The translations under genes were made by a program, and so were the position numbers. The notes under the pieces were generated by a model. That model saw only the letters and a program-made list of their open reading frames with translations. It did no database searches and was not told the origin of the DNA. DNA of 37,009 nucleotides from Clostridia bacterium (GTDB lineage: Bacteria > Bacillota > Clostridia > Christensenellales > Borkfalkiaceae), in contig JAIDRX010000032.1 in the NCBI GenBank assembly GCA_029061495.1, positions 1 to 37,009 of the forward strand, read 5' to 3'. The stretch's first letter is position 1; the number at the start of each line of letters is the position of its first letter. Positions 1-37,009 of this stretch are shown here, one piece after another.

Positions 1-57
1 CCTTTTCAATGGACGCATATTTAAAAAGCATACCTAAGGAATAGTTAAAAAGATAAA

Positions 58-90
58 GCCGCGCGGCATACGCCGCGCGGCTTATTTTTT
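58..90. terminator. Rho-independent (possibly bidirectional) terminator
   Basis: Perfect 10-bp stem GCCGCGCGGC-ATAC-GCCGCGCGGC followed by TTATTTTTTT; A-rich on the other side. Confidence 0.8.
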
Positions 91-98
91 TATAAAGT

Positions 99-605
99 TT
101 ATTCCTCGCGTTTTTTAGTTTTTATAACGCCTGTCTTTTCAAGTACGAACAGCGTTACAACCGCTACGGTCAGCACCGCCGCGCTTATACCTAATCCCAA
201 CGCAATATCGGTATAAAAGCTATCGTCTTTAAGTTTGGTTATCTTTATATCTTTTATAGTGATTTTAAGCGTAGGAGAATTTGTATTTGCATAACCGTAA
301 TACGAAACTTTATGAGAGTCGGTCTTTTCCGATTTAAATTCGTCCGACAATTCTAACTTCCATCTGTAACTTGTTTCGTTGGAGTAATCACCGTATAAAG
401 TATATTCAACCTTATACTTACCTACCTCTTCTATTTTCAACTCAAAACTGCTATCAAACCACTGCGTTCCGTAACTGTAGCTTTCAAGCTTGTAAGTAAA
501 GCTATCCTCTACGTACTCCGCATTATTTGTTGAACAACCGGCAAACGCAGGGCAGATGCATAACACGCATATAAGCGAGGCTAAAAACAGCTTAAGCTTT
601 TTCAT
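99..605 (-). CDS. Putative lipoprotein with C-terminal TM segment, hypothetical
   Basis: 168-aa ORF with lipoprotein-like signal peptide (CPAFAGCS) and hydrophobic C-terminal segment followed by KTKKREE. Confidence 0.6.
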   Translation of the reverse strand: MKKLKLFLASLICVLCICPAFAGCSTNNAEYVEDSFTYKLESYSYGTQWFDSSFELKIEEVGKYKVEYTLYGDYSNETSYRWKLELSDEFKSEKTDSHKVSYYGYANTNSPTLKITIKDIKITKLKDDSFYTDIALGLGISAAVLTVAVVTLFVLEKTGVIKTKKREE

Positions 606-1077
606 TTGCCTTTACCTCCTTTTTGCCGAAAAGAAACACGCTGTCCAAAATAAAGTAAACGCATATCAACACCGCTGGTATGGCAACCAAAAGCATTTCG
701 TCCATAAGCTCCGCCGCAACCGCATATAAATTTGCGTCAAGCATATCCAACACTGTTTTTCTCAGAACGAACAACAGCGTAATACACGTAACCGCAACGG
801 CAAGCCATATTGCCGCGGAAAGAATTTTTAAAATCCTTCCCTTAGAGAAAAACCCAAGTGCGCTCCCGAGCAGCGCGGGAACAAGCAGACAGCCTACACC
901 AACCGACGACCATTTAACAAACTCAACTATCTTGTTCATATCCGTTTCGGAAGTGAAAATCATAGCGTCCTTTACGATAAATCCGCTTATGAGCAGTGTA
1001 AAAGCCTCGTAAACCTCAATAAGCAGTGCAATACCTAGAATTACCGCAAAGACGTTTTTAACGAACGGTTTATTCAT
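592..1077 (-). CDS. Hypothetical multi-pass membrane protein
   Basis: 161-aa ORF with about four hydrophobic segments; overlaps the start of the 99-605 ORF, suggesting translational coupling. Confidence 0.55.
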   Translation of the reverse strand: MNKPFVKNVFAVILGIALLIEVYEAFTLLISGFIVKDAMIFTSETDMNKIVEFVKWSSVGVGCLLVPALLGSALGFFSKGRILKILSAAIWLAVAVTCITLLFVLRKTVLDMLDANLYAVAAELMDEMLLVAIPAVLICVYFILDSVFLFGKKEVKANEKA

Positions 1078-1135
1078 ATTTCCTCCTTGAATAAATTTAT
1101 TATACTACAAACTTTTTACGTTTTCAATATTATTA

Positions 1136-1167
1136 ACGCGCGGCTTTTAAAAGCCGCGCGTTTTTTA
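1136..1167. terminator. Rho-independent terminator
   Basis: Palindrome ACGCGCGGCTTTTAAAAGCCGCGCGT followed by T-run. Confidence 0.75.
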
Positions 1168-1228
1168 TAAATACGTTAACCTCTTTACTCACGGAAAATT
1201 TGCGTTAAGCAAATTTTCGTGAACTACT

Positions 1229-2944
1229 TTAATACTTTTCGCGTTTGCCGTAAGTGGTATGTAAAAGCTTGTGGGCCTTGTGGCTGTTGGGCTTTTCAAA
1301 ATACTCTTTATACAGCGTTTCGACTGCGGGGTTAGAGTGCGAGGTGCGCATTTTACTTTCCTTATCGTAGTCGTAAAGCGCCTGCGCGCGTACCGCCTTT
1401 AAGTCGATAGAGTTTCTTACTTCGTCGTGAACGTAGGGCTGTCCGCCGCCGTTTATACAGCCGCCGGGGCAAGCCATAATCTCAACGAAGGTATAGTCCT
1501 TCTTACCGCTCTTTATATCCTCTATTACCTTTCTCGCATTGCCGAGGCCGCTTGCAACCGCAACCTTAACGGTAGCGCCGCCTACGTTATACTCCGCCTC
1601 TTTTACGCCCTGCGTTCCGCGCACTTCTTTAAACTCCAAAGGTGCGCCGCTTCCGCCAAGCTTATATGCCGCGGTACGTAATGCCGCTTCCATAACGCCG
1701 CCGGTTGCGCCGAAAATCGCACCCGCGCCGCTCGCCTCGCCGAAGGGCAAGTCGAATGCGGAGTCCTCGACGTTGGCAAAATCGATACCCGCTTCCTTAA
1801 TCATTTTAGCAAGCTCGCGCGTGGTCAAAGCCGCGTCCGTGAAATGTCCGAGCTCGTCGCGCGAAATTTCAAACTTTTTAGCCGTGCAGGGGATAACCGA
1901 TACGACGTATAGATTTTTCGGGTCTATGCCGTGCTTTTCGCAATAGTACGTTTTAAGCACTGCCGAGAACATTTCCTGCGGCGATTTGCAGGAGGATATG
2001 TTGGGTAAAAGCTCGGGATAGTAATGCTCGGCAAACTTTATCCAGCCGGGGCAGCAGCTTGTAAACATGGGCAGCTTGCCGCCGTTTTTAATTCTGTCCA
2101 AAAGCTCGTTCGCCTCCTCCATAATAGTGAGGTCGGCGGTTATATCCATATTGAAGCACTTAACGTCGCCGAGCTGTTTTATGGCGGTAACCATCTTGCC
2201 CTCTACGTTCGTCCCTACGGGAAGCCCGAACGCCTCTCCGAGCGTCGCCCTAACCGACGGAGCGGTAAAGAACACAACCTGCTTTTCGGGATCTACTATC
2301 GCGCCCCAGACGTCGGCAACCGCGCTCTTTTCATACAGCGCTCCTACGGGGCAGGCAACCACGCACTGACCGCAGTTTACGCAAGGCGTATACGCAAGCG
2401 AAACGTCGTACGGCGAGCCGATAACCTTTGCATATCCCCTGTTTTTGGGACCTATCGCGCCGATAGTCTGCTGCTCGCACGCGGCAACACAGCGCGTACA
2501 CATAACGCACTTAGAATTATCTCTTACGACCGAAGCCGACAAATCGTCGATAGGCTTAACGTCGTGGTCTGTGCCGAATTTATCCTCTTCCGCGTTGTAC
2601 TCTAAGGCGAGCTTTTGCAATTCGCAGTTCATAGAGCGAACGCAGCTTAAACACTTCTTTTTATGGGTTGAAAGGATAAGCTCAATTGTTGTCTTTCTCG
2701 ACTTTCTTACCCTCGGCGTATTGGTGCGCACTTCCATTCCTTCCGCAACGGGATAAACGCACGCCGCCACAAGTCCCCTTGCGCCCGTCGCTTCAACGAG
2801 GCACACGCGGCACGAGCCGACGCACTGCACGTCCTTTAAATAGCACAGGGTGGGGATTCTTACGTTGGCGACCTTTGCCGCCTGCAATATAGTCGAACCT
2901 TCCGGCACGCTTACCGGAATACCGTTTATTTTAAGATTAACCAT
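1229..2944 (-). CDS. hndD: NADH/NADP-dependent [FeFe] hydrogenase catalytic subunit (HydA/HndD type)
   Basis: N-terminal 2Fe-2S ferredoxin and 4Fe-4S motifs plus H-cluster motifs TSCCPGW, PCTAKK and MACPGGCINGGGQP. Confidence 0.95.
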   Translation of the reverse strand: MVNLKINGIPVSVPEGSTILQAAKVANVRIPTLCYLKDVQCVGSCRVCLVEATGARGLVAACVYPVAEGMEVRTNTPRVRKSRKTTIELILSTHKKKCLSCVRSMNCELQKLALEYNAEEDKFGTDHDVKPIDDLSASVVRDNSKCVMCTRCVAACEQQTIGAIGPKNRGYAKVIGSPYDVSLAYTPCVNCGQCVVACPVGALYEKSAVADVWGAIVDPEKQVVFFTAPSVRATLGEAFGLPVGTNVEGKMVTAIKQLGDVKCFNMDITADLTIMEEANELLDRIKNGGKLPMFTSCCPGWIKFAEHYYPELLPNISSCKSPQEMFSAVLKTYYCEKHGIDPKNLYVVSVIPCTAKKFEISRDELGHFTDAALTTRELAKMIKEAGIDFANVEDSAFDLPFGEASGAGAIFGATGGVMEAALRTAAYKLGGSGAPLEFKEVRGTQGVKEAEYNVGGATVKVAVASGLGNARKVIEDIKSGKKDYTFVEIMACPGGCINGGGQPYVHDEVRNSIDLKAVRAQALYDYDKESKMRTSHSNPAVETLYKEYFEKPNSHKAHKLLHTTYGKREKY

Positions 2945-2954
2945 GCTCCTCACC

Positions 2955-4847
2955 TCACTTCTTCACTATCGCGCTGAAACGGCAGTGCGCTATACACTGT
3001 CCGCATTTAATGCACTTGCTGGGGTCTATCTCATGCGCACTCTTTACAACGCCCGAAATTGCGTTTGCGGGGCAGTTGCGCGCGCACAGCGTACAGCCGC
3101 GGCATCTGTCGGGTTCTATGTAGTAATTCAAAAGCGATTTGCACACGCCCGCGGGGCACTTCTTTTCATAGATGTGCGCCTTGTATTCGTCGCCGAAGTG
3201 CTCCATTGCCGATAGCACGGGGTTGGGCGCGGACTGACCGAGCGCGCATAAAGAAGACGACTTCATATGCTCTGCAATTTCTTTAATCTTTTCCAAGTCC
3301 TCGGGTTCGCCCTTGCCGTCGGTTATTTTTGTAAGCGTCTCCAAAAGGCGCTTAGTACCTATTCTGCAAGGGGTGCATTTGCCGCAGCTTTCGTCCGCGG
3401 TGAACTCTAAGTAGAACTTAGCTATATCCACCATACAGGTGTCCTCGTCCATGACGATAAGACCGCCCGAGCCCATCATCGAGCCGATAGCGACGAGGTT
3501 GTCGAAGTCCATTGCTATATCGATATATTTTGCGGGAATACAGCCGCCCGAGGGACCGCCCGTCTGCGCGGCTTTAAACTTTTTGTCGTTGGGTATTCCG
3601 CCGCCGATATCGTAAATTATGGTTTTCAGCGTAGTGCCCATAGGAACTTCCACAAGACCTACATTTTTGATTTTTCCGCCTACCGCAAATACCTTGGTGC
3701 CCTTGCTCTTTTCGGTACCGATAGACGAGAACCATTCCGAGCCTTTTAAAATTATAGGCGCAACGCTTGCCCACGTCTCAACGTTGTTTATAAGCGTAGG
3801 CTTTCTGAATATACCGCTTTGTGCGGGGAAGGGGGGCTTGGGGCAGGGTTCGCCGCGCTTGCCCTCAACGCTTGCGATAAGCGCCGTTTCCTCGCCGCAG
3901 ACGAACGCACCCGCGCCGAGACGGACGTGAATGTCGAAGTTAAATCCGCTGCCTAAAATATTGTTTCCTAAAAGCCCGAGCTTTCTTGCCTGTGAAATTG
4001 CTATGTTTAACCTTTCAACGGCTATGGGGTACTCCGCGCGGACGTAAATGTAACCCTCCTGCGCGCCTACCGCAAAGCCCGCTATCGTCATAGCCTCGAG
4101 TACGGTGTGGGGGTCGCCCTCCAGAACCGAGCGGTCCATAAACGCGCCGGGGTCGCCCTCGTCCGCGTTACAGCAAACGTATTTTTTGTCGCCTGCCGCG
4201 TCCTTGGTAAACTGCCATTTAAGACCGGTGGGGAAGCCTGCGCCGCCCCTGCCGCGAAGCCCCGCGGCTTTTATTTCCGCGATAACCTCGTCGGGGGTCA
4301 TAGAGGTCAAAACCTTTGCAAGCGCCTTGTAGTCGCCTGCCGCGATAGCTTCCTCGATGCTTTCCGCCGCGATTACGCCGCAGTTTCTTAAAGCTATACG
4401 CATCTGGTGTTTGTAGAAAGGAATTTCCGCAAACGGAATAACGCTGCCGTCTCTATGAACGGTATCCGCATATAAAAGCTCCTTTACTATTCTGCCGCCT
4501 TTAACAAGGTGCCTTTCGGCAACCGTCTTGGCGTGCTCGGGGGTCATCTGCGAGTAGAACGCACCCTCGGGGTAAACTATCATTATGGGACCGAGTGCGC
4601 AAAGTCCGAAGCAGCCCGTCTTTACTATTAAAACGTCGTCTATTTTCAGCTCTTTAAAGCTCTTTTCAAGCTGTTCGATAACCTGCAGAGAGTGCGAGGA
4701 AGTACAGCCCGTACCGCCGCACACCAAAACCTGCTTTCTGTAGCCCGTGTTCTCGGCAAGCTTTTCAGCCTGTTCGCGCACGATGCGCCTTACGTTTATT
4801 AAATCCGCTTTCTGGGCGGCAATGTTTTCAAGTTCCTGTACTGTCAT
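2955..4847 (-). CDS. hndC: NuoF-like hydrogenase subunit (HydB/HndC type)
   Basis: Thioredoxin-like 2Fe-2S N-terminus, GRGGAGFPTGLKW and NADEGDPGAFMDR flavin/NADH motifs, SCGKCTPCRIG, and two C-terminal 4Fe-4S clusters. Confidence 0.95.
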   Translation of the reverse strand: MTVQELENIAAQKADLINVRRIVREQAEKLAENTGYRKQVLVCGGTGCTSSHSLQVIEQLEKSFKELKIDDVLIVKTGCFGLCALGPIMIVYPEGAFYSQMTPEHAKTVAERHLVKGGRIVKELLYADTVHRDGSVIPFAEIPFYKHQMRIALRNCGVIAAESIEEAIAAGDYKALAKVLTSMTPDEVIAEIKAAGLRGRGGAGFPTGLKWQFTKDAAGDKKYVCCNADEGDPGAFMDRSVLEGDPHTVLEAMTIAGFAVGAQEGYIYVRAEYPIAVERLNIAISQARKLGLLGNNILGSGFNFDIHVRLGAGAFVCGEETALIASVEGKRGEPCPKPPFPAQSGIFRKPTLINNVETWASVAPIILKGSEWFSSIGTEKSKGTKVFAVGGKIKNVGLVEVPMGTTLKTIIYDIGGGIPNDKKFKAAQTGGPSGGCIPAKYIDIAMDFDNLVAIGSMMGSGGLIVMDEDTCMVDIAKFYLEFTADESCGKCTPCRIGTKRLLETLTKITDGKGEPEDLEKIKEIAEHMKSSSLCALGQSAPNPVLSAMEHFGDEYKAHIYEKKCPAGVCKSLLNYYIEPDRCRGCTLCARNCPANAISGVVKSAHEIDPSKCIKCGQCIAHCRFSAIVKK

Positions 4848-4860
4848 TTATTCCGCCTCC

Positions 4861-5349
4861 TTAATCCTTCATGTACTTGTCCAAAATTGTAGGGACGTCC
4901 GCCGCCGTCAATTTTCCGTAGACCTCTCCGTCCACTATCATTACGGGCGCAAGTCCGCACGCGCCAACGCAGCGGCAGCTTTCTATCGAGAACTTTTTAT
5001 CGGGCGTACACTCGCCGCAGGATATTCTCAGCTCCCTCTCGATAGCCTCTAAAATTTTGTCCGAACCCTTTACGTAGCAAGCCGTGCCGAGGCATACGCT
5101 TATCTGGTGCTTGCCCTTAGGGGTGAGCGAAAACTGCGAGTAGAATGTTGCAACGCCGTATACTTCGGCAAGGGGTATTTCAAGCTCCTCGGCTATAACC
5201 GTCTGAACTTCCGCGGGAAGATAGCCGTAAATGTTCTGCGCCTCGTGCAATACGGGCATAAGTGCGCCGGGCTCGTTGCGGTGAGCGTTTATGCAGCTTA
5301 AAAGCTGCGCCATCTGCTCTTCCGTTCCCTCAAAAAGATTTTGTGCCAT
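4861..5349 (-). CDS. hndA: NuoE-like hydrogenase subunit (HydC/HndA type)
   Basis: GVATFYSQFSLTPKGKHQISVCLGTACYVKG and CRCVGACGLAPVM; ATG at 5349 with an AGGAGAG RBS upstream. Confidence 0.93.
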   Translation of the reverse strand: MAQNLFEGTEEQMAQLLSCINAHRNEPGALMPVLHEAQNIYGYLPAEVQTVIAEELEIPLAEVYGVATFYSQFSLTPKGKHQISVCLGTACYVKGSDKILEAIERELRISCGECTPDKKFSIESCRCVGACGLAPVMIVDGEVYGKLTAADVPTILDKYMKD

Positions 5350-5376
5350 TAGTCTCTCCTGTTGATTTTTTGCCGT

Positions 5377-5415
5377 TTTATTAATCAATAAATTAATACT
5401 GATTAATTATAACAC
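5377..5415 (-). promoter_or_regulatory. Promoter region of hnd operon with inverted repeat ATTAATCA-N12-TGATTAAT (possible operator)
   Basis: Minus strand has a TATAAT -10 immediately upstream of a perfect 8-bp inverted repeat. Confidence 0.4.
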
Positions 5416-5487
5416 TTATGAATGAAATATCAAAATGTTTTCGACCTATATTTACAATTTTCGCGCCGTAAAATTATGGAATAGAAA

Positions 5488-5515
5488 AGCGCGCCCTTTC
5501 GGGCGCGCCCTCTTT
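5488..5515. terminator. Rho-independent terminator
   Basis: GCGCGCCCTTTCGGGCGCGC hairpin with flanking T/A runs, directly downstream of the NSS transporter. Confidence 0.65.
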
Positions 5516-7025
5516 ATTGTAAAGACTTTTTGCGCCGTATAAAACGCAACCCCTTCCCCCTGTCTATAAGCTTTATTACAAAGCCCGAGGAAAAGATTAT
5601 AACCGATACAACCCAGCCGAAAATAATCTGCGCCCAGACGGGGTAACTTCCGTAAGACAAATGCTCGACGAAAATAAAGTTGTACAGCCCCCACGCCGTC
5701 AGCGAACAAAGCACTACGGGGCAGATAACTTTAAGCGAAATCAAAAACGCTTTTTTCGGCATTCTTATTCTCTTGGTATAGCGGTTAATTTCGCCGACGA
5801 GGTCTTCCCTCTTTGCGCTTAACCCTAAAAGCAAGCTTTCCGCAACGCCAAGCAAAAGTATGTTAAAGTAGTTTGCAAAGTGGTCGGCAATATCCACTAC
5901 CGCCGCCGCGAGCGGAGTTGCAAACGTAAGGCACACCGCCGCCCCGATAAGACAGATAAAAAGGGCAAGCTTTTTCTTTTTTATTTTGAACTTTTCGGCA
6001 AGGGGATTTGCCGCCGCCTCTATCATTGACACGGCAGACTGCGCCGCCATCATTGCAAGCGAAAAATAGAACAGCACGCCCACTGCCCCGTTCAGCGCGG
6101 GGTGGGAAAGCGAGAACACGCGCGTTATCGCCACGGGGTACACGACGAAAGCGGTAACTATCCCCGACTGTGAAATATCGTTTTGCAGACCGCAGCCGTA
6201 CAGCGTTGTAAACAGCACTACCGACGAGAGAACGGAAACGAAAAAGTCCGCCCCCGCAATAATTAAACTGTCGCGGAATACGTTAGTTCCCTCGGGCAGG
6301 TACGCGCCGTAAGCGGGCATTATCCCGACTAATATAGACAGCGAAAAGAATACCTGCCCAAGCGCGGTAAGCCACAGCTCGCCGTTTGCCAATGCCTTGA
6401 AATCGGGTACGAAAAGCGCGTATAAAGCCTTGCCGCTGTTGGAGTAAGTAAGCCCGCGGATAGCAAAAAACAACAGTAAAACTATGGGTATTATAACCGT
6501 AAATTTTGCCGTTGCCGCAAGCGATTTTGCGCCCCCGCGCAGACAGAAGTACATTACAACCCACGCGGCGATAATGCACCCGCACACGATAGGAGAAAAG
6601 GAATTTCCGTTCAGCACTTCGGTGAAAAAGTACCCCGCCGCGTCGGTGCGCGGATTCTCTGAAGTAGCTTTGCACAGCGGAACAATTTTTATAAGCATAG
6701 CTATTATCCAGCCCAAAAGTCCAGCGTAAATTATAGCGACAATTAAAGAGTTGAAGCACGAAGCCCAGCCGACGGGTTCGGCTTTTTTATTAAGCCGCGC
6801 CATACATTTGGGCGCGCCGCCGCCGACCTTCCTTCCCAGTGCAATTTCCGCGTTTAGTATTGGTACTCCCATAACGAGGAGGGCTATTAAGTATATAAAA
6901 AGGAATGTTCCCCCGCCGTACTTTGCACACAGCCCCGGAAAGCGCAACGCGTTGCCCAGCCCCACCGCCGCGCCTATACTTGCGAGTATAAACCCGCCCC
7001 TTGTTTTAAACTTTTCCTGCGACAT
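5514..7025 (-). CDS. Sodium-dependent neurotransmitter-symporter (SNF/NSS) family transporter
   Basis: RGGFILASIGAAVGLGNALRFPGLCAKYGGGTFLFIYL is a classic NSS TM1 motif; about 11 TM segments. Confidence 0.95.
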   Translation of the reverse strand: MSQEKFKTRGGFILASIGAAVGLGNALRFPGLCAKYGGGTFLFIYLIALLVMGVPILNAEIALGRKVGGGAPKCMARLNKKAEPVGWASCFNSLIVAIIYAGLLGWIIAMLIKIVPLCKATSENPRTDAAGYFFTEVLNGNSFSPIVCGCIIAAWVVMYFCLRGGAKSLAATAKFTVIIPIVLLLFFAIRGLTYSNSGKALYALFVPDFKALANGELWLTALGQVFFSLSILVGIMPAYGAYLPEGTNVFRDSLIIAGADFFVSVLSSVVLFTTLYGCGLQNDISQSGIVTAFVVYPVAITRVFSLSHPALNGAVGVLFYFSLAMMAAQSAVSMIEAAANPLAEKFKIKKKKLALFICLIGAAVCLTFATPLAAAVVDIADHFANYFNILLLGVAESLLLGLSAKREDLVGEINRYTKRIRMPKKAFLISLKVICPVVLCSLTAWGLYNFIFVEHLSYGSYPVWAQIIFGWVVSVIIFSSGFVIKLIDRGKGLRFIRRKKSLQ

Positions 7026-7084
7026 ATATCTAATATATTAAACCGCTGTTGCAAATATTAAAAAGCCGCGCGCGGTTTGCAACG

Positions 7085-7113
7085 TTGAAAAATACAAAAC
7101 AATATGCTATAAT
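7085..7113 (+). promoter_or_regulatory. Array 1 first-cassette promoter
   Basis: TTGAAA-17 bp-TATAAT. Confidence 0.7.
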
Positions 7114-7143
7114 TATTTAAAGGGTAAAAGACTTTAATTTGCT

Positions 7144-7254
7144 TGGCTGCGTACCGGCGGCGACACTGATGCTTCCGGCGCTAATTATCTGTCGGGTATA
7201 GGTAGTGCTTACGGTACGGACAATTTGCTCCTCTTTGCGGTGCGGCCTGCGCTT
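7144..7254 (+). other. Variable cassette A1-1: WLRTGGDTDASGANYLSGIGSAYGTDNLLLFAVRPAL
   Basis: Stop-free 37-codon core between constant flanks. Confidence 0.85.
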
Positions 7255-7335
7255 CAATTTTACCACGCCAAACAGATTTACAAACCTCATACTTTGCGGT
7301 ATAATCAGGCAAAGGGTAAAAGACTTTATTTTGCT

Positions 7336-7446
7336 TGGCTGCGTTCCGCCGATTATTCTTATGCGTACAATGCTGTTTATATTTCGGGCAGCGGGTCCGG
7401 TGATTGGACTATCGCTGCTCGGCGGTTAACGGTGCGGCCTGCGCTT
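7336..7446 (+). other. Variable cassette A1-2: WLRSADYSYAYNAVYISGSGSGDWTIAARRLTVRPAL
   Basis: As A1-1; 111 nt. Confidence 0.85.
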
Positions 7447-7529
7447 TACTTTTACCTCGCCAAAACAGGTTTACAAACCTCATATTTTTGCGGTATAATC
7501 AGGCAAAGGGTAAAAGACTTAAATTTGCT

Positions 7530-7640
7530 TGGCTGCGTTCCGGCTTCACTACTCTTACTGCTTACGGTTCGGGTTATCTTGCGAACAAGAGCGGTGCTTC
7601 TGCTTTAACTTCGCGACTCATAGCGGTGCGGCCTGCGCTT
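7530..7640 (+). other. Variable cassette A1-3: WLRSGFTTLTAYGSGYLANKSGASALTSRLIAVRPAL
   Basis: As A1-1; 111 nt. Confidence 0.85.
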
Positions 7641-7725
7641 CATACTTTTACCTTCGCCAAACAGGTTTACAAACCTCATAACTTTGCGGTATAATTGCCC
7701 AAAGGGTAAAAGACTTCATTTTGCT

Positions 7726-7836
7726 TGGCTGCGTTCCGGCAATAATCGTTATGCGTACTTTGCTTCTTACCTTTGCGGTACGGGAGACTACGACACTCCT
7801 TACCCGGCGCGTCAGTTAGCGGTGCGGCCTGCGCTT
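7726..7836 (+). other. Variable cassette A1-4: WLRSGNNRYAYFASYLCGTGDYDTPYPARQLAVRPAL
   Basis: As A1-1; 111 nt; last cassette before the terminal element. Confidence 0.85.
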
Positions 7837-8045
7837 CACTCACTCCGCAAGTATTATATTTTGGCGGTGGTTTCCCGTATTCGGTTAGTGATTCACAACC
7901 GAACAGATTGATGTGAGTTGAAGGGTCTTTTGTCCGGTTCTTGCAAACTATGCAAGACGAATAAAAGCCCAACCACGGTGTAACGCAAGCAATTAGGCTT
8001 GGTTTACTTCCGTTTCCGAAAGGGGTTGGGCAATACTTTAAAAAT
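7837..8045 (+). ncRNA. Array-terminal structured RNA candidate, copy 1
   Basis: Homologous to 13640-13869 (-) and 18608-18814 (-). Helices: TCTTGC/GCAAGA (7939-7957), GCCCAACC/GGTTGGGC (7967-8031), GTAA-CG-CAAGC-AATTAG-GCTTG-GT-TTAC (7980-8007). Confidence 0.7.
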
Positions 8046-8046
8046 T

Positions 8047-8078
8047 ACGCCGCCGCGCTTTATTAAGCGCGGCGGCGT
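8047..8078. terminator. Hairpin terminator between array 1 and the 8088 ORF
   Basis: ACGCCGCCGCGC-TTTATTAA-GCGCGGCGGCGT. Confidence 0.65.
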
Positions 8079-8087
8079 TCCATATAA

Positions 8088-8369
8088 TCAGTTTAATTTT
8101 TTAAGTTTGTTCAAGCTAAGCTTTGCGGTAATAAATGCGGCGACGACGCCCGCAAGCAAAAGTATCATAGCGCTTTCAAACACGACGAAGCCTATCAGCG
8201 TACCCGCCCTGTTGTCCTTTAAAAAGCCGGTGGCGGAAATTATTATTGCAAACAAAATAAGTGCGGCGGCGACTACTAAAATTGCGATAAAAAGTATTTT
8301 TACAACCTTAACGCAAGTATTCGCGCGCTTTGTAAGTTTTTCGGCCAAAGCCGTTTTATCCTGCTCCAT
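8088..8369 (-). CDS. Hypothetical small membrane protein
   Basis: 93-aa ORF with two hydrophobic segments, RBS (GGAGT) before ATG, located just downstream of rex. Confidence 0.5.
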   Translation of the reverse strand: MEQDKTALAEKLTKRANTCVKVVKILFIAILVVAAALILFAIIISATGFLKDNRAGTLIGFVVFESAMILLLAGVVAAFITAKLSLNKLKKLN

Positions 8370-8379
8370 TTTTACTCCT

Positions 8380-8991
8380 TTAAATCATGCTTGAAAGCAC
8401 TGCAAGGTTCGCCGCAACGTCTATATTGCGCACGACAACTCCATTGCCCGTCCTTATAAGCACGGGGGCAAAATTTAAAATTGCCTTGATTCCGCAACTA
8501 ATAAGCCTGTCCGCAACTTCCTGCGCATACTGCGCGGGGACGCATATCACCGCAAGCTCGGCGCCGAGTTTTTTCACCTCGCTTTCCGCTTGTGCAATGT
8601 CGTAAACAGGTTTATCCGCAACTAAATCGCCTATCTTTTTTTCGTCGCTGTCGAACGCGGCGACAATTTCAATTCCGTAGTTTTTAAATCCGCCGTAGCT
8701 TAAAACAGCCCTGCCCAAAGCTCCCGCGCCGACGAGCACCGCCTTTCTGCTTCCGTTACAGCACAAAAATTCTTCCAATGCGGAAATAAGCTCTTTGACG
8801 AGATACCCCACGCGCGGCCTTCCGACTGCGGCTGTATAAGCCAAATCTTTACGCACGAGAACCTCGCCCATGCCCAAAGCCTCGGCAATGTTACCCGACG
8901 ATATGTACTGCCTGTCATCGGGCAAAGCCTTCAAGTAGTTTAAATATACCGGCAGTCTTTGCAGAGATATAACGGGTATATCCTTATCCAT
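8380..8991 (-). CDS. rex: Redox-sensing transcriptional repressor Rex
   Basis: Winged-helix ISSGNIAEALGMGEVLVRKDLAYTAAVGRPRVGY then Rossmann AVLVGAGALGRAVLSYGGFKNYGIEIVAAFD. Confidence 0.93.
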   Translation of the reverse strand: MDKDIPVISLQRLPVYLNYLKALPDDRQYISSGNIAEALGMGEVLVRKDLAYTAAVGRPRVGYLVKELISALEEFLCCNGSRKAVLVGAGALGRAVLSYGGFKNYGIEIVAAFDSDEKKIGDLVADKPVYDIAQAESEVKKLGAELAVICVPAQYAQEVADRLISCGIKAILNFAPVLIRTGNGVVVRNIDVAANLAVLSSMI

Positions 8992-8995
8992 ATAA

Positions 8996-9934
8996 TCATT
9001 CTCCCATAACGAGCGCCGCCGCGCCGAACGCACCCGCGTCCGAGCCGAGCGACGCCGTCGCTATTTTGACGGGCGCGTACTGCGTTCCGCCGAAAAGTTC
9101 TTTATCAAGTAAGCTTTGCAGGGGTACGGTAAGCCTCTCACCCTGCCTCGAAACTCCGCCGCCGAGCATTATAATTTCGGGACGGAAAATATTTGCTAAA
9201 TTAGTAAGTCCGCAGGCAAGGCGCTTTATATACCAGTCCACCACCTCGCGCGCGGAAACGTCTGTATCCGCGTAAGCGAAAGCCGTTTTGCCGTCCGCCG
9301 TATCGGAGGTGCAGCTTTGCCACATCTTAGAGCCCGCGTCCTCCTCCATCGCCCACTTTGTGCGTTTAATCAATGCGGTTGCGGACGAATACGCCTCGAA
9401 ACACCCGCGCCTGCCGCAGGTACACTTGTCTCCCCCGCGCTCGATTACCATATGCCCTATTTCCGCGCCTGCGGAACGGTTTCCCTCGAACAGCTTTCCG
9501 TCGATAACTACGCCGCCTCCGACGCCTGTACCGAGGGTTACGAGAACGCTGTTTTTATAATTTTTACCCGCGCCGAACTTCGCCTCTCCAAGCGCCGCCG
9601 CGTTCGCGTCGTTTGTGATTGAAACTTTAAGCCCGACCTTTTCCTCTATAATCTTTGCGAGGGGGAATTTATCAAGCTTTAAATTGCCCGCAAAAATTAC
9701 CGTGCCGTTTTCGGAATCTATCATTCCCGCACAGCCGACGCCTACGCCCTTAAAGCTTTTTAAAGGTTGTCCGCTTTCGGAAATAAGTCTGTTGCAGAGC
9801 GTTGCGGCGTTTTCGGCAATTTCCTTACCCGTGCCGCTTTTAACGCTTTCTTTGCACAAAAGCTTGCCCTCACCGTCTATTACTACGCCCTTGATGTTAG
9901 TTCCGCCTACGTCAATACCTATATAAAACGGCAT
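8996..9934 (-). CDS. ROK family glucokinase
   Basis: IGIDVGGTNIKGVVID, TLGTGVGGGVVIDGKL, ROK zinc motif CTCGRRGCFEAYSS. Confidence 0.93.
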   Translation of the reverse strand: MPFYIGIDVGGTNIKGVVIDGEGKLLCKESVKSGTGKEIAENAATLCNRLISESGQPLKSFKGVGVGCAGMIDSENGTVIFAGNLKLDKFPLAKIIEEKVGLKVSITNDANAAALGEAKFGAGKNYKNSVLVTLGTGVGGGVVIDGKLFEGNRSAGAEIGHMVIERGGDKCTCGRRGCFEAYSSATALIKRTKWAMEEDAGSKMWQSCTSDTADGKTAFAYADTDVSAREVVDWYIKRLACGLTNLANIFRPEIIMLGGGVSRQGERLTVPLQSLLDKELFGGTQYAPVKIATASLGSDAGAFGAAALVMGE

Positions 9935-10092
9935 ACCGCCCTCCGATCTTGTATATAAACAGTATACACCGTGGCCGCCGAACTGTCAAGATTAAAAAAT
10001 AAAGCACGCTTTTACGCGTGCCTTTATATTGATTTGCTCTTAGTAAGTGTCTTGTGTAGTTAAGATACACCGATTAAACGGAATGTTTACGC

Positions 10093-10530
10093 TTACTTAG
10101 TACCCGTAGAGCCGAATCCGCCCGCTCCGCGCACGGTTGACGAAAGCTCATCTTTTTCCTCAAACTCCGCGGTAAGATAGGGCGCGATAACAAGCTGAGC
10201 AACCCTCTCTCCTGCGGCTACCGTCTGAACTACTTCCGAGTGGTTATGCAACGCTACCTTTACCTCTCCGCGGTAATCGCAGTCAACCACGCCGACCTTG
10301 TTCGCGGGGGCAAGTCCCTTTTTGGTTGCAAGTCCGCTCCTTGCGTAAATTAACCCCGCGTAGCCGAGGGGAAGCTCTATAGCAATTCCCGTAGGCACCA
10401 ATACCGTCTGATGCGGCTTTACTTCCAAGTCCGCTTCCAGGCATGCGTAAAGGTCTGCGCCTGCGGCAAACTCGCTGCCGTACGAAGGAATTATTGCTTT
10501 GTCGTTAAGTTTTTTAATGCATACTTTCAT
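10093..10530 (-). CDS. dut: dUTP diphosphatase
   Basis: Motifs AAGADLYACLEAD, YARSGLATKKGL, GVVDCDYRGEV, GAGGFGSTG. Confidence 0.95.
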   Translation of the reverse strand: MKVCIKKLNDKAIIPSYGSEFAAGADLYACLEADLEVKPHQTVLVPTGIAIELPLGYAGLIYARSGLATKKGLAPANKVGVVDCDYRGEVKVALHNHSEVVQTVAAGERVAQLVIAPYLTAEFEEKDELSSTVRGAGGFGSTGTK

Positions 10531-10545
10531 TTGTGTTTCCTCTTA

Positions 10546-11079
10546 TTAAACTAATGTCGTTTCATCCCACAAAACTACTTCGTCGCTTTCAAGCGAGGGC
10601 TTAACCAATATAATTCTCTGGTTGGACGAGCCGCGGAATAAAAGATTTAAGTCCTTTAATTCCTCAACAAACTTTCCGTCCACAAGAACGTCAAGGCAGT
10701 TTAAAATGCGCATAACGATGTCCATATCGCACTTTTTGCCCGTTAAAAGGTCGGCTTCGTAGTCGTAGCCCGTAAAGCACCAAAAGGACTTGTCGGGGTA
10801 CTTTTTCCTCAACCTCTCCAAAAAGGGAGCTAAAACCTCTGCGTTCTCCGGCTCGAAGGGGTCGCCGCCGAGAAGGGTAAAGCCCTTTATGTAGTCGGGC
10901 TTCATTTCCTCGATTATCTCGTTTTCGGTCTGCTTTGTGAAAGGCTCGCCGTAGCAGAAATCCCACGTTTCGGGGTTGAAGCAGTTTTTACAATGGTTGC
11001 GGCAACCGCTGACGTATAGCGAAACCCTGACTCCGGGACCGTTTGAAATGTCGCGCCGCTTTATTTTAGCATAATTCAT
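10546..11079 (-). CDS. nrdG: Anaerobic ribonucleoside-triphosphate reductase activating protein
   Basis: Radical SAM CRNHCKNCFNPETWDF and LLGGDPFEPEN; adjacent to nrdD. Confidence 0.95.
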   Translation of the reverse strand: MNYAKIKRRDISNGPGVRVSLYVSGCRNHCKNCFNPETWDFCYGEPFTKQTENEIIEEMKPDYIKGFTLLGGDPFEPENAEVLAPFLERLRKKYPDKSFWCFTGYDYEADLLTGKKCDMDIVMRILNCLDVLVDGKFVEELKDLNLLFRGSSNQRIILVKPSLESDEVVLWDETTLV

Positions 11080-11237
11080 AAACGTACCGTTTAACAAGCA
11101 ATGCTTGATATGTATCTTTATTCCGTTTGCGTTTAACTAACTTACTGCTAATCAAACATAAACTTATAATTAATTGCGCGGTCCGAAACCACGATTTCGG
11201 ACCGCGCAGTCGCAAAACGTAAACTAATTTCGTGAAC

Positions 11238-13364
11238 TTATAAGTGCAATACGCGTGCTTTAATCTCTTTAGTCTTGCCGACGTTCCAGAAGTTTTCGCC
11301 GAGGTAACCGCAGGTACGGCGCGTAACGTTCATTTTGCGCTGGTCCTTGTTGTGGCACACGGGGCACTCCCATTCGTTGTCGTCGTTTATAATAATTTCA
11401 CCGTCGAATCCGCAAACGTGGCAGTAGTCGCTCTTGGTGTTGAATTCCGCGTACTGGATATTGTCGTAAATAAATTTAACTACGTCCTCGAGCGCAACCA
11501 GGTTATGGCGCATGTTGGGAATTTCAACGTACGATATAGCTCCGCCCGAAGATATTTTCTGGAACTGGCTTTCGAACTGGAATTTTGCGAAAGCGTCGAT
11601 ATTTTCGCGCACGTCAACGTGGTAGCTGTTGGTGTAATAGCCCTTGTCGGTAACGTCGGGGATAGTACCGTACTTCGCCTGATCGATGCGCGCAAAGCGG
11701 TAGCAAAGCGACTCTGCGGGCGTTCCGTAAAGTCCGAAGCCGAGACCCGTTTCCTTCTTCCACTTTTCGCAATGCTCGCGAAGGGAAGCCATAACTTTAA
11801 TCGCAAATTTAAGTCCCTCGGGGTCGGTGTGCGATACGCCCTTTACAAGCTTGGTAACCTCGTAAAGTCCGATGTATCCGAGCGATATAGTCGAGTAACC
11901 GTCCAAAAGGTATTTGTCTATCTTTTCACCGGGCTGCAAACGCGCGATTGCGCCGTACTGCCAGTGCACGGGGGAAACGTCGCTCGTTACGCCCATAAGC
12001 GCGTCGTGGCGGCACATCAAAGCCTCGTAGCAAAGCTGCAACCTCTCCTCTAAAATCTCCCAGAACTTCTTTTCGTCGCCCTTGGCAAGTATTCCGCACT
12101 GGGGAAGGTTAATGGACACAACGCCCTGGTTGAACCTGCCCTCGAATTTGTACTCTCCGTTTTCGTCCTTCCAGGGTGAAAGGAACGAGCGGCAGCCCAT
12201 GGGCGAGAATACGTTGCCCTCGTAATTTTCGCGCATCTTCTTTGCGGAAATGTAGTCGGGGTATAATCTCTTTGACGAGCATTTAACCGCAAGCTTTGTG
12301 AGATAGTCGTACTTGCCGCCTTTGAGGCAGTTGTTTTCGTCCAAAACGTATATAAGCTTGGGGAACGCGGGGGTAACGTAAACTCCCTTTTCGTTCTTTA
12401 TTCCCTGATAGCGCTGTTTTAAAATTTCCTCTATGATGAGCGCGTTTTCCTCGATATACTCGTCGTTCTCGTCGAGGTACATGAAAAGCGTTACGAAGGG
12501 CGACTGACCGTTTGTCGTCATAAGGGTGTTAATCTGATACTGTATCGTCTGAACGCCCGCTTTAAGCGACTCCTGCAAACGCATATTGACGATTTCCGCC
12601 TTAGCGTTTTCGTCAAGTCTGTCGCCGAATTTTTCGTCGCACTGCTGCTTGTACTTTTCCTTGGTTCTTCTTAAATATTTGCCGAGATGTGCGATATTGA
12701 CCGACTGTCCGCCGTACTGAGACGAAGCGACGGAAGCTATAATCTGCGTGGTAATGGTGCACGCCGTCTGGAAGGACTTGGGGCTTTCGATCATTTTTCC
12801 GTTTATAACGGTACCCTTGTCCAGCATATCCTTAATATTAATAAGACAGCAGTTGAATATGGGCTGTAAGAAATAGTCCGCGTCGTGGAAGTGTATAGCG
12901 CCCTCGTCGTGAGCTTTTGAAATGTGCTCGGGCAAAAGCATACGGCGCGTCAAATCCTTTGAAACTTCGCCCGCGATTAAATCGCGCTGGGTTGCCGCCG
13001 TGCGTGCGTTTTTGTTGGAGTTTTCCTCCATAACGTCCTTATTGGAGTTTTTGATAAGCGAAAGTATGCTCTCGTCCGTGGTGTTTGCCTTACGGATGAG
13101 CGCGCGCTCGTAACGGTAAAGGATATACGACTTCATAAGCTGATACTTCTGAAGCTCCATCAGCTTTTCCTCTACCATGTCCTGAATATCCTCTACGAGG
13201 AGCCTAGGTCTGTGGCGGGAAGCGATGTCGTCTGCTATAGCGTTAATTTGGGCGTCGTTTATCCTGTCCTCAAAGTCAACAGCTTCGTTAGCCTTGCTTA
13301 ACGCTACGACTATCTTTTTCCTGTCGAATTCCGAAACGGTATTGTCGCGCTTGATAACTTTCAT
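11238..13364 (-). CDS. nrdD: Anaerobic ribonucleoside-triphosphate reductase
   Basis: N-terminal ATP-cone, C-terminal CxxC zinc site (CHVCGF...CPVCHNK) and glycyl-radical region RRTCGYLGENFWNVGKTKEIKARVLHL. Confidence 0.96.
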   Translation of the reverse strand: MKVIKRDNTVSEFDRKKIVVALSKANEAVDFEDRINDAQINAIADDIASRHRPRLLVEDIQDMVEEKLMELQKYQLMKSYILYRYERALIRKANTTDESILSLIKNSNKDVMEENSNKNARTAATQRDLIAGEVSKDLTRRMLLPEHISKAHDEGAIHFHDADYFLQPIFNCCLINIKDMLDKGTVINGKMIESPKSFQTACTITTQIIASVASSQYGGQSVNIAHLGKYLRRTKEKYKQQCDEKFGDRLDENAKAEIVNMRLQESLKAGVQTIQYQINTLMTTNGQSPFVTLFMYLDENDEYIEENALIIEEILKQRYQGIKNEKGVYVTPAFPKLIYVLDENNCLKGGKYDYLTKLAVKCSSKRLYPDYISAKKMRENYEGNVFSPMGCRSFLSPWKDENGEYKFEGRFNQGVVSINLPQCGILAKGDEKKFWEILEERLQLCYEALMCRHDALMGVTSDVSPVHWQYGAIARLQPGEKIDKYLLDGYSTISLGYIGLYEVTKLVKGVSHTDPEGLKFAIKVMASLREHCEKWKKETGLGFGLYGTPAESLCYRFARIDQAKYGTIPDVTDKGYYTNSYHVDVRENIDAFAKFQFESQFQKISSGGAISYVEIPNMRHNLVALEDVVKFIYDNIQYAEFNTKSDYCHVCGFDGEIIINDDNEWECPVCHNKDQRKMNVTRRTCGYLGENFWNVGKTKEIKARVLHL

Positions 13365-13411
13365 AATCCTTTCCTCCGATTTCCGTAAAAACCCGTATCG
13401 TTTATAAGATT

Positions 13412-13460
13412 ACCACATATTTAGTGGCTTGTCAATAGCCATACCACTATATATTGTGGT
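13412..13460 (-). promoter_or_regulatory. Pair of NrdR-box-like palindromes upstream of nrdD
   Basis: ACCACATATTTAGTGG (13412-) and ACCACTATATATTGTGGT (13443-), start-to-start 31 bp. Confidence 0.75.
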
Positions 13461-13532
13461 TTTTGCCTTAAAACTCAGCGGGCGGCAGTGAAATCAAGTA
13501 TATTATAAAGTAGCGGCAAAGTCAAGTACTGC

Positions 13533-13583
13533 ACCACAATATTTTGTATGTTAATTTCAAACATACATACTACATATTGTGGT
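13533..13583 (-). promoter_or_regulatory. Second pair of NrdR-box-like palindromes
   Basis: ACCACAATATTTTGTATG (13533-13550) and CATACTACATATTGTGGT (ending 13583). Confidence 0.65.
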
Positions 13584-13639
13584 TGAAAAAAATTAACATT
13601 TTTGAAAAATTTAGGTGTAAAATGCTGAAAATAAATAAA

Positions 13640-13869
13640 AAACGCCCGTAAGATACGGACGCCCCTAAAAAGGTATGACCCGAACGCACTAAGCAAACGG
13701 ACCTGAACCGCACTTAATTGTACGCGTCAGGACGTGGACGGGTCTGATTTGCCTCCCCGAAAGCGGAAAGGACAGGACAAAAACCCCTTCAACTCATATC
13801 ATACTGTTCAGTTGTGAATCACAAACCGAATACTGGAAAATCCCTCGCCAAATATTTTGCGGGTGAGCG
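13640..13869 (-). ncRNA. Array-terminal structured RNA candidate, copy 2, with terminator
   Basis: Minus strand TTCGGTTTGTGATTCACAACTGAAC..., then helices CCTTTCCG/CGGGGAGG, GACCCG/CGGGTC and CTGA-CG-CGTAC-AATTAA-GTGCG-GT-TCAG; ends with GCGTCCGTATCTTACGGGCGTTTTTT. Confidence 0.7.
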
Positions 13870-13980
13870 AAGCGCAGGCCGCACCGCTAAACGTTGCGAG
13901 GGGTAAGCAACATAGAAGCTCCCCATCCCGCAAAGGTAATGCGCATCGTACGCAACACCATCAGCGCCGGTACGCAGCCA
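13870..13980 (-). other. Variable cassette A2-4: WLRTGADGVAYDAHYLCGMGSFYVAYPSQRLAVRPAL
   Basis: Stop-free 37 codons between constant flanks. Confidence 0.85.
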
Positions 13981-14177
13981 AACAAATTAAAAGCTTTTGC
14001 CCTTTATCTGATTTTACCGCAAAATTATTTTGTTTGCAAATTTTTGGAAGGACGAGGGTGGATTTCTCAAAACAGTGTAGTACACTGTTTTGCCGCCCGA
14101 GGTGAGCGCTGCGCATTATACGCGCAGTCGCGGTGCCCGAGAACGGCGTTGTCCTTACGCTGTTCGAGAAAGACTTA

Positions 14178-14285
14178 AAGCGCAGGCCGCACCGCTAACA
14201 AACGAGAAGTGTAAGCAGTATAAAAATCTCCCATACCACTCATGTAAGAAGCGGCAAGCGCACTGGACGTGCCGGAACGCAGCCG
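14178..14285 (-). other. Variable cassette A2-3: RLRSGTSSALAASYMSGMGDFYTAYTSRLLAVRPAL
   Basis: Stop-free 36 codons; first W changed to R (TGG to CGG). Confidence 0.85.
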
Positions 14286-14365
14286 AGTAAATTTAAGTTT
14301 TTGCCCTTTATTTAATTTTACTGCAAAACTATGTTATTTGCAAATTTTTGGCAAGGGCTAAACTG

Positions 14366-14476
14366 AAGCGCAGGCCGCACCGCCAACAAGCGTGAGGTGT
14401 AAGCACTGTAATTACTGCCTGACCCCGATAGGTAACCAGCATAATACGCAGGACTATGATTGCCGGAACGCAGCCA
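14366..14476 (-). other. Variable cassette A2-2: WLRSGNHSPAYYAGYLSGSGSNYSAYTSRLLAVRPAL
   Basis: Stop-free 37 codons between constant flanks. Confidence 0.85.
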
Positions 14477-14557
14477 AGTAATTTAAAGCTTTTGCCCTTT
14501 ATTTAATTTTACCGAAAAATTATTTTGTTTGCAAATCTTTTGGCAAGGGCTAACTTA

Positions 14558-14668
14558 AAGCGCAGGCCGCACCGCTAAATTAATTGCAGAGTAGGTACCG
14601 TCACCACTGCCTGAACCAGACAAGCACCACGCACTGTTCGCATTTCTACTCTCGCCGGAACGCAGCCA
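14558..14668 (-). other. Variable cassette A2-1: WLRSGESRNANSAWCLSGSGSGDGTYSAINLAVRPAL
   Basis: Stop-free 37 codons between constant flanks. Confidence 0.85.
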
Positions 14669-14697
14669 AATAAATTAAAGTTTTTGCCCTTTGACTT

Positions 14698-14726
14698 ATT
14701 ATATATTAAATAAAGTCAAAAGGCAA
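14698..14726 (-). promoter_or_regulatory. Array 2 first-cassette promoter
   Basis: Minus strand TTGCCT-17 bp-TATAAT, same distance to AAAGGG as elsewhere. Confidence 0.55.
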
Positions 14727-14729
14727 TTT

Positions 14730-15164
14730 TTACAAAAACTTTTTAAGATACGACAAATCGAGCTTCCACTCCGAAACCTTATTGCGGCGGCGGTGGGCTT
14801 CGTTAGCCTCTCCCAACGCTTTACGGTATTCGGCATAGTTGCAACCGTTCACCTTCATAAAATGTTCGCTTGCGCGCTCCTCTCCGCCCGTAAGCGAGGT
14901 TCTGCCGATATGAATAACCTCGTGGCAGTTTTTGCACACGGCGACAACGTCTTTAAGCTTCTGGATATTGTTTTCTTCGTCGTACTCCCACTGTTCGTGC
15001 GCCTCTAAACGGACAGAAGGTGCGCCGCAAATCATACACTTTCCGTCCGCGCGGGAATACGCTTCCTTCCTTACGACGTCCCACTGCGCCTTTGACAATA
15101 AGCTCCTTAAATTGCTGTACCAGCACGAGTCGGGCACAAGCTCGAAGTTAAGTTTAAGTTCCAT
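14730..15164 (-). CDS. HNH-like small endonuclease-domain protein
   Basis: CMICGAPSVRLEAHEQWEYDEENNIQKLKDVVAVCKNCHEVIHIGR is an HNH-type CxxC...H...CxxCH arrangement; start placed at the MELKLNF methionine. Confidence 0.75.
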   Translation of the reverse strand: MELKLNFELVPDSCWYSNLRSLLSKAQWDVVRKEAYSRADGKCMICGAPSVRLEAHEQWEYDEENNIQKLKDVVAVCKNCHEVIHIGRTSLTGGEERASEHFMKVNGCNYAEYRKALGEANEAHRRRNKVSEWKLDLSYLKKFL

Positions 15165-15246
15165 ACCACGATTATACCGCGTACGCAAAATAATTTCAAG
15201 CGGAAAAGACTTGACGGACGGCCACGGCAGAGGTTAAAATATATAT

Positions 15247-15861
15247 ATGGCAACTATTGAAGGAAATTTAAAAAAGTGGAAGCGCGGCGAGCTTATCGGT
15301 AATATCGCGCTGTACGTCTGCGCGGCTGCCCTCGTTTACTTTATAGTCGGGTTTGCAGTCGGGCGCTCGCAACACATTCACGCGTTAGAGCTTGCGACCG
15401 AAATTTCCGCACCCGTAATTTTAGCGGCGGCGGCGTTCACGGCGGCGTTTTGCAGTCTTGTTTACGGCGGCGCGATTGACAGGGCGGTTAAAAAGTATGT
15501 TCTTCAAACCTGCGTTGAAAACGCGGCGCTTATGCACCCCGAAAGAGATTCCCTCTCCTTCTACCTCTCAATGGACGACTCGCAAATTAATTTGCAGGTA
15601 AACGGATATAAGGAAAAGATAATTTTCGACCTTTCCCCTCTCGGCAAGCTTTCGCTTACGCGCAAAGTTTCGGCTTTAATCGAGGTTGAAAACAGACTGT
15701 GCGCAACCTTCTGCCGACTGTACGAGCGCGGCGCAAGCTACAAGGATATAACCTATGCAGAGCGTTCGGGTACGCGCAGAAAATCGGGCAAAACGGTTTA
15801 CGTCATAAAGGACGGCGAACCCGATGTTAAAGCTTTTAAACAGTATCTTAAAAACAAATAA
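15247..15861 (+). CDS. Hypothetical membrane protein
   Basis: 204-aa ORF with two N-terminal TM segments and a soluble C-terminal domain. Confidence 0.7.
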   Translation: MATIEGNLKKWKRGELIGNIALYVCAAALVYFIVGFAVGRSQHIHALELATEISAPVILAAAAFTAAFCSLVYGGAIDRAVKKYVLQTCVENAALMHPERDSLSFYLSMDDSQINLQVNGYKEKIIFDLSPLGKLSLTRKVSALIEVENRLCATFCRLYERGASYKDITYAERSGTRRKSGKTVYVIKDGEPDVKAFKQYLKNK

Positions 15862-15942
15862 ATATTAACCGCCTCTCGGCTTTTCCGAGGGGCGGTTAGT
15901 TTAAAAGCGGCGCGCCTTAAATTTAAGGTGCGCCGCTTATTA

Positions 15943-16884
15943 TTAATATTTGGTTATCTTAACCGATTTGATTACGAGGGGTACTCTCGTTGCCGTAAAG
16001 CTTACGGGAATGTCCTGTCCCTTTTCATTTGCAAATCTGTCTTTCTTGTCAACCGTGGTCGATACCGTCGACGAGAAGGACGTTCCGTCCGTAATGTCCT
16101 CGATATAGTCGGAAATTGCCGTAACTAAGCTATCAAGCTTGTTCTTGTTTTTTTCGTTTCTGAGTCTTGCAAAGGTGCAGTAATTCGACTCGGTATAGGA
16201 CGAGGTCGAACCCGTCTGTATAGCAAACACGCTCGTTGCGCAGTTATACTTATAGTCGTGTTCGAGAAGCTGACCGAAGCTGTTTTTAACTGCAACCTTC
16301 TGGTTTGTGTCGCCCTTGTCGTAGTAGAACATTTTCAACACGCCGTAGCTTGCGGTTACGGGGTTCTTTTCGATATTGTGGTCGTTTTTAGAGAACTCGC
16401 CGATAAGCGTGGGCAAAGCGTCCTCTGCGGAAACTATTTCGTTGCGGTTTGCGTCGTAAGAAAGGTTTTCGTAAACGGAAGCAGACAGCGCGCCCGAGTT
16501 GAACAGGTTGTAATAAGCCTCTTCTTTGTAGTTCTTTTCAAGATATTCGGATACCGTGCCGTTTGAATAAGCCGAGGCATACGTGATGGTCTCATCGGCG
16601 TTGTATGAATACGCGCCCGTAAACCAGTCGTTTGATTTATAGTCGTGTATTATCATGTTGTTGTAGAAGCCCGAGTCTGCAAGCTCGATAAAGTGCTGCA
16701 CGGTCTGCGGATACATATTTCTGTAAAGGGTGTACTCTATTTTGTAAGACGCGCCGTTGAACTCGACAGTTATTTCAGCGCGGGGGTGTTTGGTTTTTAT
16801 CGTGCACGCGGATAAAGCCGCGGTAAGCGCGACCACCACCGCGAGCGCGAGCGATATTAAAAAGCACTTAATTTTTTTTGACAT
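15943..16884 (-). CDS. Cyclophilin-type peptidyl-prolyl isomerase-like lipoprotein
   Basis: Signal/lipobox LTAALSACTI; ITVEFNGASYKIEYTLYRNMYPQTVQHFIELADSGFYNNMIIHDY resembles the cyclophilin N-terminus. Confidence 0.6.
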   Translation of the reverse strand: MSKKIKCFLISLALAVVVALTAALSACTIKTKHPRAEITVEFNGASYKIEYTLYRNMYPQTVQHFIELADSGFYNNMIIHDYKSNDWFTGAYSYNADETITYASAYSNGTVSEYLEKNYKEEAYYNLFNSGALSASVYENLSYDANRNEIVSAEDALPTLIGEFSKNDHNIEKNPVTASYGVLKMFYYDKGDTNQKVAVKNSFGQLLEHDYKYNCATSVFAIQTGSTSSYTESNYCTFARLRNEKNKNKLDSLVTAISDYIEDITDGTSFSSTVSTTVDKKDRFANEKGQDIPVSFTATRVPLVIKSVKITKY

Positions 16885-16947
16885 TGCTTGTCCCTGCCGT
16901 TTATGATTATATCTCTTATCTATTTTACTTTTTATTGTTTGTACAGT

Positions 16948-17070
16948 CAAGCAATTTATATCGTTTAAGCTTAAAATTTACATAACGGAATTGCTTGCGG
17001 TACGTCAAGCGTTTTTATATCTTTACAGCTTATTTTTGATTATCGAAAAACGCTTGCGGTACGTCAAGCA
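16948..17070. repeat. Short palindromic intergenic repeats (copies a, b)
   Basis: GCTTGCGGTACGTCAAGC at 16993-17010 and 17052-17069 within a roughly 57-60 bp unit that also contains TTTACAGCTT-ATTTTT. Confidence 0.7.
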
Positions 17071-17105
17071 ATTTCATAACGTTACAGCTTTATTTTTAAT
17101 AATAG

Positions 17106-17150
17106 AAAAAGCCGTATCCCGAATTGGGGATACGGCTTTTATATTTTTTT
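17106..17150. terminator. Rho-independent terminator downstream of rplL
   Basis: AAAAAGCCGTATCCC-GAATT-GGGGATACGGCTTTT hairpin, T-rich both sides. Confidence 0.8.
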
Positions 17151-17153
17151 AAA

Positions 17154-17534
17154 TTACTCTAAAGCTGCGGTTGCGCCTGCTGCTTTAAGGTCAGCGAGGA
17201 TCTTTTCAGCCTCTTCCTTAGCAACGTTCTCTTTAAGAACGCCACCCTTTTCAACAGCGGTTTTAGCCTCAACAAGTCCGAGACCGGTGAATGCGCGAAC
17301 GACTTTGATAACGTCGATCTTCTTAGCGCCTGCGTCTTTAAGTACGATGTTGAACTCGCTCTTCTCTTCAGCTGCTGCTGCGGGAGCTGCTGCGCCTGCT
17401 GCGGGAGCTGCCGCTACTGCTACGGGAGCTGCTGCGGATACGCCGAACTCCTCTTCAAGTGCCTTTACAAGCTCGTTAAGTTCGAGCACGGTCATAGATT
17501 TAACTTCTTCGATAAATTTCTTTACGTCTGCCAT
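17154..17534 (-). CDS. rplL: 50S ribosomal protein L7/L12
   Basis: [27 protein letters not shown]...[38 protein letters not shown]. Confidence 0.98.
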
Positions 17535-17749
17535 TTTTTTATTCTCCTTAAATTGTTTTTATATTTTTGTTTTTATTGTGCGTGTTTTCGGGCGCGCCCG
17601 CCCGCTTCAGATTTTATTTAATATTTGTTAAACTGCGTAGATACAAGCAAGACAAGGCGTGCGCGGCTTTGTTGCAGGGCGCGTACACGGAAGTACGCAA
17701 CCAAAACAAAACGTAAGCACAACGAAGTATTGCGAAGTATATGCGCGGG

Positions 17750-18286
17750 TTACGCCTTTTTCTGCGCTACTGCGTTCAATACGCGTACGACACCTGCAAC
17801 GAGGTTATTAAGCACTCCGACGAAGTTGGACATAGGCGCCTGCATAGAGCCGAGCATCTTTGCAACCAACTCTTCCTTTGAAGGCATTGTTGCAAGCGCT
17901 TTTGCTCCGTTTTTGTCAACGTAAGCGTTGTCAACGTAAGCACTCTTTAAAACGATTTTGTCCTCATAGGTCTTTGCCGCTTCAACCATAAGCTTTGCCG
18001 CGCCCGTTTCGTCCGCGCCGAAGGTTATAGCCGTAGGGCCGTTGAGGTCGTTATCGAAGTCCTTGCAGCCTAAATCGTTGAAGGCCTTTCTTACTAAGGT
18101 GTTTTTGTATACCTTGTACTCGCAGTTTGCCTGCTTGCATTTGCTTCTGAGTTCGGAAACTTCGGCAACGGTAAGACTTTTGTAGTCAACCAAAACTACC
18201 GACTTAGCCGCTTTGATTTTTTCGGTTATCTCCTGAACGACTACCTTTTTAGCTTCAAAATTAGCCGACTTTCTCTCTTCTGACAA
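17750..18286 (-). CDS. rplJ: 50S ribosomal protein L10
   Basis: VVLVDYKSLTVAEVSELRSKCKQANCEYKVYKNTLVRKAF. Confidence 0.97.
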   Translation of the reverse strand: MSEERKSANFEAKKVVVQEITEKIKAAKSVVLVDYKSLTVAEVSELRSKCKQANCEYKVYKNTLVRKAFNDLGCKDFDNDLNGPTAITFGADETGAAKLMVEAAKTYEDKIVLKSAYVDNAYVDKNGAKALATMPSKEELVAKMLGSMQAPMSNFVGVLNNLVAGVVRVLNAVAQKKA

Positions 18287-18449
18287 TGTATACCTCCTTT
18301 CCGCATATCCGCGGTAATTAAAAATTCCCTGCGACCCAAAGGGCGACAGGGAAAAACCAACGTAATAAAATAAAAACGTTTATCCTGCACCTGAGCGGGA
18401 AATTAAGTCTTGCGACGCCCGCCGTCTTGGGTTGCAAATATGTTTTACG
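18287..18449 (-). ncRNA. L10 (rplJ) ribosomal protein leader
   Basis: Minus strand AAGACGGCGGGCG...CTTAATTTCCCGCTCAGGTGCAGGATA is L10-leader-like; followed by attenuator-like ATTCCCTGTCGCCCTTTGGGTCGCAGGGAATTTTT. Confidence 0.8.
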
Positions 18450-18455
18450 GATAAG

Positions 18456-18484
18456 ATTATAAGTTAAGTAAAGTACTTTGTCAA
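18456..18484 (-). promoter_or_regulatory. rplJ promoter
   Basis: Minus strand TTGACA-17 bp-TATAAT (full consensus). Confidence 0.85.
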
Positions 18485-18526
18485 GCGTTTTTAACACGTT
18501 GCGGCTTATTTTTAGTAATCAAAAAA

Positions 18527-18547
18527 CGCTTGCGGTACGTCAACCAT
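18527..18547. repeat. Third copy of the GCTTGCGGTACGTCAA palindromic repeat
   Basis: AACGCTTGCGGTACGTCAACC, preceded by GCGGCTTATTTTTAGTAATCAAAA as in the 17003-17069 copy. Confidence 0.65.
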
Positions 18548-18607
18548 TTTTATGCAGTTAATAATAAATTTTTATGAGCTGCGCCCCGCGCCGAAAAGCG
18601 CGGGGCG

Positions 18608-18814
18608 TTTAAAAAAAATTGCCCAACCCCCTGCCACAGGAAATGAACCGTAAACCAAGTTTAATTGCTTGCGTTACGCCATGGTCGGACACCGTTCGCC
18701 TCCCTTAAAAAGCGGAAGGACAGGATAAAAGACCCTTCAACTCAAATCAACAGTTCGGTTGTGAATCACAAACCGAATACGGGAAACCACCGCCAATTTT
18801 TTTGCGGGTGAGCG
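18608..18814 (-). ncRNA. Array-terminal structured RNA candidate, copy 3
   Basis: Minus strand TTCGGTTTGTGATTCACAACCGAAC..., helices CCTTCC/GGGAGG, GTCCGACC/GGTTGGGC (18690-18683 / 18628-18621) followed by T8, and GTAA-CG-CAAG-CAATTAAA-CTTG-GT-TTAC. Confidence 0.72.
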
Positions 18815-18925
18815 AAGCGCAGGCCGCACCGCTAAAAGAATACCGGGGAGTGCACCAAACTCAGTACCGATACCGCACAGGTAGTCCACACACTTCGCAT
18901 TGTTGTACCAGCCGGAACGCAGCCA
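18815..18925 (-). other. Variable cassette A3-6: WLRSGWYNNAKCVDYLCGIGTEFGALPGILLAVRPAL
   Basis: Stop-free 37 codons between constant flanks. Confidence 0.85.
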
Positions 18926-19005
18926 AGCAAATAAAGCCTTTTACCCTTTAATTAATTATACCGCAAAATATAAGGTTATGCAAACCTGTTTGGCGGGGTA
19001 GGTAC

Positions 19006-19116
19006 AAGCGCAGGCCGCACCGCTAAGAGAAACGAGTTTACGGTATCATAATCAGCACCTGATCCGGATATATAATACCCATTTTGAGCATCGCCCATCT
19101 TGCCGGTACGCAGCCA
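19006..19116 (-). other. Variable cassette A3-5: WLRTGKMGDAQNGYYISGSGADYDTVNSFLLAVRPAL
   Basis: Stop-free 37 codons between constant flanks. Confidence 0.85.
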
Positions 19117-19196
19117 AGTAAATTAAGTCCTTTACCCTTTAATTAATTATACTGCAAAATATAAGGTTATGCAAACCTGTTTGGCGGGTTAAGTAC

Positions 19197-19307
19197 AAGC
19201 GCAGGCCGCACCGCTAAGAGTCGCGAGTTGTAAGTGCTCCATGAGCCACCCGTCCCTGACAAGTAATCAAGATCATGTGCAAGGCTATTAAGACCGGAAC
19301 GCAGCCA
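19197..19307 (-). other. Variable cassette A3-4: WLRSGLNSLAHDLDYLSGTGGSWSTYNSRLLAVRPAL
   Basis: Stop-free 37 codons between constant flanks. Confidence 0.85.
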
Positions 19308-19389
19308 AGCAATATTAAGTCCTTCACCCTTTAATTAATTATACCGCAAAATATAAGGTTTTGCAAAACTCTTTGGCGGGGCAAAAGTA

Positions 19390-19506
19390 AAGCGCAGGCC
19401 GCACCGCTAAAAGTCGCGATGTATATGCATTCCACGCGTCTCCGTTACTCGAAATATAATGTGCACCGTATGCAACTTTGCCATTACTAAAGCCGGAACG
19501 CAGCCA
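19390..19506 (-). other. Variable cassette A3-3: WLRSGFSNGKVAYGAHYISSNGDAWNAYTSRLLAVRPAL
   Basis: Stop-free 39 codons (117 nt); length change is a multiple of 3. Confidence 0.85.
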
Positions 19507-19585
19507 AGCAAATTAAGCCTTTTACCCTTTAATTAACTATACCGCAAAATATGAGGTTTGTAAACCTGTTTGGCGGGGTAAGTAC

Positions 19586-19696
19586 AAGCGCAGGCCGCAC
19601 CGCTAACTGACGCGATGTATAAGCATCACTATTACTGCCTGACACCGATAGGTAACTAGCGCTACACGCATCACCACGACTGCCGGTACGCAGCCA
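19586..19696 (-). other. Variable cassette A3-2: WLRTGSRGDACSASYLSVSGSNSDAYTSRQLAVRPAL
   Basis: Stop-free 37 codons between constant flanks. Confidence 0.85.
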
Positions 19697-19780
19697 AGCA
19701 ATATTAAGTCCTTTACCCTTTAAATTAATTATACCGCAAAATATGAGGTTTTGCAAACCTGTTTGGCAGTGGTAAAAGTA

Positions 19781-19891
19781 AAGCGCAGACCGCACCGCAT
19801 AAGGACGGTCTACATAGGTATGGTTACCACCGCCCGTCCCTGTCAAATAACCGGAGCCATTAGCCACGCTATCATAGCCGGAACGCAGCCA
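19781..19891 (-). other. Variable cassette A3-1: WLRSGYDSVANGSGYLTGTGGGNHTYVDRPYAVRSAL
   Basis: Stop-free 37 codons between constant flanks. Confidence 0.85.
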
Positions 19892-19921
19892 AGCTAATTT
19901 AAGTCTTTTACCCTTTACAAA

Positions 19922-19950
19922 AGCATAGCATAATTTTGCGTAAATGACAA
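19922..19950 (-). promoter_or_regulatory. Array 3 first-cassette promoter
   Basis: Minus strand TTGTCA-17 bp-TATGCT, extended -10 TGC. Confidence 0.7.
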
Positions 19951-19956
19951 TAACTT

Positions 19957-20001
19957 AAAAACCGCCCCTGCGCTTAAAGCGCGGGGGCGGTTAAATTTTT
20001 T
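19957..20001 (-). terminator. Rho-independent terminator downstream of rplA
   Basis: ACCGCCCCTGCGCTTAAAGCGCGGGGGCGGT hairpin followed on the minus strand by TTTTTAAG. Confidence 0.8.
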
Positions 20002-20004
20002 TTG

Positions 20005-20694
20005 TTAACCCTTATTATAAGTAATTTTAACGCCGGGGCCCATCGTAGCGGTGAGCGTTACACTCTTGATGTATTGACCCTTAGCGGTTGCGGGCTTAGC
20101 CTTAACTATAGCGTCCATAAGCGCGTTGAAGTTTTCGGCAATCTTTTCGGTTCCGAAAGATTTTTTGCCGATGGGGCAGTGAATGATAGCCGTTTTATCC
20201 AAACGGTACTCAACCTTACCTGCCTTAACTTCCTGAACTGCCTTAGCAACGTCCATGGTAACGGTACCCGACTTGGGGTTGGGCATTAAGCCCTTAGGTC
20301 CGAGAACACGACCGATACGTCCTACGACGCCCATCATGTCGGGGGTGGTAATCATAACGTCGAAGTCGAACCAGTTATCCTTCTGGATTCTCTGAATCAT
20401 TTCTTCTGCGCCGACGTAATCTGCGCCTGCCGCCGTAGCCGCGTCAGCCTTGTCGCCCTTTGCAACGACGAGGACCTTCTTCTGCTTACCTGTTCCGTTA
20501 GGAAGGACAAGCACGCCGCGGACCTGCTGGTCAGCCTGTCTGGGGTCTACGCCCAAGCGAACGTGAAGTTCGATAGTTTCGTCAAATTTAGCTTTTGCCG
20601 TATCGAGTACGATTTTTACGCCCTCATTGAGTTCGTAAGACTTTGAACGGTCGTAGGATTTAATGCTTTCTGCGTATTTCTTAGCAAGTTTCAT
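20005..20694 (-). CDS. rplA: 50S ribosomal protein L1
   Basis: [48 protein letters not shown]. Confidence 0.98.
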
Positions 20695-20697
20695 TTT

Positions 20698-21123
20698 TTA
20701 CTCCTCCACCGTTACGCCCATCGAGCGGGCGGTACCCTTAACCATGCTCTTAGCTGCCTCTAAGTCGGTGCAGTTTAAATCGGGCATTTTGGTCTTGGCA
20801 ATTTCTTCAACCTGAGCCTTGGTAAGCTTGCCCACTTTATCCCTGTTGGGGCGTGCGCTTGCAGTCTCCAAACCTAACGCCTTTTTAATAAGTACGGGCG
20901 TGGGGGGAGTTTTCAGCTCGAACGTGAAGCTTCTGTCCTGATAGATGGTTACAACGCAGGGAATGATAAGTCCTGCCTGGTGAGCCGTCTTTGCGTTGAA
21001 TTCCTTGGTAAAGCCGGGTATGTTGATACCGTGGGGGCCGAGCGTAGAACCTACGGGGGGCGCGGGGGTTGCTTTACCGGCGGGAAGTTGCAGTTTTACA
21101 ACCGCAGTAATCTTTTTTGCCAT
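20698..21123 (-). CDS. rplK: 50S ribosomal protein L11
   Basis: [38 protein letters not shown]. Confidence 0.98.
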
Positions 21124-21234
21124 AAAAAATTTACCTCCGTGGTGGTTATAGCGAATATACCATTAGAAAGATTTAATATATTCTCCCACCTGACCGTCCT
21201 CGCGGACGGTATATAACGCGGCATTAAAGCCGAA

Positions 21235-21768
21235 TTACTGTTGAACTTTTCTTATCTGAATATACTCCACTTCTACGTCGGTATTTCTGCCGAACATCTG
21301 AATGTTGAGCTTTGCCTTCTGGGCAAGGTCGTTCAGCTCGGTAACCGTACCTTCAAATCCTTCCAAGGGACCGGACTCAACGCAGACTGTATCGCCGACG
21401 GCGAAGTCCGCCTCGATAGGAGCTTCTTCAAGGCGCATTTTTCTGATCTCCGCTTCCTTCAAAGGAATGGGTCTGCCCTGAGGACCTACAAAGCCCGTAA
21501 CTCCCCTCGTGTTGGTTATCCAGTACCAAAGCTGGTTGGAGTAAATCATTTTTATAAACACGTAGCAAGGCAACAGCTTGCGCTCTACTATCTTGCGCTT
21601 GCCGTTCTTCTCTTCGATAGTCTGTTCCATAGGAATTTTGACGTCGAAAATCATGCCTTGTAAATTGTTATTTTCAATAAGCCTTTCAAGGTTGTCCTTC
21701 ACCATAGACTCGTAACCGGCGTAAGTGTGAAGGATATACCAGCAGGGCGTAGTAGTAACGTCTACCAT
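21235..21768 (-). CDS. nusG: Transcription termination/antitermination factor NusG
   Basis: WYILHTYAGYESMVKDNLER, TRGVTGFVGPQGRPIPL, KOW GDTVCVESGPLEGFEGTV. Confidence 0.97.
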   Translation of the reverse strand: MVDVTTTPCWYILHTYAGYESMVKDNLERLIENNNLQGMIFDVKIPMEQTIEEKNGKRKIVERKLLPCYVFIKMIYSNQLWYWITNTRGVTGFVGPQGRPIPLKEAEIRKMRLEEAPIEADFAVGDTVCVESGPLEGFEGTVTELNDLAQKAKLNIQMFGRNTDVEVEYIQIRKVQQ

Positions 21769-21771
21769 AAA

Positions 21772-22017
21772 TTAATTTTCTCCAATACCCTTTATGCTGG
21801 TGATAACTTTTAAAAGCTCGTTAAGTCCGTAGTTAATTGCCGTAACTATTACGGTAAAGGTTACAACGACTACCAGAACTACGCAGGTAGCCTTTACAAC
21901 CTTGGGGAACGACGGCCAGGTAACCCTTTTCAGCTCGGAAAAGGTTTCCTTAAGCTTTCTGCCCATTCTCACGAAGATATTGGGCTTTTTAACCTTGTTA
22001 TCGTTTTTCTGTGCCAT
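21772..22017 (-). CDS. secE: Preprotein translocase subunit SecE
   Basis: FSELKRVTWPSFPKVVKATCVVLVVVVTFTVIVTAINYGLNELL. Confidence 0.93.
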   Translation of the reverse strand: MAQKNDNKVKKPNIFVRMGRKLKETFSELKRVTWPSFPKVVKATCVVLVVVVTFTVIVTAINYGLNELLKVITSIKGIGEN

Positions 22018-22178
22018 TACTTCGTTTCCTTATGCTCGGTATGCTTTTTGCAGAAAGGGCAGTACTTACTGATAGTAAGCCTGTCGGGATCGTTACGCTT
22101 GTTTTTATAGCTGTCGTAATTTCTGTGCTTGCATTCGGTGCACTCGAAAGTAATTTTAGCCCTTGTTGACGCTTTCAT
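22017..22178 (-). CDS. rpmG: 50S ribosomal protein L33
   Basis: Hand-translated (below the ORF-track cutoff): [58 protein letters not shown] overlap with secE. Confidence 0.95.
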
Positions 22179-22370
22179 TTTGGAAAACTCCGTACAAAAA
22201 AATTACACCCCCCAAATCGGGATGTATAAGAATATTACCATATAAAATAGTGTGTGTCAACTTATTTTGCCTTTATGGCTAAATTTTTTTGACTTATCCA
22301 CAAAAGAATTTACCCCCTCCGCTTTATTACCGAGGGGGTAAAAACGTATTAAAATCAGGAGAGATTTTTA

Positions 22371-22529
22371 TTATTTTTTAGTATCGCACTTGTCGCAGTG
22401 CGGACAGGTTTTGCAGCCGCAGTCGCAACAACCGCCCTTCTTTTTTATCTTTCTGTAAATAAGCACCGCGGCAACCGCAAGCACCGCAACCGATACTATT
22501 ACTATTACGGCAATATCTACACCGTTCAT
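22371..22529 (-). CDS. FeoB-associated Cys-rich small membrane protein
   Basis: MNGVDIAVIVIVSVAVLAVAAVLIYRKIKKKGGCCDCGCKTCPHCDKCDTKK, directly downstream of feoB with overlapping start. Confidence 0.8.
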   Translation of the reverse strand: MNGVDIAVIVIVSVAVLAVAAVLIYRKIKKKGGCCDCGCKTCPHCDKCDTKK

Positions 22530-24829
22530 TCCTTTTTCCGCCTTTTGAAAATTTTCATAATATCGAACTTGCCGGTATTTCTGAGGACTATAAACGTTAC
22601 CACTACCGCGATAACCGCAACCCAGATTGCAAGGGGCCAGATAAACGAGCCGATAGTGTAAATCATTGCGCCCACTACGTAGCTCGTAGCAACCCAGAAC
22701 AAAAGCGTCCATTTGAACTTGCCTTTGGGGAGCTCCGCCCTTGCCGTTGCGCATGCCGCAAAGCAGGGTATCGTCGTCATATTGAACGCGATAAACGCTA
22801 TCAGCGCCGCGATACATTCGCGCTGTGAAACTCCGCTGTCCGCCGTAATTATATTTATGAGACCTGCAAGCTCTTCTATTCCTTCCTCCGTTCCTTCGCC
22901 CGCGTACGCGCCTATGCAGAGTGCGAGGGTCGTGAACGTTGCGATAACGTTTTCCTTAGCGATAAGTCCCGTAATAGCCGCAACCGCGAATACCCAGCCG
23001 AACTGACCCAATTGCGAGCCGAAGCCAAGCGGCGTAAATACGGGCTGTAAGAACATACCGATAGATGCGAGGATAGAGTTTTGCATTTCCTCGTCGGGGA
23101 GGTAATGCCACTTCCAGCTTAAATGCGAGAACAGCCAGATTATAATAGTCGAAGCAAAAATTATGGTAAACGCTTTTTTGACGAAGTGTTTTGTCTTATC
23201 CCACAGATGGAGCATCAGGTTTTTGAAGCCCGGCAAGTGGTATGCGGGAAGCTCCATTATGAACGGAGGAGTTTCGCCTTTAAGCGTCGTGTTGCGCATT
23301 AAGAGTACGCACGCAATAGCCGTACAAATTCCGAGTAAGTACATGCAGAAGGTTATTACGTCGGCATTGCCCACGCCGAACGCCATAACGATACCGCCCG
23401 CAACCGCCGTGAGTATGGGCAACTTTGCCCCGCACGAGAAGAAGGGTATTACCCTGACGGTTGCCGTCCTCTCCTTTTCGTCGGCGAGAGTTCGCGTATT
23501 TATCGTCGCGGGAAGCGAGCAGCCGAAGCCCATTATCATAGGCATGAAAGCTCTGCCCGAAAGTCCGAAGCGGCGGAAAATTCTGTCAAGCACGAAGGCA
23601 ATTCTCGCCATGTAGCCCGTGTCCTCCAAAAGCGAGAAGAACAGGAAAAGCGTAAGTATCTGGGGAAGGAAGCCGAGCACTGCGAATATGCCGCCCAAAA
23701 CTCCGTCGCCCACAAGTCCCGTAGCCCATTCCGCGGCGCCGCCCCTTTCCATAAGGGTGATTATACCGTCGGAGATATGGTCTAAGAAAAGGTTTAAAAA
23801 GTTAGTCAGTATTACGCCGGGTGAATACACCGTTCCGTCGTAGAATACGGCTAATATTTCAACGCCGAAGTTGTTGGGGTCGCCGTCCTCGTTGCAAAGG
23901 CCGAGCTCTTGTAAAGAGGGCATCCAGCCCTGCTTTTCGGTAAAGCCGTTCAGGAAGAACAGGTTTTCCGAGAAGGTCAAGTGGAACACGAAAAATAGTA
24001 TTACTATGAATATGGGAATAGCCCATACCCTGTGGGTTAAAACTCTGTCTATCTTGTCGGATTTGGTAAGCTGCTCTTTCGCCGCCTTTACCTTTGCCGT
24101 CGAGAGATTTCCCGATATGTACTTATACCTTTCGTCGGCGATGACCGCCTCCAAATCTTCGTTCGATGCCGCGCTTTCAAGCGCCTGTTTTGCGCCTTTG
24201 CGTTCAAGCTCTATTTCGTCGTTTTCCAAAAGCTTTACCGCATGGAACAGGGGGGAAGCTACTTCCTCCGCCTCGTAGTAAGCGCAGGCCGTTTCAAGCT
24301 GTTTATCAATCACGCCCTTTAAAACGGTAGTGCCTTTTCTTTCGGCAGGCATTGCGCAAGCCCTGTCCATAAGCTGTTTAATGCCCTTGGCTTTCAAGGC
24401 GGAAATTTCAACTACGGGAACGCCGAGCTCTTTTTCCAAAGCCTTTGCGTCGATTTTGTCGCCCGACTTTTCAACCTCGTCCATCATGTTCAAAGCGACT
24501 ATGACGGGAACGTCCATCTCTAAAAGCTGGGTGGTCAAATACAGGTTGCGCTCTAAGTTGGTTGCGTCAACTATGTTTATAATGCCGTCGGGCTTTTCGT
24601 CCAAAATAAAGTTACGAGAAATAACTTCCTCGGGGGTGTAGGGCGAAAGCGAATATATACCTGGCAAGTCGACTATGTTTACGTTTTTATCGCCGCCCTT
24701 ATAGGTGCCCTCGCGCTTGTCAACGGTAACACCCGGCCAGTTGCCGACGTGCGCGGTCGAACCCGTAAGCGCGTTGAAAAGCGTAGTCTTACCGCAGTTG
24801 GGGTTGCCCGCTAATGCAAAAGTTTTCAT
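22526..24829 (-). CDS. feoB: Ferrous iron transport protein B
   Basis: ALAGNPNCGKTTLFNALTGSTAHVGNWPGVTVDKREG, NMMDE, gate-domain motifs GFGCSLPA. Confidence 0.97.
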   Translation of the reverse strand: MKTFALAGNPNCGKTTLFNALTGSTAHVGNWPGVTVDKREGTYKGGDKNVNIVDLPGIYSLSPYTPEEVISRNFILDEKPDGIINIVDATNLERNLYLTTQLLEMDVPVIVALNMMDEVEKSGDKIDAKALEKELGVPVVEISALKAKGIKQLMDRACAMPAERKGTTVLKGVIDKQLETACAYYEAEEVASPLFHAVKLLENDEIELERKGAKQALESAASNEDLEAVIADERYKYISGNLSTAKVKAAKEQLTKSDKIDRVLTHRVWAIPIFIVILFFVFHLTFSENLFFLNGFTEKQGWMPSLQELGLCNEDGDPNNFGVEILAVFYDGTVYSPGVILTNFLNLFLDHISDGIITLMERGGAAEWATGLVGDGVLGGIFAVLGFLPQILTLFLFFSLLEDTGYMARIAFVLDRIFRRFGLSGRAFMPMIMGFGCSLPATINTRTLADEKERTATVRVIPFFSCGAKLPILTAVAGGIVMAFGVGNADVITFCMYLLGICTAIACVLLMRNTTLKGETPPFIMELPAYHLPGFKNLMLHLWDKTKHFVKKAFTIIFASTIIIWLFSHLSWKWHYLPDEEMQNSILASIGMFLQPVFTPLGFGSQLGQFGWVFAVAAITGLIAKENVIATFTTLALCIGAYAGEGTEEGIEELAGLINIITADSGVSQRECIAALIAFIAFNMTTIPCFAACATARAELPKGKFKWTLLFWVATSYVVGAMIYTIGSFIWPLAIWVAVIAVVVTFIVLRNTGKFDIMKIFKRRKKE

Positions 24830-25056
24830 ATCTTTTCTACCTCCACACAGGCAGCCTCCGCTTTACGCAGCGTCAGCTCGTACCCGCGTATCGTAATCTC
24901 TATGGGATCGCCGAGCGGCGCTTTTTTTCTCATAGTCAGTTCCGCGCCGGGGGTAACGCCCATGTCGAACAGCCTGCGCCTTATGCGCCCCTCGCCCGTA
25001 ACCGCTATAATTTTACCGCTCTCTCCAACGGTAAAATCTGAGAGCAATTTACTCAT
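24826..25056 (-). CDS. feoA: FeoA family protein
   Basis: RRRLFDMGVTPGAELTMRKKAPLGDPIEITIRGYELTLRKAEAACVEV. Confidence 0.9.
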   Translation of the reverse strand: MSKLLSDFTVGESGKIIAVTGEGRIRRRLFDMGVTPGAELTMRKKAPLGDPIEITIRGYELTLRKAEAACVEVEKI

Positions 25057-25163
25057 ATAAACTCCTTTTTCATTTTCTGTATAATATATTCGCGGCATTT
25101 ATAAAATAAACCGCGGTTTATTTTTTTGATGAAAAAATTCGGGGCGTTAAGCCCTGTGAATTT

Positions 25164-25376
25164 TTACGCAACTAAAATTTTGCCCGCCAGCGTTCTGTCA
25201 AGGCAAAGCCTGCCCTCTTTTACGATAACTATTACATTGCCGCCGGTAGAGGATATCAGGGTTATCTTTTCTCCTTCGGCGATTCCGAGCGACTGCAAAT
25301 GTTTTTTAACCTTGTCGTCCGCGCCGACTTTTCTCACTTCAAGCTCGCACCCTCTGGGCGCAATTGCTATGGGCAT
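25164..25376 (-). CDS. FeoA family protein (second copy)
   Basis: KVKKHLQSLGIAEGEKITLISSTGGNVIVIVKEGRLCLDRTLAGKILV. Confidence 0.85.
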   Translation of the reverse strand: MPIAIAPRGCELEVRKVGADDKVKKHLQSLGIAEGEKITLISSTGGNVIVIVKEGRLCLDRTLAGKILVA

Positions 25377-25493
25377 AAACTCCTCCCAAAAATTAACCGT
25401 GATTAATTTTTATTACATTACATATTATAATCTGGCAAAATCCGTTTGTCAACAAAAAAATTAACCTAAGTTTAGTTTTTTTGTAAAATTTTT

Positions 25494-25859
25494 TCAGCGG
25501 TGTTTTTCGACGTATTCACGCATCATATCGAAGGTAGCTTCGGAAATGACGTGCTCCATCTCGCAGGCATCGGCGTCGGCGTCAAGTCCGTTCACGCCGT
25601 GAAGAATTAAAAAGTCGCGTATGATGCAGTGGCGCTCGTAAATGCGCGTTGCGTACTCCTCTCCCTTTTTGGTGAGGTAAATGTGCATACCGTCGCACTC
25701 TACAAAGCCCGAGCTTTGTAGTATTTTAACCGCCTTCTGCACTGCGGGCTGAGATACTCCCTCTTTGCGGGCAACGTCAACCCTGTGCACGAACTCCGAC
25801 TCCTTCGATAAAAGAAGGATACTTTCAAGATAATCTTCGGTAGACTGATTCCTTTTCAT
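25494..25859 (-). CDS. DtxR/MntR family metal-dependent transcriptional regulator
   Basis: STEDYLESILLL...VHRVDVARKEGVSQPAVQKAVKIL...GEEYATRIYERHCIIRDFLILHGV. Confidence 0.9.
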   Translation of the reverse strand: MKRNQSTEDYLESILLLSKESEFVHRVDVARKEGVSQPAVQKAVKILQSSGFVECDGMHIYLTKKGEEYATRIYERHCIIRDFLILHGVNGLDADADACEMEHVISEATFDMMREYVEKHR

Positions 25860-25930
25860 AATTATTCCTCACGCATAAAAAAGCGTTCCCACCATTTTCT
25901 TTGCGGCATGGGGTGCACGGCTTTTTATTA

Positions 25931-26137
25931 TTAATCTTCTAACCCCAAAAGATAATCAGCCGAAACTTCCAAAACCTTGCAAAGCGCACGAATGTCGTTC
26001 ACATTCGGCTCGGACAATCCTTGCTCCCAGCTCGCTAAACCTGTAATTGATTTATGTACTAATTCAGCTAATTGCTTTTGCGTCAAACCTTTTTCTTTTC
26101 TCAGTTCCTTTATTCGTGTTTTTATTTCGTACTTCAT
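25931..26137 (-). CDS. XRE-family HTH transcriptional regulator
   Basis: IKELRKEKGLTQKQLAELVHKSITGLASWEQGLSEPNVNDIRALCKVLEVSADYLLG. Confidence 0.9.
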   Translation of the reverse strand: MKYEIKTRIKELRKEKGLTQKQLAELVHKSITGLASWEQGLSEPNVNDIRALCKVLEVSADYLLGLED

Positions 26138-26226
26138 GTTTTTAATTTTACTACGAAATACTAAATTTTAGTTGACACTACTAAAATTTAGTATTAAAAT
26201 AAAGAAAAAACTTTTTGTCATAAATT

Positions 26227-26496
26227 ATGGAAATAGAAAATAACTGCAAAAACTGTAAATTTTATGTTAAGCATTATGAAATTTATAACAATGTGCGTTT
26301 GCGGTATATACAGGACGGGCACTGCAAAAACGGACAAGTCCGCAAAAACATATCACGTGCTTTAATTGCAAAAAATTCCGTCTGCAAGCATTGGGAGAAG
26401 GAACAACCCGACTTGCCGACTGAAAACGCACAAAAATTGCTTCGCAATATAAAGCGGCAAATTAACGAACTACTTTTAATATTTAAAAACGACTAA
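26227..26496 (+). CDS. Hypothetical Cys-containing small protein
   Basis: 89-aa ORF MEIENNCKNCKFYVKHYE..., divergent from the XRE gene, CxxC motif. Confidence 0.55.
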   Translation: MEIENNCKNCKFYVKHYEIYNNVRLRYIQDGHCKNGQVRKNISRALIAKNSVCKHWEKEQPDLPTENAQKLLRNIKRQINELLLIFKND

Positions 26497-26540
26497 TCGG
26501 CGCGGGCTTTAGCCCGCACCGATTAATTTTTATTTCATTT

Positions 26541-27623
26541 CTATTCCTCACCGCCGGCAAGCATATTTTCACGCTCGGCAACGGCAAGCGCTTCCGTCAT
26601 TTCCTCTATATCGCCCATCATAAAAGTATCAAGCGAGTACAGCGAAAGTCCTATTCTGTGGTCGGTAACCCTGCCCTGAGGGAAGTTATAGGTGCGTATT
26701 CTCTCACTTCTGTCGCCGCGGCCGACTAAGCTTTTTCTATGCTCGTCGTAAGCCGAACGGTTTTGCGAATTGTAATAGTCGTACAGGCGCGAGCGCAAAA
26801 CCTTAAACGCCTTATCCTTGTTTTTAAGCTGGCTTCTTTCGTCCTGACAGGTTACCACTATGCCAGTGGGGAAGTGGGTAATTCGTATTGCCGTTTCGGT
26901 CTTGTTGACCTTCTGTCCGCCTGCGCCCGACGAGCGGTAAACGTCAACGCGGATATCCTCGTCCTTGATTTCAACTTCAACGTCCTCGGCTTCGGGCAGA
27001 ACGGCAACCGTCGCAGTCGAGGTATGAACGCGCCCCTGCGACTCCGTTTCGGGAACGCGCTGAACACGGTGAACGCCGCTTTCGAATTTAAGCTGTTTGT
27101 ACGCGTCCTTGCCCGCGATATTTACGACTACTTCTTTAATGCCGCCAAGCTCGGTTTCGTTAGCATCAACTACTTCCACTTTAAGGCGGTGGCGCTCGCA
27201 GTAGTTTAAGTACATTCTGTACAGCTCGTAGGCGAACAGCGCCGCCTCCTCTCCGCCCGCGCCGCCGCGGATTTCCATTATACAGTTTCTGTCGTCGTTT
27301 TTGTCCTTGGGCAGAAGTAAAATTTTAAGCTCGTCTTTAATCTGAGAAAGCTTCTTTCCGCACTCTAAAACTTCGAAAGATAAAAGCTCGCGCATCTCCG
27401 CGTCGCTCTCTGTTGCCGCCGCCTCCTCCGCGTCGCGCATCTGCTTTTCTATGGATAAATACTCCTCGTACTTTTGCGCAGTTTCCGTAAGTTCGGACTG
27501 GTCCTTTGCGGTTTTTGTCCACAAAGCCGTATCAGAAATCACCGCGGGGTCGCTCAGCTTTTCCGACAGCTCGCAGTAACGCTTGTATATATCCTGAAGT
27601 TTGCCAATGAACTTTTCTGCCAT
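26541..27623 (-). CDS. prfA: Peptide chain release factor 1
   Basis: RSSGAGGQKVNKTETAIRITHFPTGIVV (GGQ) and C-terminal RVTDHRIGLSLYSLD; ATG at 27623 chosen over the upstream one. Confidence 0.96.
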   Translation of the reverse strand: MAEKFIGKLQDIYKRYCELSEKLSDPAVISDTALWTKTAKDQSELTETAQKYEEYLSIEKQMRDAEEAAATESDAEMRELLSFEVLECGKKLSQIKDELKILLLPKDKNDDRNCIMEIRGGAGGEEAALFAYELYRMYLNYCERHRLKVEVVDANETELGGIKEVVVNIAGKDAYKQLKFESGVHRVQRVPETESQGRVHTSTATVAVLPEAEDVEVEIKDEDIRVDVYRSSGAGGQKVNKTETAIRITHFPTGIVVTCQDERSQLKNKDKAFKVLRSRLYDYYNSQNRSAYDEHRKSLVGRGDRSERIRTYNFPQGRVTDHRIGLSLYSLDTFMMGDIEEMTEALAVAERENMLAGGEE

Positions 27624-27673
27624 ATCTCCATACCGTATATTTATAGGCGCGGCGTAAAGCCGCGCCATGTAAA

Positions 27674-29503
27674 TTAAAATGCAATTTTAATGAACCGCTC
27701 AACGCCGCTTAAATCTTTAATTACCATTGCATAGTCGCGCTTGCCGAAAAGCTTTAAAATTTCCTCAGCCTGACCTTCGCCGCACTCTAACAAAAGCATA
27801 CCGTCCTTTGCAATGTAGCTTCTTACTTCCTTTGCGAGACGCCTGTAAAAATCAAGTCCGTCATCGCCGCCGTCCAATGCAATTCTCGGCTCGCACTCGC
27901 GCACTTCCTTCTGGAGCTTGGGAATATCTCCGCTCTTGACGTACGGAGGGTTGCAGACAATAAGATTAAATCTGCCGCGCACGTTGGAGAACATATCGCT
28001 CTGAACGAAGCTTACGCTTACGCCGTTCAATGCCGCGTTTTCCTTTGCAAGCATTATCGCCGCGTCCGACAAATCCGCCGCGGTAACGGTAACCTCTTTC
28101 GCGGTGCAGTTTTTAGCGACGGATACCGCTATACAGCCCGAACCCGTACACATATCGAGGACTTTGTCGCCATCCTCCAGGCTCTTTACAGCAAGCTCGG
28201 CGAGCTGCTCTGTTTCGGGTCTGGGGATAAGCGCGCGCTCGTCTACCTTAATGGTACAGCCGTAAAACTCGGTATCGCCTATGATGTACCAAAGCGGTCT
28301 GCCCGCAAGGCGCTTTTCCTCTACCTCTTTAATAAGCTTGCTTTCGGAGGGGCGGACCATTCTTTCCTTTTTCAGCTCGCTGCGCTTTACGCCCAAGACG
28401 AGAGAATATATCCACTCCGCGTCGCTTTCGTCTATGTCGTTTTCTTTAAATTTCTTTTTAGTCGCTTCGAGCATTTTCGAGAGTATTCCGCCCGTAACGA
28501 ACTCGCTTTCGGGCACCGTTTCATCCGCGTCCATTTCAAGCACCTTTTTAAATGCGGCGATAGCCACTTCAATCATTTCAATATCCGGCTCGCGCGTGGT
28601 CAAAGTCTTTTGCAAAAGCTTGCCCGGCGCCTTGAAAATATCGACGAACTTATTATCGAACTTAGCGAAAAATTTCAAAAGCTCGTACGAGATGCCCGCT
28701 ATAAGCGGAAGCAAAACTATCTCTATACCTATGTTTAATAAAAACCTTAATATTTTATTGTCGATAAAATAAACGTAGGTTGAAAAAGCCCAGGTAGCGA
28801 GCGATATTATTACTATATTAATAAAGAGAACTATGAACAAAAAGGACGTTCCGCACCTGTCGTGTATGCGCGAGCATTTTGCAACGTTTTCGGGCGTAAG
28901 CTCTACGCCGAGCTCGTACGCGTTGATGGTCTTATGCTCGGCGCCGTGGTACTTATACAGTCTGCGTATATCCTTTAATATAAGTATCAGCGCAAGATAC
29001 GCAATAAATATGACAAGCTTGAACACGCCCAAAAGGACGTAATACGCCCAGTGCTTGTTGTCAATTACGGGAATTAAATCCACAAGAACTCGGGGCAGGA
29101 AAATAAAAATCCCCACCGCTAAAATTACGCCGATAATTGCGGAGACTGCCGAAACGACGTCCATAAGGTTGACCTTGAACTTTTCGGCAAGCCATTTTTG
29201 AAGTCTGCCCGCTTCCTCGTCGTCCTCTCCGTATACGGCGGCTGAACGCATAAGCGTTTTGGTTCCGCGAACGAGCGACATAACAAGGTTGATTATTCCG
29301 CGCACGAAAGGAATTTTGCATGCACGCGCAAGGTGCTTGCCTTTCTTTACACGCTTTGCTTCAACCTGAATTTCGCCGTCGGGGTCGCGCACGGCGGTTG
29401 CCATAGATGTTTTGCCCATCATCATGACGCCCTCTAAAACCGCCTGACCGCCTATATAAGTACAGCTTCTTTTATTCTTTTTTTTCTTTTCTTTTTCCGC
29501 CAT
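27674..29503 (-). CDS. prmC: DUF1385 (YqhQ-like) membrane protein fused to PrmC (release factor glutamine methyltransferase)
   Basis: N-terminus YIGGQAVLEGVMMMGKTSMATAVRDPDGEI and HGAEHKTINAYE (DUF1385); C-terminus RPLWYIIGDTEFYGCTIKVDERALIPRPETE and NPPYVKSGDIP (PrmC), one ORF. Confidence 0.9.
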   Translation of the reverse strand: MAEKEKKKKNKRSCTYIGGQAVLEGVMMMGKTSMATAVRDPDGEIQVEAKRVKKGKHLARACKIPFVRGIINLVMSLVRGTKTLMRSAAVYGEDDEEAGRLQKWLAEKFKVNLMDVVSAVSAIIGVILAVGIFIFLPRVLVDLIPVIDNKHWAYYVLLGVFKLVIFIAYLALILILKDIRRLYKYHGAEHKTINAYELGVELTPENVAKCSRIHDRCGTSFLFIVLFINIVIISLATWAFSTYVYFIDNKILRFLLNIGIEIVLLPLIAGISYELLKFFAKFDNKFVDIFKAPGKLLQKTLTTREPDIEMIEVAIAAFKKVLEMDADETVPESEFVTGGILSKMLEATKKKFKENDIDESDAEWIYSLVLGVKRSELKKERMVRPSESKLIKEVEEKRLAGRPLWYIIGDTEFYGCTIKVDERALIPRPETEQLAELAVKSLEDGDKVLDMCTGSGCIAVSVAKNCTAKEVTVTAADLSDAAIMLAKENAALNGVSVSFVQSDMFSNVRGRFNLIVCNPPYVKSGDIPKLQKEVRECEPRIALDGGDDGLDFYRRLAKEVRSYIAKDGMLLLECGEGQAEEILKLFGKRDYAMVIKDLSGVERFIKIAF

Positions 29504-29560
29504 AATTCCTTAAATCCGATTTTAAATAAATATGGCTCCAACGTCTTTGGAGCCACATTT

Positions 29561-29764
29561 TCAGATATTGTATCTTTTCTTAAACTTGTCTACGCGGCCG
29601 CCTGTATCAACAAGCTTCTGTTTGCCGGTAAAGAAGGGGTGGCACTTGTTGCAGATGTCCACTTTCAACGTTTCCACGTTTTTGGTAGTACCGGTTTTAA
29701 ACGTCGCTCCGCAAGCGCATACAACCGTAACCTCATGATATTCGGGATGTATTTCGGGCTTCAT
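29561..29764 (-). CDS. rpmE: 50S ribosomal protein L31
   Basis: [28 protein letters not shown]...[31 protein letters not shown]. Confidence 0.97.
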
Positions 29765-29947
29765 TCTTTTCACCTCGCTAAAATTTCTTCTGATGCTTAG
29801 TTATTATATACTACAAAAAGGCGTTTAGTCAATTGATTTTACCCGAATTAAAGAAATTTTGCTCCTTTGTACCCAAAATTTCGTTTTAATGATTTTATTG
29901 ATTTTTAGTTGCCAAACCGCCCTTTAAAGCGTATAATATCTGTAAAT

Positions 29948-30970
29948 ATGGAAAACTGGGTTTTAAAAAGCGTACGCAATCTTACAAACCAAGCGGGCGC
30001 CGCAACGGCGATTTCCCCCACTCAGGTCAAGGTAAAAGTTACGCATCTTCTCATCTCCAACTTTGACGCGCTTATATACAACGGCGACGTTGAGGCGGAT
30101 TATCCCAAAACGATAGGCAGATTCGCCGTCGGCGTCGTAACCGAAGTCGGCAGCAGCTGTTACGGCGTTGAAAAGGGAACGAGAGTCTACCTCGAGTCCG
30201 CAAGATGCTGCGGCAAGTGCCTGTACTGCAAAAGCGGTAAAAGCGACTTGTGCGAGAATATTCAGCTTGCGGGCAAAGACTTCGACGGATTCCTACGCGA
30301 CTTTGTCGTGTGCGAATATAACGAAGTCGCACCTTTGCCCGAGCAGGTTGACAATCTGCACGCGCTGTGTATAGAAACCGTGGGAATAGCGGAAAATATT
30401 TACGATAAACTTAATCTGTCCGCGGGTCAGAGAGTTGCCGTAGTCGGTTCGGACTTTACAGGCAATATCATCGCGCAGGTTCTGCAATATCATAAGGTCA
30501 TTCCCATAGTTATAGACAATAACCCCGGCAATTTGGAAAAGGCTAAAAAGTGCGGCGTTTACTACGCTTTCCCCGCGGACGACGATCTTGACGAAAATAT
30601 CATGGACGCAACCAGCGGAGAATTGTGCGACGCGGCGATTTATTCCGCAAGCTCGCGCCTGCCCTTATCTCTCCCTCCCCGCATTGTCGGAAAGAGAAAG
30701 TCTCTCGTCCTCTGCGGATTCACTTCGATGCAGTGCTCGGTTGACGCGCGCGATATACTTGAAAAAGATTTGACGGTTTTCGGCGTATCGTCCGCCTACA
30801 ACTACACCGACGCGGTTTTGAACATGCTCGTTCACGGCGCGGTAAACTTAGACTTTTTCGATAAAGAGATTATTACCGAATACGACCCCGTGGCAATTTT
30901 AAAAGAGCGGTGCGAAAATATCGCCGTTGCCAACAGGGGCAAGATGACCGTATTGAAGATGATTTTCTGA
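29948..30970 (+). CDS. Zinc-type alcohol/threonine dehydrogenase-like (MDR) protein
   Basis: Structural zinc motif CCGKCLYCKSGKSDLC, Rossmann VAVVGSDFTGNIIAQVLQ. Confidence 0.82.
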   Translation: MENWVLKSVRNLTNQAGAATAISPTQVKVKVTHLLISNFDALIYNGDVEADYPKTIGRFAVGVVTEVGSSCYGVEKGTRVYLESARCCGKCLYCKSGKSDLCENIQLAGKDFDGFLRDFVVCEYNEVAPLPEQVDNLHALCIETVGIAENIYDKLNLSAGQRVAVVGSDFTGNIIAQVLQYHKVIPIVIDNNPGNLEKAKKCGVYYAFPADDDLDENIMDATSGELCDAAIYSASSRLPLSLPPRIVGKRKSLVLCGFTSMQCSVDARDILEKDLTVFGVSSAYNYTDAVLNMLVHGAVNLDFFDKEIITEYDPVAILKERCENIAVANRGKMTVLKMIF

Positions 30971-30988
30971 CGCGCGCTTAAATTTCTT

Positions 30989-32410
30989 ATGCGCAAGTTA
31001 CCGAAGTTATTATTTTCGCTCAACTTTTTATATTTGTTATTGATTGCGGCGCAAATCGCCGCAATTATTTTTTTATGTCTGTTTATACCGTCGTATCTGC
31101 CCGTGGCGGCGGCAGCCGCAGGTATATGGCTTCTGAATATCGCGGCGGTATCCTCCGCAATAAGCCGCGGGACCTCGCCCGAAATAAACTGCGCACTCGC
31201 GCTATTTATTGTCGCTCTCCCCGTCGCAGGTGCGGTAATTTACTTTATCGCCGCGCGCAGCCGCAAAGGGCGCGGCGCGCTCAATATTACTAACGCAAAT
31301 CCTCAGGGCGGTCTTGAAAAGGCGGCGTACGCCGCATGCGGAATTTGCGGCGCGGAATACGACAAAGCTGTATACCTTAAAGACGGCGAAGAGTTTTTCC
31401 GCCTTTTATTCAAGGAAATAGAGAGTGCGCAAAGATACGTCTACTTAGAGTACTTTATAGTGAGCCGCGGCAAGATATTTACGCGGCTTATCTCCTCGCT
31501 GAGAAAGGCGCAGAAAAACGGCGCGGAAATTAAAATCATTACCGACGGAATAGGCTCTGCATTCAAGATGGGCAGGCGCGAAAAAAAGACGCTTAAAAGT
31601 CTGGGCGCGCAGATAAAATTTTTCCACAGGCTCACCCCCTTCCCCCGCTCTAAGCTCAACTTCCGCGACCACAGAAAAATCGCGGCGATAGACGGAAGAG
31701 TCGCGTTCACGGGCGGCATTAACCTTGCCGACGAATACGCGAATATAAAGAGCCCCTACGGACACTGGAAGGATACCGCCGTGGCAATTTACGGAGAGGC
31801 GGCCAAAATTTTCGAGGGGATGTTCCTCGCCCAGTGGAAGGGCAAGCACGAAATGAGTATTGAAAGCGGCGCAGGGCAAAACCGCTGTCTGCCCTTTTTC
31901 GACGGGCCGCCCAAGCGCGCTGGATTTTGCGAAAACGCTTACGCAACCGCGATAGCCTCGGCAAGAGAGCGCGTTCACATTTTCACCCCGTACTTCTGCG
32001 CGGGGGAAAAGCTTTCCTCCGCGCTTGCATTTGCCGCCGAGCGCGGAGTTGACGTGAAGATAATAATTCCGCACGTTCCCGATAAAAAGTACGCCTTCGC
32101 ACTATCGAAAGCTTCGGCAAAACCGCTTGCCGACAGGGGCGTAAAGTTCTACGAATACACCCCCGGCTTTATGCACGCAAAGAGTATGGTGTGCGACGAC
32201 AGGACGTTTATCGGAAGCTACAATTTGGACCACCGCTCTATGCGCTTAAACTTCGAGTGCGGAGTTACCCTCTGCGGTGAATTTACCGAAGAAGCCGAAC
32301 GCGACTTTAAAGAATGTATCCGCCTGTCCTCACCCTTGCACGAGGGGAAAATTTCCGCATGGCAAAAATTCGTAAGATTTATATTAAAACTTTTCGCTCC
32401 GCTTATGTAA
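30989..32410 (+). CDS. cls: Cardiolipin synthase (PLD family)
   Basis: Two HKD motifs: FRDHRKIAAIDGRVAFTGGINLADEY and MHAKSMVCDDRTFIGSYNLDHRS. Confidence 0.92.
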   Translation: MRKLPKLLFSLNFLYLLLIAAQIAAIIFLCLFIPSYLPVAAAAAGIWLLNIAAVSSAISRGTSPEINCALALFIVALPVAGAVIYFIAARSRKGRGALNITNANPQGGLEKAAYAACGICGAEYDKAVYLKDGEEFFRLLFKEIESAQRYVYLEYFIVSRGKIFTRLISSLRKAQKNGAEIKIITDGIGSAFKMGRREKKTLKSLGAQIKFFHRLTPFPRSKLNFRDHRKIAAIDGRVAFTGGINLADEYANIKSPYGHWKDTAVAIYGEAAKIFEGMFLAQWKGKHEMSIESGAGQNRCLPFFDGPPKRAGFCENAYATAIASARERVHIFTPYFCAGEKLSSALAFAAERGVDVKIIIPHVPDKKYAFALSKASAKPLADRGVKFYEYTPGFMHAKSMVCDDRTFIGSYNLDHRSMRLNFECGVTLCGEFTEEAERDFKECIRLSSPLHEGKISAWQKFVRFILKLFAPLM

Positions 32411-32461
32411 TTTTTTGCGGCGGCAATTGACAATTTTTGCGGCGCAATGTATCATATAACT

Positions 32462-33247
32462 ATGATTAAATTCATAGCCTCGGATCTGGACGGCACTCTG
32501 CTTCCGCCGAGTAAAATTATGCCCGAAGAAACTTTTCCGTTAATAGAAAAGCTTTACTCTCGCGGAATAATTTTCGCCCCCGCAAGCGGCAGACAGCTAC
32601 CCAACCTTAAAAAGCTGTTCGAGCCCATTCTCGATAAAATTGCGATAATTGCGGAGAACGGCGGCATAGGCTGGTACAAGGGCGAAGTGGTCTACTCCAA
32701 CCCCACCCCTAAGGAAAGCGTAAAACGCGCGCTCGAGGTTATCCGCAAAGAGAAGGATTTATACCCCCTTTTATCGTGCGCGGACTGCGCCTACTACGAC
32801 AGCGACTTTGCACCGTTTATCGAGATTTCGCAAAAGTCGTACTCGAATATCAAAAGGGCAAGCTTGGACGAAGTTGCCGACAGCGAGACGGTCATAAAAA
32901 TTTCAGTATGGGACGGAAAGCCGCCCTGCGCCGAACACGGCGGTATTATCCTGCCCCCCAAACTGCAAGGGCTGAGGGTTATGGTTTCGGGCTACGACTG
33001 GCTTGACGTTTCGGTCTTAAACGCAAACAAGGGCAACGCACTTAAAGCCCTGCTTAAAATATGTAAGATTGAAAAGGGCGAGAGCATGGCTTTCGGCGAC
33101 CATATGAACGATTTGGAAATGCTGCTTGAAAGCGGTCATCCATTCGTTACCGCAAACGCGTTTTCAGGGCTTAAAGAGCATATAAAAAATACCGTTCCCT
33201 CCAATGCGGAAAACGGCGTAATACAAAAAATCAAGGAGATACTATGA
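32462..33247 (+). CDS. Cof-type HAD-IIB family hydrolase
   Basis: IKFIASDLDGTLL, KGNALKALL, MAFGDHMNDLEML. Confidence 0.93.
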   Translation: MIKFIASDLDGTLLPPSKIMPEETFPLIEKLYSRGIIFAPASGRQLPNLKKLFEPILDKIAIIAENGGIGWYKGEVVYSNPTPKESVKRALEVIRKEKDLYPLLSCADCAYYDSDFAPFIEISQKSYSNIKRASLDEVADSETVIKISVWDGKPPCAEHGGIILPPKLQGLRVMVSGYDWLDVSVLNANKGNALKALLKICKIEKGESMAFGDHMNDLEMLLESGHPFVTANAFSGLKEHIKNTVPSNAENGVIQKIKEIL

Positions 33248-33768
33248 AGTTTTTAATAGCGTCGGATATACACGGCTCGGCAAAGTACTGCCGCCAGCTT
33301 TTACAGGCTTTTGAGCGCGAGCAGGCGGACAAGCTTCTGTTACTCGGCGATATACTTTACCACGGACCGCGCAACCCTCTGCCCGAGGAGTATTCCCCGA
33401 AGGCCGTTGCCGAAATGCTGGGAAATATAAAGACGAAAATTATCTGCGTGCGCGGCAACTGCGACAGCGAAGTGGACCAGATGGTTTTGCCTTTCCCCGT
33501 CCTCTCCGACTATGCGCTTGTATGCGCGGACGGACTTAATTTGTACCTTTCGCACGGACACAGGGATATCCCTCCTCTGCAAAAGGGCGACGTGTATCTG
33601 ACCGGGCATACGCACGTGCCTTTAAACGTTGTCGAGAAAGAGGGGTACTATCACTTCAACCCAGGCTCGGTTTCTTTGCCTAAGGAAAACAGCAAGCGCG
33701 GATATATCCTTTACGAAAACAGGAAGTTCGATTTTAAAACCTTAGACGGTAAAACTTTTAACGTATAA
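33244..33768 (+). CDS. YfcE-type metallophosphodiesterase
   Basis: IASDIHGS, LLGDILYHGPRN, VRGNCDSEVDQ, LSHGHRD, LTGHTHVP, FNPGSVS. Confidence 0.93.
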   Translation: MKFLIASDIHGSAKYCRQLLQAFEREQADKLLLLGDILYHGPRNPLPEEYSPKAVAEMLGNIKTKIICVRGNCDSEVDQMVLPFPVLSDYALVCADGLNLYLSHGHRDIPPLQKGDVYLTGHTHVPLNVVEKEGYYHFNPGSVSLPKENSKRGYILYENRKFDFKTLDGKTFNV

Positions 33769-33824
33769 AAAGTAAAAACGCGGCGGAAAAATTCCGCCGC
33801 GTTTTTTTGCTTGTCGTAATATCC

Positions 33825-34049
33825 TTATACAGGGATAATGCGCAAAATGTGCTTGCTGACAATCATAAGAATGAGGTCAATAAGCCAGATAATCCAAGCG
33901 CCGAAGAAGATTCTGAGGATACCTGCAATGATCTTGCCGTCCTGGAATCTCGTGATGATGCCGCAAATCCATGCCGTGATGGGAATGATTGCGAGGATAA
34001 TGCTAACTATGTAGCTGAGACCGAAATAATCGCCTTTTCTGCTTGCCAT
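33825..34049 (-). CDS. Small membrane protein, hypothetical
   Basis: 74-aa hydrophobic ORF with RBS; similar C-terminal half to the 34139-34387 ORF. Confidence 0.55.
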   Translation of the reverse strand: MASRKGDYFGLSYIVSIILAIIPITAWICGIITRFQDGKIIAGILRIFFGAWIIWLIDLILMIVSKHILRIIPV

Positions 34050-34138
34050 TCTTGTATCTCCTTTTTTAATTTGTACTATTATTATAACATATTCTTTGAA
34101 TAAGTCAACAAATTAAGATATAATTTTTGCCGACGCAT

Positions 34139-34387
34139 TTACGCGAACATTTCCTCGCCGAGCATAAGCGCGTGTCCCTTCCACACAACCCAGATAAGAT
34201 CAAGTATCCACATAAAGAACGCGCCGGGGAAAACCGTCAGAACGCCGAGAATAATCCACAGCCCGTCTTCCTTTGCTAAGCCCTGAATTATGCGGCACAC
34301 ACCGTAAAAGACGTCTAAAAAGGGCAGACATAGTACGACTTTTATAATAAGCGGCAAAGCGTTTACTTTTTCGATAATCTCTTTCAT
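34139..34387 (-). CDS. Small membrane protein, hypothetical (paralogue-like)
   Basis: 82-aa hydrophobic ORF, G..ILGVL..FPGAFFMWILDLIWVV resembling GI.RIFFGAWIIWLIDLILMIV. Confidence 0.5.
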   Translation of the reverse strand: MKEIIEKVNALPLIIKVVLCLPFLDVFYGVCRIIQGLAKEDGLWIILGVLTVFPGAFFMWILDLIWVVWKGHALMLGEEMFA

Positions 34388-34535
34388 AATATTCTATTTA
34401 TATTATGGGCTTTATTCTTAATATGTCAAATTAATACAAAAAGTTTAGTAAACTCAACCGTTAGTTTAGTTTGCGCACTTTACACTTTCGTGCGCGGGTG
34501 ATATAATTAGGGTATAAAAATTCAAGGAGAAAAAA

Positions 34536-36932
34536 ATGAAAAAGATTGCTTTGATTTTGTCTCTCGTTTTTGCGCTTGCGATTTCCTTATTTTTAGGCGC
34601 GTGCGGCAGCTCGGATAACTCGGGCAACGGGGGCGGCACCGGCACCGAAAACAGCGGCAGCACCGGCAACGGGGGCGGCGCGCAAACCCCTGCGCCCTCA
34701 ACTTTTACCGGGATTACTTTTACCGATAAAACCGTAACTTACGACGGAAGCGAGTACGCTTTGACCGTAGGCGGCACTCTCCCCGAAGGAACTCAGGTTT
34801 CCTATACCAACAACAAGGGAACGAACGCGGGTGTTTACAACGCCACCGCAACCCTTACAAAAGAGGGATACACCACCCTTAACCTTTCGGCAAAGCTTAC
34901 AATAAACAAAGCCGAGTTCACCTCTTCTACCGTTACCCTTTCGGATTTAACAGTCGAATACGATTCACTTCCGCACAGTCTGCAAGTGGTAGGGAATCTC
35001 CCTGCGGACGCGCAAGTTACTTATAAATATAACGGAGTTGAGGCTGAGTCGGTAACGCAGGTAGGAACTTATTCGGTTGAGTGCATAATAGAAAGCACAA
35101 ACTATCTTACAATTACGCGTACGGCTAAGCTGAAAATAACCACTACCGAAGAGCAGTTATACAGCGCTTACAGTAATGGTAAACTATATTTCCAGAATAA
35201 TCTTGACGGCAATAAATTATATGTCGTGGACGGTTCTACCGTTAAAAAGGTAAACAATGACGTTCCCGAATATATGATTTCGGACGGAACGAGCTTGTAT
35301 TATTACAGCACAAGTTTGTTTACAAAAGTAATTAAATCTTACTCAACCGTAAGCACGACGCTGTACGGTACTTCGGGCGAATACCTCGTAACGGACGGAA
35401 CTTACATATATTACGCAATAAATAATTTGCTTATAAATACTTCGAAAAACGGAATTTACAGATACAAGCTTGACGGCTCTCAGGAAGCGGTAAGGCTTAC
35501 AACCGATAAAGCGGAATATCTTGTTTACTACGGCGGTAATATCTATTATTCCAACAAGAGTGAGGGCGGAAAGCTGTATAAAATTTCCGCTTCCGCAACC
35601 GAAGGCACAGGCAATTTGGTCTTCGATAAAAAGGTTTCCTACATAATCAACGACGGAGGCACGCTGTACTTTGACGGGTCAAACGGACTTGCAAAAGCTA
35701 TTTACAAATATAACGTAACCTCCGCAACTGCCGTTAAACTTACTACCGATGCGGGCAAGTATCTTACAAAAGTCGGAAACTATATTTATTACGTCAACAA
35801 CGATTTATTGACGAGCAATATTTTCGGCGACGGCATTTACAGAGTAAGCACTCAGACAAATTCCGATTCGAGTATGCCCGGTGAAAAAGTGATTTCTGCG
35901 GAAGACAACGGTTACTCTTCTCTCTCTTCCGACGGAACCTACCTGTATTTCTACAAGCTGAACGATAAGCATTTTTATAAGTTTAACGTAAGCACTAAGC
36001 AGGAAACCGATTTAATGGTTAACTTCGTTCCCGTTGACGATACCGCTCTTACAGGTTACTCTTGCCTTGCGGAATACAACGGCGAAATTTACTATACTAA
36101 TCCTCTTGACGACGGTTGTCTGTATAAATACAGCCCCTCCACTAAAAACAAATTCAAGGTTCTTGCGGACAGTGTTTCAAACGTGTATTTCTATAACGGC
36201 TATATGTATTACAGCACTTATATCGCCACTAACTACGCACTGTTCAGAATGGATATGAGTACGGGCGAAAGCACTAAAATTAATTCAAGCAGATGCGAAA
36301 ATCTTATTTTCGACGGCGATACTATCTACTACGTGAAGATAGGCGTTCCCGGTACCCACACCAATTACATTATGAAAATGGATCTTGACGGTCAAAACGT
36401 TACGGAATTGTACACGGGCAAAAACCTTAATATAACCGGTTTTGAAAAGGTTGGCGATAATATTTACTTTGTAATTAATCCCGCAGTCGGCTATAAATAT
36501 ATTTATAAATATAATGTATCCGACGGAAGCAATGAGAACCTTGACATTAAGGCGCAGGATATCGCGGTATATAACAATAAAATTTACTATTATGCTCATA
36601 CCGACAAAGCTCTTAAGGCCTGCAACCTTGACGGTTCGAATATAACCCAAATAAAAGCTGACGTAGAAATAAACGATATGTACGCATATAACGGTGTGAT
36701 TTACTTCTCCTCAAACTCTAATAAAAATACGGGCTTCTATGCTTACGATATTGCAAGCGGACAGATTAAAACTATCTCAACCAAACAGGCAAACGGAATA
36801 GTTGCCTACGGCGGAAAAGTTTACTTCCTGCAGTCTGACGTATCTTACACCACAGATTATCCTTCTCAGAACGCTGCTCTTGACGGCAGACTTTACTGCT
36901 ATGACGGAACGAGCGTAACAAAGGTTGCTTAA
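34536..36932 (+). CDS. Lipoprotein with MBG-like domains and DUF5050-like beta-propeller repeats
   Basis: Lipobox LFLGACGSS, low-complexity G/N/S linker, MBG-like FTDKTVTYDGSEYALTVGGTLPEGTQVSYTNN, then repeated (I/L)YYYS/G.IYYxN motifs. Confidence 0.75.
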   Translation: MKKIALILSLVFALAISLFLGACGSSDNSGNGGGTGTENSGSTGNGGGAQTPAPSTFTGITFTDKTVTYDGSEYALTVGGTLPEGTQVSYTNNKGTNAGVYNATATLTKEGYTTLNLSAKLTINKAEFTSSTVTLSDLTVEYDSLPHSLQVVGNLPADAQVTYKYNGVEAESVTQVGTYSVECIIESTNYLTITRTAKLKITTTEEQLYSAYSNGKLYFQNNLDGNKLYVVDGSTVKKVNNDVPEYMISDGTSLYYYSTSLFTKVIKSYSTVSTTLYGTSGEYLVTDGTYIYYAINNLLINTSKNGIYRYKLDGSQEAVRLTTDKAEYLVYYGGNIYYSNKSEGGKLYKISASATEGTGNLVFDKKVSYIINDGGTLYFDGSNGLAKAIYKYNVTSATAVKLTTDAGKYLTKVGNYIYYVNNDLLTSNIFGDGIYRVSTQTNSDSSMPGEKVISAEDNGYSSLSSDGTYLYFYKLNDKHFYKFNVSTKQETDLMVNFVPVDDTALTGYSCLAEYNGEIYYTNPLDDGCLYKYSPSTKNKFKVLADSVSNVYFYNGYMYYSTYIATNYALFRMDMSTGESTKINSSRCENLIFDGDTIYYVKIGVPGTHTNYIMKMDLDGQNVTELYTGKNLNITGFEKVGDNIYFVINPAVGYKYIYKYNVSDGSNENLDIKAQDIAVYNNKIYYYAHTDKALKACNLDGSNITQIKADVEINDMYAYNGVIYFSSNSNKNTGFYAYDIASGQIKTISTKQANGIVAYGGKVYFLQSDVSYTTDYPSQNAALDGRLYCYDGTSVTKVA

Positions 36933-36951
36933 AATTTAATTACATAAAATC

Positions 36952-37009
36952 CGCCCCGGGGGGGGGGGGGGGGGGCGCGGGGGGGGGTGGTTTTTTTTTT
37001 TTTGGGGTT
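36952..37009. other. Low-complexity contig end, probable sequencing/assembly artefact
   Basis: CCCC followed by poly-G runs and poly-T at the extreme end of the window. Confidence 0.8.

What the first reader, a model, noticed from the sequence alone, without database searches (positions are those of the whole stretch)
7837..8045. Array-terminal structured RNA with covarying helices in three copies
Seen: after the last cassette of each array (7837-8045 +; 13640-13869 -; 18608-18814 -) there is a homologous element starting with palindromic TTCGGTTTGTGATTCACAACCGAA. Helix A: TCTTGC/GCAAGA vs CCTTTCCG/CGGGGAGG vs CCTTCC/GGGAGG. Helix B: GCCCAACC/GGTTGGGC vs GACCCG/CGGGTC vs GTCCGACC/GGTTGGGC. 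Helix C: GTAA-cg-CAAGC-aatta-GCTTG-gt-TTAC vs CTGA-cg-CGTAC-aattaa-GTGCG-gt-TCAG vs GTAA-cg-CAAG...CTTG-gt-TTAC. The sequence changes on both sides while pairing and the CG/GT internal loop and AATTA loop are kept. I do not recognise it as a named RNA class. It could be a terminal anchor or processing element, a DGR-like hairpin, or a stand-alone ncRNA.
Basis: seen in the sequence. Interest (0 to 1): 0.87.

Follow-up and report, generated by a model that had tools for sequence, protein, structure and literature searches.

The report
Retroelement template-RNA arrays scattered genome-wide
The "array-terminal RNA" is the folded tail of the template RNA of a diversity-generating retroelement (a bacterial system that rewrites part of a surface-protein gene), and this genome carries about 20 scattered arrays holding about 70 ready-made variant templates, which looks like a stored library of versions of that protein.

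Summary
In detail: the three copies are homologous structured RNAs with real covariation, and Rfam has no such family. They are the 3' (spacer, Sp) domain of the template RNA of a diversity-generating retroelement (DGR). Elsewhere in the same genome the same element follows RT, Avd and three adenine-rich template repeats (TRs). Relatives keep the order RT-Avd-TR-element, and in 94 congeners element and close RT co-occur in 15 genomes, with one exception each way.

The "cassettes" are DGR template/variable units. Most carry a sigma-70-like promoter whose predicted start is a short leader, and the leader pairs over about 12-14 bp with the element of its own array (0 of 20,000 permutations as good).

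This genome has about 20 elements and about 70 untranslated, A-mutated cassettes, all in frame and stop-free (35 with stops expected). A second species (G052) has 58 such units, all in frame. In each species one surface-gene VR is 100% identical to one dispersed cassette.

Best reading: a DGR expanded into a promoter-driven, pre-diversified template/donor library feeding surface-protein genes. That the element is DGR RNA is near certain; the library function is inferred.

The parts
7108..7113 (+). -10 box TATAAT of the first cassette of array 1, 14 nt before the leader
   Evidence: 19 of 20 array-first cassettes have a -10 of at least 5/6 (shuffled 17%)
7122..7254 (+). Array 1, cassette 1: leader GGGTAAAAGACTT (7122-7134) and variable unit (7145-7254)
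7314..7446 (+). Array 1, cassette 2: leader 7314, variable unit 7337-7446
7508..7640 (+). Array 1, cassette 3: leader 7508, variable unit 7531-7640
7704..7836 (+). Array 1, cassette 4: leader 7704, variable unit 7727-7836 (closest to TR3: 12 of 23 A sites and 13 of 87 other sites differ)
7865..8045 (+). Element of the finding: Sp-like 3' domain of a DGR template RNA (array 1)
   Evidence: model R1 194.8 bits
7880..7903 (+). Hairpin H1 (the palindrome), TTCGG..CCGAA; five of nine pairs change on both sides in 19 copies
7921..7935 (+). Leader-pairing motif AAGGGTCTTTTGTCC, complementary to the leaders GGGTAAAAGACTT of array 1
7937..7960 (+).
7967..8031 (+).
13870..14689 (-). Array 2: four cassettes (leaders at 14689, 14497, 14306, 14002; variable units 14558-14667, 14366-14475, 14178-14284, 13870-13979); leaders of the GGGCAAAAGCTTT class
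13664..13845 (-). Element of array 2 (pairing motif AAGGGGTTTTTGTCC, matching its own leader class)
   Evidence: 164.1 bits
18815..19913 (-). Array 3: six cassettes (leaders at 19913, 19718, 19527, 19329, 19137, 18946; variable units 19781-19890, 19586-19695, 19390-19505, 19197-19306, 19006-19115, 18815-18924), lying between rplA and rplJ
18607..18792 (-). Element of array 3 (pairing motif AAGGGTCTTTTATCC)
   Evidence: 163.3 bits

Best explanation
The element is the 3' Sp-like domain of the template RNA of a chromosomal DGR. Each array is a gene for such RNAs: an RNA starts at the promoter of a cassette, its 5' leader pairs with the terminal element, and the unit held between them is the template that RT-Avd can copy. 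The adenine-rich array beside RT and Avd (TR1-TR3, contig C175) is the master template set. The roughly 20 arrays elsewhere, three of them in this window, hold A-mutated, in-frame, untranslated versions and act as a stored library that exchanges variants with the expressed surface-protein genes. Shown: DGR identity, RNA structure, leader-element pairing by covariation, A-biased difference from the TRs, frame conservation, and a gene VR identical to a cassette in two species. Inferred: transcription, use of the dispersed arrays by RT, and the direction and route of transfer.
For: RT, Avd, adenine-rich TRs, the same element and a target gene with in-frame VR lie together on C175; RT matches BPP-1 DGR RT 8ub7, Avd matches bAvd and PHROG 'Avd protein of DGR'. 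R1 finds the element downstream of RT in most relatives; element and close RT co-occur in 15 of 94 genus genomes, one exception each way. Leader-element duplexes are array-specific, 0 of 20,000 permutations, and pairing at the same place is seen in distant DGRs and, less firmly, BPP-1. Dispersed copies keep structure by compensatory change, keep promoters, keep frame: 0 of 68 with stops against 35 simulated. A sites differ from the best TR in 55%, other sites in 20%. Gene VR = cassette, 110/110 in G000 and 111/111 in G052.
Against: No transcript or RT activity data. Exact identity between gene and cassette is not what adenine-mutagenic copying should give, so transfer may be by recombination, or from gene to array. 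The second target VR (C154) matches no cassette. In G052 the single dispersed cassettes carry a shortened element lacking the 3' helices, so RT may not use those. Assemblies are fragmented and arrays often end contigs.
Confidence: 0.8

Rival explanations
1. Silent-cassette gene conversion: the dispersed cassettes are donors for RecA-type recombination into the surface gene, like pilS for pilE; the RNA parts in the dispersed arrays are left over from the master TR array and no longer used.
For: Exact gene-cassette identity in two species suits recombination better than mutagenic copying; in G052 many cassettes share the extra 9-nt gene flank GGCTACACT and the single dispersed cassettes have a shortened element.
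Against: In G000 the dispersed elements, leaders and promoters are kept by compensatory and conservative change, unexpected for leftovers.
Confidence: 0.3
2. Passive targets: the dispersed arrays are duplicated TR arrays that are continually overwritten by mutagenic cDNA from C175 because they have the same VR ends; they do nothing for the cell.
For: Cassettes look like A-mutated TR1-TR3 (e.g. C95-2094 differs from TR2 at 7 A sites and 3 others); A-site changes alone would rarely give stops (1.25 of 68 simulated).
Against: Overwriting the VR cannot maintain the element, the matching leader or the promoter outside it; does not explain a gene VR identical to a cassette in two species.
Confidence: 0.15
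3. A stand-alone regulatory or processing RNA unrelated to the DGR that happens to end repeat arrays.
For: Own promoter-like sequences; several copies are directly followed by terminator-like hairpins.
Against: Position after RT-Avd-TR, co-occurrence with the RT, and pairing with the TR leader as in other DGRs.
Confidence: 0.03

Closest known systems
Diversity-generating retroelement of Bordetella phage BPP-1 (brt, avd, TR, Sp, VR of mtd)
   Same: RT, Avd, adenine-rich TR, VR in a surface/receptor gene, a folded RNA spacer 3' of TR (Sp folds and recruits bRT-Avd: PMC12875486), and a possible pairing between the sequence just 5' of TR and Sp.
   Different: Three TRs in an array with a leader each; order RT-Avd-TR-element instead of Avd-TR-Sp-RT; element of a different fold (R1 matches no distant DGR); about 20 further arrays of mutated, untranslated template units across the chromosome.
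DGRs with several VRs or several TRs (e.g. surveys PMC6642488, PMC3521204)
   Same: Multiple VRs are common (28.6% of DGRs in PMC6642488) and multiple TRs occur; a VR outside an identifiable coding region was noted in PMC3521204.
   Different: Those VRs mostly lie in ORFs. I found no report of promoter-driven, spacer-ended arrays of untranslated VR-like units.
Silent-cassette antigenic variation (pilS/pilE of Neisseria, vls of Borrelia)
   Same: Many untranslated, in-frame variants with conserved ends, and an expressed copy identical to one of them (works like). Comparison from general knowledge.
   Different: The units derive from a DGR, carry promoters and a structured RNA, and are scattered over about 20 loci; recombination was not shown.

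Membership tests
Diversity-generating retroelement (the system) | DGR-type reverse transcriptase | tested here: met
   8ub7 BPP-1 RT E 1e-33; PHROG reverse transcriptase E 1e-97; motif IGNQTSQ in place of the usual QG...SP, and YMDD (motif significance from general knowledge)
Diversity-generating retroelement (the system) | Accessory protein Avd | tested here: met
   PF22296 bAvd 46.1 bits, cut-off 40; phrog_3206
Diversity-generating retroelement (the system) | Template repeat with adenine-biased differences in the variable repeats | tested here: met
   Against the best of three TRs, 946 of 1719 A sites and 1195 of 5943 other sites differ; best cases 7 A + 3 other, 10 A + 3 other. Other differences partly reflect TRs no longer present (inference)
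Diversity-generating retroelement (the system) | VR in frame in a target gene | tested here: met
   1689-residue open frame on C175 with the VR; second gene on C154
Diversity-generating retroelement (the system) | Stem-loop just 3' of the target VR | tested here: inconclusive
   GCCGC-GCAA-GCGGC in the G000 gene and GCCGC-GTCA-GCGGC at the like place in the G052 gene seen by eye; no statistics
Diversity-generating retroelement (the system) | Adenine-mutagenic RT activity and retrohoming | not testable with these tools
   needs an experiment
DGR template-RNA spacer (Sp), the element of the finding | Lies 3' of TR in the DGR locus | tested here: met
   C175 and most relatives
DGR template-RNA spacer (Sp), the element of the finding | Folded RNA under selection | tested here: met
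   20 of 37 and 25 of 37 pairs with two-sided change
DGR template-RNA spacer (Sp), the element of the finding | Binds RT-Avd and primes cDNA | not testable with these tools
   no biochemical data
Any Rfam 15 family | Match at or near gathering score | tested here: not met
Silent-cassette gene conversion system | Expressed copy identical to a silent copy | tested here: met
   110/110 in G000, 111/111 in G052
Silent-cassette gene conversion system | Silent copies without promoters | tested here: not met
   promoter-like sequence before most cassettes
Silent-cassette gene conversion system | Transfer by homologous recombination | not testable with these tools
   one genome per species

The most novel reading that the evidence does not exclude
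A two-tier DGR: a master adenine-rich template array writes random variants into scattered, promoter-driven template arrays, and these keep a heritable repertoire of tested variants that can be reinstalled unchanged in the expressed surface gene. That would be a retroelement with memory, joining DGR mutation to silent-cassette switching.
Probability: 0.5. Interest if true: 0.9.

Novelty: new variant of a known kind. Interest (0 to 1): 0.82.

Why it matters
DGRs are usually seen as one template rewriting one or a few genes, with earlier variants lost. Here some 70 alternative variants are kept in frame outside genes, most with their own promoter and RNA leader, and a second species shows the same. 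If they are donors, a bacterium can recall as well as invent surface-protein variants. The alignment also gives a covariance model for a DGR spacer RNA, which Rfam lacks, and shows array-specific leader-spacer pairing, so template choice and DGR RNA structure become testable.

Tried and rejected
Rfam: nothing for the element. Element in phage and plasmid records: none. Model R1 in 23 distant DGR loci: no match, so this fold is limited to the genus as far as tested, although leader-spacer pairing is wider. BPP-1: the duplex of the whole 60-nt flank with Sp is no better than shuffled (fraction 0.39); only the last 25 nt show the specific-looking duplex and that figure has no shuffled control, so the BPP-1 pairing is suggestive only. 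Cassettes as small proteins: rejected, many have an in-frame stop a few codons upstream and nearly all lack an ATG. Dispersed cassettes as A-only templates of one another or of the C154 gene: no clear case. The exact-pattern scan of 399 family genomes suggested that mass dispersal was unique to G000; a protein search then showed 55 matches in G052, so the pattern had been too strict. Literature searches for non-coding VR/TR arrays found no precedent in the open-access library, which lacks most subscription papers.

Full report
1. The observation. In the window's own genome (G000, 1.47 Mb, 182 contigs; the window is contig C109) model R1 finds 20 matches, of which 19 are strong (first seen by DNA similarity). 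In the 19 aligned copies 20 of 37 predicted pairs change on both sides with pairing kept, 96.9% of cells are paired and 0 of 500 shuffles reach this; structures slid by 1-3 columns pair only 38-52%. 28 model matches from this genome's DGR locus and relatives give 25 of 37 pairs, again 0 of 500, though that alignment was fitted to the model. Rfam holds no such family.

2. What the cassettes are. Each unit reads LR(S/T)G...variable...LAVRPAL. The genome has one RVT_1 gene, on contig C175. In order: RT (376 aa; best solved relative the BPP-1 DGR RT, 8ub7), Avd (bAvd over its cut-off), three adenine-rich repeats (GGCAATAATAATAATGCG...), the element of the finding, then a 1689-residue open frame with an in-frame VR and a C-terminal membrane anchor. 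This is a DGR, and the element sits where the DGR spacer RNA sits. The same element lies downstream of RT in most relatives. Of 94 genus genomes, 16 have a close RT (44-100% identity), 16 have the element, and 15 have both (G053 has the RT only, G090 the element only).

3. The leader. A short leader precedes the variable unit and pairs with AAGGG..GTCC in the element of its own array. In this genome leader class and element class go together (GGGTAAAAGACTT with GGGTCTTTTG; GGGCAAAAGCTTT with GGGG(C/T)TTTTG), and across species the pairing is kept by compensatory change, for example GGGTGAAAGTTC with GAACTTTCGTCC (G022) and GGCGGTAACCC with GGGTTACCGTCC (G057). Matched duplex energies beat all 20,000 permutations among own arrays (18), relatives (18) and all (36). 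Several distant DGRs show the same, such as L145 (GGTGTATATCC with GGATATACACC) and L155. In BPP-1 the 3' end of avd can pair with Sp just after position 56, an adenine that I recall, from memory, as the priming site; the statistics for BPP-1 are weak.

4. The promoters. In 19 of 20 array-first cassettes, whose upstream DNA is mostly unrelated, a -10 box with at least 5 of 6 matches precedes the leader, starting exactly 14 nt before it in 18; the shuffled rate is 17%. Inner cassettes: 40 of 49. Transcripts would begin at or next to the leader. Transcription is not shown.

5. The scattered arrays. Besides two target genes (C175 and C154) and three TRs, 68 dispersed cassettes were read. Against the best of the three TRs, 55% of A sites and 20% of other sites differ. 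None has an in-frame stop, where 35 would be expected from the same changes placed at random, and 57 and 61 have stops in the two other frames; 17 differ in length, all by multiples of three (triplet slippage in AAT runs could contribute). Many cannot be translated in place. Array 3 of the window lies between rplA and rplJ, 1.7 kb apart here and about 0.2 kb in G060; none of the four relatives whose gap I read has an array there.

6. Link to expressed genes. The C175 gene VR is identical over 110 bp to a cassette on C94, and the identity stops near the VR ends. In G052, the closest of the relatives compared (rplA 96%), 58 units were read, 57 of them outside the gene, all in frame and stop-free; the VR of gene C46 is identical over 111 bp to the first cassette of array C16. 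In both species the matching cassette is the first of its array; with two cases this is only a hint. Identity is not expected from adenine-mutagenic copying, so recombination, or archiving from gene to array, stays open. In G052 many cassettes share the 9-nt flank GGCTACACT with the gene, and the single dispersed cassettes carry a shortened element that keeps the leader-pairing motif but not the 3' helices.

7. Verdict. The finding is real and is DGR template RNA. The element itself is a new member of a known kind; the new variant is the genome-wide set of promoter-driven, diversified, untranslated template arrays, for which I found no precedent in the open-access library. Limits: fragmented assemblies with contigs ending in arrays, one genome per species, no RNA data, rough E-values from short calibration, and an organism known only as a relative of an uncultured Clostridia bacterium.

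Noticed in passing
window 14041-14175 (-); L065 about 1820-1900; L066 about 3040-3100: A foreign piece with the palindrome AAACAGTGTACTACACTGTTT interrupts array 2 before its last cassette; similar pieces sit by the elements of arrays on C155 and C166. Possibly a small mobile element.
   Followed up: no
window 18311-18449 (-): Ribosomal protein L10 leader (RF00557), between array 3 and rplJ.
   Followed up: no
L124 (G025 C213), 2258-4168: Six tandem units, each with its own TR and its own complete element, directly after RT and Avd.
   Followed up: partly
L225-L240 (G052): Dispersed cassettes in G052 end in a shortened element: hairpin, leader-pairing motif GAAGGGAACCGCCGTC, no 3' helices; often a variable stem inserted in between.
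   Followed up: partly
L125-L128, L241 (G090): Several diversified arrays with elements, but no RT found in that assembly.
   Followed up: partly
L057 (C82), cassettes ending 1233 and 1615: Two cassettes of one array share 51 identical bases and then diverge, as if one had been partly converted.
   Followed up: no
window 1229-5388 (-): NADH-dependent [FeFe]-hydrogenase-like gene set by its translated motifs; ordinary.
   Followed up: no
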